From Longimicrobiales bacterium (lineage in GTDB: Bacteria > Gemmatimonadota > Gemmatimonadetes > Longimicrobiales > Gaopeijiaceae), in contig OX638356.1 in NCBI GenBank assembly GCA_951813395.1, positions 2,182,501 through 2,246,500 on the forward strand: a stretch of 64,000 bases of DNA, read 5' to 3'. Positions 1 to 64,000 of this stretch are shown in pieces (position 1 is the first letter of the stretch; every line of letters begins with the position of its first letter). The translations under genes were made by a program, and so were the position numbers. Under the pieces are notes generated by a model. That model was given only the letters and a program-made list of their open reading frames with translations, did no database searches and was not told the DNA's origin.

Positions 1-98
1 CCGGCGGGTCTCCACGCCGCGCCGCGGCTTTCGTATCTTTGTGGGCTGAACCGGCTTGACCCGCGAGACCAGACCCTCAACCGGAATCGGTAACTACC

Positions 99-1215
99 AT
101 GGCGACGACAACCGACAGACCCTCGCGACTGCGGATCTCCCTTCGGCGCATCGAAGAACTTCGGGGGTATCTTTGACATCGTCAGCCGGCGCGAGCGGAT
201 CGCGGTCCTTGAAGAGGAGATGGCCAGCCAGGGGTTCTGGGACGACCGCGACGCGGCCAGGCGCGTCATCGAGGAGTCGAACCGCCTCAAGGAGTGGGTG
301 GGTCCATGGGACTTCCTGCGAGCGAAGGCGGAGGAGCTCCGGGAACTGAGCTCCCTTCTCGAAGAAGAGGAAGACTCCGATCTCGAAGCCGAATGGCGCG
401 ACGAGATCCGTGCCCTGGAAGACAGTGTGGCCGGCCTGGAACTGAAGACGATGCTGCAGGGCGAGGACGACCACCGCGAGGCGATGCTTACGATTCACCC
501 GGGAGCGGGCGGTCTCGAGTCCCAGGACTGGGCGGAGATGCTGTCGCGAATGTACATGCGGTGGGCGGAGCGGCGTGGATTCGGGATAAGGGTGCTCGAT
601 CTGCAGCCCGCGGAAGAGGCGGGGATCAAGAGCGTGACCATCGAAGTGAGCGGCGATCACGCGTATGGCTACCTGCGCGCCGAGAAGGGCGTGCATCGCC
701 TCGTCAGGATTTCACCCTTCGACTCCCAGTCGAGGCGACACACCTCTTTTGCGTCCGTCTTCGTGTACCCGGTGCTGGACGACGAGATCGAAATCGAGAT
801 CGACGAGTCCGACCTGAGAATCGATACATTCCGCGCATCGGGGGCCGGGGGTCAGCACGTCAACAAGACGGATTCGGCGATACGCATTACCCACGAGCCC
901 ACGCGAATCGTCGTCTCCTGCCAGCAGGAACGGTCACAGCACAAGAACCGCTCGACGGCAATGAAAATGTTGAAGGCCGCGCTCTACCAGCGCGCCCGCG
1001 AAGAGCAGGAGCGCGAGAAGCAGGCGCTGGAATCCTCCAAGACCGAGATCGCGTGGGGCAATCAGATCCGTTCCTACGTATTCGCGCCCTATACCATGGT
1101 CAACGACCACCGCACGGAGGTGAAGAACGGTGACGTGGGCGCGGTCATGGACGGCGCGCTGGATCCGTTCATAGAAGCCTACCTGAAAAAGTTCGGTGCG
1201 ACGGTGGCGGCGTAG
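99..1215 (+). CDS. prfB: Peptide chain release factor 2, with programmed +1 frameshift
   Basis: RF2 recognises UGA and UAA stop codons in the ribosomal A site and triggers peptide release. The gene is read in two frames. ATG at 99 opens a 25-codon leader ending CTT at 171-173. An in-frame TGA (174-176) is bypassed by a +1 shift, and reading resumes with GAC at 175 and continues to TAG at 1213, giving about 371 residues. The SPF anticodon-like tripeptide falls at residues 205-207 and the catalytic GGQ at 250-252, the same numbers as in E. coli RF2, which supports both the start and the shift. An ATG at 220 exists but would drop the N-terminal helices. lysS begins on the very next base, so the two are probably one operon. 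No convincing promoter is visible in bases 1-98, and I could not identify anything coding there. Confidence 0.96.
162..177 (+). promoter_or_regulatory. RF2 autoregulatory +1 frameshift site
   Basis: The zero-frame codons read CGG GGG TAT CTT TGA C. This is almost the E. coli element AGG GGG TAT CTT TGA C: a Shine-Dalgarno-like GGGGG three bases before a CTT slippery codon, followed by the UGA that RF2 itself recognises. In known systems low RF2 causes pausing at the UGA and favours slippage, so RF2 controls its own synthesis. The downstream frame carries the whole conserved RF2 body without interruption, which supports a functional site rather than a sequencing error. Confidence 0.95.
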
Positions 1216-2751
1216 ATGAACACCGGACGCGAGGATCTGCCGCGGGTGATGCAGGCGCGCCGCGAGAAGCTGGAAGCGCTGCGGGGCCGGGGCGTGGAAC
1301 CGTATGCGTACTCCTGCGAAGTGACGTGCCACGCGGCTCCCTCCGTTGCATCATTCGAAGCGCAGGCAGCGGCGGGGGCGCTGGAGGAGGGCCACGGCGA
1401 GGACGGGCGCTGGGCTGGGCGCATCGTCGGATTCCGTTCGCATGGAAGAAGCGCCTTCGCGGATCTCGAGGATCACACCGGCCGTGTGCAGGTGTATTTC
1501 AGGCGCAACGTCCTGGGAGCCGATGCGTACGATGTTCTGGATCTCCTGGACCTGGGCGACTGGATCGGTGTGGAGGGCAGCCTGTTCCGCACGCGCATGG
1601 GTCAGATCACGGTGCACGCCACCGGCTACCGCGTGCTCTGCAAGGCCCTGCGTCCGCTGCCGCTGGGGAAGGTGGAGCGGGACGAGGAGACCGGCGAGTC
1701 GACGACGTGGTCGGGATTCGCAGACCGCGAATCGCGCTACCGCCAGCGCTACGCCGACCTGGCGGTGAACCCCGGCGTCCGCGAGGTCTTTCGGGCGCGG
1801 ACCCGGATCATCACGGCGGCCAGGCGGTTTCTCGACGACCTGGGGTTCCTGGAGGTCGAGACCCCCGTCCTGCAGCCGGTCTACGGGGGGGCGTCGGCAC
1901 GGCCGTTCGTCACGCGGCATCTCGCCCTGGACCGCGTTCTCTACCTGCGCATCGCCGACGAGCTCTACCTGAAACGGCTGATCGTGGGCGGGATGGACCG
2001 CGTGTACGAGATCTCGAAGGACTTCCGCAACGAGGGGATCGATCGCTTCCACAACCCCGAGTTCACGATGCTGGAGTTCTACCAGGCCTTCGCCGACTAC
2101 GAGGACATGATGGACATGGTCGAGCGCCTGATTGCGTCGCTGGCGGAAACCGTGAACGGGGACGGCGGATGCTCCTTCCAGGGGATGGAAATCGCGTTCA
2201 GTCCTCCGTTCGCGCGTGTCTCGTTCGTCGACGCGCTCGCCGAGGCCCTCGGATGCGATCCCCTGACGGCCCCGGTGGGGGAGCTGAGGAAGCGCGCCGA
2301 AGGCCTGGGCGCCGCGGACCTCGACGGGGCCGGTCGCGGCAAGCTGCTCGACAAGCTGTTCGGCGAACTCGTGCAGCCCGGGCTCCTGCAACCCACGTTC
2401 GTGCTGGATCATCCAAGGGAGTTGAGTCCGCTGGCCAAGCCCAAACGCGGAGCTCCCCACCTCTCGGAGCGCTTCGAGCTGATCGTTGCGGGAGAGGAGC
2501 TGGCCAACGCGTTCAGTGAGCTGAACGATCCCATCGCACAGCGGGCTCGCTTCGAGGATCAGGCGGCGCTCAGGGCCGCCGGCGACGCGGAGGCGCAGAT
2601 GGTGGACGAGGACTACATCAGGGCGCTGGAATACGGCCTGCCCCCTACGGGAGGTGTGGGGATCGGGATCGACAGGCTGGTCATGCTCCTTACGGACCAG
2701 CCGTCGATCCGGGACGTGATCCTCTTTCCGACGCTTCGGAAAGAGGGATGA
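1216..2751 (+). CDS. lysS: Lysyl-tRNA synthetase, class II
   Basis: The enzyme charges tRNA-Lys with lysine in the cytoplasm. The 511 residues are typical for bacterial LysS. An N-terminal OB-fold anticodon-binding domain (about residues 65-170) is followed by the class II catalytic core. Motif 2 is seen as FRNEGIDRFHNPEFTMLEFYQA near residue 270, and motif 3 as GVGIGIDRLVML near residue 478. The ATG follows the prfB stop with no gap, so translation is probably coupled. The last codon overlaps the ATG of the next gene (ATGA at 2748). Confidence 0.96.
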   Translation: MNTGREDLPRVMQARREKLEALRGRGVEPYAYSCEVTCHAAPSVASFEAQAAAGALEEGHGEDGRWAGRIVGFRSHGRSAFADLEDHTGRVQVYFRRNVLGADAYDVLDLLDLGDWIGVEGSLFRTRMGQITVHATGYRVLCKALRPLPLGKVERDEETGESTTWSGFADRESRYRQRYADLAVNPGVREVFRARTRIITAARRFLDDLGFLEVETPVLQPVYGGASARPFVTRHLALDRVLYLRIADELYLKRLIVGGMDRVYEISKDFRNEGIDRFHNPEFTMLEFYQAFADYEDMMDMVERLIASLAETVNGDGGCSFQGMEIAFSPPFARVSFVDALAEALGCDPLTAPVGELRKRAEGLGAADLDGAGRGKLLDKLFGELVQPGLLQPTFVLDHPRELSPLAKPKRGAPHLSERFELIVAGEELANAFSELNDPIAQRARFEDQAALRAAGDAEAQMVDEDYIRALEYGLPPTGGVGIGIDRLVMLLTDQPSIRDVILFPTLRKEG

Positions 2752-4022
2752 GCCCGGGTCCCGCGACAACGTCGCGAATGCGCCTGGCGTGGTACCTGGC
2801 GCGCCGGTACCTGGCTTCGCGCAGGGGCGGGCGGCTCCTGTCCTTCATCACCTGGATCTCGCTGGGCGGGGTGACCGTGGGCGTTACCGCCCTGGTGGTC
2901 GTGATCGGCGTGATGACGGGGATGCAGAACGAATTGCGGGACAAGATCCTGGGCTCCTATCCCCATTTCATGGTCCTGCAGTCCGGTCCGTCCCTGCGTC
3001 TCGACGATTGGCAGCGGGTGGTCGAGAAGATCGAGTCGGTCGACGGCGTGGTGTCGGCGTCGCCCATGGGCTATACGCGAGTGGGCATGCAAAGGTCGGA
3101 CTACGCCGAGGTCATGGATCTCTACGGGGTGGACCTGGAGAGTCCGGGTGTGGCAGTGACCATGATGGCCGACAGCCTGCGATCGGGCGACATCTCATTG
3201 GAGCGCGCTCCGGGCGGCCTGACGCCCGTGGTCCTCGGCATGGGAATCGCCCAGCGGATGAGTCTGTTCAAGGGCGACACCATCCGGATCATCTCGCTGG
3301 AGAACGTGAAGGTGAGCCCGAACGGCGACTACCTGCCGCGTATGGACGACTGGGTGGTGTCGGGCATCTTCGCCACCGGCCACTACGACTTCGACATGCG
3401 CAATGGGTACGCCGCCCTCGGAGATGTCCAGGACCTCCTCGAAATCGGCTCCGGGACGGCATCCTACGTGGCCGGCCGCACGGACGATCTCTGGAACGCT
3501 CCGGCCGTGGCCGAGGCGGTGCACGAGGCCCTCGGGGGCTGGCCCTATGTGGTGGAATCGTGGACGCAGACCCACCGGCAGCTGTTTTCCGCCCTGAAGC
3601 TGGAGAAGCTGGCGATGGCCGTGATCGTGTCGCTGATCGTGCTGGTCGCGGCCTTCAACATCGTGGGCACACTGGTCATGGTGGTGGTCAACCGCACGAA
3701 GGAGATCGGCATACTGAAGGCGATGGGGCTGACGCGCCGCGACACGCTGCGCACCTTTGTCTTTCAGGGTCTCTGGATCGGAATCAGCGGGACGCTCGCG
3801 GGCCTCTCCCTCGGTCTCCTGCTGTCCGTCCTCATCGAGCGCTATGGGCTGATCCCCATCCCGCCGGACATCTACTTCGTGGACAACCTTCCCGTATCCC
3901 TGTCGCCATGGGACATCGTGTGGATCGCCGGGGGCAGCCTGCTGGTCTCCCTGCTGGCTACGATCTATCCGGCAAGGCAGGCGTCGGCGCTGGTGCCCGT
4001 GGAGGCGATCAGGCATGAATGA
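2748..4022 (+). CDS. LolC/LolE-family lipoprotein-releasing ABC permease
   Basis: This is the inner-membrane permease of a Lol-type transporter, which extracts mature lipoproteins from the inner membrane and passes them to a periplasmic carrier. The 424 residues show the MacB/FtsX plan: one N-terminal membrane helix (about residues 30-55), a large periplasmic domain, then three C-terminal helices, the first around AMAVIVSLIVLVAAFNIVGT. The motif NRTKEIGILKAMGLTRRD between helices is characteristic of FtsX-type permeases. The gene overlaps lysS at ATGA and overlaps lolD downstream by 8 bases. Only one permease gene is present here, so the complex may be a homodimer (LolF-like) or use a partner elsewhere. 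I cannot separate LolC from LolE. Confidence 0.9.
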   Translation: MSPGPATTSRMRLAWYLARRYLASRRGGRLLSFITWISLGGVTVGVTALVVVIGVMTGMQNELRDKILGSYPHFMVLQSGPSLRLDDWQRVVEKIESVDGVVSASPMGYTRVGMQRSDYAEVMDLYGVDLESPGVAVTMMADSLRSGDISLERAPGGLTPVVLGMGIAQRMSLFKGDTIRIISLENVKVSPNGDYLPRMDDWVVSGIFATGHYDFDMRNGYAALGDVQDLLEIGSGTASYVAGRTDDLWNAPAVAEAVHEALGGWPYVVESWTQTHRQLFSALKLEKLAMAVIVSLIVLVAAFNIVGTLVMVVVNRTKEIGILKAMGLTRRDTLRTFVFQGLWIGISGTLAGLSLGLLLSVLIERYGLIPIPPDIYFVDNLPVSLSPWDIVWIAGGSLLVSLLATIYPARQASALVPVEAIRHE

Positions 4023-4728
4023 CGTGGTGCGCGATGCGCTTTCCGCCGACCCGCTGCCGCTCGAAGCCAGGTCGCTGGAACGGACCTACGTGGGTGCCGC
4101 GGGTCCGGATCTCCACATTCTCCGGGGGATCGACTTCGCGCTGGAACGGGGTGAGGCGGTGGCCATCGTCGGCGCCAGCGGCTCGGGCAAGTCGACGCTG
4201 CTGCATCTGCTCGGAGCCCTCGACCGACCCTCGGGCGGCTCGGTTCTGGTTGGCGGGACCGAAGTGTCTTCGCTGCAGGACGAGGAGGCCGCCGAGCTGC
4301 GCAACGGCAGAATCGGCTTCGTCTTCCAGTTCCACCACCTGCTGCGCGACTTCAGCGCGCTCGAGAACGTCATGATGCCGGCCCTGATCCGCGGCGACGG
4401 GCCGCGTGTTGCAAGGGGAAAGGCGGCGGAGCTGCTGGAACAGGTCGGACTCGGCGAGAGGCTCGGTCACAAGCCACGGGAGCTTTCGGGTGGAGAGCAG
4501 CAGCGCGTGGCCGTGGCGCGCGCGCTGGTCAACGAGCCCCTGATCATTCTCGCGGATGAGCCGACCGGTGATCTGGACACTTTCACCAGCGGGGAAGTGC
4601 AGGACCTGATCTTCGACATGAAGGAGCGCCATGGAGTTGCGCTCGTGGTCGTTACGCACAACCGTGCATTGGCGGCCAGAGCCGACAGGGTCCTCAGGCT
4701 GAGGGAAGGGGTGCTGGAAAATGTCTGA
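4015..4728 (+). CDS. lolD: Lipoprotein-releasing system ATP-binding protein LolD
   Basis: This is the ATPase that powers the adjacent Lol permease. The 237-residue protein has Walker [10 protein letters not shown] at residues 53-61, a Q-loop in FVFQFHHLL, the signature [15 protein letters not shown], Walker B LIILADEP and the H-loop VVVTHN. The order permease then ATPase, with overlapping ends, matches lolC/E-lolD operons. It could also belong to a MacB-type exporter, but a stand-alone ATPase next to a four-helix FtsX-type permease favours Lol. The gene overlaps mcsA by 8 bases. Confidence 0.92.
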
Positions 4729-5233
4729 TCCCGTCAGGACCTGTGACGGGCAAGGATGCGAGAACCCTGCCTCCGTTCACCTGACACAGGTTGTGGACAA
4801 CAAGATCTCCGTACAGTTCCTGTGCGAGTCGTGTGCCGAGGCCAAGGGGATCAGCGAAAAGCCCGACTGGGCGGTTTCGGACTTCCTGGCCAAGCTGAGC
4901 GAACCCGGCGCTTCTCCGGGCGCTGCCACCGCCGGCAAGTCCTGCAGTTCCTGCAGCCTCACCTTCGATCGCTTCCGCGAGCGCGGCCGCCTGGGCTGCC
5001 CTCAATGCTACACGACGTTCGAGGGCAGTCTGCGGCGCCTGCTCAAGCGGATCCATGGCGCGAACCAGCACGTCGGCAAGGTGTACCTGCCACCCGACGC
5101 GGGTACCGCCGAGGTCGGCAGGCGTCTTGATGGTCTGCGCCGGCGGCTGCAGCACGCCGTGGAAGTTGAAGACTTCGAACGGGCCGCGGTCCTCAGGGAC
5201 CAGATACGCGAGCTGGAGCCGGCGGGATCGTAG
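4721..5233 (+). CDS. mcsA: McsA-like zinc-binding activator of protein arginine kinase (UvrB/UvrC motif)
   Basis: In Firmicutes McsA activates the arginine kinase McsB and helps target proteins to ClpCP. The 170 residues show the McsA layout. There are cysteine pairs near residues 7-12 and 34-37 (CESC), then a second zinc ribbon with CSSC and CPQC pairs. A C-terminal UVR motif follows ([28 protein letters not shown]). mcsB starts one base after the stop and clpC follows, which is the McsA-McsB-ClpC order of the Bacillus ctsR operon. No ctsR repressor gene is visible upstream; lolD is there instead. Confidence 0.9.
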
Positions 5234-5234
5234 A

Positions 5235-6335
5235 ATGGACCACCTCGGCACCGCACCCGACTTCGGACTCGGCTGGCTCGACGCCAGTGGCCCGCACTCG
5301 GACATCGTGCTCTCGACCCGCGTCCGCCTCGCGAGAAATCTGCACGGGTATCCGTACGTCGCCCGCGCCCGCGACGACGATCGCGAGACGATCCTCGGTG
5401 CGGTGTCGCGGGCTGCGGAGGCGGGGGAGATGCCTCCCGGCACCGTGGTCATGCCCATTGTGGAGATGGACGAACGCACCCGGCGCATCTTCCTGGAGCG
5501 CAGGTTGATCTCAAGCGATCTCTCGGGGCGGGGCGGGAGCGGTCCGGAAAAGGGCGCGGCCGTGATTGCCGCTCCAGGCGAGCCGGTCAGCATCATGGTC
5601 AATGAGGAAGACCATCTCCGGCTGCAGAGCCTCGTCTCCGGACTCCGGGTGATGGAGGCGTGGAGCCTCGCGGACCAGATCGACGACGCGCTCGGAACCG
5701 GTCTCCACCTGGCGTATCACCATGATTTCGGATACCTGACCTCCTGTCCCACCAACACCGGGACCGGGCTTCGCGCCTCTGCGCTGGTTCATCTGCCCGG
5801 ACTGGTTCTCACCAAGGAGATCGAGAAGGTCCTGAAGGGGGTCGCGCAGGTGGGACTGACCGTGCGGGGCCTGTACGGGGAAGGTTCGGATGTGGTCGGG
5901 AACTTCTTCCAGATCTCGAACCAGACCACGCTGGGGAAGAGCGAGGAAGACCTTGTCGACCACCTGGGCCGGATCGTCTCCACCGTCATTCAGACCGAGA
6001 TCCAGGCCCGGCAGGTTCTGATGCGCGACGCCGGGTCCGTGACCGAGGACAAGATCTGGCGGGCGTATGGACTTCTGCGCTACGCGCGCCTGCTCAGCTA
6101 CAAGGACCTGATGCAGTTGCTGTCCGGGGTGCGGCTGGGTGCTTCGCTGAAACTCCTGCCCGGTCTGGAGGTCGTTACCCTGAACGGCATCATGATGTTT
6201 TCGCAGGCCGCCCACCTTGACCGGGCTGCCGGCCGGGCACTCTCCGGACCCGAACGGCAGGCCCACCGGGCGTCCTATGTGCGCAGGGTTCTAAGTGCCG
6301 AGAGCAAGCCACCCACTTCCGGTGCGGGGGGATGA
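5235..6335 (+). CDS. mcsB: Protein arginine kinase McsB
   Basis: McsB is a phosphagen-kinase-fold enzyme that phosphorylates arginines on proteins, marking them for ClpC. I chose ATG at 5235, one base after mcsA stops. It gives 366 residues beginning MDHLGTAP, a normal McsB length; the frame stays open upstream but that part reads as non-native sequence. The conserved STRVRLARN lies near residues 26-34. The catalytic-loop cysteine is in CPTNTGTGLRAS (Cys about 171), and RGLYGEGSDVVGNFFQISN follows near 212. Creatine and arginine kinases share this fold but are usually eukaryotic and lack the neighbouring mcsA and clpC. The product probably acts on ClpC and misfolded proteins in the cytoplasm. 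Confidence 0.94.
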   Translation: MDHLGTAPDFGLGWLDASGPHSDIVLSTRVRLARNLHGYPYVARARDDDRETILGAVSRAAEAGEMPPGTVVMPIVEMDERTRRIFLERRLISSDLSGRGGSGPEKGAAVIAAPGEPVSIMVNEEDHLRLQSLVSGLRVMEAWSLADQIDDALGTGLHLAYHHDFGYLTSCPTNTGTGLRASALVHLPGLVLTKEIEKVLKGVAQVGLTVRGLYGEGSDVVGNFFQISNQTTLGKSEEDLVDHLGRIVSTVIQTEIQARQVLMRDAGSVTEDKIWRAYGLLRYARLLSYKDLMQLLSGVRLGASLKLLPGLEVVTLNGIMMFSQAAHLDRAAGRALSGPERQAHRASYVRRVLSAESKPPTSGAGG

Positions 6336-6402
6336 GGGCGATTTTGAACTACGGCGGCGATTGTACGCGGATAGCGAGAAAAGCCGCGAAGAACGGACGA
6401 CC

Positions 6403-8895
6403 ATGAACTACAACTTCACGGAAAGAGTCCGCAAGGTCCTGTCGATGGCCCGCCAGGAGGCGATCCGTCTGCAGCACGACTACGTGGGGACGGAACACAT
6501 CCTTCTGGGGCTCATCCGGGAGGGCGAGGGCGTGGCCGCCCACGTTCTCGGCAATCTCACCGTGGATCTGGACCGGATCCACGAGCGCGTCGAAGAGTCG
6601 GTTCGCAAGGGGAAGGCAACGATCGCGCTGGGCGAGCTTCCGTACACCTCGCCCGCCAAGAAGGTGCTCGAGTTCGCGATGGCCGAGGCGCGCGAACTCA
6701 ATCACTCCTATGTCGGAACGGAACACCTGCTTCTGGGACTGCTGCGCGAGAGCAAGGGAATCGCCGCCCAGGTGCTCAATTCGCTCGGCGCGACCATCGA
6801 GGAGGCCCGCGCGGAGACCCTGAAGGTCCTGGGGTCCGACGTGGGTTCGGCCGGGACGTCAAGTGCTACGGGTGGCGCCGCGGCCGCAACACCGCCGGCA
6901 CCGTCGTCCTCGCGCGGCGAGAAGAAGTCGAAGACGCCCGCGCTGGATCATTTCTGCCGGGACCTCACCACACTCGCGCGCAAGGGGGAGCTTGACCCGA
7001 CCATCGGGCGCGAGACCGAGATCGAGCGCGTCACGGAAATCCTCTGTCGGCGCAAGAAGAACAACCCCGTCCTGATCGGCGAGCCCGGGGTCGGGAAGAC
7101 GGCGATCGTCGAGGGCCTCGCACAGCTGATCTCCCGTAAAGAGGTGACCGAAAGCCTTCGAGACCACCGCGTCCTCGCACTGGACATGGCCGCCGTGATT
7201 GCCGGCACGAAATACCGGGGTCAGTTCGAGGAGCGCCTCAAGGCGGTGATGAACGAGATTTCCAGCAACCGCAACGTCGTGCTGTTCATCGACGAGCTTC
7301 ACACCCTGGTGGGGGCCGGCGCCGCCGAGGGTGCGATCGACGCATCGAACATGCTCAAGCCGGCCCTGGCGCGGGGTGAACTCCAGTGCATCGGGGCCTC
7401 GACCCTGAACGAGTACCGCAAATACGTGGAGAAGGACGGTGCGCTCGAGCGTCGCTTTCAGCCCGTGATCGTCGACCCGCCCACGGTCGAGCAGACCATC
7501 GCCATTCTGGCCGGCCTGCGCGGCCACTACGAGGACCATCACAAGATCACGATCCCCGACGATGCCCTGTCCCAGGCGTCCCGGTTGTCCGACCGCTACA
7601 TCACCGATCGGTTCCTTCCCGACAAGGCCATCGACGTGATAGACGAGGCCGGAGCCCGGGCGCGCATTGCCAGCCAGGTTCCGCCCCCGGAGGTTGAAGG
7701 TCTGAAGGCCCAGCTTGCCGAGGTAGCCAACCGCAAGGAGGGGGCGATTCGCGATCAGGACTTCGAGCGGGCGGCGCAGCTGCGGGACGAGGAGCGGGCG
7801 TTGCAGCAGCGCATCCTCGACGAGGAAGCCGCCTGGAAGGAAGAGCGGCGGCGCTTCCGGCCCGAGATCACGGTCGAAGACGTCTCATTCATCGTGAGCC
7901 GGTGGACCGGAGTCCCCGTTACGCGGATCCGCGAGGCGGAAACCGCACGCCTCGTCAACATGGAGGACGAGCTCCACAAGCGCGTCGTGGGCCAGCACGA
8001 TGCCATTACGGCCATCTCCCGGGCCATCCGCAGGAGCCGGGCGGGGCTGAAGGATCCCGGCCGCCCGATCGGTTCCTTCATCTTCTCGGGACCGACGGGG
8101 GTCGGGAAGACCGAACTGGCGCGCACGCTGGCAGAATTCCTGTTCGCCGACAGGGAGGCGCTCATTCGCGTCGACATGAGCGAATACATGGAGCGCTTCT
8201 CGATCTCGCGCCTCATTGGAGCACCCCCGGGGTATGTGGGGTACGACGATTCGGGAGCACTGACGAAAGCGGTTCGGAGACGCCCCTACTCGGTGATCCT
8301 CCTGGACGAGATCGAAAAGGCGCACCCGGACGTGTTCAACATCCTTCTGCAGGTTCTCGACGAGGGACACCTCACGGACAACTACGGCCGTGTGATCGAC
8401 TTCAAGAACACGGTCCTCATCATGACGTCGAACCTCGGGGCGCGGAACATCGCCAAGAGCGGACTGGGCTTTCAGCAGGCCGATCCCAAGTCCCACTACG
8501 AGTCGATGCGGGACAAGGTCAACGAGGAGATCCACCGGGCGTTCAATCCCGAATTCCTCAACCGCGTCGACGACACGATCGTGTTCCACCCCCTGAGCCG
8601 TTCCGATCTGCGGAAGATCGTGCACATCATGCTCGGGGACCTCGAGGAGAGGCTGGCCCAGGGCGAGATGTCCCTGCGCCTCACGGAGGCCGCGGTGGAC
8701 TTCCTGGTGATCCACGGTCACGACGAGAAATACGGGGCACGGCCGCTGAAGCGTGCGATCCGGCGCTACCTGGAAGATCCGCTTTCCGAGAAGATCCTCA
8801 TGGCCGAATTCGGGAGTGGAGACGAGATCGAAGTGGACGTGGGAGAGGACGAGGAGGCGCTTGCCATAGCGGTTGCGTCTCCGACGAAGACATGA
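6403..8895 (+). CDS. clpC: ATP-dependent Clp protease ATP-binding subunit ClpC
   Basis: This is an AAA+ unfoldase that feeds proteins to ClpP. ATG at 6403 gives 830 residues beginning [16 protein letters not shown], the standard ClpC N-terminus. Two Clp-N repeats (about residues 1-150) form the phosphoarginine-binding N-domain in Bacillus. The D1 Walker A GEPGVGKT is near 227. A UVR-type middle domain, about residues 430-470, distinguishes ClpC from ClpA. The D2 Walker A GPTGVGKT is near 564. An LGF tripeptide near residue 688 fits the ClpP-docking loop. A 67-base gap separates it from mcsB. Its TGA overlaps the bamA start (ATGA at 8892), so an envelope gene appears coupled to a stress-protease gene. 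Confidence 0.96.
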
Positions 8896-11321
8896 TTCGA
8901 CACCGGACCCGGCGGGCACTCCCGCAAGTCGTGGCACTGGCGGCGCTGTGGACGGCACCGGCTCTGGCGCCGGTGGCGGCCCAGGCGCCGGGCGGACAGG
9001 AGAGGATGATCCGGATCGATTCGCTGGCCGCCCGCGGGATGGTGCGGCTCGCTGAGGCCGATGTCGTCGGGGTCCCGGGCATACGGCCGGGGACCCTCAA
9101 CAGCTGGATCGACATTCAGCGGGGCATCAAGAACCTGTGGGCGACCGGGCAGTACGAAGACATCGAGGTCACACTCGATTCGTCCACGGGCAGAAACGTG
9201 CTCGTCTTCGAGGTCGCCGAAAGGGCCATGACGCGGCTCCTGCGCATCACCGGCCTGGAGTCGGTTTCGGAGAGCGATGTCATAGATGAGTCCGGCCTTC
9301 AGGAAAACGTGCCGCTGTCCCGGAACGCGATGGCCAGGGCCCAGGGCTTCATCCGCGAGGAATTGCGGCGCCGGGGTGTGCCCTTCGCCCGGATCGAGCA
9401 GCGGATCGAGCCGGTGCCTGGCGAAGACGGCAGCGTGGACATCGTCCTGGAGGTGGAGGAAGGCCAGCGCGTCACGATCGCCCAGGTCCAGTTCGTCGGG
9501 AACGACTTCTATTCCGACGACGACCTGCGCGGCGCGATGGGCACCAAGCCGGAGGGCTTCCTCTGGTTCCGCACCGGAGACTACGACGACATCGAGTTCG
9601 AGGTCGACTTGCTGGAATCGTTGCCGAGGCATTACCAGGCGGCGGGCTTTCTGGATTTCGCGGTCGTCGGGGACACGCTGATCGTCGACCCCTCTTCGGG
9701 CAAGGCACGCATAGAACTGCAGGTCGAGGAGGGGCCCCAGTACCGCGTGGCCGATTTCCAGATCGAGGGCAACAGCGCCTTTGAGACGGATCAGCTCGAG
9801 GGCTACTTTGCCGATGACTCGGGAGGGATCCTCTCGGTCCTGGGCATCGGGGACGACGAGGACGACGACGCGGGACGCGTCTTCGATGTCGTGGGATTCG
9901 AGGAGGGCGCACAGCGCGTGCGTGATCTCTACAGCAACGAGGGGTACCTCTACGCGCAGCTGGATCCGTACTGGGAGCGAACGGGCGAGGAAGTGGACGG
10001 CTATCCCACCGTCCGCGCCGGATGGCGCATACAGGAGCAGTCCCAGGCCTATGTGAACCGCGTCATCATTGCCGGGAACGACTTTACGCACGATCGCATC
10101 ATCCGCGAGAAGATCTTCCTCCTCCCGGGCGACGTCTACAGTCAGTCCCGTCTGCTGCAGTCCTATCAGAACATCCAGTCGCTCGGCTTCTTCGAGACCC
10201 CGATGCCACCGCCGAACGTGCGGCCGGACCCTGAAACGGGTGACGTCGACATCGTCTTCAACGTCGCCGAGAAGCAGACGGGCTCGGTGCAGTTCGGCAC
10301 GGCGGTGGGGGGCGGGGTCGGACTTTCGGGATTCCTCGGCTACGACCAGCCCAACCTCTTCGGACAGGCCAAGGCGGGCAGCATCCGGTGGGACTTCGGG
10401 CGCTACATCAACAGCTTCACGCTGAGCATTACCGATCCCGCCCTTTTTCAGTCCACGGTGAGCGGCTCGCTCTCGCTGTTCGACTCTACCGACCGCTTCT
10501 ACCAGTTCGCCACCGGACGGAGACAGCGGCGGGGGTTTTCGACCCGCTTCGGCGTGCCATTCCCCGGCTCGCTGCGAACCAGGGTGTTTTTCGGGTATTC
10601 GCTGTCCCGCACGAGCTACGAGTCCTTCCGCAGTTCGGAAGACCAGTCGCTGTTCGGGCTTCCGCCCGGGACGCTGAGTTCCTTTTCGCTGGGCATCACC
10701 CGCCAGACCCTGAACCATCCACTGTTCCCGACCGCCGGGTCAATGCAGACCTGGAACATCGAGATGAATGGCGGACCTCTGGGGGGAGCCGGAGACTTCG
10801 TCAAGCACACCGGACAGGCACAGTGGATGATCCCGATCGGCGGGCTCGGCGGGGATGGAGCGACCCCGGGCGGAGTCCAGTTCGCGCTTGGGCTCAGCAT
10901 GCGCGGAGGGGCCCTCTTCGGAGATGCCTCCCGCTTCCCGTTCGAGTCCTTCTGGATGGGCGGCGTACAGTTCGGGCAACCGTTGCGCGGTTATGACGAG
11001 ACGTCGATTACGCCGCAGGGCTATTTTGCGGAGCGCGGGGGCGGAATCGCCCAGATCGATCGCCTGGGGAACGCCTACTTCTCCGCGACGGCCGAATACA
11101 AGGCCGTGATCAACTCCAATATCGGGCTCTCGGCGTTCTTCGACGCGGGCAACCTGTGGGACGGACCGGGCGACATCAACACATCCCGGTTCTTCCGTGG
11201 GGCCGGCTTCGGGGTGCAGCTGGTGACGCCGTTCGGTCCGATCGGGTTGGACTACGCCTACGGTTTCGACAAGCCGGAACCGGGATGGCAGCTACATTTC
11301 AAGATGGGACCGAACTTCTAG
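8892..11321 (+). CDS. bamA: Outer membrane protein assembly factor BamA
   Basis: BamA inserts beta-barrel proteins into the outer membrane. ATG at 8892 gives 809 residues. A signal peptide (about residues 1-31, ending APVAAQA) precedes a series of POTRA repeats to about residue 460. The C-terminal barrel carries the conserved L6 motif in GQPLRGYDE. The chain ends in Phe (KMGPNF), as expected for the terminal beta-signal. The skp gene follows after 98 bases and then lpxD, the same bamA-skp-lpxD order as in Proteobacteria. Reading further upstream in this frame would only translate clpC out of frame. Confidence 0.95.
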   Translation: MIRHRTRRALPQVVALAALWTAPALAPVAAQAPGGQERMIRIDSLAARGMVRLAEADVVGVPGIRPGTLNSWIDIQRGIKNLWATGQYEDIEVTLDSSTGRNVLVFEVAERAMTRLLRITGLESVSESDVIDESGLQENVPLSRNAMARAQGFIREELRRRGVPFARIEQRIEPVPGEDGSVDIVLEVEEGQRVTIAQVQFVGNDFYSDDDLRGAMGTKPEGFLWFRTGDYDDIEFEVDLLESLPRHYQAAGFLDFAVVGDTLIVDPSSGKARIELQVEEGPQYRVADFQIEGNSAFETDQLEGYFADDSGGILSVLGIGDDEDDDAGRVFDVVGFEEGAQRVRDLYSNEGYLYAQLDPYWERTGEEVDGYPTVRAGWRIQEQSQAYVNRVIIAGNDFTHDRIIREKIFLLPGDVYSQSRLLQSYQNIQSLGFFETPMPPPNVRPDPETGDVDIVFNVAEKQTGSVQFGTAVGGGVGLSGFLGYDQPNLFGQAKAGSIRWDFGRYINSFTLSITDPALFQSTVSGSLSLFDSTDRFYQFATGRRQRRGFSTRFGVPFPGSLRTRVFFGYSLSRTSYESFRSSEDQSLFGLPPGTLSSFSLGITRQTLNHPLFPTAGSMQTWNIEMNGGPLGGAGDFVKHTGQAQWMIPIGGLGGDGATPGGVQFALGLSMRGGALFGDASRFPFESFWMGGVQFGQPLRGYDETSITPQGYFAERGGGIAQIDRLGNAYFSATAEYKAVINSNIGLSAFFDAGNLWDGPGDINTSRFFRGAGFGVQLVTPFGPIGLDYAYGFDKPEPGWQLHFKMGPNF

Positions 11322-11419
11322 GATCGACCGCAGGGCGGAACAACCACCGCACGAACAAGCTGCCGTTCTCGCGGACCGGGAGCGGCGTGATCCGAATTTC
11401 ATCGGAGGAGTGAAGAGTA

Positions 11420-11947
11420 ATGAGCATTTCCCGGATGGGAATGGCCGCGGCGCTGGTGCTGCTGTCCGCGGGTACCGTCCAGGCCCAGGTGACCCGGGTC
11501 GGGTACGTCAATTCCAACCAGGTACTCGCCGAGTACGGGCCGGCGCAGGACGCGCGGCAGGGACTCGAGACCGCCCAGCAGGAGGCCGAGTCGGAGCTTC
11601 GGCTGCTCAACTCCGGCCTGCAGGCCGCCTTGGACGAATACGAGCAACAGGCGATGACCATGACACCGGAGGCCCGCGCGGCGCGGGAGCAGGAACTCCG
11701 GAATCAGCAGCAGGCCCTTCAGCGCAGAAGCCAGGAACTCGATGTCCAGTGGCAGGAGCGCCAGACCGAACTGCTCCAGCCCATCATGGAGAGGGTTACG
11801 GCGGTGATCGAGGAGATCCGCGTGGAGGGCGGCTATGCGCTGATCCTCGATTCGGCGTCGCAGGCGATACTCGCTGGAGATCCGGCGCTGGACCTGACGC
11901 AGGAGGTCCTTACCAGGCTGCAGGCGGATCCCACACCTGGAGGGTGA
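11420..11947 (+). CDS. skp: OmpH/Skp family periplasmic chaperone
   Basis: Skp-type chaperones hold unfolded outer-membrane proteins in the periplasm for delivery to BamA. The 175 residues have a signal peptide (about 1-23, ending GTVQAQ), the family start [19 protein letters not shown], a long charged coiled coil, then the closing segment [24 protein letters not shown], typical of OmpH proteins. A strong ribosome site (GGAGGAG at 11404-11410) precedes the ATG. Its position between bamA and lpxD is the classical arrangement. Confidence 0.92.
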
Positions 11948-11999
11948 TGGGGACTGCGGGGACCTGCGGTTGCAGCCTCCGGGCGCGCGTGAGGCGTGC

Positions 12000-13045
<1,046 letters not shown>

Positions 13046-13046
<1 letters not shown>

Positions 13047-14332
13047 TGGCGCACGAGAAACAACATACCGTAGCCGGAGAGGTCGAGGTGCAGGGAATCG
13101 GGGTGCACTCGGGCGAGGCGGCGACACTGACCATCCGTCCGGCGTCCGAGGCCTCCGGGATCGTGTTCGTGCGGACCGATATCGAGAACGCGCCCGCGAT
13201 CCCGGCGCGACTGGACAATGTCACGCGGACCGAACTCGGCATCGGGCTCGGTGCCGACGGAGTCGAGGTGCTCACCGTGGAGCACGTCCTCGCGGCCCTT
13301 GCGGCGGCCGGGGTCGACAACGCCCGGCTCGAACTGCACGGCCCCGAAGTGCCGATTCTGGACGGCAGCTTTTCGCCCTATCTCGAGGCGCTCGGACGCG
13401 CGGGGCGAACGGCCCAGTCGCTCCCCGCGGAGATCATCGACGTTGGGGAAGCGCTCACCGTTGGCGCGGATCCCGAGGCATCGTACGTCGTCCTGCCTCG
13501 TGACGGCCTTCTCATCTCGGCCACGATCGAGTTCGACCACGGGGCCATCGGAAGGCAGCACGGTGCCTTCCGGATCGACCAGGACGGCTTCGCCCGGGAT
13601 CTGGCGCCCGCACGCACCTTCGGGTTTCAGGCGGATGTGGAGGCCTTGCGCGCGCGGGGCCTGGCGCGGGGGGCCTCGCTGGAAAACACCGTTGTGCTCG
13701 GCGAGGACGGCGTGATGAATCCCGATCTGCGCTTCCCGGACGAGTTTCTCCGCCACAAGGTGGGGGACATCGTGGGCGATCTGGCTCTCATGGGCGCCAG
13801 ACTCAACGGCCACATCGTGGCGAACCGCCCGAGTCATTCGGGCAACGTCAGGCTGGCGCGGGCCATCCGTGAGCGGCACGACCGTGGGCTGCGGGCGCAC
13901 ACCATCGACGTGCGCGACATCATGAAGCACCTCCCGCACCGCTACCCGATGCTCCTCGTGGACCGGGTGGTGGAATTCGACCCGGGCAAACGCATCGTCG
14001 GGCTGAAGAACGTGACCATCAACGAGCCCTTCTTTTCCGGTCACTTTCCGGACCATCCCATTATGCCCGGGGTACTCATCGTCGAGGCGATGGGTCAGGT
14101 TGGCGGCCTTCTGCTCATGGACGCGGTGGAAAACCCGGAGGACAAGGTCGTGTACTTCATGTCGCTCAACAATGTGAAGTGGCGGCGGCCGGTGGTCCCG
14201 GGGGACCAGATTCGGTTCGAGCTGACCATGACCGGTCTGCGGCGCAGCGTCTGCAAGATGAGGGGGAAGGGCACGGTGGACGGCCAGCTGGTTGCCGAGG
14301 CCGAAATGACGGCCAGGATCGTGGATCGGTGA
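13046..14332 (+). CDS. lpxC/fabZ: Bifunctional LpxC-FabZ: UDP-3-O-acyl-GlcNAc deacetylase / 3-hydroxyacyl-ACP dehydratase
   Basis: This 428-residue protein joins two enzymes. Residues 1 to about 285 are LpxC, the committed zinc deacetylase of lipid A synthesis. The zinc ligands are visible as His80 (TVEH), His237 and Asp241 (LRHKVGDIVGDL). From about residue 290 a full FabZ begins (DIMKHLPHRYPMLLVDRV). Its catalytic His333 is in SGHFPDHPIMPGV, and the partner glutamate is in VEAMGQ. FabZ competes with LpxC for hydroxyacyl chains, so the fusion ties lipid A and fatty-acid supply together. LpxC-FabZ fusions are known in Bacteroidota and some other diderm phyla. No stop or frame change interrupts the junction. 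Confidence 0.95.
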
Positions 14333-15138
14333 AGGGCTCTCAAGCGGGCCGGGGAACCCGTGTCGTGCTGCACCCGACGGCCATCGTCGATCGGTCGGCC
14401 GAACTGGACGACGGCGTTGAAGTCGGCCCGTACGCGATCGTCGGTCCCTCGGTCAGGATCGGCGCCGACACCCGGGTCGGCCCGCGTGTGCTTATCGAAC
14501 GCGACACCGTCGTGGGCAGCGGCTGCAGCATAGGCAATGGCGCGGTGCTGGGCACCGATCCCCAGGATCTCAAGTACGAAGGCGAGCGGACTTCCCTGGA
14601 AGTCGGCGACCGGACGGTCATTCGCGAATTCGCGACCCTCAACCGCGGCACTGCCGCGTCCGGCAGGACGGTCGTGGGATCGGACTGTCTTCTGATGGCC
14701 TACGCCCACATTGCCCACGATTGTGAACTCGGAAACCATGTCATCGTCTCCAATGCGACCAACATGGCCGGCCACGTGGTGATCGAGGACTGGGCGGTCA
14801 TCAGCGGACTCGTGGCGATTCACCAGTTCGTTCGCATCGGTGCCCACTCGTTTGTGGGTGGCGCGTCCCGGATACCGCAGGATGTGCCCCCCTTCTGTCG
14901 CGTGGTGGGGAACCCCTCACCCAAACTGTATGGCCTCAACAACGTGGGACTGGAGCGCCGGGGTCTGTCAGCCGATTTCCGGCAACGCCTCAAGAGCGCG
15001 TACCGCATCCTGTTTCAGTCGGATACTGCGCTGTCCCGGGCGATTCGGCGGGTGGAGCGCCGCGAAGAGCTGATGTGCCCGGAGGTGGGTTACTTCCTTG
15101 ACTTCATCCGCAACAGCAAGCGCGGCATCATCACCTGA
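14329..15138 (+). CDS. lpxA: Acyl-ACP--UDP-N-acetylglucosamine O-acyltransferase LpxA
   Basis: This is the first enzyme of lipid A synthesis. I chose GTG at 14329, which overlaps the fusion-gene stop as GTGA and gives 269 residues starting MKGSQAGRGTRVVLHPTAIV; other LpxA proteins are about 260 long. The hexapeptide beta-helix runs from about residue 15 to 190. The catalytic histidine lies in the AYAHIAHDCELG segment. The C-terminal helical domain begins near NVGLERRGLS. The following oxidoreductase frame begins within the lpxA 3' end. Confidence 0.94.
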   Translation: MKGSQAGRGTRVVLHPTAIVDRSAELDDGVEVGPYAIVGPSVRIGADTRVGPRVLIERDTVVGSGCSIGNGAVLGTDPQDLKYEGERTSLEVGDRTVIREFATLNRGTAASGRTVVGSDCLLMAYAHIAHDCELGNHVIVSNATNMAGHVVIEDWAVISGLVAIHQFVRIGAHSFVGGASRIPQDVPPFCRVVGNPSPKLYGLNNVGLERRGLSADFRQRLKSAYRILFQSDTALSRAIRRVERREELMCPEVGYFLDFIRNSKRGIIT

Positions 15139-16159
15139 GCCGCGGCGCCGGGCGAGTCTGCCCGCCATTGGTGTGGTCGGGGTCGGCTCGCTCGGACGAC
15201 ACCACGCCCGTGTGGTCCGCGACCTGGAGGGCGTAAGCCACGCGGGCGTCTTCGACGTGGACCGCGAACGTGGCCGCGCGGTTGCCGCGGCACTGGGCGT
15301 TGAGGAGCGATCGTCCCTCGTCGATCTCCTGGGGGTGGCCGACGGGGTGGTGGTGGCCGTGCCCACGAGCGCGCACGAGGCGGTGGCCATGGACGCGATC
15401 CGGGCCGGCGTTCACGTGTTCGTGGAGAAGCCGATGGCTGCCGGCATCGGGGCGGCCGACCGGATGATCGAGGCCGCCGACCGGCGGAACGTGCTGATCC
15501 AGGTCGGGCATGTCGAGCGGTTCAACCCGGTGCTCGTCGCCGCGCGGCCGCACCTGGACCGCCCGCTGTTCGTGGAGTCGCACCGGCTGTCTCCGTTCAC
15601 GCGCCGATCGCTCGATGTGGCCGTCGTCCTCGACCTGATGATTCACGATGTGGACCTTCTGTGCAGCCTGATCGACCGCCCCGTGGCGGGAATGGCGGCC
15701 GCGGGGGTGCCGGTGCTCACGGGTCACGTGGACATCGCCAATGCCCGCCTGGAATTCGAGGGCGGAGCGGTGGCCAACCTGACCGCCAGCCGCGTCTCCG
15801 TCACGGGAGTCCGTAAGCTGCGGGTCTGGCAGCGCTCGGGTTACATCTCGCTGGACCTGGCCGCGGCGCGCGGGGAGTTCTTTCGGCTCAAGGAGGGCGT
15901 GTCCCTGCTCGAAGGCCCCATTCCGGCCGGGGGGATCCCGGCGGCGGCGGGGTTGTCTTCGATCGTGGAACGGATCCCCATCGTGGGAGACGGTACGGAA
16001 CCCCTCGTGGCCGAACTGGCGTCGTTCCGCGACGCGTTGCGGGGACTGGCGCCGCCCCCGGTTACGGGCGAGGATGGACGGACAGCTCTTCGACTCGCCC
16101 TGGCCATCGAACAACAGATTGAGGATCATGTCGCTGATACGCGTGCGGCGGCGTCGTAA
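15098..16159 (+). CDS. Gfo/Idh/MocA-family oxidoreductase in the lipid A operon
   Basis: This is an NAD(P)-dependent sugar dehydrogenase-like protein of unknown substrate. The N-terminal Rossmann motif GVVGVGSLGRHHARV is followed by EKPMA, the conserved EKP lysine of the family, near residue 120. The C-terminal alpha/beta domain contains the MIHDVDL helix, with the conserved Asp-Leu histidine region. The TTG at 15098 overlaps lpxA by 41 bases. The true start may be later, because the first fold residues begin near 15160. Placement between lpxA and lpxB recalls GnnA, which with the aminotransferase GnnB makes a 3-amino UDP-sugar for lipid A. No gnnB is in the window, so I do not assign that function. 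Confidence 0.85.
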   Translation: MTSSATASAASSPEPRRRASLPAIGVVGVGSLGRHHARVVRDLEGVSHAGVFDVDRERGRAVAAALGVEERSSLVDLLGVADGVVVAVPTSAHEAVAMDAIRAGVHVFVEKPMAAGIGAADRMIEAADRRNVLIQVGHVERFNPVLVAARPHLDRPLFVESHRLSPFTRRSLDVAVVLDLMIHDVDLLCSLIDRPVAGMAAAGVPVLTGHVDIANARLEFEGGAVANLTASRVSVTGVRKLRVWQRSGYISLDLAAARGEFFRLKEGVSLLEGPIPAGGIPAAAGLSSIVERIPIVGDGTEPLVAELASFRDALRGLAPPPVTGEDGRTALRLALAIEQQIEDHVADTRAAAS

Positions 16160-16262
16160 ACGCGAGTGGATCGACGCCCGAAAAGGCAAGTCGCCCCAGA
16201 CCCTTGTAGTGCTGCTGGTGATCGTGATCGGGATCATCTGGTATCTCGGGCGACTCTTCTGA
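16128..16262 (+). CDS. Small single-pass membrane protein between lipid A genes
   Basis: A 44-residue open frame begins at ATG 16128, with GAGGATC just upstream, and overlaps the oxidoreductase 3' end by 32 bases. The first 22 residues are very basic (RVRRRRKREWIDARKGK). One hydrophobic helix (TLVVLLVIVIGIIWYLGRLF) runs to the end. This is a plausible inner-membrane microprotein with a cytoplasmic basic tail by the positive-inside rule. I do not recognise a family. Coding status rests on the clean hydrophobic segment, the overlap style of the operon and a ribosome-site-like stretch. Confidence 0.6.
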   Translation: MSLIRVRRRRKREWIDARKGKSPQTLVVLLVIVIGIIWYLGRLF

Positions 16263-16339
16263 CGCCCAGGGACGTCGGGACGCTCCGCCGCGGAAGGCAG
16301 CAGGAGAAGACGGCCGGTGGGGACGAAGCGACGATTCCG

Positions 16340-17494
16340 ATGACCCGCGCAAGCCGCCCCGGCAGGGTGATGATTCTGGCGGGCGAGGCCTCCGGGGACG
16401 CCCACGGCGCGCGCGTCGCCGCCGAGATTCGCGACCGGTGGTCTGGTGTCGAGATGGTTGGCCTGGGCGGCGACCGGATGCTGGCCGCCGGGGTTGACCT
16501 TCTCGCCGGGCTGGACCGGCTCGCGGTCATGGGGTTCGCGGAGGTGCTGCAGCGGCTGCCGTTCTTTCGGAACCTCGAGCGACGACTGAAGGGTATGCTC
16601 GACGACGGCGGGTTTGACCTCGTCCTGCCCGTCGACTATCCCGGACTGAATCTGAGAATCGCCAGGCATGCCGCCAAACGGGGGATCCCGGTGGTCTACT
16701 ACATCGGTCCGCAGGTGTGGGCCTGGAAGGCGGGACGGGCCAGGGAGCTTGCCCGCATCGCGAATCGGATCGCGGTCATCCTCCCGTTCGAACCCGAACT
16801 GTACCGGACCCACGGTGGCAGAGCCGAGTTTGTCGGCCATCCGCTCCTTGAGGACGAATCGCCCGGTGAGCCGGAGAGGCTGGCTGTCGATCTGGGTCTC
16901 GACCCGGCTCGGCCCGTGTTGGCGATGTTCCCGGGATCGCGGCTGCAGGAACTGGATCGCCACGCCGAGCCCTTTACGGGAACGGCCCTTGAACTGCAGC
17001 GACGCGTTCCGGGCCTTCAGACCGTGGTGAGCAAGGTCCCGTCCCTCCCCCGAAGTGCCTATCGGCCGTTCCCGTTCCCCCTGACCGAGGATGGCCGGTC
17101 CCTGAGGGCATTGGCGATGGCCGGGCTCGTCAAGTCCGGCACGAGCACGCTGGAGGCGGCGCTCGCGGGAATGCCGTTCGTGGTGGCCTACCGCACCCAT
17201 CCCGTGACGTATTTCCTGGCGCGGCGTCTCGTCCGCGTGCCACACATCTCGCTCGCGAACCTGGTGGCGGACAAACGGGTGGTGCCCGAGTTCATTCAGC
17301 GCGCAGCCGCGCCCGGCACCCTGGCCGACGCGATCGAGCCGCTCCTGGACACCGGGTCCCCGGTGCGCCGCAGCACCCTGGCGGGCCTCGCGCGCGTGCG
17401 CGCCGCACTCGGATCGAAGGGCGCGAGCTCCAGAGTCGTAGATTTAATGGAGGATGTCCTGCGCGAGGTGCGGTGTTGCGAGGCACAGGCGTGA
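16340..17494 (+). CDS. lpxB: Lipid-A-disaccharide synthase LpxB
   Basis: LpxB is a GT19 glycosyltransferase that joins UDP-diacylglucosamine and lipid X. ATG at 16340 gives 384 residues beginning MTRASRPGRVMILAGEASGDAHGA; the AGEASGD motif is diagnostic. Further family motifs are YYIGPQVWAWKAGR near residue 120, VGHPLLE near 170, PGSRLQEL near 197, and the SGTSTLEAALAGMPFVVAYR stretch near 270. A 77-base gap follows the small membrane protein. The stop overlaps lpxK as GTGA. No lpxH or lpxI gene, needed to make lipid X, is present in this window. Confidence 0.95.
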   Translation: MTRASRPGRVMILAGEASGDAHGARVAAEIRDRWSGVEMVGLGGDRMLAAGVDLLAGLDRLAVMGFAEVLQRLPFFRNLERRLKGMLDDGGFDLVLPVDYPGLNLRIARHAAKRGIPVVYYIGPQVWAWKAGRARELARIANRIAVILPFEPELYRTHGGRAEFVGHPLLEDESPGEPERLAVDLGLDPARPVLAMFPGSRLQELDRHAEPFTGTALELQRRVPGLQTVVSKVPSLPRSAYRPFPFPLTEDGRSLRALAMAGLVKSGTSTLEAALAGMPFVVAYRTHPVTYFLARRLVRVPHISLANLVADKRVVPEFIQRAAAPGTLADAIEPLLDTGSPVRRSTLAGLARVRAALGSKGASSRVVDLMEDVLREVRCCEAQA

Positions 17495-18504
17495 TCACGG
17501 CATGGGCGCGGACACGCTTGCGAGGCCTCTGGGCCAACGCGAGTCCTTCGGGCGCCGACCGGCTGCTCGGGGGACTGTTGGCGCCGGCCGAACCCCCGTT
17601 TCGACTGGCGGTGGCGGCCAGGAATCGCTGGTACGACCGCAAACCGCCGGACTGGGCGCCCATGCCGGTCGTCTCGGTTGGCAACCTCACGGTTGGCGGT
17701 ACCGGCAAGACGCCCGTGATCCGATGGCTGCGGGAATGGTTTGCCGGACTGGGAAGACGGGTGGCCGTGGTGACCCGCGGCTATGGGGCGGATGAAGTTG
17801 CGCTCTACAGGCGGTGGTTCGGACGCGGTGCCGTTCTTGTCGGGCCCGACCGGGTAGCGAGTATCGGCGCCGCCTGGAGGGACGGCTACGATCTCGCACT
17901 GATGGACGACGGTTTTCAGCACCGTCGGGCGGCCCGAGCCGCAGACATCCTCCTCGTTGCGGCCGAGGATCCGTGGGGGGTGCGCCTGCTCCCGCGCGGA
18001 CCGTACCGGGAGCCTCTCACGTCGGCCGGGCGCGCCACGCACATTTTCGTGACCCGGAGAACCTCGGAGCCGTCCGCTGCGGATGCGTGGATTGCCAGGC
18101 TGTCGCGGATTGCGCCCCACGTGAGCGCTTCCCGGATCGAGTTGCGGATGGACGGATGGCACGACCTGGCCTGGTCGCCGGCGGAGCCGCCCGCGGGCGA
18201 CGTGCTGGCGGTGTGCTCGATCGCGCGTCCGGAGGCGTTCGCGGCCGGCCTGAGGGAACTGCTGCCGCATTCGGATGTGCGCCTGGCCGCTTTTCCCGAC
18301 CATTACCGATTCGGGCGCCGGGACATCGCGAAGCTGTTGCGGCAACGCGACGGGAGAGCGGTGGTCTGTACCGCGAAGGACGCACAAAAGCTGGCGGCCT
18401 TTCCGGGCTTTGCACGCCGCTGCGTCACGGTGGGGTTCAGCGTGGTGGGTGAGCCGCCGGATCCGCTCTGCGGCATGTTGACCTCGCTGGTCCGGGACTC
18501 ATGA
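17491..18504 (+). CDS. lpxK: Tetraacyldisaccharide 4'-kinase LpxK
   Basis: LpxK is an inner-membrane kinase that phosphorylates the lipid A disaccharide at the 4' position. I chose GTG at 17491, overlapping the lpxB stop, giving 337 residues; a GTG six codons earlier is also in frame. Family features are the N-terminal amphipathic segment, the Walker A-like SVGNLTVGGTGKTPVI near residue 60, VVTRGYG near 92, and LMDDGFQHRRAARAADILLV near 135. The ATGA at its end starts rlmH. Confidence 0.93.
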   Translation: MITAWARTRLRGLWANASPSGADRLLGGLLAPAEPPFRLAVAARNRWYDRKPPDWAPMPVVSVGNLTVGGTGKTPVIRWLREWFAGLGRRVAVVTRGYGADEVALYRRWFGRGAVLVGPDRVASIGAAWRDGYDLALMDDGFQHRRAARAADILLVAAEDPWGVRLLPRGPYREPLTSAGRATHIFVTRRTSEPSAADAWIARLSRIAPHVSASRIELRMDGWHDLAWSPAEPPAGDVLAVCSIARPEAFAAGLRELLPHSDVRLAAFPDHYRFGRRDIAKLLRQRDGRAVVCTAKDAQKLAAFPGFARRCVTVGFSVVGEPPDPLCGMLTSLVRDS

Positions 18505-18965
18505 AAGTCTCGGTCGTCGTGGTCGGGAAGGCCCGGGGCCTCGGGTCCGTGCTCGCGGAATACGAGTCTCGCGCGGCGCGCTATTGGCGGCTGGAGGTTG
18601 TGGAGGTGTCTCAGGCGCGTGGCAGGGTTGCCGGGCAGGTGCTGGGAAAGGAGGCGGAAGCGATCAGGTCCAGGCTGCGGCCGGGATTTGTACGGGCGGC
18701 ATTGACCCGCGGTGGCCAGCCGTGGTCGTCGGTGGAACTGGCACGATGGCTCGAGCGGTTGTCGCAGGGACCTGAAAGGGGCGTACACTTCCTGATCGGC
18801 GGAGCGTTCGGCCTTGCCGATGACCTCAGACGGGAGTGTGACGCCACCCTGTCCCTTTCGTCATTCACGCTGCCGCACGATTTTGCGCGGCTGGTGCTCA
18901 TGGAACAGCTGTACCGGGCGGGAACCATCCTCCGGAACGAACCCTACCACAAGGGACCGAAGTGA
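18501..18965 (+). CDS. rlmH: 23S rRNA (pseudouridine1915-N3)-methyltransferase RlmH
   Basis: RlmH is a SPOUT-class enzyme that methylates pseudouridine 1915 in helix 69 of 23S rRNA. The 154 residues match the family length (about 155). The knot region FLIGGAFGLADDLR and the C-terminal NEPYHKGPK are family signatures. The gene overlaps lpxK (ATGA) and the next methyltransferase (GTGA). It belongs to the transcription unit by spacing, not obviously by function. Confidence 0.95.
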   Translation: MKVSVVVVGKARGLGSVLAEYESRAARYWRLEVVEVSQARGRVAGQVLGKEAEAIRSRLRPGFVRAALTRGGQPWSSVELARWLERLSQGPERGVHFLIGGAFGLADDLRRECDATLSLSSFTLPHDFARLVLMEQLYRAGTILRNEPYHKGPK

Positions 18966-19705
18966 AGCGCACCCCGTGGTATCGACACTGGTTCGGTGAC
19001 GAATACCTGGCTCTTTATCCGCATCGGGACCGGGCGGAGGCGCGTCGGGCCGTCGCCCTGCTGCAGGACGCGACCGGGCTGGGGCCGGGTACCCGCGTGC
19101 TCGACCTCGGATGCGGGGCGGGCAGGCATCTGGAGGAAATGGAGCGGATCGGCTACCGTGCGACCGGACTCGACCTCTCCCGACCCCTGATCGAAGCGGC
19201 CCGCAGGTCCGTCCCCCGGGCGCACCTGGTGCGTGGCGACATGAGACAGCCGCCCTTCCGCACGGATTCGTTCGACGTGGTGACGTCCTACTTTACTTCA
19301 TTCGGCTATTTCGACGACGAGGACGAGGATCTGGACGTATTGCGCGAGGTACGGAGGGTTCTGAAAGCCGGAGGACGGTTCCTGCTCGACTTCCTGAATG
19401 CGGACCATGTCGTCGCCAACCTCAAGACCGAAGACCGGCGCATGGCATCCGGTACCGACGTGGTCCAGGAGAGAAGGCTTGTGAACGGCGGACGCATCGT
19501 CGAGAAGCGGATCACGCTGACATCCACCGACGGTTCGTCGCGCAGGGAGTTCGTCGAACGCGTGCGGCTCTACCGCCCGCGCGAACTGACTTCAATGTTG
19601 CGATCCTCGGGGCTGGTTCCGGGTCCCAGCTTCGGCGGCTACGACCGGACACCGTTCTCGGGCGCCGCAACGCGGTACATTCTGGTCGCCAGGGCGGCTG
19701 GATGA
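18962..19705 (+). CDS. Class I SAM-dependent methyltransferase
   Basis: The 247-residue protein has a Rossmann-type SAM-binding motif, VLDLGCGAGRHLEEM near residue 42, an acidic second-strand motif GLDLSRPLIEAA, and RGDMRQPPF. This layout fits small-molecule methyltransferases of the Methyltransf_25/11 type. The substrate cannot be read from the sequence. The GTG start overlaps the rlmH stop. bshC follows after 64 bases. Confidence 0.85.
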   Translation: MKRTPWYRHWFGDEYLALYPHRDRAEARRAVALLQDATGLGPGTRVLDLGCGAGRHLEEMERIGYRATGLDLSRPLIEAARRSVPRAHLVRGDMRQPPFRTDSFDVVTSYFTSFGYFDDEDEDLDVLREVRRVLKAGGRFLLDFLNADHVVANLKTEDRRMASGTDVVQERRLVNGGRIVEKRITLTSTDGSSRREFVERVRLYRPRELTSMLRSSGLVPGPSFGGYDRTPFSGAATRYILVARAAG

Positions 19706-19769
19706 CGGCGTTGCGACGCGCCGGGAGGTGCGCCGCGCGGCTTGATGCCGGCACGGGGAGGCGCGCGTA

Positions 19770-21410
19770 GTGGACCTGCGACTCCTTGCCCGGCCCCTCG
19801 GGGGCTCGCGTCTGGTCCGGGACTACCTTGAAGGGTCGGCCACGGCATCGCCGTTCTACCGGGGCGCCCCCGAGCACGCCAGTGCCTATCGGACCAAGGC
19901 TCGCGAGCTGAGCGAAGGGGCCGACCCCGGCAGGCTCTCCTCCGCGGCGGACGTCGTGCGTCCAGCCGGACCGCGCGGAAAGGCCGCGCTTCGTGAGGTG
20001 GTCGAGCAGGGAGGGTTTTTCGTCACCACGGGACAGCAGCCCGGTCTTTTCGGCGGTCCGCTGTACAGCCTCTATAAGGCGCTGACCGCCGTTCGGCTGG
20101 CCGAGGAGCTGGAGCCGGTCGTTGGTCGGCCCGTCATGCCGCTGTTCTGGATTGCCTCCGACGACCATGACTGGGCCGAGGCGAACCATGCCCATGTCAT
20201 CGATCTCGGGAATCGCCTGCACCGCATCACGGTGGGTCCGTCCGCGGATCCGGCGCCTCGGGCTCTCGGCCGGATTCGGCTGGGTGATCGCGGCGCGGAC
20301 GCTCTCGCCGAGTTATCCGCCTGCTTTCCTCGCAACGACTACCGCGACGGTTACCTGGATCTGTTGCGCGAGGCGTACCATTCCGGGTCCACGCTGGCTT
20401 CCGCCTACGCGGACCTGATGGCGATGTTGCTGCGGGACACGCCGGTGGGGCTGGTAGACGGTGCCGGCGCACGGCTGAAGGAGCTGGCACGGCCCATCTT
20501 GCGGGCTGAAGCCGAGGATCCATTGGCGAGCGAAGATGCGTTGACGGAGACCGCCGGACACCTGACATCCTCCGGGTACAGGCTCCAGGTGCCTCTGGCC
20601 CGGGGGGCCACGAACCTTTTTTTCGACACGCGCCAGGGCCGAGACAGGCTTCTCGGGGCAAACAGCGGGTTCAGGCTGCGGCGCTCCGGCCGCGAGTTCT
20701 CCCGCCGTCGCATTCTCGGTGCCATCGACGAGTCGGTCGACCTGGTGTCTCCCAATGTGCTGCTGCGTCCGGTGGTCGAGGGATTCGTATTCCCCACGCT
20801 CGCGTACGTCGCGGGACCTGGCGAGATTGCGTACTTCGGCCAGTTGTCCGCGCTGTTTCGTCGCCATGGCGTCGGGATGCCCGTGGTCACGCCCCGCGCG
20901 TCCCTGATGGTCGTCGAGAGGAAGGTCGCCAGGGTCATCGAGAAGCTGGGCGTGACGGTCGACGATGTCCGCGACGGCGACCGGCTCCAGGCGAGGTTCG
21001 CGCGGGACGGAATGCCGGAGGACCTGAAGGAAGGCCTGAAAGGCTGGCGAAAGGGGCTCGAGTCGCGCGCTCGCGAAGTGTCGGCCGCATCCGCCGCAAT
21101 CGACCCGGTGCTGCAGGGCGCGGTGATGAAGGCGCGAAACTCCGGTCTGGCGGCCCTCGGCGCGCTCGAAAAGAAAGTCATCCGGGCCATCAAGCGGCAG
21201 AGCGAGACCGTTGCGAGCCAGATTGCCAAGGCCGGAGTCAATCTGTGGCCGGGCGGAAAGCCCCAGGATCGTGTACTGAGCCCGTTGCAGTACACCATGC
21301 GATACGGCCCGGATTTCGTCGTCATGCTTCGCGACAGGATCCGCGTACTGGCCGGCGAGGCCGCCCTGGAGCCGACAGGGTCTTTGCCACGCTCGGACGA
21401 AACGCCATAG
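19770..21410 (+). CDS. bshC: Putative cysteine ligase BshC (bacillithiol biosynthesis)
   Basis: BshC is credited with the last step of bacillithiol synthesis, adding cysteine to GlcN-malate. The 546 residues fit the family (about 540). The hallmark segment TTGQQPGLFGGPLYSLYKALTAVRLA lies near residue 90, followed by PLFWIASDDHDWAEAN near 125. A long C-terminal coiled region ends in a typical LSPLQYTMRYGPDF stretch. The GTG start has GGGGAGG just upstream at 19755-19761. bshA and bshB are not in the window. Bacillithiol is known outside Firmicutes, including in some Bacteroidota and Acidobacteriota. Confidence 0.93.
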   Translation: MDLRLLARPLGGSRLVRDYLEGSATASPFYRGAPEHASAYRTKARELSEGADPGRLSSAADVVRPAGPRGKAALREVVEQGGFFVTTGQQPGLFGGPLYSLYKALTAVRLAEELEPVVGRPVMPLFWIASDDHDWAEANHAHVIDLGNRLHRITVGPSADPAPRALGRIRLGDRGADALAELSACFPRNDYRDGYLDLLREAYHSGSTLASAYADLMAMLLRDTPVGLVDGAGARLKELARPILRAEAEDPLASEDALTETAGHLTSSGYRLQVPLARGATNLFFDTRQGRDRLLGANSGFRLRRSGREFSRRRILGAIDESVDLVSPNVLLRPVVEGFVFPTLAYVAGPGEIAYFGQLSALFRRHGVGMPVVTPRASLMVVERKVARVIEKLGVTVDDVRDGDRLQARFARDGMPEDLKEGLKGWRKGLESRAREVSAASAAIDPVLQGAVMKARNSGLAALGALEKKVIRAIKRQSETVASQIAKAGVNLWPGGKPQDRVLSPLQYTMRYGPDFVVMLRDRIRVLAGEAALEPTGSLPRSDETP

Positions 21411-21419
21411 CTTTACGAC

Positions 21420-21713
21420 ATGCTTGTATTGATCGCCGTGCTTGTGCTGCTGATCCCGATCCTCGCAATCGTGCTCGATTCCGATGTGGGGAAGGCGATC
21501 GCGCGCCGCCTTGAGCGCAAGAACCTGAGGGAAGGCGATGGTGTCGTGCACGATCGCCTGGTGTACCTCGAGAGTGAACTGGAACGCATTACGGGCGAAG
21601 TAGGCCGCCTGGACGAAGAGAACCAGTTCTTCCAGAAGCTCCTTGCCGACCGCTCCGAACGCAGGTCGTTGCCGGCCGATGCCGGCGACGAGGCCCCCGA
21701 CCCGGAGCATTAG
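21420..21713 (+). CDS. Small membrane-anchored coiled-coil protein, unknown
   Basis: The 97-residue protein has one N-terminal hydrophobic helix (about residues 1-20), a basic patch (RRLERKNLR), a short coiled coil (HDRLVYLESELERITGEVGRLDEENQFFQKLL) and an acidic tail. The topology resembles PspB or FtsB-type small membrane proteins, but I see no specific signature of either. It starts nine bases after bshC stops and precedes murJ, so it probably belongs to the same operon. Confidence 0.7.
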   Translation: MLVLIAVLVLLIPILAIVLDSDVGKAIARRLERKNLREGDGVVHDRLVYLESELERITGEVGRLDEENQFFQKLLADRSERRSLPADAGDEAPDPEH

Positions 21714-21805
21714 GGTGACGTCCCGGAAACATCGCGGGCATTCGAGCACGCGAATCTCCGGGGCACGTCACCGGCAGCCCGTGGACTGCTAGCGGCGACG
21801 GAGTC

Positions 21806-23338
21806 TTGGCTGCCTCAAGCGTAGCATCCGGCATCCTGATCAGCCGCGTCCTCGGTCTGGTGCGCGGACGGGTCTTCGCCCACTACTTCGGGACCGGAAA
21901 CCTGGCGGATGCGTGGACCGCAGCCCTGCGCATCCCGAATGTCATCCAGAACCTGCTGGGCGAGGGAAGCCTCAGCGCTTCGTTCATCCCCGCCTATGTG
22001 CGGTTGCTGGAAGAGGGGAGGGAACGCGAGGCCGGGCGCGCCGCCGGCGCCGTGCTCGGGCTGCTCGCCGTGACGGCGGGTGCCATGGCGGCTCTGGGAA
22101 CCTGGGCCGCCCCGTATCTGGTCTCGGTGCTGACCGTCGGATTCGCAAGCGACGGCAGGGCGGAGATCGTCACCGCGCTGCTTCGCCTTCTGTTCCCGAT
22201 GGCGGGGCTGCTCGTCGTGTCCGCGTGGGCCCTCGGCGTTCTCAACAGTCATCGGCGCTTCTTTGTTTCCTACGTGGCCCCGTCGCTATGGAACCTCGCC
22301 ATGATCGTGGCAATGGTGGCGGCGGCCGGACGGGGGATGGCGGGCGTCGACCTCCTGACCGCACTGGCCTGGGGAGCCCTCGCGGGCGGGGCGCTGCAAC
22401 TCCTCTTCCAGCTGCCCTTCCTGATACGACATCTGACGCACGTGACGCCCTCGCTCGACGCCAGGTCGGGGCCGGTGCGGGAGGTCGTGCGCAATTTTCT
22501 GCCGGCCGTCGCGGCCCGGGGGGCGGTGAACATCGGCGCGCTCATCGACCAGAACCTGGCGACGCTGCTGGCGGTCGGCGCCGTAGGACTGATGGGGTAC
22601 GCGCAGCCGCTCTACATCCTGCCCATTTCACTGTTCGGAATGTCGATTGCGGCATCGGAGTTGCCGGAACTGTCCCGGGATCGCATGGCCGGTGTCAGCG
22701 CGGTTCGCGACCGGACCGAGCAAGCGGTCGCCCGGGTTCTGTTCTGGCTGGTCCCCGTGACCGCGGGGTACATCCTCTTCCGCGAGGAATGCATGGTGGT
22801 GTTCCGGTCCGGGGCGTTCGGCGCCGACGACGCAGCGGCCGCGGGCCTGGTCCTGGCCGCCTACGCGCCGGGACTGCCGGCTTCGGGTGCATCGCGGGTG
22901 CTCTCGTCAGCGCTCTACGCCTTCGGCGATACCCGGACCGCGGCCCGCATCTCCTACCTGCGGATCCTGATCTCGGCAGCCGTCGGCGCGTCGCTGATGT
23001 TTCCCTTCGACCGGTTCGTCGTGGGCGGCCTCGGCATGGGAGCGGCCGGCCTCGCCGCCGGAGCCTCGGCAGGCGCATGGCTGGAGTTCCTGCTCCTCCG
23101 CCGGGAACTCCGGGGGCGTCTGGCGGGGATATCGCTGGGCGGCCGCCATGTGCGCGTCTACCTTCTCGCGGCGGCGGTTGCGGTCGGCGTGGGCCTGGCC
23201 ATCCGCGCGGCACTTCCTTCCGTGGGCCCGATCGTCCAGGCCGGCGCCACGATCGGCCCCGTGGCCGTTGTCTACCTGTTCCTGACCCATCGGCTCGGGT
23301 TCTCATTCACGAGGCCCGGGACCCGGCGTCGGGGGTAG
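21806..23338 (+). CDS. murJ: Lipid II flippase MurJ
   Basis: MurJ flips lipid II across the inner membrane for peptidoglycan synthesis. The 510 residues are rich in membrane helices (about 14). The N-terminal signature SRVLGLVRGRVFAHYFGTGNLADAWTAALRIPNVIQNLLGEGSLSASFIPAY is diagnostic. The first available start is a TTG at 21806, which lacks the few residues usually found before the first helix, so the exact start is uncertain. uvrC follows after six bases. Confidence 0.93.
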   Translation: MAASSVASGILISRVLGLVRGRVFAHYFGTGNLADAWTAALRIPNVIQNLLGEGSLSASFIPAYVRLLEEGREREAGRAAGAVLGLLAVTAGAMAALGTWAAPYLVSVLTVGFASDGRAEIVTALLRLLFPMAGLLVVSAWALGVLNSHRRFFVSYVAPSLWNLAMIVAMVAAAGRGMAGVDLLTALAWGALAGGALQLLFQLPFLIRHLTHVTPSLDARSGPVREVVRNFLPAVAARGAVNIGALIDQNLATLLAVGAVGLMGYAQPLYILPISLFGMSIAASELPELSRDRMAGVSAVRDRTEQAVARVLFWLVPVTAGYILFREECMVVFRSGAFGADDAAAAGLVLAAYAPGLPASGASRVLSSALYAFGDTRTAARISYLRILISAAVGASLMFPFDRFVVGGLGMGAAGLAAGASAGAWLEFLLLRRELRGRLAGISLGGRHVRVYLLAAAVAVGVGLAIRAALPSVGPIVQAGATIGPVAVVYLFLTHRLGFSFTRPGTRRRG

Positions 23339-23344
23339 TTCCGG

Positions 23345-25192
23345 GTGAAGCGCGGCATCCCGTTCGATTCCCGGCACGTGGCGGGCCTCCCGGCGGGGCC
23401 CGGCGTCTACATGCTCCGTAGCGCCCAGGGGGAGATTCTCTACATCGGCAAGGCCAAGGCGCTGCGTCTGCGCGTGCGGTCGTATCTGGGGCAAACGGGC
23501 GCGACGGAGATCAAGACGGCCGAATTGGCCCGTCAGACCGCCACGGTGGAGACACTGGTCGTGGGCTCGGAGGCGGAGGCTCTGATACTCGAGGCCAATC
23601 TCATCAAGGAGCACCGGCCCCGCTTCAATATCCAGCTCCGCGACGACAAGAGGTACCCCTACATCAAGATCACGGTCAACGAACCCTTCCCGCGCGCCTA
23701 CGTCACCCGGCGGATCCGCCAGGATGGCGCCCGGTATTTCGGACCGTTCGTCTCGGTGGGGCGGGTGCGCCGCGCGCTCGAGCTGGTGAAGCGCGTGCAC
23801 GGCGTGCGGTCCTGCCGCTACGACCTTCCCGGCGAAGCGCCGGCGCGACCGTGCCTGGACCATCACATCGGCCGATGCGCCGCCCCGTGCGTCGGTCTCC
23901 AGACCGCAGAGGACTACGGCCGCATGATCGCAAGGGTCGTCCGCATCCTCTCCGGCGACGTCGGCTCCATCCAGGCAGAGGTTGAGGCCCAGATGCAGGG
24001 GGCATCCGCCGCAATGGACTTCGAACGGGCGGCTCAGCTGCGTGACGTGCTCGCCGGGCTTGACGGGATTGCACGCCAGCAACGGGTCCAGAAGGTGGGT
24101 GGAGGGGACCAGGACGTCCTGGGAATCGCCCGGGACGCGGGCATTGCCGCCGCCGTTACGCTGCACATCCGCCGGGGGATGCTGATCGGGCGGGACACAC
24201 AGGTCATGACCGGCACCGAAAGAGAGGGCGACGCCGACCTGGTCGCGCGTTCGGTCTCGCACGCGTACTTGTCCAGCGGTTCCCGCGCGCTCGAACAGCT
24301 TCCCGGTGAAGTGCTCCTTCCCGTGGACTTCCCGGATCGAGGGCTGCTGCAGGAGATCCTGAGCGATCAGGCATCCCGCCGAGTCGTCGTGCGCCTGCCG
24401 AAGAGGGGTGCGAAGGCCCGCCTGATCGAGCTGGCGGTCGCCAACGCCAGGCATGCCCTCGAAGATCGCATCAGAACCGGAAGAGTCTCCCCGATGCGTA
24501 CCGACGACGTGCTCTACGAGCTTCAGGAGAAGCTGGGATTGAAGGTCGTGCCGCGGCTGATCGTGTGTTTCGACATCTCGCATACACAGGGGTCGGAGAC
24601 GGTTGGGAGCGCGGTTCTGTTCGAAAACGGGGAACCCAGGAAGTCGGGATACCGCCACATGAAGATCCAGACGGACCGGGGCAACGACGACTGCCAATCG
24701 ATGGCGGTAGCCGTGCGCCGGTACTTTGCCAGGCTGGCCGCTGGCGAGGGTCCGCTGCCCGACCTCGCGGTGATCGACGGCGGCCGCGGACAGCTCGCCG
24801 CCGCGCGGGAAGCGCTCACCGCGCTGGGCGTCCGGGACGTGGCGCTGGCGGCACTCGCAAAGAGGGAAGAGGTCGTCTTCCTGCCGGGCGAACCTGACGG
24901 GCTTCGTCTGCCGCGGACCGCTCGGTCGCTGCACCTGTTGCAGCGGGTTCGCGACGAAGCGCACCGCTTCGCCGTGCGGTACAACCGCAAGCTGCGCTCG
25001 CGCCGCACCGTGCGTTCCGCGCTGGGCGACATCCCGGGGATCGGCCCCGCCAGACAGCGAGCGCTGCTGTCGCGTTTCGGATCCCTGCGAGGTGTCAGCG
25101 AGGCGACGCCCGCGGAGATCGGCCGCATACCGGGATTCAGCGAGGCCATGGGAGCCCGCATTCTGACGTATCTGAGGCGTGCGCACGGGTAA
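23345..25192 (+). CDS. uvrC: Excinuclease ABC subunit C
   Basis: UvrC makes both incisions in nucleotide excision repair. The 615-residue protein begins with a GIY-YIG nuclease (GVYMLRSAQGEILYIGKAKALRLRVRSYL, residues about 19-47). A cysteine cluster (CLDHHIGRCAAPC) lies near 175, a UVR motif ([18 protein letters not shown]) near 222, then the RNase H-like 3' nuclease (CFDISHTQGSETVGS near 405) and C-terminal helix-hairpin-helix motifs (LGDIPGIGPARQRALL). GTG at 23345 is the likely start. Confidence 0.96.
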   Translation: MKRGIPFDSRHVAGLPAGPGVYMLRSAQGEILYIGKAKALRLRVRSYLGQTGATEIKTAELARQTATVETLVVGSEAEALILEANLIKEHRPRFNIQLRDDKRYPYIKITVNEPFPRAYVTRRIRQDGARYFGPFVSVGRVRRALELVKRVHGVRSCRYDLPGEAPARPCLDHHIGRCAAPCVGLQTAEDYGRMIARVVRILSGDVGSIQAEVEAQMQGASAAMDFERAAQLRDVLAGLDGIARQQRVQKVGGGDQDVLGIARDAGIAAAVTLHIRRGMLIGRDTQVMTGTEREGDADLVARSVSHAYLSSGSRALEQLPGEVLLPVDFPDRGLLQEILSDQASRRVVVRLPKRGAKARLIELAVANARHALEDRIRTGRVSPMRTDDVLYELQEKLGLKVVPRLIVCFDISHTQGSETVGSAVLFENGEPRKSGYRHMKIQTDRGNDDCQSMAVAVRRYFARLAAGEGPLPDLAVIDGGRGQLAAAREALTALGVRDVALAALAKREEVVFLPGEPDGLRLPRTARSLHLLQRVRDEAHRFAVRYNRKLRSRRTVRSALGDIPGIGPARQRALLSRFGSLRGVSEATPAEIGRIPGFSEAMGARILTYLRRAHG

Positions 25193-25224
25193 TCGCGGCT
25201 CGCTCTCCGGCGTCCCGAAGCCCT

Positions 25225-25253
25225 TTGACCCGGGCCCCGCCCATCAATATACT
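25225..25253 (+). promoter_or_regulatory. Sigma-70-type promoter for the TPR lipoprotein
   Basis: A -35 box TTGACC (25225-25230) and a -10 box TATACT (25248-25253) are separated by exactly 17 bases in the gap after uvrC. The AT-rich -10 stands out in GC-rich surroundings. The GTG start follows 77 bases after the -10. It is the best promoter match I found in the window. Confidence 0.7.
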
Positions 25254-25330
25254 TCCTGCTTGGCTGCACCCGCTTTCCGGTCTTGCCGCGAGAGTGGGCC
25301 GCTTGGTTCTGAAGACCTCAGGAGGTTCTC

Positions 25331-26725
25331 GTGAACAGGTCCAGATTCGGACTATCTTTGGCCGTCGCTGCTGCCCTGACCCTTTCCGGCTGCGCCTCGG
25401 GCGGCGGTGGGGGAGGCGGGGGCGGGGAGGAAGGGAATCCTCCCAGGGAGAACGACGACACCCGTAGTGCGGAGTTGTTCCTGACCCAGGCGGAAACGCT
25501 TGGCGACCCCGCTCGCTTCCAGGACGCCCTCGGCGCGGCCATGGCGGCGATCATGGAAGACTCGACGAACTCGCTTGGCTACTTCCAGGCGGGCAGGGCG
25601 CAGATCGGTCTGGGGGATCACGTGGCCGCCGACACGCTCCTCGAGATGGCAATGGAGCTGTATCCCGCGTACGAGCAGGACGTTCGCATCCAGCGGGAGT
25701 CGGCGTGGATCGCACTCTTCAACATGGCGATCGACCCACTCGACACCGGCGACAGCGACGCGGGCATAGGGTACCTCGAGGCGGCGGAGGTGATCTTCCC
25801 GGGTCAGCGCCCCGAAGCGCTGATCAATCTTGCGGTGACCTACAACCAGGTCGGGCGGGTCGAAGATGCCATCGAGGCCTTCGGCCGCGCCCTGGCAATC
25901 ATCCGCGGACCGCGGATGCAGGAGGCGGACAGTGTGACGGCGGCGAGCTGGGCGGAAAGCGAAATGAACGTGTCCTTCAACCGGGCGATGTTGTTGAGCC
26001 AGGTGGAACGCTACGACGAGGCGATCGCCGAGTACGAGGTCTTCCTCGAAGGGAATCCGGGGGATGTCTCAGCGCTTTCCAGCCTGGCCTCGGTGCTGTC
26101 CGAAGCCGGTATGGCCGACTCCGCGCAGGCGATCTACGACAACCTGCTGTCGGGCGCCGAACTGGGCATGAGGGAACTCTTCAACGTCGGCGTGGGGCTG
26201 TATGGAGCCCATGTGTACGACCGTGCCGCCGAGGCCTTCCGACAGGTGGCCGAGGTCGCTCCGGAAAACCGTGACGCCGTGTTCAACCTGGCGCAGTCGC
26301 TGTACGAATCCGGCAACTGGGACGAACTGATTCCGGTTGCCCGCGAACTTGTGGAACTCGATGGCTACAACCCCGACAGCTACACGATTCTGGCCCAGGG
26401 GCTCGTCGAGACCGACCAGAGCCAGGAGGCGGTTCAAGTACTCCAGACCCGGGAGGGACTCGCTTTCCGAATCGAGGACAGTTCGCTTGCGCCTCGCACG
26501 TCGGGCGGCGGCGCAGTCTCCGGGCAGCTCGTCAACAACACCCTCAACCCGGGCACGGTCGTGACGATTCGGGTGCACTTCAATGGTGAGGACGGTGCCG
26601 AAATCGGGGCCATCGACATCCGGGTGACGGCTCCGGAACAGGGGGCCGCCGAGTTGTTCCGTGCCGACCTGACCAGCGAGGAGAGCGCTCTCGGATACTA
26701 CTACGAGGTGGTGAGTCCCAGGTGA
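25331..26725 (+). CDS. TPR-repeat lipoprotein
   Basis: A 464-residue exported protein. The signal peptide ends in the lipobox LSGC (Cys about residue 17), followed by a run of nine glycines as a flexible linker. The rest consists of tetratricopeptide-like repeats, for example YNQVGRVEDAIEAFGRALAI and FNRAMLLSQVERYDEAIAEYEVFLE, to about residue 385. A C-terminal beta-rich segment follows, of the kind found in FxLYD-type domains (GGGAVSGQLVNNTLNPGTVVTIRVHFNGEDG). AGGAGG at 25320-25325 and a good promoter support the GTG start. It is probably outer-membrane anchored; the function is unknown. Confidence 0.85.
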   Translation: MNRSRFGLSLAVAAALTLSGCASGGGGGGGGGEEGNPPRENDDTRSAELFLTQAETLGDPARFQDALGAAMAAIMEDSTNSLGYFQAGRAQIGLGDHVAADTLLEMAMELYPAYEQDVRIQRESAWIALFNMAIDPLDTGDSDAGIGYLEAAEVIFPGQRPEALINLAVTYNQVGRVEDAIEAFGRALAIIRGPRMQEADSVTAASWAESEMNVSFNRAMLLSQVERYDEAIAEYEVFLEGNPGDVSALSSLASVLSEAGMADSAQAIYDNLLSGAELGMRELFNVGVGLYGAHVYDRAAEAFRQVAEVAPENRDAVFNLAQSLYESGNWDELIPVARELVELDGYNPDSYTILAQGLVETDQSQEAVQVLQTREGLAFRIEDSSLAPRTSGGGAVSGQLVNNTLNPGTVVTIRVHFNGEDGAEIGAIDIRVTAPEQGAAELFRADLTSEESALGYYYEVVSPR

Positions 26726-26751
26726 GGACACCTCGCCGGTAGCGAGTGCGC

Positions 26752-26824
26752 GCGGGAGTAGCTCAGTCGGTAGAGCATCAGCTTCCCAAGCTGAGGGTCG
26801 CGGGTTCGAGTCCCGTCTCCCGCT
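26752..26824 (+). tRNA. tRNA-Gly(CCC)
   Basis: A full cloverleaf can be drawn. The acceptor stem GCGGGAG pairs with CTCCCGC, the D-arm is GCTC/GAGC, the anticodon stem TCAGC/GCTGA encloses the loop TTCCCAA with anticodon CCC, and the T-arm GCGGG/CCCGT contains TTCGAGT. The discriminator base is T and no CCA is encoded. It lies 26 bases after the lipoprotein stop without a clear promoter of its own, so it may be read through from that gene. Confidence 0.95.
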
Positions 26825-26984
26825 TGCCGGTCGCCGGGGGGTCTGCGGTCGCTCTCCGGCGGCCGTCAGGCCGTTACTCGCTGACGCCCGGTGGCGCCGG
26901 TTCACGGTCCCGGCTTACCTTGTGGACAGGTCAGACAGGTATCCGATCAGGAGCCGAACGGTCAATCTCAGCCGGAGGTGCACG

Positions 26985-27860
26985 ATGCGCCGCGGAGTAC
27001 TGGTAGCCAGCCTGTTGTTTCTCGCGGCGGCCACGCCGGTCGTCGCTCAGACTTCCGCCGAAGAACTCGCGCGCCGGATCGCGTCGGCCCGAGAAATGGG
27101 CGCAGAGGTCAACACGGTCCTTCGCGGCGCCTCGGCGGCCCGTCTGCTGGGCGATTTCTCTACTGCATCGGAGTTGATGGACAAGGCCACGGTTGCGCTC
27201 GAGCAGGCGGACAATGCCTGGGTGACCGAGATGATCTTTCAGGCGCTCGCCGCCGGGAGGGGATCGAATGGCATGCAGCGCGCATTTCGCGAGGCCCGCG
27301 AGCGGATCCGGATGTCGCCGCAAGAGATCGCGTCGGTGACCAATAACTTCCCGTCCCTGCTGCTGGGGGGCGAGTTCGATGAAATGATCCTCCGGTTCTC
27401 TCCGGATCACCCGGATCCGGAGTATCGATGCGCCTGCCTTGCCGAGAAGGCGTGGGTGCACAGGGTGGCTGGCCGGCTGCACGATTCGCGGACTCTGTGG
27501 GGCGAACTCGTGTCCGCCTGGGACCGCAATCCCCTCGAATTCTCCAGCCAGGACGCGCAGGCGAACTGGCAGGGGCAGTACGCGCGCAACCTGGCCCGCG
27601 CCGGCCGCACCGCCGATGCCCGCGCGGCCCTCGCCAAGGCGATGTCGATGCCGGTCAGCGACGACGAACGACCTGCTGTGCAACGCCGCTGGGCGCAGAC
27701 GTACGCGGAGCTGGGCGACGTGGAGGAGGCGGTCGAGCTCCTCGAGCCCCTGATCGGAAGCTCCACGCTGGTCACCGTAAGCAGCCTCTCCACAAGGTAC
27801 ACCTGGGAGCCGGTGAGGAGTCACATCGTCTTCCAGGAGATGCTTTCCAGGCACCGCTAG
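26985..27860 (+). CDS. Secreted TPR-like protein, unknown function
   Basis: ATG at 26985, with GGAGG eight bases upstream (26973-26977), gives 291 residues. A signal peptide ends VVAQ near residue 21. The mature part is helical, with TPR-like pairs such as GRTADARAALAKAMS and GDVEEAVELLEPLIG. The C-terminal WEPVRSHIVFQEML recalls the end motif of many extracytoplasmic TPR proteins. A single cysteine pair (CAC) lies near residue 152. The region 26825-26984 upstream holds no clear promoter. Confidence 0.75.
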   Translation: MRRGVLVASLLFLAAATPVVAQTSAEELARRIASAREMGAEVNTVLRGASAARLLGDFSTASELMDKATVALEQADNAWVTEMIFQALAAGRGSNGMQRAFREARERIRMSPQEIASVTNNFPSLLLGGEFDEMILRFSPDHPDPEYRCACLAEKAWVHRVAGRLHDSRTLWGELVSAWDRNPLEFSSQDAQANWQGQYARNLARAGRTADARAALAKAMSMPVSDDERPAVQRRWAQTYAELGDVEEAVELLEPLIGSSTLVTVSSLSTRYTWEPVRSHIVFQEMLSRHR

Positions 27861-27879
27861 ACGCATTGCGGACGCGGCT

Positions 27880-27915
27880 TCGCCCGGCGCCGACACGTTC
27901 GGGCGGAGCCGGGCG
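27880..27915 (+). terminator. Possible transcription terminator hairpin
   Basis: A nine-base inverted repeat, TCGCCCGGC and GCCGGGCGA, is separated by 18 bases just after the secreted TPR gene. There is no T-run after it, so it is at best a weak intrinsic terminator. Such GC hairpins also occur by chance in GC-rich DNA. Confidence 0.3.
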
Positions 27916-27953
27916 AGGAACGCGCGCCGGTTTCTGCGAAGGGTTGCAGCACT

Positions 27954-29228
27954 TTGGTACGAATCGGAGAGATCGGTCCGGGAACGATCGCGGAGGCGCT
28001 TGAGCTTCGGATCGGGACGCGGATCCTGACCGTGAACGGGGAACGGGTCCTGGACGGGCTCGATTTCATGTTCCGTACGGCCGAGATCGAGATCGAGATC
28101 GAGACGGTCGGTCCGGACGGCGGTCCCGTCGTCTACCAGATCTCGCGGGACCCCTCCGAGCGCCTCGGAATCGTGCCGGCGCGGGACAAGATCCGCGAGT
28201 GCGCGAACGAGTGCGTCTTCTGTTTCATCGACGGCAACCCCCCCGACGCCCGCGCGCCCCTGTGGCTGCGCGACGACGACTTCCGCCTGTCATTCACGTT
28301 CGGCAGCTACGTCACCTTGACCAACCTCGGTCCCCGCGGTCTCCGGAGGCTTGTGGACCAGCGCATTTCGCCACTGTATGTGAGCGTGCACGCGACCAAT
28401 CCGGCCGTCCGCGTTCGGCTTCTCAAGAACGAGCGTGCGGGGTTGCTCATGGAACAGCTGACGGAACTCCTGGACGCGGGGCTGGAGGTGCACACGCAGG
28501 TGGTTCTGTGTCCGCAGTGGAACGATGGCCCGGAGCTCGATCGCACCATACGGGAACTTTACGCACTGGGCGAGGGCGTCCTGAGCCTGTCGGTCGTTCC
28601 CGTCGGTCTGACCCGCTACAACCTCAACCGTCCGGTGCGCCTGCTGGACGCCGCCGAGGCCGAAACGGCAATTCTCCAGACCGAAGCGATCCGGCAACGG
28701 GCGCTGGCGAATCGCGGACACCATTGGTGCTACGCGGCGGACGAGCTCTTCCTCATCGCGGGCAGGGAGGTGCCACCGGGCCGCTACTACGACGACTGGC
28801 CGTTGCTGGAGAACGGGGTCGGAGCGCTCAGGTCGCTCCTGGACGGGTTCGAGACGGGCAAGGGCCGCCTGTCCCCGATCGACGGGGTGGAGCGCGTGCG
28901 AATCGTCACCGGAACGTCGATGGGCCCCTTCTTCGAGCGCATGTCGGCTGCGATCGCGACGCGGATGGAGTGCGCCGTGGAAGTGCTCGTGGCCGAGAAC
29001 CGGTACTTCGGCCCCAGCGTAACGATTGCGGGCCTGCTGCCCGGCGCGGACATCCTTCGGGCGGCGTCCGACTCCACCGGGGGCGACCTCGTCCTGTTGC
29101 CCGGCGAGGCCCTCAACGACGACGGCCTGTTCATTGACGGCGTCCCGCTCTCCGAGGTAGCCGCGCAGCTGTCTCCCGCGATTGTGCGGAGCGGGATCGA
29201 GGTCGTCGAGACCCTGGCCGCCCCGTGA
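27954..29228 (+). CDS. DUF512-family radical SAM / PDZ-like protein
   Basis: The 424 residues show the DUF512 family plan. An N-terminal PDZ-like segment (IAEALELRIGTRILTVNGERV) is followed by a radical SAM-like cysteine motif C-x3-C-x2-C in ECANECVFCFIDGNPPD near residue 82, then a TIM-barrel-like core and the C-terminal DUF512 domain. The family often sits next to der, as here (GTGA overlap at 29225). The reaction is not established, so I give no symbol. The start is the TTG at 27954. Confidence 0.88.
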   Translation: MVRIGEIGPGTIAEALELRIGTRILTVNGERVLDGLDFMFRTAEIEIEIETVGPDGGPVVYQISRDPSERLGIVPARDKIRECANECVFCFIDGNPPDARAPLWLRDDDFRLSFTFGSYVTLTNLGPRGLRRLVDQRISPLYVSVHATNPAVRVRLLKNERAGLLMEQLTELLDAGLEVHTQVVLCPQWNDGPELDRTIRELYALGEGVLSLSVVPVGLTRYNLNRPVRLLDAAEAETAILQTEAIRQRALANRGHHWCYAADELFLIAGREVPPGRYYDDWPLLENGVGALRSLLDGFETGKGRLSPIDGVERVRIVTGTSMGPFFERMSAAIATRMECAVEVLVAENRYFGPSVTIAGLLPGADILRAASDSTGGDLVLLPGEALNDDGLFIDGVPLSEVAAQLSPAIVRSGIEVVETLAAP

Positions 29229-30538
29229 GTCTCCCCGTCGTCGCGGTGGTGGGGAGGCCCAATGTGGGGAAGTCCACCTTTTTCAACCGGGCAATCGGAC
29301 GCCGGGTCGCGATCGTGGACGACACGCCCGGCGTGACCCGGGATCGCAATTTCGGCCAGGCCGACTGGACGGGAAGGGACTTTTTTCTGGTCGATACCGG
29401 CGGTGTTGTCGAAGGTTCGGACCGCACGATCGACCGGCTGATCCGGGGGCAGGCGATGACCGCCGTGACGGAGGCCGATGTCGTCGTGTTCCTCGTGGAT
29501 TCCCGGGCGGGGGTTCACCCGCTGGACCAGAAGCTCGCCGAAGTGTTGCGCCGGGCCGACAAGCCGGTCCTCCTGGCCGTGAACAAGGTCGACAACCTTC
29601 CCACGGAGCAGACCCATCTTGACTTCTGGGAGCTCGGCATGGGCGAGCCCCACCCCGTCAGCGCGATCTCCGGCCGGGGCTTCGGCGACCTTTTCGACGC
29701 GCTGATCCCTCTTCTCCCGAACCAGGACGGGCCCCCGGCGCCCGACGACCTGCGTGTCGCCGTGATCGGAAAGCCCAACGCCGGGAAGTCTTCGCTGGTG
29801 AACCGGCTCTTCGGCGGGGACCGGGTTCTGGTGAGCGATGTCCCGGGCACCACGCGCGATCCGGTCGACCTGCCCATGAAGTACCACGGGCTCAACCTGA
29901 CATTCGTCGATACGGCGGGGCTCCGTCGCCACGCACGCATGAAGGATTCGATCGAATACTACTGCAGCCTGCGAACCGCGCGAGTGGTGCGCGAAGCGGA
30001 TGTCTGCGTGGTCGTGGTGGACAGCGCCGAGGGACTCCACGTGCAGGACGTCAAGGTGGCGGAGACGGCGTGGGACGCCGGATGCGGGGTCGTGCTGGTG
30101 TGCAACAAGTGGGACCTCGTGACAAAGGACACGCGCACCGCGGCTGAATTCGAGCGCGATGCCGCTCGCAGGGCTCCGTTTCTTGGCGACGTCCCGTTCC
30201 TGTTCGCCTCCGCGCTGACGGGACTCCGTATCCGCAAGGCCCTCGACCTCGTGGTCGAAGTGGCGGACCGGCGCAGGCAGCACATCGGCACCGCGCAGGT
30301 CAACGAGGCCGTCCAGACCGTGGCTCGCCGCCAGCCGCCCCCACACGCCCGCGGACGACAGGTCAAGCTGAAGTACGCCACGCAGGCCCGTACGGTGCCG
30401 CCGACCTTCATCGTGTTCTCCAACCTCCCCGACCAGATTCCCGCGCACTACAGGCGCTATATCGTCAATTCGCTGCGCTCCACATGGGACTTCACGGGGG
30501 TCCCGATCCGCCTGCGGCTTCGCAAGAGCGGCGAGTGA
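29225..30538 (+). CDS. der: Ribosome-associated GTPase Der (EngA)
   Basis: Der is a double GTPase needed for 50S subunit maturation. The 437 residues contain G domain 1 (GRPNVGKSTFFN, then DTPGVTRD, DTGG, NKVD), G domain 2 (GKPNAGKSSLVN near residue 182, then DTAG, NKWD) and a C-terminal KH-like domain ending RLRLRKSGE. The GTG start overlaps the DUF512 stop. A 152-base gap separates it from plsY. Confidence 0.97.
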   Translation: MSLPVVAVVGRPNVGKSTFFNRAIGRRVAIVDDTPGVTRDRNFGQADWTGRDFFLVDTGGVVEGSDRTIDRLIRGQAMTAVTEADVVVFLVDSRAGVHPLDQKLAEVLRRADKPVLLAVNKVDNLPTEQTHLDFWELGMGEPHPVSAISGRGFGDLFDALIPLLPNQDGPPAPDDLRVAVIGKPNAGKSSLVNRLFGGDRVLVSDVPGTTRDPVDLPMKYHGLNLTFVDTAGLRRHARMKDSIEYYCSLRTARVVREADVCVVVVDSAEGLHVQDVKVAETAWDAGCGVVLVCNKWDLVTKDTRTAAEFERDAARRAPFLGDVPFLFASALTGLRIRKALDLVVEVADRRRQHIGTAQVNEAVQTVARRQPPPHARGRQVKLKYATQARTVPPTFIVFSNLPDQIPAHYRRYIVNSLRSTWDFTGVPIRLRLRKSGE

Positions 30539-30690
30539 CGCGCGACCGCACCGTACGTTCCGGCGTGCGGCCAGGCCGCCATCCGCACAGTCTGGATTCG
30601 AATGCCCCGTTGTGGTAACGTCGTGGGGAGAAGCGGCCGGGTTGTTGGCGTGATCCAGTCCGCCGCGTCATTCCGCTTGTTCGAGGTACC

Positions 30691-31320
30691 GTGACAACCC
30701 CACTGCTCCTGACCCTGGCGGCCTATGCCGCGGGCGCCGTCCCTTCGGCCTTCTGGGTCGGGAGACTCGTCTACGGCAAGGATCTGCGGACGCTTGGCAG
30801 CTGCAATCTCGGGGCCACGAACGTCTTCCGCGTCCTGGGGTGGCGGCCGGCGATCGTTGTGATGATCGTCGATGTCTTCAAGGGGTTCGCGCCCGTCTGG
30901 TGGTTCCCCGGTCTGGACGGCCAGGGCTCGGCGGTCTGGCCGGTCATCTACGGGGCGGCGGCAATCGTGGGCCACGTCTATTCCTTCTGGGTCGGCTTCA
31001 AGGGAGGGAAGGGAGTCGCGACGAGCGCCGGCGTGTTGGTCGCCATCGCGCCGGTGGCTGCCCTTGCGGGACTGGGGGCCTGGCTCGTGGCCATGGCGGT
31101 CACCCGCACGGTGTCGATCGCCTCCATGGCTGCGGCGCTTGCGGTCGGGATCATGGGAATCGTGATGCCGGGTGTCGACCTGCCCGTCCGGCTCTTTCTC
31201 GGCTTCATCGCAGTGTTCGTGATCTGGGCCCACCGCTCCAACATCCGCCGCCTGCTGGCGGGGACCGAGCCCCGCATGGGGGACGGGAGCGACGGCGGCG
31301 ACCGTGGCGAGAGCACGTGA
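30691..31320 (+). CDS. plsY: Glycerol-3-phosphate acyltransferase PlsY
   Basis: PlsY uses acyl-phosphate to acylate glycerol-3-phosphate at the inner membrane, the first step of phospholipid synthesis. The 209 residues contain several membrane helices and the three PlsY motifs: GAVPSAFWVGRL, LGSCNLGATNVFR and FKGGKGVATSAGV. In the second motif Cys replaces the more usual Gly of GSGNIGATN. GTG at 30691 follows GAGGT. The stop overlaps gpsA, which makes the PlsY substrate, so the pair is metabolically coherent. Confidence 0.95.
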   Translation: MTTPLLLTLAAYAAGAVPSAFWVGRLVYGKDLRTLGSCNLGATNVFRVLGWRPAIVVMIVDVFKGFAPVWWFPGLDGQGSAVWPVIYGAAAIVGHVYSFWVGFKGGKGVATSAGVLVAIAPVAALAGLGAWLVAMAVTRTVSIASMAAALAVGIMGIVMPGVDLPVRLFLGFIAVFVIWAHRSNIRRLLAGTEPRMGDGSDGGDRGEST

Positions 31321-32357
31321 CGCACCAGCACAGGGTCGCGGTGATCGGCGCCGGCGCCTGGGGAACGGCCCTCGCGAATCTTCTTGTCGGCTCGGGTGCG
31401 GCGGTCCGGCTGTGGGCGCGCGAGCCCGAGGTCGTGGCCTCGTTCGCCGAGACCGGCCGAAACGCGCTCTATCTCGATGGTGCCGATCTGGACCCCCGCC
31501 TGTCCGTCACCAACTCGATGGCCCGGGCCCTGAGCGGGACCGAAACGGTGGTATGGGTGTGTCCGGTGCAGTACTCGGCTGCGGTCCTGGCCGACGCCGC
31601 CGGGCTGATCCCGCCGGAGGCCACGGTGGTCAGCGCGTCCAAGGGGATCGAAGTTGCCACGCTGCGCCGCATGGACGAGATCTTTGCCGCCGCACTGCCG
31701 CCGGAGCAGTCGAGGCGGCTGTGCGTGCTGTCCGGGCCGAGCTTTGCGCGCGAGGTGGTCGCCGGAGCACCCACGGTGGTGGTGGTTGCCAGCCGCGACG
31801 AAGGCTCCTGTCTGCGTGCCCAGGCACTGTTCCAGACCGACCGTTTTCGCGTCTACACGAATTCGGACGTCGTCGGCGTGGAGTTGGGCGGGGCGCTCAA
31901 GAACGTGATTGCGCTGGCCGCGGGCGTCGCGGCCGGCCTGGAGCTGGGGCACAACGCCGTGGCAGCGCTGATGACCCGCGGGATCGCCGAGATGACGCGC
32001 CTGGGCGTCGCGCTCGGCGCCCAGCCCGCTACGTTCGCGGGCCTCGCCGGCATGGGCGATCTTGTATTGACCTGCACCGGGGGCCTGAGCCGCAACCGCA
32101 CGGTGGGCGTGCAGCTTGGACAGGGACGCTCCATGAGCGATATCATGGGCAACGCACGGACGGTGGCGGAAGGGGTCGCGACCGTGCGGGCGGTTCACGA
32201 ATTGGCGCGGAAACTCGGCGTCGAGATGCCCGTCTCGGCCGAGGTTTACGGGATTGTCGCGGAGGGTGCAGACCCGATGGAGGCGTTGCACCGTCTCATG
32301 ACCAGGGAACCGAAATCCGAGAACCCGGATTTCCTCAACTTCGGGGAAGGGAGCTGA
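31317..32357 (+). CDS. gpsA: NAD(P)H-dependent glycerol-3-phosphate dehydrogenase
   Basis: GpsA reduces dihydroxyacetone phosphate to sn-glycerol-3-phosphate for lipid synthesis. GTG at 31317 overlaps the plsY stop (GTGA) and gives 346 residues. The N-terminal Rossmann motif is VAVIGAGAWGTALANLL. SKGIE lies near residue 108, and LSGPSFAREV and the catalytic-lysine region GVELGGALKNVIALAAG follow. AGMGDLVLTCTG near residue 245 completes the family signature. Confidence 0.96.
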   Translation: MTHQHRVAVIGAGAWGTALANLLVGSGAAVRLWAREPEVVASFAETGRNALYLDGADLDPRLSVTNSMARALSGTETVVWVCPVQYSAAVLADAAGLIPPEATVVSASKGIEVATLRRMDEIFAAALPPEQSRRLCVLSGPSFAREVVAGAPTVVVVASRDEGSCLRAQALFQTDRFRVYTNSDVVGVELGGALKNVIALAAGVAAGLELGHNAVAALMTRGIAEMTRLGVALGAQPATFAGLAGMGDLVLTCTGGLSRNRTVGVQLGQGRSMSDIMGNARTVAEGVATVRAVHELARKLGVEMPVSAEVYGIVAEGADPMEALHRLMTREPKSENPDFLNFGEGS

Positions 32358-32359
32358 CC

Positions 32360-32716
32360 GTGGAACCGATCGCTCGCAAAACGTACTACTCGATCGGTGA
32401 AGTCAGTAATCTGACAGGACTTAAGGCGCATGTTCTCAGGTACTGGGAGACCCAATTCGACATCCTGTCCCCGACAAAGAACCGTGGCGGGAGCCGGGTG
32501 TATCGCATGCGGGAGATCGAGACGATCCTCCTGGTCAAGCACCTGCTCTACGAAAAGCGCTTCACTATCGAGGGCGCGAAGCGCGAATTGCAGGAGATGC
32601 GCCGATCGGGCAAGGTCGAGGAGGCTCGTACGCTTCACGCCGAGCCCGCGGTCCTGACCTCGATCAAGGAGGGTCTCGCGGAGCTGCGCGAAGTGCTGAC
32701 GCTTCCGCGGGCCTGA
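32360..32716 (+). CDS. MerR-family transcriptional regulator
   Basis: The 118-residue protein starts at GTG 32360, two bases after gpsA. The N-terminal winged-helix motif YYSIGEVSNLTGLKAHVLRYWETQFDILSPTKNRGGSRVYR is a standard MerR DNA-binding domain. A short dimerisation helix follows. No metal- or drug-sensing C-terminal domain or cysteine cluster is present. Short MerR proteins of this type (HTH_17-like, YcgE-like) are common beside housekeeping genes; the target is unknown. Confidence 0.9.
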   Translation: MEPIARKTYYSIGEVSNLTGLKAHVLRYWETQFDILSPTKNRGGSRVYRMREIETILLVKHLLYEKRFTIEGAKRELQEMRRSGKVEEARTLHAEPAVLTSIKEGLAELREVLTLPRA

Positions 32717-32733
32717 GCCCCCGGGTTTTCCCG

Positions 32734-33483
32734 GTGCGCATTCTCTGCACGAACGACGATGGCTACCTGTCCCCGGGGATTCGTGTGCTTGCCGAGGCCG
32801 CGCGCGGTATCGGCACCGTCGATGTCGTCGCCCCGGACCGCGAACAGAGTGCGTCCAGCAGCGCGCTCACGCTTCATCGTCCCCTGCGCAGGCGCAAGAC
32901 GCCCGACGGGGCCATCATCGTCGACGGAACGCCCACGGACTGCGTGATCCTGGCCGTCAGCGAGTTCCTCGGCGAGCTTCCCGACCTGTGCGTCTCGGGA
33001 ATCAATCACGGACCGAATCTGGGCGAGGATGTGCTGTACTCGGGAACGGTCGCGGCCGCGATGGAGGCGACCATCCTGGGAATCCCGTCCGTGGCCTTTT
33101 CGTACGTGGGGCAGGGGATCGAAGAGGTCGAGGGGTGGCTGCCCGTAGTGACGCGGCTCCTGGAGCAGATCGTCGGAAACGGAATCCCGAAACACGAGCT
33201 CCTGAACGTGAACCTGCCGTCCCTGCCTCCCTCCGAACTGCGCGGCGTGCGCGTGACGAACCTGGGAAGGCGCAGGTACAGGGACGCGATCACCCGGGCA
33301 CCCGATCCCTCCGGCCGTGAGTACTACTGGATCGGCGGCGGTGACCCCCACTGGAACGGAGGTCCGGAGGCCGACTTCCGCGCGGTGCGGGACGGATACG
33401 TGTCGGTCACGCCCCTTCACCTTGACCTCACGAGCTACTCGCGCCTGGACGACGTTCGGGGGTGGAATCTCGAAGCGCCATGA
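32734..33483 (+). CDS. surE: 5'/3'-nucleotidase SurE
   Basis: SurE is a metal-dependent nucleoside-monophosphate phosphatase linked to stationary-phase survival. The 249 residues begin RILCTNDDGYLSPGI, with the catalytic Asp pair. DREQSASSSALTLHRPL near residue 35, GTPTDCV near 69 and SGINHGPNLGEDVLYSGTVAAAMEA near 89 are all diagnostic. The start is GTG at 32734. The stop overlaps the next ATG (ATGA at 33480). Confidence 0.96.
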   Translation: MRILCTNDDGYLSPGIRVLAEAARGIGTVDVVAPDREQSASSSALTLHRPLRRRKTPDGAIIVDGTPTDCVILAVSEFLGELPDLCVSGINHGPNLGEDVLYSGTVAAAMEATILGIPSVAFSYVGQGIEEVEGWLPVVTRLLEQIVGNGIPKHELLNVNLPSLPPSELRGVRVTNLGRRRYRDAITRAPDPSGREYYWIGGGDPHWNGGPEADFRAVRDGYVSVTPLHLDLTSYSRLDDVRGWNLEAP

Positions 33484-34733
33484 GGCACTGGCTCGGCAAC
33501 GCCGCGCGCGGCTTCTGCATGGGCCTGGCGGATGTGGTTCCCGGCGTCTCCGGGGGAACGGTGGCGCTGATCCTGGGGATCTATCCCCGGCTGGTCGACG
33601 CCGTCGGCAGCCTGGGCGCCGCCATGCTCCGACGGATCCGTACCCGGACGTTCCGTACTGCCCTGGGGCGGGGACTGCGGAACCCGGCCGGGCCTGGTGA
33701 GGGTCCGGAGGGAGTCGACGCGCGCCGGATCCTGCTGTTGCTGTCCGTGGCCGCCGGCATAGTACCTGCGATCATGGCGGGTTCGCAGGTGATTCCGTCC
33801 CTGCTGAGCGCGTACCCGGCAGAAATGAGTGGGCTGTTCCTGGGGATGGTCGCCGCATCGGTGATGATCCCCTTGCGGAGCATCGAGCATTGGCGGCCGG
33901 CAAGCTGGGCGCTCGTCCTGGGGGCTGCCGTCGCCACGGTGTGGTTCACGGGATTGCCGACATCGGTGAACCGGCTTGCGACCGGCACCGTGACGCTGGC
34001 ATTTGCGCCGGCGCCCTCGGACGTGCGCCTGACCCCCGGCAACCTGACGCTCGAGGCGCCGGAGTCGGACACGCGGCCGGGCATTTCGTACGGACCGGCC
34101 CGATCGGTCATGGTGCCGGCAGGCAGCACCTCGTTGGAGCTGGAGGTCGTGGCGCGGATGGCGGGCGCCGCGGCGAACCTCCCACCGGGCTCCATCCGCG
34201 TTGCCCAGGGTCCGCTCGAAGTCTCCGCGGTATCGCAGCCCGCTCCGGCCGCCGGGGGGCGCGATCCGGGTCTTCTGTTCGTCTTCGTCGGCGGAGTGCT
34301 CGCCATATCCGCGATGACGCTTCCGGGGGTGTCGGGGGCCTTCGTGCTTCTCCTTCTGGGGCTCTATCACTTCGTCCTCTATTCACTGCGTCTGGCGATC
34401 AACCACTGGGACCCCGCCGCGCTGGCCGTGGTGCTGACCATGTGCGCCGCCATGGCGATCGGCCTGCTCACGTTCGCACGGGTCCTGAAGGGCCTGTTCG
34501 CCAGGTGGCGCGACGGCACGCTGGCCGTGCTCGTGGGCCTCATGCTGGGATCGCTGCGCAAGCTGTGGCCATTCACGGACTACACGGCACAGGGCAGGGA
34601 AGTGCTGGCCTGGCCGACCACGGGCGACCCGGCCACCGGCACGGTCGCGCTTCTGTTCGTGCTTGGCGTGGGCGCCGTGCTGGCGCTCGACGGAATGGGC
34701 CGGCGGCTGCGGCAGACCCGGGGTCGGGCGTAG
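33480..34733 (+). CDS. DUF368 / PopT-like undecaprenyl-phosphate transporter with a large insert
   Basis: DUF368 (PopT) proteins are reported to recycle undecaprenyl phosphate across the inner membrane. ATG at 33480 overlaps surE and gives 417 residues. The two inverted-repeat signatures are present: PGVSGGT at about 21-27 and PGVSGA at about 282-287, each in a hydrophobic helix pair. Typical members are under about 320 residues. Here residues about 160-262, between the two halves, form a hydrophilic beta-rich insert (PGNLTLEAPESDTRPGIS and onwards) that probably faces the periplasm. Coupling to surE is by overlap only. Confidence 0.85.
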   Translation: MRHWLGNAARGFCMGLADVVPGVSGGTVALILGIYPRLVDAVGSLGAAMLRRIRTRTFRTALGRGLRNPAGPGEGPEGVDARRILLLLSVAAGIVPAIMAGSQVIPSLLSAYPAEMSGLFLGMVAASVMIPLRSIEHWRPASWALVLGAAVATVWFTGLPTSVNRLATGTVTLAFAPAPSDVRLTPGNLTLEAPESDTRPGISYGPARSVMVPAGSTSLELEVVARMAGAAANLPPGSIRVAQGPLEVSAVSQPAPAAGGRDPGLLFVFVGGVLAISAMTLPGVSGAFVLLLLGLYHFVLYSLRLAINHWDPAALAVVLTMCAAMAIGLLTFARVLKGLFARWRDGTLAVLVGLMLGSLRKLWPFTDYTAQGREVLAWPTTGDPATGTVALLFVLGVGAVLALDGMGRRLRQTRGRA

Positions 34734-34780
34734 GGTCCTCGCTCCTGGCCGATTGCCTGCACAGGTCGCTGTTTCCCGTT

Positions 34781-35530
34781 CTACCGCCTCGGTGAACGTG
34801 CCGGTCGCCCCAGGCGTGCCTCACGCAAACGGAGCCGCGCGATCATCGACAGAATCCCCACGCCGGCACCGACGACTCCCCGCAGAGTGCCTCCCACCTT
34901 GGACCGGCCGAAACGGCGCCGCAAGGCGTCTGCGGGCACCTCAACCACCCGCAGGCCATATTGGATGGCCTTGACCTGCATCTCGACCGTCCAGCCGTAT
35001 GCGCGATCCTGCATGTCAAGGCGCTGCAGCGCCTCGGCGCGAATGGCGCGGTAGGGACCCAGGTCCGTCACCGCGACCCCCCACAGCAGGCGAATCAACA
35101 GGCTGGCCACCCGGTTGCCGGCCCGTTGCGGCAACGACAGCGCGCCGGGCTCCTTGCGGCCCAGCACGCGTGAGCCGATGGCCAGGTCGGCTCCGCCCGC
35201 GACGGCTTCGAGCAGCCCGAGTCCCTGCACGGCCTTGAACGACCGATCGCCGTCCGTGAAGAGCACGATGTCGACCGGACGGAGGGCCGCGAGGGCCGTC
35301 AGGCAGGCAAGTCCGTATCCGGGTGTGTCCTGTCGCACCGTTCGAGCTCCCGCCTCGCGCGCGCGGATCGCCGTCGCGTCCGTCGATCCGTTGTCGCAGA
35401 CGACGAAGTCGTCGATCACCCGCGCGCCGCGGTCGTCGCACAGCGCGAGCAGATCGGCAACGACGGGCCCGATATTCTGCTCCTCGTCCCTCGCCGGCAC
35501 CACCACGCCGACCGTCATTCCTGCGTACAC
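34781..35530 (-). CDS. Family 2 glycosyltransferase
   Basis: A 249-residue GT-A enzyme with VGVVVPARDEEQNIGPVVADLL at the N-terminus, DNGSTDAT near residue 47 and the DxD-type FTDGDRSF near 93. It has no clear C-terminal membrane anchor. The C-terminal half (GPYRAIRAEALQRLDMQDRAYGWTVEMQVKA) resembles dolichyl-phosphate-glucose/mannose synthase-like GT2 enzymes. I chose GTG at 35530 because GGAAGG lies nine bases upstream; ATG at 35518 is the alternative. It is convergent with the PopT gene, 47 bases away. Confidence 0.85.
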   Translation of the reverse strand: MYAGMTVGVVVPARDEEQNIGPVVADLLALCDDRGARVIDDFVVCDNGSTDATAIRAREAGARTVRQDTPGYGLACLTALAALRPVDIVLFTDGDRSFKAVQGLGLLEAVAGGADLAIGSRVLGRKEPGALSLPQRAGNRVASLLIRLLWGVAVTDLGPYRAIRAEALQRLDMQDRAYGWTVEMQVKAIQYGLRVVEVPADALRRRFGRSKVGGTLRGVVGAGVGILSMIARLRLREARLGRPARSPRR

Positions 35531-35654
35531 GCCAACCGACCTTCCGTTTGATCCGGCGGGCGACCGTTCCTGCCCCGGCGCGGGCGCCGCCTCACGTCAT
35601 ACACCATCCGCCAGCATGATCAGGCTGTACGCCGCCGGGCGCACCCACCACGGA

Positions 35655-35830
35655 TGCCCGAAGGGTCCGGCACGAACATATCGCGCTTCTCCAAGCGCGA
35701 CCGGCTGAGGGGCGACAGCATCTGGACCCGCTCTGATCCCCGAGAGCGTCTTGTCCACGTACAAGGTGCGCAGCAGCGGCTCGTCCTAGCCGGTCTGGAA
35801 CTTGTCCATCAGACCCATCCACCGCGCTGC
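35655..35830 (-). pseudogene. Decayed fragment of type I restriction enzyme R subunit (HsdR)
   Basis: Reading right to left from 35812, the frame gives LMDKFQTG, a TAG stop at 35788-35786, then DEPLLRTLYVDKTLSGIRA. After one extra G (35728), the next frame gives VQMLSPLSRSRLEKRDMFVPDP. Together these match the conserved helicase segment of HsdR proteins (KFQTGFDQPLLHTMYVD, then AVQTLSRLNR). The stop sits where the phenylalanine of GFD should be, and the frameshift falls before VQ. The fragment covers only about 55 codons of a protein of roughly 1000 residues. No hsdM or hsdS is near. The rest of 35531-35831 shows nothing I recognise. Confidence 0.8.
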
Positions 35831-35831
35831 C

Positions 35832-37652
35832 TCACCTCACCTCCACCTCATCCACCTCGAACGCGTAGGCCCCCACCGGCCCCTGCGCCACAAACGCCAG
35901 CCCCGCGATGATCTCCGGTGTGGCCGTCGGGAAGTCTTCCAGCTGGATCTCCAACTGGGTCCATTCCTCGGGCGCGATGAACGTCACGGTGGGCGGCGGC
36001 CCGGCCGGCTGCGCGCTGCTGATCAGCATCACGGCGTACTGCCGACCATCCCCGCGCGTGCGGAAGCGGATCACCTCCCGGCCAGAGAAGTCCACGGGCT
36101 GCATGGGCTGCGCGCCGGGCATCCAGATCACGCCCGCCCAGGGGAAGGCGAGCCCCGGAGCGATCTCGCCTGTGACCACCAGCGCGCCGTCCCGCACGCC
36201 CACGTTGACGCTTGAGGAGCCGCCGGTCATCTGGTCCGTTGTCACATCCCATGCGCCGAAACTCGCCTCGAACCCGTCCTCGAAGCCAGCGACCAGAGTT
36301 TCCGCCGGAGCGGGTGCAGTCTCGGCCTGAGGCTCGCCCCCGGCAGAGCCGACTACGCGCTCCACGAGATACCCATCCTTCCAGATCGCAACGATGTCGT
36401 GGCTGCGCGACACGTCTTCCTCGAGGTCGCCGCGCACCAGCACCAGGTCTGCGAGATAGCCTTCGGCGATCCGGCCGCGCTCCGCAACGCCGAACGCGTC
36501 CGCCGCCACCGAAGTTGCCGCCGCCAGCGCCTCTGCGCTTCCCATGCCGGCGCGTGCGAGCAGACGTAGCTCCCCGTGCATCGAGATTCCCGCCCCGGTC
36601 CCCGGGTTCGAGCTGTCCGTGCCGGCGACCAGCCGCACTCCGGCCGCGCGCAGCCTTCGGACGTTCTCCATCGCCACGTTTCCGCCCTCCGCGAGGCCAC
36701 CCGGGAAACGACCGGCGAGTGTCTGCCGTTGAATCGCTGAGAGCATCGCTTCGTCGGTCTCGCGCAGCAGTTCCGCCACTGCGGTGTCCTCGGCCGAAAC
36801 CATGACCGAGAGCGTCGGAACCACGAAGATGCCGGCTTCCGCAAAGCGCCGGGCGTCCTCCGCGGAGACGACCTCGTCGTGCCACACGTGCACCAGACCG
36901 TCGGCGCCGAAAGCCGTCGCCTGGAGAGCCGTTTCGAGGGTGCTCACGTGCACCACGGCGGCGAGTCCCTCCGCGTGCGCGGCCGCGATGACCGCGGCGA
37001 CGGTCTCTCCGTCGAGCGACGGGATCTCCATGTCGAAGGCGCTGCCGTCCTCGTAGATGATCTTGATCCAGTCGGAGCCCTCGTCTTGGCGCGCCCTCAC
37101 CCACGCCGTGGCCTCGTCCGGGCCGGTGAGCGTCTCCACGGGAATCCCGTACTGCGTGCCGTGTCCTTCGGGGGCGGTCGCCGCCATGCCGGCGGAGAAG
37201 AGGTCCGCCTCGGTGCCGCGCGCCACCTCGACGCGCGCGGCCCGGTGCGCCGCGGCGAAGGCCGGGTCCGTGGACTGGTCCAGCACCGTGGTCACCCCGA
37301 AGCGCAGCGCATCTCTCAGCGTCGAGAGGAAGCTGTGCACGTGGCCATCGATCAGCCCCGGGATCAGCGTGTGGCCCCGCCCGTCCAGGCGCGGGAGGTC
37401 CTCAGGGAGGTCGAGTCTCTGGCCGGCGTGCCGGATCCTCCCATCCTCGACCCACACGTCCCACCCCTCCCGGAAGGCCTCGCCGTCGAACGCCGTGACA
37501 TCCACAATCGCGAACGTCTCCTGCGGAACTCTCCGGGCCGGATCCTCCGCGGCCTGCGGCACCGGCAGGGTCGCGAGCACGCCGATGAAGACCGCGACTC
37601 CGATCAGCAGCCAGGTCGGACTCCGGCCAATAAGATGACGAACACTCTTCAT
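35832..37652 (-). CDS. Exported amidohydrolase fused to a CIA30-like domain
   Basis: ATG at 37652, with AGGAG nearby, gives 606 residues. An N-terminal membrane or signal segment (WLLIGVAVFIGVLATLPV) precedes an amidohydrolase barrel. Metal-site features are DGHVHS (HxH) near residue 105, WIKIIYEDGS with the candidate bridging lysine, HVSTLETALQA, VHVWHDE and GTDSSNPG. From about residue 450 a second domain begins. Its FEDGFEASFGAWDVTTDQ and GGSSSVNVGVRDGALVVTGEI pattern resembles CIA30-type carbohydrate-binding-like folds. The start overlaps the ABC permease stop (ATGA), so enzyme and exporter are co-translated. The substrate is unknown. Confidence 0.85.
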   Translation of the reverse strand: MKSVRHLIGRSPTWLLIGVAVFIGVLATLPVPQAAEDPARRVPQETFAIVDVTAFDGEAFREGWDVWVEDGRIRHAGQRLDLPEDLPRLDGRGHTLIPGLIDGHVHSFLSTLRDALRFGVTTVLDQSTDPAFAAAHRAARVEVARGTEADLFSAGMAATAPEGHGTQYGIPVETLTGPDEATAWVRARQDEGSDWIKIIYEDGSAFDMEIPSLDGETVAAVIAAAHAEGLAAVVHVSTLETALQATAFGADGLVHVWHDEVVSAEDARRFAEAGIFVVPTLSVMVSAEDTAVAELLRETDEAMLSAIQRQTLAGRFPGGLAEGGNVAMENVRRLRAAGVRLVAGTDSSNPGTGAGISMHGELRLLARAGMGSAEALAAATSVAADAFGVAERGRIAEGYLADLVLVRGDLEEDVSRSHDIVAIWKDGYLVERVVGSAGGEPQAETAPAPAETLVAGFEDGFEASFGAWDVTTDQMTGGSSSVNVGVRDGALVVTGEIAPGLAFPWAGVIWMPGAQPMQPVDFSGREVIRFRTRGDGRQYAVMLISSAQPAGPPPTVTFIAPEEWTQLEIQLEDFPTATPEIIAGLAFVAQGPVGAYAFEVDEVEVR

Positions 37653-38425
37653 CGGGATCTCCTCATCAAAAAACCATCCGCGCGGCGGAACCCGAGCGCC
37701 GCCAACCCGAGGAATACGAGTGTTTCGGCCACCAGAACCGCCAGATGCATCGGGACCGACTGCCCGGCGTCCATGGCGATGACCTTGAGCGCGAGCTGCG
37801 CGTGGTGATAGGCGGGAAGCGCGAGCGCGATGTCCTGCATGACATCCGGGAACATGTAGATGGGGAGCCAGAGCCCGGCGAGCATGGCCATGGGGAGGAA
37901 GACAAGGTTGACCACAGCCACGGCCGAGCGTCCCCCGGCCCACGCGCCGATCGCCAGGCCCAGGGCGCAGAACGGGATCACGCCGGCGAGCAGCACCCCG
38001 GCCAGCGCGAACCACTGCCAGCGGTAGAGGGCCACCCCCGCCGCGTGGGCGGCCGTCAGGAACAGGGCCGCCACGACAATCGCTCCGAAGATCAGCGCCG
38101 CCATGACCTTGGCGAACAGGTAGGCGCCGGCGGGCATGGGCGTGGTCTGCTTCAGGAGCAGGACGCCAGTGTCGCGTTCGTTCGCGAGCCCGGCTCCAAA
38201 ACCGAAGAGCGCCGGGCCGAGGACGCCGAAGACGCCGTAGGTCGCCAGCACGTAGGTCGGCACGGCCAGCGACACCCCGCGCGTGCCCATGATCACGCCG
38301 AAGAACAGGTACAAGATGAGCGGGAACGTCAGGGTGGGGATAGCGAACATGGGCTCCCGCAACACCTCCAAGACCTGGAAGCGCGCCTCCAGCAGGTAGA
38401 TCCGGAAGCGCCGACCCGGGGTCAT
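37649..38425 (-). CDS. ABC-2 type transporter permease
   Basis: A 258-residue integral membrane protein with about six hydrophobic helices. Family-typical segments are an N-terminal cytoplasmic part (FRIYLLEARFQVLEVLREPMFAIPTLTFPLILYLFFG) and ANERDTGVLLLKQTTPMPAGAYLFAKV between helices, as in ABC-2 exporters for drugs or polysaccharides. ATG at 38425 overlaps the ATPase stop. Cargo cannot be inferred from the sequence. Confidence 0.88.
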   Translation of the reverse strand: MTPGRRFRIYLLEARFQVLEVLREPMFAIPTLTFPLILYLFFGVIMGTRGVSLAVPTYVLATYGVFGVLGPALFGFGAGLANERDTGVLLLKQTTPMPAGAYLFAKVMAALIFGAIVVAALFLTAAHAAGVALYRWQWFALAGVLLAGVIPFCALGLAIGAWAGGRSAVAVVNLVFLPMAMLAGLWLPIYMFPDVMQDIALALPAYHHAQLALKVIAMDAGQSVPMHLAVLVAETLVFLGLAALGFRRADGFLMRRSR

Positions 38426-39321
38426 GTGGTGTCCCTCGTCAGCGCGAGAAACGCCTCTTCGAGTCCCGCGGCCACGACGGTGAGATCCGCCAGCGCCTCG
38501 TCGCGGACGAGCAGCTCCCGAACCAGAACCTCGGGCTGCGTTGTCAGTGCCTCCAGATGCTGTCCCCGCGTCCTGGCCTCGACCACGCCGGGCAAGCTCG
38601 CCACCGCATCGGGCGCGATCCGGGTGACGCAGCGCGCGAGCCGTCCCGCCGTGCGCGACTTGATCTCCGCCGGGGTGCCCTCCGCGATCCGCCGCCCGTT
38701 GTGGATAACCACCACGCGGTCGGCCAGCGCGTCGGCCTCGTCCAGGTTGTGGGTCGTGAGGACGGTGGTGCGTCCGGATTCCCGGAGGGCCCGAATCTCG
38801 TTCCACAGGCGGTGCCGGGCATCGACGTCGAGCCCGGTCGTGGGTTCGTCCAGGAACAGCAACTCCGGATCGCCCGCCAGCGCCAGCGCGAACATCACCC
38901 GCTGCTTCTGGCCGCCCGAGAGCTTCCCGTATCGGCGCCGGGCGAGATCTTCGAGGCCCGCCAGGGCCAGCAGGCGCGAAGCCGAGAACGGCGCGGGATA
39001 GTAGGCGCGGAACAGCTCGATGTGCTCGCGCACCGTCAGGTTCGCGGAGATGCCCGAGATCTGCAGCATCGCCCCGCGGCGCACCCGCACTTCGGCCGCT
39101 CCCGGCGCAGAGCCGAAGACGCTCGCCACGCCCTCCTGCACCTGCAGGCTCCCGAGGAGGAGGCTGATGGCAGTGGTCTTGCCGGCGCCATTTGGCCCCA
39201 GTACGCCCAGCACCTCGCCACGCCGGACCTCTAGGTCGAGGCCTTCCAGCGCCAGCACCGGTCCGTATCGATGTGTTACGCGCGAGAGGCTGGCCAGGGT
39301 AGGGCTACGCGCGGCTTGCAT
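38422..39321 (-). CDS. ABC transporter ATP-binding protein (CcmA/DRA type)
   Basis: The 299-residue ATPase has Walker [12 protein letters not shown] near residue 43, signature LSGGQKQRVMFALALAGDP, Walker B LLFLDEPTTGLD and H-loop TVLTTHNLDEAD. The C-terminal extension of about 80 residues (AEGTPAEIKSRTAG and on) is typical of DRA-type drug-exporter ATPases. It pairs with the ABC-2 permease downstream by ATGA overlap. It may be the first gene of a three-gene unit ending with the amidohydrolase. Confidence 0.9.
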   Translation of the reverse strand: MQAARSPTLASLSRVTHRYGPVLALEGLDLEVRRGEVLGVLGPNGAGKTTAISLLLGSLQVQEGVASVFGSAPGAAEVRVRRGAMLQISGISANLTVREHIELFRAYYPAPFSASRLLALAGLEDLARRRYGKLSGGQKQRVMFALALAGDPELLFLDEPTTGLDVDARHRLWNEIRALRESGRTTVLTTHNLDEADALADRVVVIHNGRRIAEGTPAEIKSRTAGRLARCVTRIAPDAVASLPGVVEARTRGQHLEALTTQPEVLVRELLVRDEALADLTVVAAGLEEAFLALTRDTT

Positions 39322-39483
39322 GGGTTGAACTTACGAGTCCGTGGTGAGGGTGGTTTCGCGAACGGCTGGACCGCCGTCTCAACGCAACTCAAGCACCCGA
39401 CCGCCCTTGGTGCGGCCTCCACAGTGAGAGCCAGCCAGCGCAACGTCTAAACGTCGCGATCCGGCAGTGCGAGAATCCACTCC

Positions 39484-39556
39484 CCCTCCGGAAGGCCCTC
39501 TAAGCCCGCCGGAGGGTCTCCATTCCCGCCAATTAGCGGGAACAACAAAGCGGGAA
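39484..39556. repeat. Two hairpins and a repeated GCGGGAA unit beside tRNA-Arg
   Basis: CCCTCCGG (39484-39491) pairs with CCGGAGGG (39509-39516). TTCCCGC (39523-39529) pairs with GCGGGAA (39536-39542) across a six-base loop, and GCGGGAA recurs at 39550-39556. In the tRNA-Arg reading direction the second hairpin lies about 43 bases after the tRNA, so it could end or process that transcript. No T-run follows. The remainder of 39322-39584 holds no credible gene. Confidence 0.4.
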
Positions 39557-39584
39557 TCGCAACCCCGATACCCCCAAAACCCAA

Positions 39585-39658
<74 letters not shown>

Positions 39659-39672
39659 GTGCAAGCCCGTGG

Positions 39673-39701
39673 AAGATCGACGGGCCGCACGCCGCGGACA
39701 A
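39673..39701 (-). promoter_or_regulatory. Possible promoter of tRNA-Arg
   Basis: On the minus strand a -35-like TTGTCC (39701-39696) and a -10-like GATCTT (39678-39673) are 17 bases apart. The -10 ends 14 bases before the mature tRNA 5' end. The -10 is a poor match to TATAAT, so confidence rests mainly on spacing and position. Confidence 0.4.
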
Positions 39702-39859
39702 GTCCCCCCCGCTGGTGTCCGCACCGCTGGTGACTGCAAGTGCGCTGCAGCGTATCTTTCGCAGCGCATGGAGGGCCGGCTGCGCACGGGTTGACGCCAT
39801 GTCCGACCGTCGCCAGCGCCGCGCCCGCACGTTTTCGCCACCGAGGAAGGATGTCACCG

Positions 39860-41743
39860 ATGACGATGAGCACGATTCTGCTTCTGCTGGCGGGTATCCA
39901 GTCGGGGCCCGACCGGATCGACCTCGATCCCGCCGGACTGACCCTGGACGTGGGCCAGACCGTGACGGTGACGGCCACCGTCCGTGACGGCAACGGAGCG
40001 GTTCTGGCCGACGCCCCGGTGCGCTGGATCGCGATGACCCCCGAGGTGGCGGCCGTGGACCAGACGGGGCAGGTGACCGCGGTCTCGCCGGGCGAAGCCC
40101 GCATCGCCGCCCGATCGGGCAACGTGATGGCCTTCGCATCCGTCGTCGTGCGGGCGCAGCCCGTGGCCAGCCTGGAGGCCGACCTGCCCGTCGCCGAACT
40201 GGTGGCCGGCACGAGCGCGCCGGTTCAGGTGGTGGCGCGAGGACCGGACGGCGAGACCGTGCGTTCTCCCTCCGTCGCCTACTCCTCCAGCAACAATTCG
40301 GTGGCCGCCGTCGACGCAATGGGGCGCGTACATGCGCGCAGGGCGGGCCAGGCCGTCATCACCGTGTCCGCGGGAGAGGCGCGCGCCAACGCGACCGTCG
40401 CCGTCCGGGAGGGAGACCCCGGCCAGGTCGTCGTCGCACCCGCCCAGGTCGAGGCCCGCACGGGGGACGTCGTTCGCTTTCGCGCCGAGGGGTCCGCGCC
40501 TCTCTACCCGGAGTGGAGCGTGAGCGGAGCAGGCGCGCAGATCGAGGCCGAGGGCGCCGAGGGCGTATTCGTGGCCGAGCGCCCGGGCACGTATCGAATC
40601 ACCGCCATCTACGGTGAGGGTCGCGCTGCCGTCGCCACGGCCGAGGTCACAAGCCGCATCGCGGAGGCCGAGCTGGTCAGGGTCGGACGGGGATCCGCGG
40701 CGGACCACCACTCGGGCGACACATGGGTGTTCGAAGGAGTGGACGGCCGCGACTACGCGTACGTGGGCACCTTCATGTATGACTGGATGAAGGCCTGGGA
40801 TGTGACCGATCCGTCGTCTCCGGTCCTCACCGACTCGGTCCAGCTGGACGCGAGACGCATCAACGACGTCAAGATCCATTCCAACAACCGCATCGGCATC
40901 CTGACCCGCGAGGGCGCGTCCGACCGCCGGAACGGGATCGTGATCCTTGATCTCGCCGACCCCGCCCACCCGGCAATCATCTCCGAGTACAAGCGCACGG
41001 TGCCCGGAGGGGTGCACAACGTCTGGGTCGAGGGGGACTTGGTCTACGCGGTTCACAACGGGACCCGCGACATCCACATCATCGACATATCGGATCCGGC
41101 CGCGCCGGACGAGATCGGCCGCTGGGGATTGCCGCCGTCGGATACGAAGTCGCTCCATGACGTCATCGTCCAGGACGGGTATGCCTACCTGTCATACTGG
41201 GACGACGGCGCCGTCATGCTGGACGTGGGCGCCGGAACCCATGGCGGAACGCCCACCGAGCCCGCCTTCGTGTCCCGGTACAAGTACCCGGCCGGGAACA
41301 CCCACACGGCGTGGAGAGCCGGGCGCTACCTCTTCGTCGGCGACGAGATCTTCCCGGACGATTGGGACTCGGACGCACCGATCGAGGCGCGCGGGTACAT
41401 CCACGTGCTGGACATGGAAGATCCGGACAACCCGGTCGAGGTCGCCCGCTACGAGGTTCCCGAGGCCGGGGCGCACAACATCTGGGTGGAGGGCGACCGG
41501 CTCTACGTGGGGTACTACCAGGCCGGCCTTCGAGTCGTCGACATCTCGGGCGAGCTGCGCGGGGACCTCTATCGGCAGGGGCGCGAAATCGCCGTGCTCA
41601 AGACAACCGACTCGGAGACGACCGTCCCCAATTGGGGGATGACCTGGGGGGCCCAGATCCACAAGGGCCACATCTTCACGTCGGACCTGAACTCGGGACT
41701 CTGGGTGGTCAAGCTCGTCGAGGGACAGCGCATCATTTCATAG
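39860..41743 (+). CDS. Ig-like (Big2-type) and LVIVD-repeat surface protein
   Basis: I chose ATG 39860 because AGGAAGG ends nine bases upstream; ATGs at 39851 and 39866 are also in frame. The protein has about 627 residues. The N-terminal hydrophobic segment (STILLLLAGIQSGP) is short for a signal peptide. Residues about 12-175 contain two bacterial Ig-like units (DLDPAGLTLDVGQTVTVTATVRDGNG; SVAYSSSNNSVAAVDAMGRVHARRAGQAVI). From about residue 280 a beta-propeller of LVIVD-type repeats follows (AWDVTDPSSPVLTDSV, IHIIDISDPAAPDEIG, HVLDMEDPDNPVEVARYEV). It is probably extracytoplasmic; the partner or ligand is unknown. Confidence 0.82.
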   Translation: MTMSTILLLLAGIQSGPDRIDLDPAGLTLDVGQTVTVTATVRDGNGAVLADAPVRWIAMTPEVAAVDQTGQVTAVSPGEARIAARSGNVMAFASVVVRAQPVASLEADLPVAELVAGTSAPVQVVARGPDGETVRSPSVAYSSSNNSVAAVDAMGRVHARRAGQAVITVSAGEARANATVAVREGDPGQVVVAPAQVEARTGDVVRFRAEGSAPLYPEWSVSGAGAQIEAEGAEGVFVAERPGTYRITAIYGEGRAAVATAEVTSRIAEAELVRVGRGSAADHHSGDTWVFEGVDGRDYAYVGTFMYDWMKAWDVTDPSSPVLTDSVQLDARRINDVKIHSNNRIGILTREGASDRRNGIVILDLADPAHPAIISEYKRTVPGGVHNVWVEGDLVYAVHNGTRDIHIIDISDPAAPDEIGRWGLPPSDTKSLHDVIVQDGYAYLSYWDDGAVMLDVGAGTHGGTPTEPAFVSRYKYPAGNTHTAWRAGRYLFVGDEIFPDDWDSDAPIEARGYIHVLDMEDPDNPVEVARYEVPEAGAHNIWVEGDRLYVGYYQAGLRVVDISGELRGDLYRQGREIAVLKTTDSETTVPNWGMTWGAQIHKGHIFTSDLNSGLWVVKLVEGQRIIS

Positions 41744-41785
41744 TCGTCAGGAAGCCTGCCGAAGAAGCTGCCCCGAGTAAGCCCG

Positions 41786-42730
41786 TTGATCGGGAACCTG
41801 GACTTCGCGGGCGCGCTCGAGAGGGTGCGGCCGCACGCGTGGCGCACGCCGATCGTCCCTTTGGACCTGGAGGGCGCGCCCCCGGCCTTCATGAAGCTCG
41901 AGTCGCTCCAGCACACGGGGTCGTTCAAGGTGCGCGGGGCGGCGAACCGGTTGCACAGGCTGGCCGGTCCGGAGCGCGAGGCGGGAGTGATCGCCGCCTC
42001 GTCCGGCAATCACGGCCGCGCGGTGGCGGTGGTGGCCGCGCGGATGGGTGTGCCCGCGACGATCTGCGTGCCCGACTGGGTGGACCCGTCCAAGCTCAGG
42101 GCGATCCGGGCGACGGGGGCACGCGTCGTGCTGGCCGGCCCCTCGTACGATGAAGCGGAGGAACGGGCGGCGGCGCTGGCCAGGTCGGCCGGGATGTCGC
42201 TCGTCCACGCATTCGACGACCCGGACGTGATCGAAGGGCAGGGGACCCTGGGCGTGGAGCTCGCGCGGCAGGCGCCGGACATCAGGGAGGTCATGCTGCC
42301 GCTGTCGGGCGGAGGCCTGGCGGCCGGAGTCGGGCTGGCCCTGCGCGACCGGCGCATTCGGGTGGTCGCGGTCTCGGCCCGCCGCGCCCGCGTCATGTTT
42401 CGGAGCCTGGAGAGAGGCCGCCCCATCGAGCTGCCGGACGAGGAAACGATCGCCTCGGCCCTCTCCGGGGGGATCGGACTCGACAATCGACTCACCCTCG
42501 AGCTCTGCAGGAGAGTGATCTCGGAACACGTGATCGTGGAAGAGAGTGACATCAGGAGCGCCGTCGGGCGCGCGTTCCGCGAGCACCGCCTGGTCGTGGA
42601 GGGTGGCGGCGCGGTCGGGCTCGCCGCACTGTGGTCTGGACGCTACCGGCCGCGGGGTCCGGTGGCCGTCATCGTCTCGGGGGGGAACGTGGACCGATCG
42701 CTGTTGAAGACCGTGGTGACCGGTGGCTGA
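41786..42730 (+). CDS. Threonine/serine dehydratase-like PLP enzyme
   Basis: A fold-type II PLP enzyme of 314 residues. The cofactor lysine is in TGSFKVRGAANRL near residue 51, ASSGNHGRAVA near 72, and the glycine-rich phosphate loop LPLSGGGLAAGVGLAL near 172. Length and the absence of a C-terminal ACT domain fit catabolic-type threonine dehydratase, serine racemase or ectoine-type EutB hydrolases. I cannot choose between them. The start is a TTG at 41786. It overlaps the CDF gene by eight bases. Confidence 0.85.
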   Translation: MIGNLDFAGALERVRPHAWRTPIVPLDLEGAPPAFMKLESLQHTGSFKVRGAANRLHRLAGPEREAGVIAASSGNHGRAVAVVAARMGVPATICVPDWVDPSKLRAIRATGARVVLAGPSYDEAEERAAALARSAGMSLVHAFDDPDVIEGQGTLGVELARQAPDIREVMLPLSGGGLAAGVGLALRDRRIRVVAVSARRARVMFRSLERGRPIELPDEETIASALSGGIGLDNRLTLELCRRVISEHVIVEESDIRSAVGRAFREHRLVVEGGGAVGLAALWSGRYRPRGPVAVIVSGGNVDRSLLKTVVTGG

Positions 42731-43709
42731 GCCGACGGCCCGCGACCACGATCATTCGCACCAGCTGCGGGAGGCCGGCAAGCGCAATCTGACGCTGGCT
42801 CTCGTGCTGATCGTCGGATACATGTTCGCCGAGATCATCGGCGGCATCATCTCTGGCAGCCTGGCACTCATCGCCGACGCCGGACACATGCTCGCGGATG
42901 CCGCGTCGATCGCTCTCGCGCTCGCCGCCATGCATTTCTCCACGCGGGCGGCTTCGCGCCGGCGCACCTTCGGGTACCATCGCCTTGAGGTCCTGGCCGC
43001 ACTCGTCAACGGAGCGACCCTCTGGGGGATCTCCGTGTGGATCCTCATCGAGGCGTACGGCCGCTTCACGAGCACACCCCAGGTGCAGGGAGGACTCGTG
43101 CTGGGGATCGGTTCGATCGGGCTGGTCGTCAACATTGTCGCCGCGTCGATCCTGCACCGCTCGGCCAGGCACAGCGTCAACATCGAGGGCGCGTACCAGC
43201 ATGTCATCGCCGATCTGCTCGGATCGGTCGCCGTGGTGGTGTCGGGCGTGCTCGTGTGGGCGTTCGGATGGCACATCGCGGACCCGATCCTCAGCGCGCT
43301 GATCGGCGTCCTGATCCTGGTCAGCACCTGGCGGCTACTGGCCAAGGTCGTGCACGTCCTGCTGGAGGGGGCGCCGGATCATGTCGACCTGGACAGCTTG
43401 TGCCGGCGGTTCGAAGAGGTCGAGGGAGTCAACACGGTACACGACATTCACGTGTGGACCCTCGCGCCCGGGTACGAGGCGCTCACCGCGCATGTGACGG
43501 TAAGGAAGGGCTATGAACTGCAGGCCGGGGATGACACGATCCTGAATCGCCTGCGCGACATCGCATACGGGCAGTTCAACCTGCAACACGTCACCCTGCA
43601 ACTCGAAACGAGTTCCGCCGGCTGCCCCGAGGACCACCGGCAGGACTTCCTGCCCGGCGACCCCAACGGGCACGGCGTGGCGCGGCCGCACCTCGAGAGC
43701 CCACAGTAA
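42723..43709 (+). CDS. Cation diffusion facilitator (CzcD/ZitB-like) efflux protein
   Basis: A proton-coupled exporter of zinc or similar divalent metals in the inner membrane. The 328 residues have a His-rich N-terminus (RDHDHSHQ), six membrane helices, the metal-site motif ADAGHMLADA in helix 2, and HVIADLLGSVAV in helix 5 with the second HxxxD pair. A C-terminal cytoplasmic metal-binding domain ends with a Cys-containing tail (SAGCPEDH). Its pairing with the upstream dehydratase is by overlap only. Confidence 0.93.
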   Translation: MAEPTARDHDHSHQLREAGKRNLTLALVLIVGYMFAEIIGGIISGSLALIADAGHMLADAASIALALAAMHFSTRAASRRRTFGYHRLEVLAALVNGATLWGISVWILIEAYGRFTSTPQVQGGLVLGIGSIGLVVNIVAASILHRSARHSVNIEGAYQHVIADLLGSVAVVVSGVLVWAFGWHIADPILSALIGVLILVSTWRLLAKVVHVLLEGAPDHVDLDSLCRRFEEVEGVNTVHDIHVWTLAPGYEALTAHVTVRKGYELQAGDDTILNRLRDIAYGQFNLQHVTLQLETSSAGCPEDHRQDFLPGDPNGHGVARPHLESPQ

Positions 43710-43723
43710 GCTGGGATTGATTA

Positions 43724-43746
43724 GGCTAGCTGAGCTAAGCTAAGCC
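43724..43746. terminator. Hairpin between convergent genes
   Basis: GGCTAGCT and AGCTAAGCC can pair with one bulged base across a six-base loop in the 46-base gap between the CDF gene and the convergent metallopeptidase. This AT-richer hairpin stands out locally and could end transcription from both sides, although no long T-run is present. Confidence 0.4.
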
Positions 43747-43755
43747 AGGCCAGGT

Positions 43756-46308
43756 TCAGCGCAACCGGACGATCACGACCCTTGCGGCGCCTCCGGTGAC
43801 CGAGACTTCCACGTCCACGCCGTCCCCTTCGCCATCGGACACGAAATCGTGAAAGCGGATGCCGGCGGGCGCCAGATCACCCGAATATGTGGCGGTCTCG
43901 AATCCCGCGGGGCGGGGCCCCGTGTGCGGCCACGGATAGCGTCCCTCGGGCTGGTAGTCCGGGCGGAACAGCTCGAAGGTGGCCGACGGGAAGTCATAGG
44001 TGGTGAACGAATGCTCGGGGGGCGGTGCCGCGGTGCCGTTCAGCATCATGGCCGCGGCGTAGTCTTCCAGATGCTGCTCCACGCTCATTCCGGTCACGAG
44101 CCGGATGCCGTTCGGCCCGGGCGGCGCCGTCGTGTCGTTGAGCGCCCGGAAGAAGACGCCGTCCTCGCTCGCGGCGGCGTTCCCGTACGCGTCGCCCAGG
44201 AAGCGGTGAAAATGCCAGGAGGTCCCGTAGTACGTGTGTTCGTCGACGGGGTTGCCGGTCAGGGAATTCACGGCCGCGGCGTAGGAGAGCGAGGTGCGGG
44301 CGAGCCGCAGCAGCACCCCGTAGTTCTCTGGGGTGATGATCGAACCCGTCCGCGGCGGGTACGCATCGCGTGTGAGCAGGGCTCCCTGCGCCACGCCCCC
44401 GACGGCCTCCATGGCCCGGCGTGACGAGATCTCGGCCGCGATCTCGGCGGTGCCTTCCTCGATCCAGCTGGGGTGGTACCCTCCGCCCCGGGAACGCAGG
44501 TACAGCGAGCTCACGTGCTTCATCTCGTGGACCATGGTGGGCAGAGCCTGGTAGTGCCCGTCGTCCGGAGCGCCGCCAACCGCCTGGAACATGCTCTCGT
44601 TGAAGTAGATGAGCTCCATCCGGTTCGACCACGAGCACTGCGCGGCGTCGATGAAGTCCCCCGGCCAGACGAATGCCGCGAAGTCGTCCTCCACCGTGGG
44701 AGACACGAACACGTTGACCCGGCCGTCGCCGTTGATGTCGGCCACGCCACCGAAGTACTCCTCGATCGTATCGGCCCCGTAGGCCGCGTAGTAGTCGAGT
44801 ACCTGCTCCGCGTCCTCGGTCCGAATGGGGTCGGTGTCCCGCTGCGTGGAGTCCTGGTAGATGGCAAGGTGGTCGTTGTACGCAACGAGCAGCGCGGGTG
44901 TGAGCACGGGTGCCGGGTCCCGGCACGCCTCACTCGACCGATCGCCGTCGTAGGGACGGAGCAGCAGCCGTTCAGGGGGTGGATCGGTGCGGCCGGGCGC
45001 GATCGCATTGCCGGCGGACTGCCGCAGATCCGGAAGTATCGCGCCGCGGCCGAGTCGTCGCAGGAGTTGCTCCGCCTGTCCCTGCAGCGTGGCGTGCCAG
45101 CGCGCCGTCGCGTCCGCAAGCTCGACGCCTGCGGCCAGCCCCGGGGGCAGCTCCGGGAGCCGCCGCACGCGGGTCTCCGGCGCCTCACGTGCCTGGGCGA
45201 CCGGCGGGGCGCCGTGTTCGACCACCGAGACGACAGCCTGCGCCGGTCGGCCGCCACGGGACAGGTCCGTGCGAACGATGGCCATCCGGTACGCATCGCC
45301 ATCCACGCCCGCTGGAAGAAAGGGAGGACAAGGCGTCAGTCCGAGCGGCTCGAGAGCGACCACGGCGCCCGGTTCAAGCGACAGGGGGGGGTCGCACACG
45401 CGCAGGCCCAGTTCGCGCAGGGCCCTGTTGCCCGCGGCGTCCTGGACGTGGACGGTGAAGGCGCTGAAGCCGGCCTCGACCGCGGTTCCGGAGATGACTC
45501 CGAGGCTGTCGAGCCGCAGCCCGGGGGGGAGGGAGCCGTCATCGACGGACCACACGAGTGGTGCAGTCCCGCCGGCGGCTTCGAGTGTCGTCGAATAGCC
45601 CAGCGATGCCCTTGCACGCTTCAGGCGCGCGGTGCGAATTGCGAGAAGCGGCGCCGTCGCCGTTACCACAAACTCGGCCTCCAGCGACCCGGCGCTCGCG
45701 TGCAGCGATTGCGGGCCCTCGGCTTCGCCCAGCGTCCACCGCGTCGAGGTCTCCCCGTCGATCCCCGTGACACCGCTTCGTGGGACGGCCTGGCCTTCAC
45801 CCGAGGTGATCTCGAACGTCACCAGTACATCCGGAACCGGGGCGCCGCCGCCGTCTTCGACGCGCACCGTGGGGTTGTCCGGAAGAACCGAAAGCGCGGG
45901 CGCCGTCTGTCCGTCGCCTCCCACCTTCGCCAGGCGGACCGGTCTCAGTTCGACCACCAGCAGCGCCGATGCCGAAAGCGCCAGGTGCGTCGCTCGCACC
46001 GTGGCCTCGCCCTGGCCGGTGACCGTAGCCAATCCGCTTTCGGAGATCGTGACCACGCCCGGATCGAGGGACGACCAGCCGACTGCCGCACCGATGATTT
46101 CGCTTTCCTCCTCGTCGATCACGCGAGCCGTGTACCGGATGGTGGCGCCCACCACGTCGGCGGTGGCAAGCGACGGCGAGATTTCGATCCGGGAGGGAAG
46201 CGGGGGATCCGCGCAGGCTGCGGCCATGGCAACGGCCAGCGCGCCGCCGACCAACCGTTGACCGGGATTCAGCCTTGGGATTAGTGTTGGTTCGTGCACG
46301 TCTTCCAC
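43756..46308 (-). CDS. Ig-like-domain lipoprotein with HExxH metallopeptidase domain
   Basis: An 850-residue exported protein. The N-terminus ends in a lipobox-like AAAC (Cys about residue 32). Residues about 40-120 are a Big2-type Ig-like domain (IEISPSLATADVVGATIRYTARV). Further beta-sandwich domains follow to about 310, including a putative-Ig pattern (WSVDDGSLPPGLRLDSLGVISG). The catalytic part carries HEMKH in MVHEMKHVSS near residue 610 and the downstream IEEGTAEIAAE, a gluzincin arrangement like that of M30 (hyicolysin-type) peptidases. A dockerin-like ADINGDGRVNVFV stretch lies before it. GTG at 46308 is the first start; later ones are possible. It is divergent from the next gene with only 34 bases between. 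Confidence 0.82.
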   Translation of the reverse strand: MEDVHEPTLIPRLNPGQRLVGGALAVAMAAACADPPLPSRIEISPSLATADVVGATIRYTARVIDEEESEIIGAAVGWSSLDPGVVTISESGLATVTGQGEATVRATHLALSASALLVVELRPVRLAKVGGDGQTAPALSVLPDNPTVRVEDGGGAPVPDVLVTFEITSGEGQAVPRSGVTGIDGETSTRWTLGEAEGPQSLHASAGSLEAEFVVTATAPLLAIRTARLKRARASLGYSTTLEAAGGTAPLVWSVDDGSLPPGLRLDSLGVISGTAVEAGFSAFTVHVQDAAGNRALRELGLRVCDPPLSLEPGAVVALEPLGLTPCPPFLPAGVDGDAYRMAIVRTDLSRGGRPAQAVVSVVEHGAPPVAQAREAPETRVRRLPELPPGLAAGVELADATARWHATLQGQAEQLLRRLGRGAILPDLRQSAGNAIAPGRTDPPPERLLLRPYDGDRSSEACRDPAPVLTPALLVAYNDHLAIYQDSTQRDTDPIRTEDAEQVLDYYAAYGADTIEEYFGGVADINGDGRVNVFVSPTVEDDFAAFVWPGDFIDAAQCSWSNRMELIYFNESMFQAVGGAPDDGHYQALPTMVHEMKHVSSLYLRSRGGGYHPSWIEEGTAEIAAEISSRRAMEAVGGVAQGALLTRDAYPPRTGSIITPENYGVLLRLARTSLSYAAAVNSLTGNPVDEHTYYGTSWHFHRFLGDAYGNAAASEDGVFFRALNDTTAPPGPNGIRLVTGMSVEQHLEDYAAAMMLNGTAAPPPEHSFTTYDFPSATFELFRPDYQPEGRYPWPHTGPRPAGFETATYSGDLAPAGIRFHDFVSDGEGDGVDVEVSVTGGAARVVIVRLR

Positions 46309-46342
46309 GATACGCGAGCGTCAGGCTAAACGACGAAATCCA

Positions 46343-47044
46343 ATGACAAAATACCGCAAACCCGGATCCCGACCCAGCAAGCCCGTCAACCCGGCCGACC
46401 AGGAGGACGCTTTCGTCGCCAGGACACTGGAAGTCAGCAACTGGGCCCAGCGCAACAGGCCAACCCTGACCGCGGGCGTCATACTGGTGGGCCTGGGTAT
46501 CGTCGCCCTCGTCTACTACGCGCGGTACCGGGAGGACCTGGGCTTCGCCGCGGCTGCCGAGCTGGAGCAATTGCAGATGCGGCTCGACGCGGGGGACCAG
46601 GTCGGGGTCCAGGCGGACCTGCAGGTGTACCTGGAGCGTTTCGGGAGCACGTCAGCCGCGGGCGAAGCGCGCCTCACGCTGGGTCAGGTGACGGCGGATC
46701 TCGGCGACCTCGAAACGGCGGTTGAGGTGCTGGAGCCGATTGCGGGCGACGTCGGGAGTCCACTGGGGTCCCAGGCCGCGGCTCTTCTTGCCGCCATCTC
46801 CGAAGACGCCGGCAATCTCCAGGCCGCCGAGGGTCTGTACGAACGCCTCGCCGACCGGGCGAGACTGAGCTTCCTGGTGCGGGACGCGCTTGCGGATGAG
46901 GCGCGCCTGCGGGCCAGCCAGGGCGACCATGAGGCAGCGTTGGAGATCTATGACCGCCTGCTCGACGAGATGGACGAGGGGGATCCGGACCGGGGGATCG
47001 TGGAGATGCGCCGGGCCGAGGTGGCGGCCGCGCTGAACCAGTAG
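46343..47044 (+). CDS. YfgM-like TPR protein with one membrane helix
   Basis: The 233 residues have a 40-residue cytoplasmic N-terminus, one membrane helix (LTAGVILVGLGIVALVYYARY, about 43-63) and a periplasmic run of TPR-like helices. The layout matches YfgM-type proteins (TPR_21), which associate with the SecYEG translocon and periplasmic chaperones. The similarity is architectural, so I do not assign the symbol. Its stop is about 40 bases before the dif-like site. Confidence 0.75.
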   Translation: MTKYRKPGSRPSKPVNPADQEDAFVARTLEVSNWAQRNRPTLTAGVILVGLGIVALVYYARYREDLGFAAAAELEQLQMRLDAGDQVGVQADLQVYLERFGSTSAAGEARLTLGQVTADLGDLETAVEVLEPIAGDVGSPLGSQAAALLAAISEDAGNLQAAEGLYERLADRARLSFLVRDALADEARLRASQGDHEAALEIYDRLLDEMDEGDPDRGIVEMRRAEVAAALNQ

Positions 47045-47086
47045 ACGTGGTGGAGTGGGTTGTCCCGTCGTCCGCACTACCCATGA

Positions 47087-47114
47087 ACGTCGCATAATAT
47101 GTATTATGTCAAGT
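47087..47114. other. dif: Putative chromosomal dif site (XerC/XerD recombination site)
   Basis: An AT-rich 28-base element lies in the 178-base gap between two convergent genes. The left arm ends CGCATAA (47091-47097), identical to the inner seven bases of the E. coli XerC arm. The six-base centre is TATGTA. The right arm TTATGTCAAGT (47104-47114) matches the E. coli XerD arm TTATGTTAAAT at nine of eleven positions. The inner arms form the palindrome CATAATA/TATTATG. Genes right of it are all minus-strand and genes left of it mostly plus-strand, as expected at a replication terminus. XerC and XerD use dif to resolve chromosome dimers at cell division. Confidence 0.75.
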
Positions 47115-47222
47115 AATGCCTTTTCAGGGCAGCAGGAGAACCCCGTGCTTCCCGCTTCGCTGGTTCCTTTCCCCGGCATCCGATAAACGGTCCCCCGCCG
47201 ACCCCGAACGGGCGAGCATTCG

Positions 47223-48317
47223 CTACCGGAACAGCTCCTCCACGCGTGCCGCCAGCCCTCTGTTTATCGGCGCGCTCGACGTGTTGGCGACGATCGCCAC
47301 GATCACGCCGGTATCGCGGTTCAGCGTCAGCACCGTCCGTCCCCCCACGGACCCGCCGGTGTGCGACACCACTTGCTCACCGTAATCGTTGGTTGCGCTG
47401 CCCCAGCCGATGCCATATCCGGTCTCGTCGCCGCCGGCAGTCCTTTGTGAGGTGAACAGCAGTTCCAGGGTCTCGGCCTGAAGGAAACCCGGTTCCAGGT
47501 GCCCGTTCGCAAACCGGAGCAGGTCCTCCGGCGTTGAGAGGAATCCTCCTCCCGCCCACTTGTAGCTGTTGTCCACGTACGGGGCGTTCAGGACCTCGCC
47601 CGTGGCCGACAGCACGTAGAACCGCGTCCGATGCGCGATAATGCTGTCCGTGTGGCCCGCAACCGTGTGCTCCATCGCCAGCGGACCGAACACCGCGCGG
47701 TCCATGTAGCCGAGGAACGGCTCTCCGCTTGCGCCCTCGATCACCGCGCTGATCAGATTCCACGCGTACGACGAGTAGACGTATTCGGTACCGGGTTCGT
47801 TGATCAGCGGGTCGTCCTGGAAGATCGCGAGTCCGGACAGGACCGTCGGGTAGCGGACCGAAGAGAAGTTCTCGTCCCCCTGGTAGTGCCGGATTCCCCC
47901 CAGGTGTCCCGCCAGCAGCCGTGTGGTGACCGGCCACTGCTTCTCCGGAAAGGACGGCACGTACGTCTGCACCGGCGCGTCCAGGTCCAGCGCACTGTCT
48001 TCCACCAGTACTCCGATGGCAGCCGCCGTGATCGGCTTGGACACGCTGCCGATCCGGAACTTCGTGAGGGGTGTCACTCTTATGTTATGAGTTAGGTCAG
48101 CATATCCAAAACCTTCTGACCAAATAACTTGTGATCCCATACCCACGGCCACGGAAAGGCCGGGAATCGAGTTGGTCTCCATCACCGAGTCCAGCAGGGC
48201 GCGGGCGGCTACGACACTCTGACTCTGCTCGCTCTCACACGCCACGCCTACCAGGCATGCCGACAAGGCGGAAAGGCCGACCCATCGGCCGGCGCGCGGA
48301 CGTCTGCTTGAATTCAT
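47223..48317 (-). CDS. Serine hydrolase lipoprotein, beta-lactamase (S12) family
   Basis: ATG at 48317 gives 364 residues. A signal peptide ends in a lipobox-like GVAC (Cys about residue 27). The S12 motifs are the nucleophile SVSK near residue 91, YSSYAWN for the YxN-type tyrosine, and HTGGSVGG for the KTG-equivalent. These fit class C / D-alanyl-D-alanine peptidase relatives and esterases; true beta-lactamase activity is not implied. Codons about 59-80 (48137-48072) are strikingly AT-rich compared with the rest (see findings). The gene begins nine bases after the proline dehydrogenase stop. Confidence 0.87.
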   Translation of the reverse strand: MNSSRRPRAGRWVGLSALSACLVGVACESEQSQSVVAARALLDSVMETNSIPGLSVAVGMGSQVIWSEGFGYADLTHNIRVTPLTKFRIGSVSKPITAAAIGVLVEDSALDLDAPVQTYVPSFPEKQWPVTTRLLAGHLGGIRHYQGDENFSSVRYPTVLSGLAIFQDDPLINEPGTEYVYSSYAWNLISAVIEGASGEPFLGYMDRAVFGPLAMEHTVAGHTDSIIAHRTRFYVLSATGEVLNAPYVDNSYKWAGGGFLSTPEDLLRFANGHLEPGFLQAETLELLFTSQRTAGGDETGYGIGWGSATNDYGEQVVSHTGGSVGGRTVLTLNRDTGVIVAIVANTSSAPINRGLAARVEELFR

Positions 48318-48325
48318 TGTTCTGT

Positions 48326-49252
48326 TCACCAGGGAAGCATGCTGCGGACGACGAAGGCGACATTGGCTGGACGTTCGGCCAGTCGCCTGACGTACCAGGG
48401 GAACCAGTGTTCGCCGTAGCTGATGAGAACCCGGACGCTCCGCCCCCGCCAGGCGAGACGAAACTGTTCGCGCTGGGAGATGCCGTAGAGCATCTGGTAT
48501 TCGTACGCTTCGGACGCGACGGCGTTCGACTGCGCCCATTCGTCGATTCGGGCGATCAGCTTTGCGTCGTGGGTGGCCAGACCGGCACGCGTTCCCGCCT
48601 CAAGGGCATCGGGTGCCAGCATGCGCGTGGTCAGATCGAAGAACGCCTGGTCGACGTCCGCCTTGTCCGGAAACGCGATCTCCGCGGGCTCGGCGTAGGC
48701 ACCCTTCACCAGCCGTATGCCGGGACCCAGGGGGATGAGCGACTCCAGGTCCGCCGGAGTGCGGTAGAGGTAGGACTGCAGGCATATGCCGAATCTGGCG
48801 TGGTCGGCGCGGATGGAGCGGTACAGCTCCAGCGTCGGATCCACGTAGCGGCTGTACTCCATGTCGATCCAGACCCAGTTCCCGTGCGCCTCCGCCGAAC
48901 GCGTGATCAGGCGCAGGTTCTCTTCCGCGACGTCGATCCCCAGATCCAGGCCCAGGTGGGTGGGTTTGACGGACAATTCGGCGTCGAGACCACGCGAGGC
49001 GACTTCAAGGGTGGCCTGGACGTAGTGATCCGCGACCGCCCGGGCTTCGGTCCGGTCGGCGACGTTTTCGCCGAGGAAGGTGATCAGGGTCGGAATCCCC
49101 TGCCCCCGCTCCAGCACCCTGGCAGCGTCGAGCGCGTCGCCCAGGGTTTCGCCGGGCATGAACCTGCGCACGGCCCTTCGCACGAACCCGTACCGGGGTA
49201 GCGTGTTGCTGCACCACCTGTTCTCCGAGACCCACAGAAGTGCCGAGCGCAT
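48326..49252 (-). CDS. Proline dehydrogenase
   Basis: This is a FAD-dependent monofunctional proline dehydrogenase that oxidises proline to pyrroline-5-carboxylate. ATG at 49252 gives 308 residues, the size of the single-domain enzymes of Thermus and Deinococcus. Core barrel motifs are SVKPTHLGLD near residue 95, IDMEYSRYVDPTL near 130, VKGAYAEP near 180, and the C-terminal WYVRRLAERPANV, with the arginine pair that binds proline. No P5C dehydrogenase gene is adjacent. Confidence 0.93.
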   Translation of the reverse strand: MRSALLWVSENRWCSNTLPRYGFVRRAVRRFMPGETLGDALDAARVLERGQGIPTLITFLGENVADRTEARAVADHYVQATLEVASRGLDAELSVKPTHLGLDLGIDVAEENLRLITRSAEAHGNWVWIDMEYSRYVDPTLELYRSIRADHARFGICLQSYLYRTPADLESLIPLGPGIRLVKGAYAEPAEIAFPDKADVDQAFFDLTTRMLAPDALEAGTRAGLATHDAKLIARIDEWAQSNAVASEAYEYQMLYGISQREQFRLAWRGRSVRVLISYGEHWFPWYVRRLAERPANVAFVVRSMLPW

Positions 49253-49278
49253 GACCGGAATACTCGCTCCCCCGGCCG

Positions 49279-49929
49279 TCAGGCGCCAGTGGACCGGGGT
49301 CGGTCCGGCGGCTCCACGGCCAACGCGAGCAGCGCCTGCCGCAGGCGGCGGGCGGTGGGCTCCAGCGCTGATTCCCGTTCGGCACGCGTATCGTGAATGC
49401 CGAAGAGGAGCGGTTCGCCGTAACGAACCCATACCGGTGCTCTCCAACTTGACCGCGTCCAGCGCGGCCACGCGTTGTAGGTCCCGGACACGCAGCACGG
49501 CACTACGGGGACGCCCGCCTTCAGGATCAGGCGGATGGACCCGCGCCGGAAGGGTCGCAGCGCGCCCTCCCAGCTTCGCTCGCCCTCGAGGTAGATGCCC
49601 ACGCCGTCGCCGTGCGCCAGGGCCCTGAGCGCGGTGCGGACCGATTGCGGATCGACCCGGTAGCGGCGGGCCGGAATGGCCGCCACGCGGGGCAGAAACC
49701 ACCTGAAAAGTGCGTTCGCTCCGAATTGGGTGCTCTTGGTGAAGAAGTGCACGGTGCGGCGACAGTTCGACTGGACGAGCAACGGATCGAGGATGCTTTC
49801 ATGGTTTGCGACCAGGATGAACGGCCCTTCCCGGGGAATGTGCGACCTTCCCGCCACGCGGCACCGGGCAAGCACCCTTCCCGCCCACCCGAGGGTGACT
49901 CGGAAGACCGTATACCAGCCGCCTACCAT
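49279..49929 (-). CDS. PlsC-like 1-acyl-glycerol-3-phosphate acyltransferase
   Basis: ATG at 49929 gives 216 residues. Motif I is NHESILD near residue 41, followed by a FFTKSTQFGANALFRWFLPRVAAIPARR block and motif III YLEGERSWEG near 113. These place it in the LPLAT family. It may make phosphatidic acid or acylate another lipid. It overlaps the zinc-ribbon gene upstream by seven bases, so it is probably co-transcribed with the glycan genes. Confidence 0.88.
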   Translation of the reverse strand: MVGGWYTVFRVTLGWAGRVLARCRVAGRSHIPREGPFILVANHESILDPLLVQSNCRRTVHFFTKSTQFGANALFRWFLPRVAAIPARRYRVDPQSVRTALRALAHGDGVGIYLEGERSWEGALRPFRRGSIRLILKAGVPVVPCCVSGTYNAWPRWTRSSWRAPVWVRYGEPLLFGIHDTRAERESALEPTARRLRQALLALAVEPPDRPRSTGA

Positions 49930-50540
49930 CGGGTCACGATCCTGGGCTGGAATTCCACCACCCTGCCCCGGCCGGCGCCCTCGTACGCCTCGGCGATCAG
50001 CCGTCGCATGAGGGTCTCCCAGCGCCGGGGCGAATCGTCGAGAAAGCGGAGCTGGACGAGTTGGTCGTCCGGCAGCGAGAGTTGCAGCGACGAAGACGAC
50101 GCCTGGACGGCGCCAAGGTCGAGATGCCGCCAACTGCCGGCCTGCCGGTCACCGCAATCCACGTGTACCCGCTCGCGGTCGACGGTGATCGTGCCGGGTA
50201 TCGCCGAGCCCATGCTCTCGGCGAAGCCGCGAAGTACCCCCCGATACCGGACCGCCTGTTCCGAGACCCGCCAGGAAATCAGGGCGCGGGCCGAGTACTC
50301 CACGGTACCGTCGTCCCTGGTCGCCCGGGTGATCGGGCCGCCATGCTCGTCGATTCGCCGGCACAGGTCGGCCGCGTTCACCTGGAACGGCATGTCACGT
50401 CCCGGAAGCGACAGCAGGAGTCGTCCGCGGCTGCGTTCGATTCGAATGCCGCAGGATGCGCACCAGGCCGCGTCCCCTTCCCCGCTCATCGGGTCGTGGC
50501 CGCACTGTGGGCACCGGTAGCACAGATCGATGAGCGCCAC
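49923..50540 (-). CDS. Zinc-ribbon protein, unknown
   Basis: A 205-residue protein, GTG start at 50540. The N-terminus has two cysteine pairs (CYRCPQC and CASC), forming a likely zinc ribbon within residues 7-31. The remainder is mixed alpha/beta with no motif I can name. A region of high serine content (VQASSSSLQLSLPD) lies near residue 150. It sits between the polyprenol-phosphate mannose synthase-like gene and the acyltransferase, ten and minus seven bases away, so it is in the operon. Function unknown. Confidence 0.78.
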   Translation of the reverse strand: MALIDLCYRCPQCGHDPMSGEGDAAWCASCGIRIERSRGRLLLSLPGRDMPFQVNAADLCRRIDEHGGPITRATRDDGTVEYSARALISWRVSEQAVRYRGVLRGFAESMGSAIPGTITVDRERVHVDCGDRQAGSWRHLDLGAVQASSSSLQLSLPDDQLVQLRFLDDSPRRWETLMRRLIAEAYEGAGRGRVVEFQPRIVTRW

Positions 50541-50550
50541 TCGCCCGCTC

Positions 50551-51282
50551 CTACAGCCGCCCCGCCAGATCCAGAATACGCAACTTCCAGACCCGCCACA
50601 CCGCCTCCCAGATGATGCTCCTGGACATCTTGGATTCGCCGCTGTCCCGTTCGGTGAACACGAATGGTACCTCGCGCAGCTCGAAACCCCCTCTCCACGC
50701 CCTCAGCTTCAGTTCGATCTGAAAGCTGTATCCGTTCGACTGGACCCGGTCCAGGCGCACGCGCTCGAGAACACGCCGCCGGAAGGCGTTGAAGCCGCCG
50801 GTAGCGTCGCGGACCGGGAGGCGGGTGATCACGCGCGCATACCACGACCCGAAGAGGCTGATCAACAGGCGCCGCATCGGCCAGTTCACCACCGTGATCC
50901 GGCCGTCGAGATACCGGGAACCCACCACCACGTCCACATCCCGGCGGATCTCCGTCAGCATCACCGGCAGCATCGCCGGCGGGTGGGACAGATCGGCGTC
51001 CATCTCCACGAACACGTCGAATTCCCTCTTCAGGCCCCAGTTGAAGCCCGCCACGTAAGCCGCGCCCAGACCTTCCTTTCCGGGCCGGTGAAGCACGGCG
51101 ACCCGCTCGCTGCCGGCCGCCAGCTCGTCGGCGACGTCACCGGTTCCGTCCGGTGAGTTGTCGTCGACCACGAGGACATGGAATGCGTCTCCCTGTTCGA
51201 GCACGCACGGTACGATGCGCGGCAGGTTGTCACGCTCGTTGTACGTGGGAATCACAACCAGCACGCGTCCGGAATCTGTCAT
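50551..51282 (-). CDS. Polyprenol-phosphate mannose synthase-like GT2
   Basis: The 243 residues match the Dpm1/Ppm1 catalytic domain. The N-terminal VLVVIPTYNERDNLPRIV, VVDDNSPDGTG near residue 38, the DxD EMDADLSHPP near 93, GSRYLDG near 120 and ATGGFNAFRR near 155 are the family motifs. The product is probably a polyprenyl-phosphate sugar (mannose in characterised relatives) used by lipid-linked glycosyltransferases. There is no membrane helix at the C-terminus. ATG at 51282 overlaps the flippase-like gene stop. Confidence 0.9.
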   Translation of the reverse strand: MTDSGRVLVVIPTYNERDNLPRIVPCVLEQGDAFHVLVVDDNSPDGTGDVADELAAGSERVAVLHRPGKEGLGAAYVAGFNWGLKREFDVFVEMDADLSHPPAMLPVMLTEIRRDVDVVVGSRYLDGRITVVNWPMRRLLISLFGSWYARVITRLPVRDATGGFNAFRRRVLERVRLDRVQSNGYSFQIELKLRAWRGGFELREVPFVFTERDSGESKMSRSIIWEAVWRVWKLRILDLAGRL

Positions 51283-52349
51283 GCCCGCTCCACGGGGAAA
51301 TTGTCCACGCTGTCGCCGCTGCCGGACGCCTCTCGCCCGCCCGCGTCGCCCTCGGCGGCCCGGCTCGAGCGGTCGTCACGTCCGGCGGCGGGGGCAGTCC
51401 TCGTCTTCAACAGGACGGCGCCGCCCACCGCGCCCAGCAGCTCCCCAACCGTGATCCACACGCGCTGCAGCGCGGCCAGCACCAGGCTGCCCTGAGGTCC
51501 CAGCACCGAAACGAGAAGAACGTAGAGGCCTCCCTCCCGGACCCCGATACCGCCGGGTACGAGAGAAATGTAGCCGACGAAGTAGGCGCCGGAGAAGGCT
51601 GTGACGGCGGTGGCGAGCGGGACATCCAGCCCGGCCCCCCGCGCCAGCCAGAAGAAGGCAAGGCCATATGCGGCCCAGCCCACGATGTACCCGGCAAGAC
51701 AGAGTGCGAGAACCCCCCGGCCGGGCAACGCAACTTCCGCTTCGTGCCCGCTGCGCCGCAGCGACCACCGCAGGATCCTCCCTGCGCCGCCCACGCCCAC
51801 CAGCAGGACGACGGCGAGCACGACCGCCACTCCCGCGGCGAGTCCCAACCCCTCCGGTATCGAACCGGCGGCGTAGGCCGCCCATCCACCCACCAGCGCG
51901 GCCGCCAGAAGGTTCAGGAGCTGTCCGGTGACCGCGGCTGCGCCGGCCTGCACCCCGGATACGCCTTCACGCTTCGCGAGCAGGGCCAGACCCGCCAGTT
52001 GGAAGATCTTGCCCGGGATATACCTCCCCATGTTTGCGACAAGGATCATTGCCGTGGCCACGGCGAGCCGCACCGGCGGTCCTCCGAAGTGGGTCAGGAG
52101 CCACGCCCACAGCCGGGCCTGCAGCGCGAATGCCGCCAGGAGGGCCGCCATGGACAGGAGCAGCACCGCAACGTCGAGTCGCAGAAGCGTCCAGTCGACG
52201 CCGGAGCCGGCCTCGGCGAGTTGAAAGCCGGCGGCTCGCAGGATCAGCCAGGTCAGAGCGATCGCGAGCGCAACCTTGACGGCCGCCGCGCCCCACCGCC
52301 GCGCATCCCCCGGACCCGACCCGGCGCGGCCCTCCCCCGAGAGCGTCAA
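51279..52349 (-). CDS. Flippase-like integral membrane protein (LPG synthase TM / UPF0104)
   Basis: The first in-frame start after the YfhO gene is TTG at 52349, overlapping its TGA, giving 356 residues; upstream sequence in this frame is only YfhO read out of frame. About eight membrane helices are seen. Conserved UPF0104-type motifs are GRYIPGKIFQLAGLALLAKREG near residue 95 and SLVPGGIGVREGGLYVLL near 270. The family includes the membrane part of MprF and AglD-like proteins, often beside glycosyltransferases. The C-terminal tail is Gly/Asp-rich and cytoplasmic. Confidence 0.85.
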   Translation of the reverse strand: MTLSGEGRAGSGPGDARRWGAAAVKVALAIALTWLILRAAGFQLAEAGSGVDWTLLRLDVAVLLLSMAALLAAFALQARLWAWLLTHFGGPPVRLAVATAMILVANMGRYIPGKIFQLAGLALLAKREGVSGVQAGAAAVTGQLLNLLAAALVGGWAAYAAGSIPEGLGLAAGVAVVLAVVLLVGVGGAGRILRWSLRRSGHEAEVALPGRGVLALCLAGYIVGWAAYGLAFFWLARGAGLDVPLATAVTAFSGAYFVGYISLVPGGIGVREGGLYVLLVSVLGPQGSLVLAALQRVWITVGELLGAVGGAVLLKTRTAPAAGRDDRSSRAAEGDAGGREASGSGDSVDNFPVERA

Positions 52350-54781
52350 TCCCGTTTCCGTCGCCGTAGCCGCGCGGGCACGAAGGACGCCCCCAGGAGC
52401 AGCATGGTTGCGAATGCGCACACGACCGTGACCCTTAGCGCGCTGCGCACGGAGGGAGCCGTGAACCGCAGCGTAACGCTGTGGTCGCCGGGTCCGGGAA
52501 TCTCGACGGCCTGCAGCGTGAGATTGACCCGGTGGACAGGCATGCTCCGACCGTCGACCTCGGCCTCCCAGCCGGGGAACCAGTTCTCGGAGACCACCAG
52601 CAGCGCCGGCCCGCTGCTGCGAACCGTGAGCCGGCGGAGGTCCGGGGTGTCCATCTCCCACGCGACCGACCCCGAGGCGTCGGCTACGGGCGCGATTGGA
52701 ACCGGCGCGGACAGCACGGCCTCGGCCGCGGGATCGAAATCACGGGAGAGGATTCTCTCGAGCGCGCGATCGTCGTCAAGGACCGTCGTGGCTCCCGCGA
52801 GCCAGGCCCGATCCAGTCCCGGGTAGGCGTAGACGGCCTCGACTCCCCTCCCGGTTTGCACCGAACTCATGCGCGGAGCGCCCTCGTAGGGAGGCCCGCC
52901 CGCCGCTCCCTCCGGCCAGACCAGGTACTTGACGTTCATCAGGCGCAGGATGTTCTGATGCCGGGTGTTCGTGCCTTCCCTGCGGCTCGCTTCCAGGCCG
53001 AGAAGCTGACGGTACCGGGCCAGGTCGTTCGGGTGGTGCCCCGCGAACAGATCCAGTCCGAACATCGCCAGATCGACGTTCTGGTCGTCGCCGCGCAGGT
53101 CAGCGATCCGGAACGGCGGGCCGGAGTCCCGGCGAGCCTGCAGAAAGCGGGTGTTCTCGTCCGTGGCCGCCCACGCGTGAAAGTCCCATGTGCGAACGAA
53201 GGCCCGGTCCACGCGGCCGAGGTCGAGCGCCACGAGCAATCCCAGGGCGGCCAGCGCGCCGGTGAGGGGAACCTTTCGCTCCAGTCCGGCCCACAGCGAG
53301 GCGATCGTCAGCGCGGCCAGCAGGACCGCGATCACGAAGCCGCGGGTGACAAAGGGAGAGGCGGCTGCGAGCGCCGCCAGACCGCGCTGGTCCACATCGG
53401 GATACACCAGCGTCGTCCACATCCGCCCAAGCGCGCCCGACGACTGGAGGAGGAGGCCGATGACCAGCAGACCGAGGCAGCCGAGCAGCGTCCGTCCCCG
53501 CCGCGTGCGGAAGAAAGCGATGCGCGAAGGGGTCGCCCGCACCAGATCGTTAACGCCGAATGCGAACAGCGTGGTGACTCCGAAGCTCACAAGGAACGCG
53601 CTTATGGACGGAACCCGGAACAGCGAGATGCCCGGCACGATTTCGTAGAAGAGCCGCCACACGGGGGTGTGCGTCCCCAGCGCGAAGAGGAGCCAGAGCA
53701 GGCTCATCGCCGCCATGAACCACCTGAGGGCGCGCTGCCGCCGTCCGAAGAGCGCGAACACGGCCAGCAGCAGTACGGTGATTCCCAGGTACTCGTGGTT
53801 GCCCTTGAAGGCGTTCCGTCCCCAATACGTCCCGCGAGCCCACTCCGCGTCTGCGCCGCTGTTCCCGACGAACTCCGGAACCACCAGGCCCGCCACCTCT
53901 TCCGGGTGCAGCGACCAGGAACTCGAATACGCGATCGCCTCTTCGGGCGTGGCCTCGAGGGTTGTCGCGATGCGCCGGGAGGATTCGGTGACGTACTCGG
54001 CCGCCGGGATCAGCTGCACGCTCGCGATGCCGGCGCCCAGGACGGCGCACAGGAGGAACAGCCCGAATCGTGAGAGCGCAACACGGAGGTGGCTGGCGCC
54101 ATGTGCACCCGGTCCCCTTCCCCGCCAGAGGCGCACGGTGCGGAAGACCGCGTAGGCGCCGACCGAACCGAAGAGGAAGTACGCCGTTTGAAACTGGGTG
54201 GTGAGGCTGGCGAGGGCCACGGCGCCGGCGAGCGCGGCGCCCGCCTTGCCGGAGGGACTGCGGAAGACTGAATCGGCAGCCCAGAATACAAGTGGCGCCA
54301 GGGAGGCCACCATGAGCTTGCCGTCGTTGCCGGGAAGGACGAGAGTCACGATGACCGGGGCCAACAGCCAGGCGAGTCCACCGAGGGTGGCTGCGCAGCG
54401 CTCCAGACCCAGGCTGCGCGCCCAGCCGTACATGAAGAATCCGCCCGCCAGCACGTGGAGGACGAGCTTCCAGCCCAGGGCCCGGTACGGCTCCATGATG
54501 TAGTACAGGAGACTCGTGGGGTAGATCGAGTCACCTGCGGAGAGCGCTTCGACAAAGGGGATTCCGCCAAGAAGCCGTGGATTCCACAACGGGAAGTCGC
54601 CGGCCGCGAGCCGCTCCGCGAAGAAGGCTCGCGCCATGTATCCCAGGGCGAGCGTATCCCCCCCGTAGAGCATCCGGTCGGAGAAGATGAACTCTCCGAA
54701 CAGAATCACCGTGGCCAGCACGAAGATCCCGGCGGTCAGCCACCACGGCACGTTCACCGACGAATGTCGCGCGTTGGTCAT
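52346..54781 (-). CDS. YfhO-like multispanning membrane protein
   Basis: The 811 residues comprise about 13 membrane helices, with a C-terminal extracytoplasmic domain (from about residue 580). The N-terminal FIFSDRMLYGGDTLALGYMARAFFAERLAAGDFPLWNPRLLGGIPFVE and the C-terminal NWFPGWEAEVDG motif are characteristic of YfhO, a GT-C-fold family. Bacillus YfhO is implicated in glycosylating lipoteichoic acid, using a lipid-linked sugar. This fits the neighbouring polyprenol-phosphate sugar synthase. The acceptor here is unknown. Confidence 0.88.
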   Translation of the reverse strand: MTNARHSSVNVPWWLTAGIFVLATVILFGEFIFSDRMLYGGDTLALGYMARAFFAERLAAGDFPLWNPRLLGGIPFVEALSAGDSIYPTSLLYYIMEPYRALGWKLVLHVLAGGFFMYGWARSLGLERCAATLGGLAWLLAPVIVTLVLPGNDGKLMVASLAPLVFWAADSVFRSPSGKAGAALAGAVALASLTTQFQTAYFLFGSVGAYAVFRTVRLWRGRGPGAHGASHLRVALSRFGLFLLCAVLGAGIASVQLIPAAEYVTESSRRIATTLEATPEEAIAYSSSWSLHPEEVAGLVVPEFVGNSGADAEWARGTYWGRNAFKGNHEYLGITVLLLAVFALFGRRQRALRWFMAAMSLLWLLFALGTHTPVWRLFYEIVPGISLFRVPSISAFLVSFGVTTLFAFGVNDLVRATPSRIAFFRTRRGRTLLGCLGLLVIGLLLQSSGALGRMWTTLVYPDVDQRGLAALAAASPFVTRGFVIAVLLAALTIASLWAGLERKVPLTGALAALGLLVALDLGRVDRAFVRTWDFHAWAATDENTRFLQARRDSGPPFRIADLRGDDQNVDLAMFGLDLFAGHHPNDLARYRQLLGLEASRREGTNTRHQNILRLMNVKYLVWPEGAAGGPPYEGAPRMSSVQTGRGVEAVYAYPGLDRAWLAGATTVLDDDRALERILSRDFDPAAEAVLSAPVPIAPVADASGSVAWEMDTPDLRRLTVRSSGPALLVVSENWFPGWEAEVDGRSMPVHRVNLTLQAVEIPGPGDHSVTLRFTAPSVRSALRVTVVCAFATMLLLGASFVPARLRRRKRD

Positions 54782-55887
54782 TTGCGCCTCCCCAGCAGCT
54801 CACGGTAGACCTCGAGGTGCCGGTCCACCAGACGCGCGTTGCTCCAATGGGATACCACGCGCTGCCTGGCCGTCTTCGCACGCGTGGCCAGCGCCGGGTC
54901 GCCCAGCAGACGCAACACCGCATGCGCCAGCGCTTCCGGATCCGCCGGCGCGAAGAGCCCGCCCACCTCGTCGTCGACGATCTGCGGAAGACCCCCAACC
55001 GCGGAGGCGGCGACCGGCACACCGCACGCCATGGATTCCAGCGCCGCGACCGACGTCGCCTCCATCAGGGACGGAAACACCGAAAGATCCGCCGAGCACA
55101 GCAACCCCGGCATGTCCGCATGGGGGCGCGCACCCAGGAACTCGATCCTTTCCGCCACGCCCAGTTCGCCCGCGATCCCCTCCAGTCGTTCGCGTTCCGG
55201 TCCGTCCCCCACCACCATCGCCTCCACGTCCGCGCCCGCCAGAATCGTCGGCAACGCGCGCACGAAGTACTCCACGCCGTTCTTCGAAAACAGGCGCCGC
55301 GGCACCACGAGACGCTGCCGGCCGGATCGGCGCTCGACGCTGGGCGGTACCGGCCGGAAGATGTCGGTCTCCACTCCGTTGACCACGACCTCCACCGACA
55401 CCGACTCGCTCAGGCTTTCGCCTACATTGGCGATCTCCTTGCTGGCAGCGAAATTGTAGTCGCTTAGTTCAAGAAGCTTGCCAAGCGCTGTTCGTACGAC
55501 GGGACGCTTGGCGAGCCGCAGGAAATGGGATGTGTGGAGCGTGCAAAGCAGCGGCGTGCTGGCGCCTGCCAGTGCAAGAGCGCAGGGGACAAGCGATGGA
55601 AACGCCTGCGCGTGCACGACGTCGGCATCGCGTACGGCGGCACGCGTGCGCGGCGTCGACCCCACCGCGTGGATGAACCATCCCGGTGGCGTGCGTGCCG
55701 GCAACGGTGTGCGGTGTATGCGGATACCCTCTCGAACCTCTTCCCTTGCCAGACCGGGCTGAGACAGCGACGTGATCACCGTCACGTCGTGACCCCGCCG
55801 GACGAGTCCCCTGCACAGGTAGTGCACATGGCTTTCGAGCCCGCCTACCTCCGGTGGGAAATACACGCAATGCACGACGATCTTCAC
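54778..55887 (-). CDS. GT4-family glycosyltransferase
   Basis: A 369-residue GT-B enzyme. The N-terminal VYFPPEVGGLESHVHYLCRGLVRRGHDVTVIT is typical of GT4. The C-terminal nucleotide-sugar site has SLMEATSVAALESMACGVPVAASAVGGLPQIV, with the E-x7-E motif. It starts with GTG at 55887, overlapping the wecB stop (GTGA). The donor and acceptor sugars cannot be read from the sequence. Confidence 0.92.
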   Translation of the reverse strand: MKIVVHCVYFPPEVGGLESHVHYLCRGLVRRGHDVTVITSLSQPGLAREEVREGIRIHRTPLPARTPPGWFIHAVGSTPRTRAAVRDADVVHAQAFPSLVPCALALAGASTPLLCTLHTSHFLRLAKRPVVRTALGKLLELSDYNFAASKEIANVGESLSESVSVEVVVNGVETDIFRPVPPSVERRSGRQRLVVPRRLFSKNGVEYFVRALPTILAGADVEAMVVGDGPERERLEGIAGELGVAERIEFLGARPHADMPGLLCSADLSVFPSLMEATSVAALESMACGVPVAASAVGGLPQIVDDEVGGLFAPADPEALAHAVLRLLGDPALATRAKTARQRVVSHWSNARLVDRHLEVYRELLGRRK

Positions 55888-57029
55888 GGTCCGCCCCAGT
55901 CCGTCGTCTGGCGCGGCAGCCCGCTCAGTTCCGCGAGGAGAATGTCCGCGATGCGCTCGCCGGCCCGCCCGTCACCATAGGGATTGGCGGGCACGGGTCC
56001 GGCGCCGCTCCCGGCAAGGTGCCTGGTCGCCTCGGACAGGATCCGGGCGGCGTCGGTGCCGACGAGCGTGGCGGCGCCGGCCTGAACGGCTTCGGGACGT
56101 TCGGTCACCTCCCTGAGCACCAGGGTGTGCACGCCGAACGCCGGCGCCTCCTCCTGGATCCCGCCCGAATCGGTGAGTACCAGACTTGCCCTGCCAAGCG
56201 CGGCGACGAGGTCACCGTAGTCCAGCGGTGCCGCGAGGTGGATCCTCGGGTGGCCGCCAAGGATTCGCTGCGCGGGCTCCCTGACACTCGGATTCGGGTG
56301 CACGGGATAGAGCACTTCGACGTCGCCGACACGGCGGACGAGCGAGGCCACAGCCTCGAATACCCGTTCGAGCGGGCGGCCGAACGACTCGCGCCGATGG
56401 GCGGTCAGGAGCACGAGGCGGCGGCCGGCGGCGGGCAACTCGGCCGCGCGGGCGTTCCGCAGCGGAAGAGGACGGGAGCGGATCTCCTCGAGCGCATCCA
56501 CCACCGTGTTGCCGGTGACCCACACGCGCTCGGCCGCGATGCCCTCCGCGACCAGGTTCGCGGCGGCGGCGGAGGTCGGCGCGAAGCAGAAGTCGGAAAC
56601 GGTGTCCGTCATGCGGCGCAACATCTCTTCCGGGAATGGGGCCCATTTCTCGTGGCTTCTGAGGCCCGCTTCGACATGCGCCAGCCTACCCCGCTGGAAA
56701 AAGGTCACGACCGCCGCGAAAAAGACCGTGGCCGTGTCGCCCTGTACGATCGTGACATCGGGCCTGAACTCGGCGGCGACCTGCCGGAGGCCATCGAGGC
56801 AGGCATGGCCGATGTCGTAAAGAGTCTGTCCCGGCGTCATCAGGTCGAGATCGTAGTCCGGGTCGATCCCGAACGCCTGCAGGACCTGGTCCACCATGTC
56901 CGTGTGCTGGCCGGTCAGGGCGACCCGGTGGATGACCCCTCCGCGAGCCTCCAGGGCGCGGATCACGGGAGCCATCTTGATGGCCTCCGGACGGGTTCCG
57001 ATCACGGAGAGGACTCTGGGGGACGGCAT
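55884..57029 (-). CDS. wecB: UDP-N-acetylglucosamine 2-epimerase (non-hydrolysing)
   Basis: The enzyme interconverts UDP-GlcNAc and UDP-ManNAc for surface glycans. I chose ATG at 57029, giving 381 residues starting MPSPRVLSVIGTRPEAIKMAPVI; a GTG ten codons earlier is in frame. Family motifs are GTRPEAIK, TGQHTDMVDQ, VQGDTAT, HVEAGLRS, PFPEEMLRRMTD and TDSGGIQEEAPAFG. No wecC (UDP-ManNAc dehydrogenase) is in the window. Confidence 0.95.
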   Translation of the reverse strand: MPSPRVLSVIGTRPEAIKMAPVIRALEARGGVIHRVALTGQHTDMVDQVLQAFGIDPDYDLDLMTPGQTLYDIGHACLDGLRQVAAEFRPDVTIVQGDTATVFFAAVVTFFQRGRLAHVEAGLRSHEKWAPFPEEMLRRMTDTVSDFCFAPTSAAAANLVAEGIAAERVWVTGNTVVDALEEIRSRPLPLRNARAAELPAAGRRLVLLTAHRRESFGRPLERVFEAVASLVRRVGDVEVLYPVHPNPSVREPAQRILGGHPRIHLAAPLDYGDLVAALGRASLVLTDSGGIQEEAPAFGVHTLVLREVTERPEAVQAGAATLVGTDAARILSEATRHLAGSGAGPVPANPYGDGRAGERIADILLAELSGLPRQTTDWGGP

Positions 57030-57071
57030 CGTCACCTGCCTGCGGGCGGATTGCGGCACCCCGCGACCGAC

Positions 57072-58076
57072 TCAGCGGTCCCGGTCACCAGGTTCCTGCC
57101 CCATCGAACCGCTTTTCGCGCCGCGGTTCCGGAAGGCGTCGAGTTCGTCGTGCACCGACGCAATCATTTCAGCGAGAAATCCCGCGACGAAAAACAGCAC
57201 GCCCACCGTCACAAGCAGCATGACGAGGTAGAGAAGCGGTCGGAATCCCACGCCCATTGCGTATCGCGCGAAGAGTGCGGCGAGTCCGGTCACGACGCCG
57301 GAGGCGATCAGGAAGACGCCCGGGATCCCGAACGCGAGCATCGGTCTGCGGGAGAGCCGCAGTTGGAACCAGACTGCGATCAGATCCAATACGGCTCCGA
57401 CGACCCGGCCCTTTCCGGAGTACTTCGATTCCCCGGCCTCCCTCGGGTACAGGGCGATGTCGATCTCGGTGGCAGTGAAGCCCCTGCGATATGCCATGAC
57501 CACGAAGAAGCGGTGCCAGTCGTGACGCAGCCTGACGGTTTCGAGGATGTCCGCGCGGAACGCCTTCATGGAGTTGAGGTCGCTTACGGGCACGTCGAAG
57601 ATGCGCCGGCTCACGGCGTTGTAGATCGACGACACGAGCCGCTTGTCGTAGGCGCCGATCTTCCTCCCGGTCACGATGTCCCACCCTTCGGCAAGCTTGT
57701 CGAGGAAGCGGGGGATTTCGGCGGGAAGATGCTGGAGGTCCGCGTCGAAAAGGACCAGGTACTTCCTGCTGGTCGCCGCGGCCGCCGTAAGCAATGCCTC
57801 GGTCTTCCCCAGGTTGACCCGGTGCACAAGGACACGCAGGGCGGGCCATCCGGCACCCTCGCTCCGTGCCAGCTCTCCGGTGCCGTCCGTGGAGCCGTCG
57901 TCGACGAGCAGCACCTCTCCGGCGAGCCCGCACTCCTCGAAGGCGTCGCGGATCGAGCGAACCAGCCTCGGGACATTCGCGGCCTCGTTGTAGGCCGGCA
58001 CGACCAGCGCGAAGTCGCTGTAGGCGTCGGTCCCGGAAGGGCTCGCCGGTCTCGGTGCTCGTGCAGGTCTATCCAC
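57072..58076 (-). CDS. GT2 glycosyltransferase with C-terminal membrane helices
   Basis: The 334 residues have a GT-A domain (ALVVPAYNEAANVPRLV near residue 23, VDDGSTDGT, FDADLQHLP near 108) and two C-terminal membrane helices (PMLAFGIPGVFLIASGVVTGLAALF; LLYLVMLLVTVGVLFFVAGFL). This layout is that of polyprenyl-phosphate sugar transferases such as GtrB/ArnC. It lies between wecB and rpoN, eight bases from the rpoN stop. Confidence 0.88.
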   Translation of the reverse strand: MDRPARAPRPASPSGTDAYSDFALVVPAYNEAANVPRLVRSIRDAFEECGLAGEVLLVDDGSTDGTGELARSEGAGWPALRVLVHRVNLGKTEALLTAAAATSRKYLVLFDADLQHLPAEIPRFLDKLAEGWDIVTGRKIGAYDKRLVSSIYNAVSRRIFDVPVSDLNSMKAFRADILETVRLRHDWHRFFVVMAYRRGFTATEIDIALYPREAGESKYSGKGRVVGAVLDLIAVWFQLRLSRRPMLAFGIPGVFLIASGVVTGLAALFARYAMGVGFRPLLYLVMLLVTVGVLFFVAGFLAEMIASVHDELDAFRNRGAKSGSMGQEPGDRDR

Positions 58077-58083
58077 GGACTGC

Positions 58084-59541
58084 CTAGATGCGCTTTCTCA
58101 TCCTGGCGGACAACAGGCCCAGCTGGTCGCGGTACTTCGCCACCGTACGGCGGGCGATCTTGATTCCCTCGCTCTTCAGGAGGTTGACCAGAGCCTGATC
58201 CGTCAGGGGACGGCGCGGGTCCTCGTCGGCAATCAGGTTCCGGATCTTCTCCTGCACTCCCCGAGTGGACACATCCTCTCCGGTCACCGTCGGCAATCCA
58301 CCGGAGAAAAAGAATTTGAGCCGATGCACGCCGCTCGGCGATTGAACGTACTTGTCGTTGGTCACGCGGGACACCGTCGACTCGGCCATTTCGATGTGGT
58401 CCGCCACCTCGCGCAGCGTGAGCGGCTTCAGGTATTGCACCCCCCTCTCGAAGAATCCGGTCTGCCGTTCCACGATGAACCGCATCACCTTCAGCATGGT
58501 TTGCCGGCGCTGTTCGATCATCTGAATGAGCCACTGTGCGGCGTTCAGCTTGCTGTTGATGAACTCCTTGTTCTGTCCCACGAATTTCGACCTGTCCGCG
58601 GCAATGTCGCGGTACGACCGGGAAAACCGCAGGCGTGGCAGTCCCGTGTCGTTGGCGAAGACCAGGTACTCGCCATCGATCTTGTCCACGATGAGATCCG
58701 GTATGACGTAGTGATCCGGGTCGGCCGCATACCGCCTTCCCGGCTTTGGATCCAGCTTGGCGATGTCGTCGGCCGCGTCCTGCACTTTTCCGGGGGCGAT
58801 CTCGACGGCGCGCGCGATGTCCACCCATCGATGGCCCAGCAGGCCTTCGAAGTGATCGGCCACGATCCGGTACGCGAGCGTTTCCTCCTCACCCTCACGG
58901 CTCAGCTGAATCATCAGGCACTCCTGGAGACCACGCGCTCCCACCCCCGGAGGGTCGAGCGACTGGACGACAAGAAGTGCCGACTCCACCTCGGATGTCG
59001 CGGGCCGCGCGAAGAGCGCCGCGATCTCGGCCAGTTCACGTTCGCGTGCTTCATCGTCCCGGATCTTTTCGGCCTGTTCGAGCACACGGTCCCGTATCTC
59101 CTCGCGCGATGCGTCGAGACCCTCCACCACGTCCTGCACGGAACAGGTCAGGAGACCGTCGTCATCGATGTTGCCGATGATCTCCTCGGCGATCCAGAGT
59201 TGCCGTTCGTCGAGATGCAGCAGACGGACCTGCTCGCGCAGGTAGTCGTGGAGATGGCGCGCCTCCACCACGACCGGTTCGTAGGGTTCGCGGGGCTCAT
59301 AGCGCATCCTCGGTCCGCCCGCATCAAAGTCGTCGAGCAGGACCTCCTGCCAGTCGACCTCTTCGCTGTCCGGTTCGGAGAGTTCCAGGAACGGGTTTTC
59401 CAGGAGCTCCTGTTCAAGTCGGGCCTGGAGGTCCAGCAGCGGCATGTACAACAGATCCATCGCCTGATACAGGCGAGGGTTGGTCTTCATTTCCTGCCGC
59501 AGGCGAGCGCTCTGGTGCAGGCCCGTCTTGATCGTACTCAC
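58084..59541 (-). CDS. rpoN: RNA polymerase sigma-54 factor
   Basis: RpoN directs polymerase to -24/-12 promoters that need an AAA+ activator. The 485 residues have an N-terminal Gln-rich activator-interaction region (LYQAMDLLYMPLLDLQARLEQELLENPFLEL), an acidic linker, the core-binding domain, a helix-turn-helix (TLREVADHIEMAESTVSRVTNDKY) and the C-terminal RpoN box within ARRTVAKYRDQLGLL. It follows lptB by seven bases, the lptB-rpoN order common in Proteobacteria. The start is GTG at 59541. Confidence 0.96.
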   Translation of the reverse strand: MSTIKTGLHQSARLRQEMKTNPRLYQAMDLLYMPLLDLQARLEQELLENPFLELSEPDSEEVDWQEVLLDDFDAGGPRMRYEPREPYEPVVVEARHLHDYLREQVRLLHLDERQLWIAEEIIGNIDDDGLLTCSVQDVVEGLDASREEIRDRVLEQAEKIRDDEARERELAEIAALFARPATSEVESALLVVQSLDPPGVGARGLQECLMIQLSREGEEETLAYRIVADHFEGLLGHRWVDIARAVEIAPGKVQDAADDIAKLDPKPGRRYAADPDHYVIPDLIVDKIDGEYLVFANDTGLPRLRFSRSYRDIAADRSKFVGQNKEFINSKLNAAQWLIQMIEQRRQTMLKVMRFIVERQTGFFERGVQYLKPLTLREVADHIEMAESTVSRVTNDKYVQSPSGVHRLKFFFSGGLPTVTGEDVSTRGVQEKIRNLIADEDPRRPLTDQALVNLLKSEGIKIARRTVAKYRDQLGLLSARMRKRI

Positions 59542-59548
59542 CGGACGC

Positions 59549-60331
59549 TCAAGCTCCGGGGCGCGGGAACCTCGATCTCATGCGCACGGTCAGGGTCGGT
59601 CCGAGGTAGAGGTCGGCGACCTCGTCGTTCCACACGAGCTCGGGTACGGTTCCGGCCACGCGAATCCTGCCTTCGTGCATGATGTACGCGCGGTCCACGA
59701 TCTCCAGGGTTTGCTCCACGTTGTGGTCCGAGATGATCACGCCGATGTCCCGGTGCTTGAGCCCGGAGACGATCTCCTGGATGTCGTGCAGGGCGATGGG
59801 GTCGATGCCGGCGAACGGCTCGTCCAGCAGCATGAACTTCGGGCGCTGCACGAGCGCTCGGGTAATCTCCAGCCTGCGGCGCTCGCCACCCGAAAGGGAG
59901 AAGGCCTTCGCGTTCCGCAGATGGCCGATCGAGAGTTCGCCCAGGAGCTCTTCGAGCCTTTCGGCCCGCTCCTCACGACCGATATCGAGCGTCTCGAGGA
60001 TCGCCATGACGTTCTGCTCCACCGTGAGGCGCCGGAAGACAGAGGGCTCCTGCGCGAGGTAGCCGACCCCCATCCGCGCCCTCTTGTACATCGGCACCCC
60101 GGTCAACGAGGTCTCGTCGACGTAGACGCGCCCGCCATCGGGCGCAATCAACCCGACCAGCATGTAGAAGGTGGTCGTCTTCCCCGCCCCGTTGGGCCCG
60201 AGAAGCGCGACGATCTCGCGCTGTTGGACCTGGATGTCCACCTCGGAAACGACATGGCGCTTCTTGTAGATCTTGGTCAGGCCCGTGCCCCTGAGCGTCG
60301 AGGCCGTCGCGACCGCCACCCCCGCGCTCAT
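59549..60331 (-). CDS. lptB: LPS export ABC transporter ATP-binding protein LptB
   Basis: LptB powers LPS extraction from the inner membrane with LptFG. The 260 residues have Walker [11 protein letters not shown] near residue 44, a Q-loop [18 protein letters not shown], signature [16 protein letters not shown], Walker [14 protein letters not shown] and H-loop IISDHN. The DEPFAGIDP segment is characteristic of LptB. ATG at 60331 overlaps the LptA-like stop. No lptF or lptG is in the window. Confidence 0.95.
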
Positions 60332-62223
60332 CGCCAGTCTCTGCGGCGCGCAAGGAAGGGACGGGAGCGCGAGAGGGTATCGGGAGGCACGCTGACCGTG
60401 TCCGGAACGATCGTGGTGGTGTCCGGGGGCACAACCGCGGTATCGGGCACCGCAGCAGCCGAGTCGAGCGCAGCGGCGGCAGAATCGTCAGCCACCTCGG
60501 TCGAGTCCGGCGGCATCGGCTCCAGGTGGTAGCCTACGGTCTGGCCTTCAACCTCCATCTTCACGACTTCGCGCCCTCGCATGTGAATCCTGATCTGATT
60601 GCCTTCGACTAAGTGTAACGCCGGAGGGCCGTCGGGTTCCGTGGCGACCGTGTCCGAGGGGGTCATGCGGTAGAGGCTGCGAGCTTCACCCACGGCGGTC
60701 AGGGTCTCCAGTCGCGAGCGGTTTTCTCCGGTTGCAGGGCCTTCGGTCCCGGGGTCCGCCACAATGAAGTGCGCCAGGATGGTATTCCCCTCCATCCAGT
60801 CGCGACTCGCAATCTCGGGAAGTTCCTCCGAGCCGACCGGGGCCACCTGCGCTGCCTCGGCCCTGGCCGAACCCACCGCGGTGACAAGCTCCAGGAGTTG
60901 GGCCGGAGACTGCACATCGATCGAGTCCGCGGTCAGCTTGAATTCGTCGGCAAACGCCGAGGGCTGCGCAACGGAGTCCCCCGGCTGAGCCTCCGCGGAA
61001 TCGGGGCGTGCTTCAGCCGCCGCCAGAGCCCGCGCCCGCTCGGCGTCCCCCGGCGAAAGCCCGGTCGTGTCGAGGACTTCCTGCTCGGGCGGAGGGAGCG
61101 ATGAGATGGCGACCAGGCGATTGACCTCCCCGCCGTCCAGAAACATGCGAATGGCGGGAGCGTTCATGACCATCTCCCTCCCCACGAGCTCCGCGTTTCT
61201 GCGGGCGAGAATCTCCTCGCTCAGCCCGGTGGTGGGCGTCACCTCCACCGCGTCGGCCGTCAGTTCGAATCCTCGTTGCTCGACGCGCGCGCCCCCGATT
61301 ATGGACATGGTGCCGAGATCCTGATCGAAGTCGAGTGAATCCCCGACCGCTCTCAGTGAGTCGCGCAGGACGACGACGTCTACCGCCGCGCGGAAGTAGC
61401 GCCGACCGTCGATCATGAAACGGCGCGCCTCGATGTCGTATGGCGGAGGACTGACCGAGTCGACCGGGGGCATTTCCGCGGGAGCGACAGCCTCATCCTC
61501 CGCCTCGGCTTCCGTGGTGTCGGGCGGCGGCGCCTCGGTGGTATCCGCCTCGGCTTCGAGTGTCTCGATCGCCTCGACCTCAGTGGTGTCCCGGCCGGCG
61601 TCGGCGGTCTCCGGTACCGCGGCTTCAGTGGTGTCCCCTTCCGCTTCGGCAATCGCGGGCACCTCGGCCTCCGTGCTGTCGGGGACCGCCAGGTCGGTGG
61701 TGTCGGTGGTCTCCGCCTCGGGGGAAGGGGGGGGCGGCATCGGTACGGGTGGCGGATGGAACGTGGCGCGGGGGTTGCCCCCATAGACCAGAACGCGATC
61801 CAGGGGACGGAACTCGGAGGCCTGGTAGTACCTCAGGCTGTCACCTTCGATAATCGCGTCACTGTGCAGGTCGGTCACCGTTACCCGGGACCATGCCTCA
61901 AGCTGGCTGACGTTGCCGAAGTAGCGCGCGCTGTCGGCGTCGAGCCGCGTATCCGGGTCTTCAAAACGAATCCTGCCGAACAGCTGCACCGTCCCGTTGA
62001 ACTCGTAGACCACCGCCGAGTCGGCGAGGATTCGGGTGCTGTCCGAGCAGCGGTAGTCGATCCCGCCCGAGGCCCGGTGTATGTAGTTCAGGGAATCGAA
62101 GCGTGTGCTGTGGGTGTAGCCCCCCACGGCGTCCAGCCAGCACTGTCGCTGTTGTCCGGCCGCAACTCCGGGCAAGACAGCCGCCGCAAGCCATGCGCCA
62201 CCGGCCCAGCCCGCGAAGCGCAT
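60328..62223 (-). CDS. OstA/LptA-like LPS transport protein with acidic repeat insert
   Basis: ATG at 62223 gives 631 residues. A signal peptide ends VAAGQ near residue 24. OstA-type beta-jellyroll segments follow ([58 protein letters not shown]), with more from about residue 270 onwards. Between them (about 175-265) lies a low-complexity acidic stretch rich in DTTEA-like units; a second Asp/Thr/Pro-rich tail runs from about 585 to the end. Normal LptA is about 180 residues, so this is much longer, closer to OstA-like proteins of Bacteroidota. Position between lptC and lptB supports the LPS role. Confidence 0.85.
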
Positions 62224-62225
62224 CG

Positions 62226-62795
62226 TCAGGAGCACCCTCTCTCCCGCGTTCCCCAGATCCTCACGTCGTCGAAGTCCATGTCCGACTGGAGCCGGTCTCC
62301 CTCGAACACGCACCCTTCCTCGTGCATCACGACCGGAACGTCGGTCCAGATCCGATCGGCCTCGGGGGCGAAGTGGAGTTCGTCCGTGCGGATTTCCCGC
62401 CCCTGTTCCGGGATGCTCAGAACCGCGTTGCCCGACGCGGTCAACTCGTTGCCCATCCGGCTCAGACGTCCCTCGTCGGCCGTGATGGTGGCCCTGCGCC
62501 CCCCCCTTTCGTCAAAGACGACCAGGGACAGACCCATGACCCGCGCGTGGGTTGAGTCCTTCCAGCTGAACATGCTGTCAGCGGCGAGCACCGCCTCCCG
62601 GATGCCCTCGCGGGACATGTTGAGCGACACACCGTAGACGATCTCGTCGGCGTCCACGGCTTCCAGTCCCGCCGCCGGCGGCTCTTCGGTCGTATTGATG
62701 CACGCCGCAGCCAGCAGCGGCAGGCAACCCGGCCACCACGGAGCGGTGCGCAGGGCCCGTCGGGGCCCCGCCGTCGATCTCGGCCCGGTCGCCAT
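62226..62795 (-). CDS. lptC: LPS export protein LptC-like lipoprotein
   Basis: LptC carries LPS from LptB2FG to LptA in the periplasm. The 189 residues have an N-terminal signal with a lipobox-like AAAC (Cys about residue 32), where classical LptC has a membrane anchor instead. The body shows the LptC pattern: DSTHARVMGLSLVVFDERGGRRATITADEGRLSRMGNELTASGNAVL, with RTDELHFAPEADRIWTDVPVVM. The ATG at 62795 overlaps the kdsD stop by one base. Confidence 0.85.
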   Translation of the reverse strand: MATGPRSTAGPRRALRTAPWWPGCLPLLAAACINTTEEPPAAGLEAVDADEIVYGVSLNMSREGIREAVLAADSMFSWKDSTHARVMGLSLVVFDERGGRRATITADEGRLSRMGNELTASGNAVLSIPEQGREIRTDELHFAPEADRIWTDVPVVMHEEGCVFEGDRLQSDMDFDDVRIWGTRERGCS

Positions 62796-63790
62796 CAGGC
62801 CGCCCCCGCGCGCAGCAGGTCGTGAAGGTGCACGATACCGACCAGGACCCCGTCGCTGACCACCGGCATTGCCATGATCCCATGCTTCTCCATGCGCCGA
62901 ACCGCCGCCGACCCCGGTTCCTCCGGCGAGGTGAGCCTGGGCGATCGATTCATGAAAACCGAAACGGGAACGTCCAGGAATGCGTTCGTCCCTTCCATGA
63001 GCCGCGTGAGATCGCCCGCCGTGACCACTCCCGTCACGGAACGATCCGCTGCGATCACCGGGACCGTACCCCTCATTCGTGCGAGAGGAACGATGACGTC
63101 ACGAGCGGGACAGTCCGCCGGCACCGCGGGATAGTCATCGCCCACCATCACATCGCCCACCTTCAGGGTCAGGCGCAGTCCCAGTGCTCCTCCCGGGTGA
63201 ATGCGTGCAAAGTCCTGCTGCCCGAACCCCCGCCGCCTCAGCAGCGCCATCGCGAGCGCGTCACCCATGGCCAGAGCGGCGGTTGTGGAGCAGGTCGGAG
63301 TGAGATTCATGGGACAGGCTTCGGCAGACACGCCGCAATCGACCGCCGTCGTGGCCCGTCGGGCCAGGGGTGAAGCACGGTCGCCGACGAGAGCGATCAC
63401 GGGTATTCCATGACTCTCGGCAAAAACGAGCAGCCCGTCCAGTTCCCCGGTCGCGCCGCTCCTGGACACGACGACCATCACGTCTTCCGGTCCGACCATG
63501 CCCAGGTCGCCGTGGAGCCCGTCGACGGGGTGGAGGAAGGCGGCTGGAGTTCCCGTCGACGTCAGCGTGGCGGCAATCTTGCGAGCGACAAGCCCCGACT
63601 TGCCGATGCCGGCAACCACGATTCTGCCCCTGGCGCCATGGATCAGGTCGACCGCATCGAGGAAGCCCTCTCCCAGCCTGTCCGCCAGGCACCGTACGGC
63701 GTCCGCCTCGGTCCGCAACACCCGGCGGCCCTCTGCGAGCACCCTGCCTCGGCGCCCGAGCACGGGCCGGATGTCAGTCGCTACGCTCAC
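62795..63790 (-). CDS. kdsD: Arabinose-5-phosphate isomerase KdsD (SIS + CBS domains)
   Basis: KdsD converts ribulose-5-phosphate to arabinose-5-phosphate, the first step to Kdo. GTG at 63790, with GGAG eight bases upstream, gives 331 residues. The SIS domain (about 1-200) contains VVAGIGKSGLVARKIAATLTSTGTPAAFLHPVDGLHGDLGMV and SRSGATGEL. Two CBS domains follow (VMVGDDYPAVP; VFMNRSPRLTSPEEPGSAAVRRME). The 5' end overlaps the kdsC stop by 17 bases. Confidence 0.94.
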   Translation of the reverse strand: MSVATDIRPVLGRRGRVLAEGRRVLRTEADAVRCLADRLGEGFLDAVDLIHGARGRIVVAGIGKSGLVARKIAATLTSTGTPAAFLHPVDGLHGDLGMVGPEDVMVVVSRSGATGELDGLLVFAESHGIPVIALVGDRASPLARRATTAVDCGVSAEACPMNLTPTCSTTAALAMGDALAMALLRRRGFGQQDFARIHPGGALGLRLTLKVGDVMVGDDYPAVPADCPARDVIVPLARMRGTVPVIAADRSVTGVVTAGDLTRLMEGTNAFLDVPVSVFMNRSPRLTSPEEPGSAAVRRMEKHGIMAMPVVSDGVLVGIVHLHDLLRAGAA

Positions 63791-64000
63791 GACAGTACTC
63801 CTCGACCAGTTCGTCCCATTCTCCACGTGCTCTCAAGAGCGCTTCCGCGAACTCTCTTACCGCGCCCCGTCCGCCGCATCTGGAGCTCCTCCACGCGGCG
63901 ACGTTCCGCACCTCCGCCGTGCCATTGGCCACCGTGGCGGGGAGACCCACCCTGCGCAGTGCCGGCAGATCGGCCAGGTCGTCACCCAGCAGCGCGACCT
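63774..64000 (-). CDS. kdsC: 3-deoxy-D-manno-octulosonate 8-phosphate phosphatase KdsC, 3' part
   Basis: The gene runs off the right edge of the window; its stop TGA is at 63776-63774. About 75 C-terminal codons are visible. They encode VALLGDDLADLPALRRVGLPATVANG near the edge and CGGRGAVREFAEALLRARGEW near the end. The GDDxxDLP motif is the metal-binding HAD motif of KdsC, and the GGxGAVRE tail is also typical. KdsC removes the phosphate from Kdo-8-P, consistent with the adjacent kdsD. Confidence 0.9.
   Translation of the reverse strand, partial: VALLGDDLADLPALRRVGLPATVANGTAEVRNVAAWRSSRCGGRGAVREFAEALLRARGEWDELVEEYCRERSD

Follow-up and report, generated by a model that had tools for sequence, protein, structure and literature searches.

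A probable chromosomal XerCD/dif site near the point opposite dnaA in a Longimicrobiales bacterium, and its conserved gene neighbourhood

The 28 bp at positions 47087-47114 of the window (the whole 64-kb stretch of DNA that was analysed, bases 2182501-2246500 of a genome consisting of a single contig of 4,091,820 bases, 4.09 Mb) are almost certainly the chromosomal XerCD/dif site of this bacterium, at which binding and recombination are predicted by homology. The site reads ACGTCGCATAA TATGTA TTATGTCAAGT and forms an imperfect palindrome with two 11-bp arms around a 6-bp centre. It lies in a gap of 178 bases that separates two convergent genes. The features of the locus are the following:

47087-47114, plus strand: dif site, 28 bp, recovered by pattern search, by profile search and in the alignment of conserved sites (A1)
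47087-47097, plus strand: predicted XerC-binding arm, ACGTCGCATAA, with the CGYATAA core that is kept in relatives
47098-47103, plus strand: central region TATGTA, 6 bp, spacing the arms by six bases and variable in relatives
47104-47114, plus strand: predicted XerD-binding arm, TTATGTCAAGT, with TTATGT invariant in 24 relatives
46343-47044, plus strand: TPR_21 (YfgM-like) gene lying to the XerC-arm side and directed toward dif, conserved in position across the class (Pfam PF09976, 46.8 bits)
47223-48539, minus strand: gene for a serine beta-lactamase-like protein, the right convergent neighbour, lineage-specific (Pfam PF00144; start codon uncertain)

A sequence-only reading of the window had proposed dif at these coordinates, with a left arm ending in CGCATAA, a six-base centre and TTATGTCAAGT as the right arm, all of which is borne out. 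Its claim that this is the only markedly AT-rich palindrome between genes agrees with our finding that no other AT-rich inverted repeat in the 64-kb window has perfect arms of at least 7 bases, and the convergent orientation of the flanking genes is likewise as it described. Measured against E. coli dif, the right arm matches the XerD arm at nine of eleven positions, the very count given before. Against the dif reading, the XerC arm shares just seven of eleven positions with its E. coli counterpart.

Uniqueness and conservation of the site

A dif site is expected once per chromosome, and this is what the pattern and profile searches of the genome returned. The core dif pattern without mismatch has one match genome-wide, at 47087-47114; the remaining matches all carry two mismatches and occur at the frequency seen for a reversed control. 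A dif profile was also built from the sites of 24 relatives, leaving the site itself out. In the search of the genome with this profile, the window site scored 31 bits (E 1.1e-6), and the only further match was the opposite-strand reading of the same palindrome, so that the site is the single significant match of the chromosome.

Relatives carry the same kind of site. Metagenome assemblies assigned to Gemmatimonadota supplied the close relatives of a gene in the window. Matches with at most one mismatch were found in 178 of 200 sampled genomes of the phylum. When as many as two mismatches are allowed, 51 of the 58 genomes of the family match, some of these matches being due to chance. The alignment of the 24 relatives showed that the CGYATAA core and the invariant TTATGT frame a centre that varies.

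These observations bear on two other explanations. An AT-rich palindrome between convergent genes could be a transcription terminator, as terminators are common in such positions, or could have arisen by chance. No terminator-like site was found, however, and the dif-type pattern, which matches once in the window, gave no match in 100 shuffles. The 28 bp are moreover kept across the genomes of the phylum and coincide with the switch in KOPS polarity described below. Conservation and uniqueness contradict a terminator or chance origin, which we consider extremely improbable. Mobile elements that exploit the Xer recombinases and carry dif-like sites are known to exist, and the site could in principle be the attachment site of such an element (an IMEX or a plasmid pdif) rather than the dif of the host. 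An element of this type would be bounded by paired dif-like sites, whereas only one site is present in the window and in the genome. Its position and the flanking TPR gene are furthermore conserved across the class, and it sits at the polarity switch. Since no second dif-like site bounding an element was found in the window or the genome, an attachment site was rejected as very improbable. IMEX are treated elsewhere (PMC5357621).

Terminus position, polarity and recombination proteins

The identification of the locus as a host dif site agrees with its place on the chromosome. As dnaA is located at 264 kb, the opposite point of the chromosome falls at approximately 2,310 kb; the distance from there to dif is about 80 kb, or 2% of the genome. 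The measurements of GC skew cover forty samples of 20 kb, grouped by splitting the chromosome at dif and at the dif antipode, and a stretch of 464 kb around dif, in which the 5 kb immediately left of the window read N. The sampled skew was positive in 17 of 20 samples on the half running from the origin side to dif and negative in 14 of 20 on the other half (Mann-Whitney p 1e-4). Over 200 kb on either side, the skew is +0.033 left of dif and -0.036 right of it, and the sign switches at dif. Against the dif reading, the skew is weak, and at base level it peaks about 12 kb to the left, at window position 34735 (4714, as compared with 4617 at dif), where it coincides with the start of the minus-strand genes at 34.8-39.7 kb. 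This minus-strand stretch, which breaks the local polarity, is edged by a tRNA-Arg (CCT) gene at 39585-39658 on the minus strand; the tRNA gene could mark an inserted island.

The polarity of the KOPS-type octamer GGGNAGGG reverses at dif as well. In the 464 kb around dif, 102 of 121 copies point toward dif and 19 point away, and the single best switch point falls between -1086 and +1914 bp relative to the site. The bias is weaker in genome-wide samples and is least far from dif. In the sampled sequence, GGGAAGGG is the octamer with the strongest strand bias.

The sequence-only reading had proposed that the chromosome terminus probably falls within the window, and the near-opposition of dif to dnaA together with the switch in KOPS polarity upholds this claim. 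The skew change it anticipated does occur at dif in sign, the exact maximum being displaced as given above. Its picture of the gene strands on either side of the site agrees as far as conserved genes go, and the G and C counts of its two sampled 60-base lines are correct. The presence of xerC and xerD, on which it had made its proposal depend, was found as well, together with ftsK.

XerD is a 309-aa recombinase encoded at 2255713-2256642 of the genome, about 26 kb to the right of dif and beyond the window; it scored 330.0, narrowly above the NCBIfam equivalog cut-off of 329.6. A second Xer gene is found at about 1,904 kb, some 325 kb from dif. XerC is its best model, and its score of 305.5 is under the NCBIfam cut-off of 335, which counts against the dif reading. 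The FtsK gene, at 1,376 kb, encodes alpha, motor and gamma domains; the chromosome has both an FtsK with a gamma domain and KOPS aimed at dif.

By homology with characterized systems, the parts would work as follows. An odd number of crossovers between sister chromosomes would produce a chromosome dimer. FtsK would load on KOPS of the type found here, which aim at dif in both replichores, and its pumping of DNA would bring the two copies of dif together at the division septum. There XerC would bind the left arm and XerD the right arm, and XerD, once activated by contact with the gamma domain of FtsK, would carry out the first strand exchange over the 6-bp central region. A second exchange by XerC would then turn the dimer into two monomers. 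The binding, the order of cleavage, the activation by FtsK and the resolution of dimers are all predicted from homologous proteins and sites.

Gene neighbourhood of dif

The gene order around dif is conserved. The TPR_21 gene, on the XerC-arm side and aimed at dif, was found at 77 of 98 dif loci from many families of the class, some of the misses being loci clipped at contig ends; just one further locus of the 98 has TPR_21 in another arrangement. In four of four genomes of a family from another class of the phylum (f10), no TPR_21 gene was found within 1.5 kb of dif. The right neighbour is not conserved in the same way, as the beta-lactamase-like gene is linked to dif in only six other loci of the family.

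In all but two (G004 and G040) of the 23 relatives that could be assessed, that is in 21, the xerD gene is found 17-30 kb from dif on the XerD-arm side and converges on it; besides these, dif and xerD were on separate contigs in two genomes, and no xerD was found in one. Proline dehydrogenase and a cation transporter were used as linkage controls. The former is near dif only in some genomes of family f1 and the latter only in G025, although both are weak controls because they have paralogues.

Comparison with G073, from another family of the same class, revealed a block of collinear genes that begins about 46 kb to the left of dif and ends 37 kb to its right. The block comprises two runs, of 32 and 33 kb, with 20 reciprocal best hits in each. 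All of them point at dif, and the runs part at dif, where few genes are shared. No other collinear stretch within the 464 kb examined is as long, the next longest runs being 17-19 kb; the gene-order comparison rests on 1.2 Mb of one genome of family f5.

In one genome (G187), a single contig (C1) holds two copies of the dif-TPR locus (L175 and L189) with 70% nucleotide identity and in opposite orientation, only one of which is near xerD. This is possibly a chimeric assembly, or else a second replicon or a duplication.

Selection for the linkage of dif and xerD was considered and not adopted, because collinear stretches of 17-19 kb occur elsewhere too. The block around dif could be held passively, by selection against relocation of dif or against flips of polarity nearby. 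A selectively maintained terminus module in the class Gemmatimonadia, made up of dif, the TPR_21 neighbour and xerD, in which the TPR_21 membrane protein would help to handle the terminus at the septum, seems unlikely to us; passive retention of gene order is the simpler explanation. The TPR protein could conceivably have some functional connection with the terminus.

Relation to known systems and significance

The site resembles the XerCD-dif system of E. coli and other Proteobacteria in its 28-bp length, its 11-6-11 layout, its near-identical XerD arm and its two recombinases, as well as in the gamma domain of FtsK and the GGGNAGGG polarity. Unlike E. coli dif, it has a diverged XerC arm and the centre TATGTA in place of TGTATA, and it lies inside a conserved gene block with xerD nearby. 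In XerS/difSL and XerH/difH, the recombinase gene is immediately beside or near the site and the recombinase acts alone (PMC5357621). Those systems share with this one the presence of a recombinase gene in the vicinity of dif, whereas here there are two recombinases and xerD is 17-30 kb away.

A dif site was predicted by profile in one Gemmatimonadetes genome by Kono et al. 2011 (PMC3025954), that is, in the same phylum and of the same kind. Because of this earlier prediction, the present site belongs to a known kind, and the conserved block is a modest addition to an ordinary dif site. Among the papers searched, none mentions a dif site together with Gemmatimonas. Kono et al. reported xerC in most cases close to dif and xerD close to the origin; in this class it is xerD that is near dif, and in this genome xerC is distant, which is a difference of map position and not of mechanism.

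The dif site shows where the terminus of this chromosome lies, and with it a clean dif profile and a polarity map are gained for a little-studied phylum. The block centred on dif is a starting point for asking what keeps gene order frozen near the terminus.
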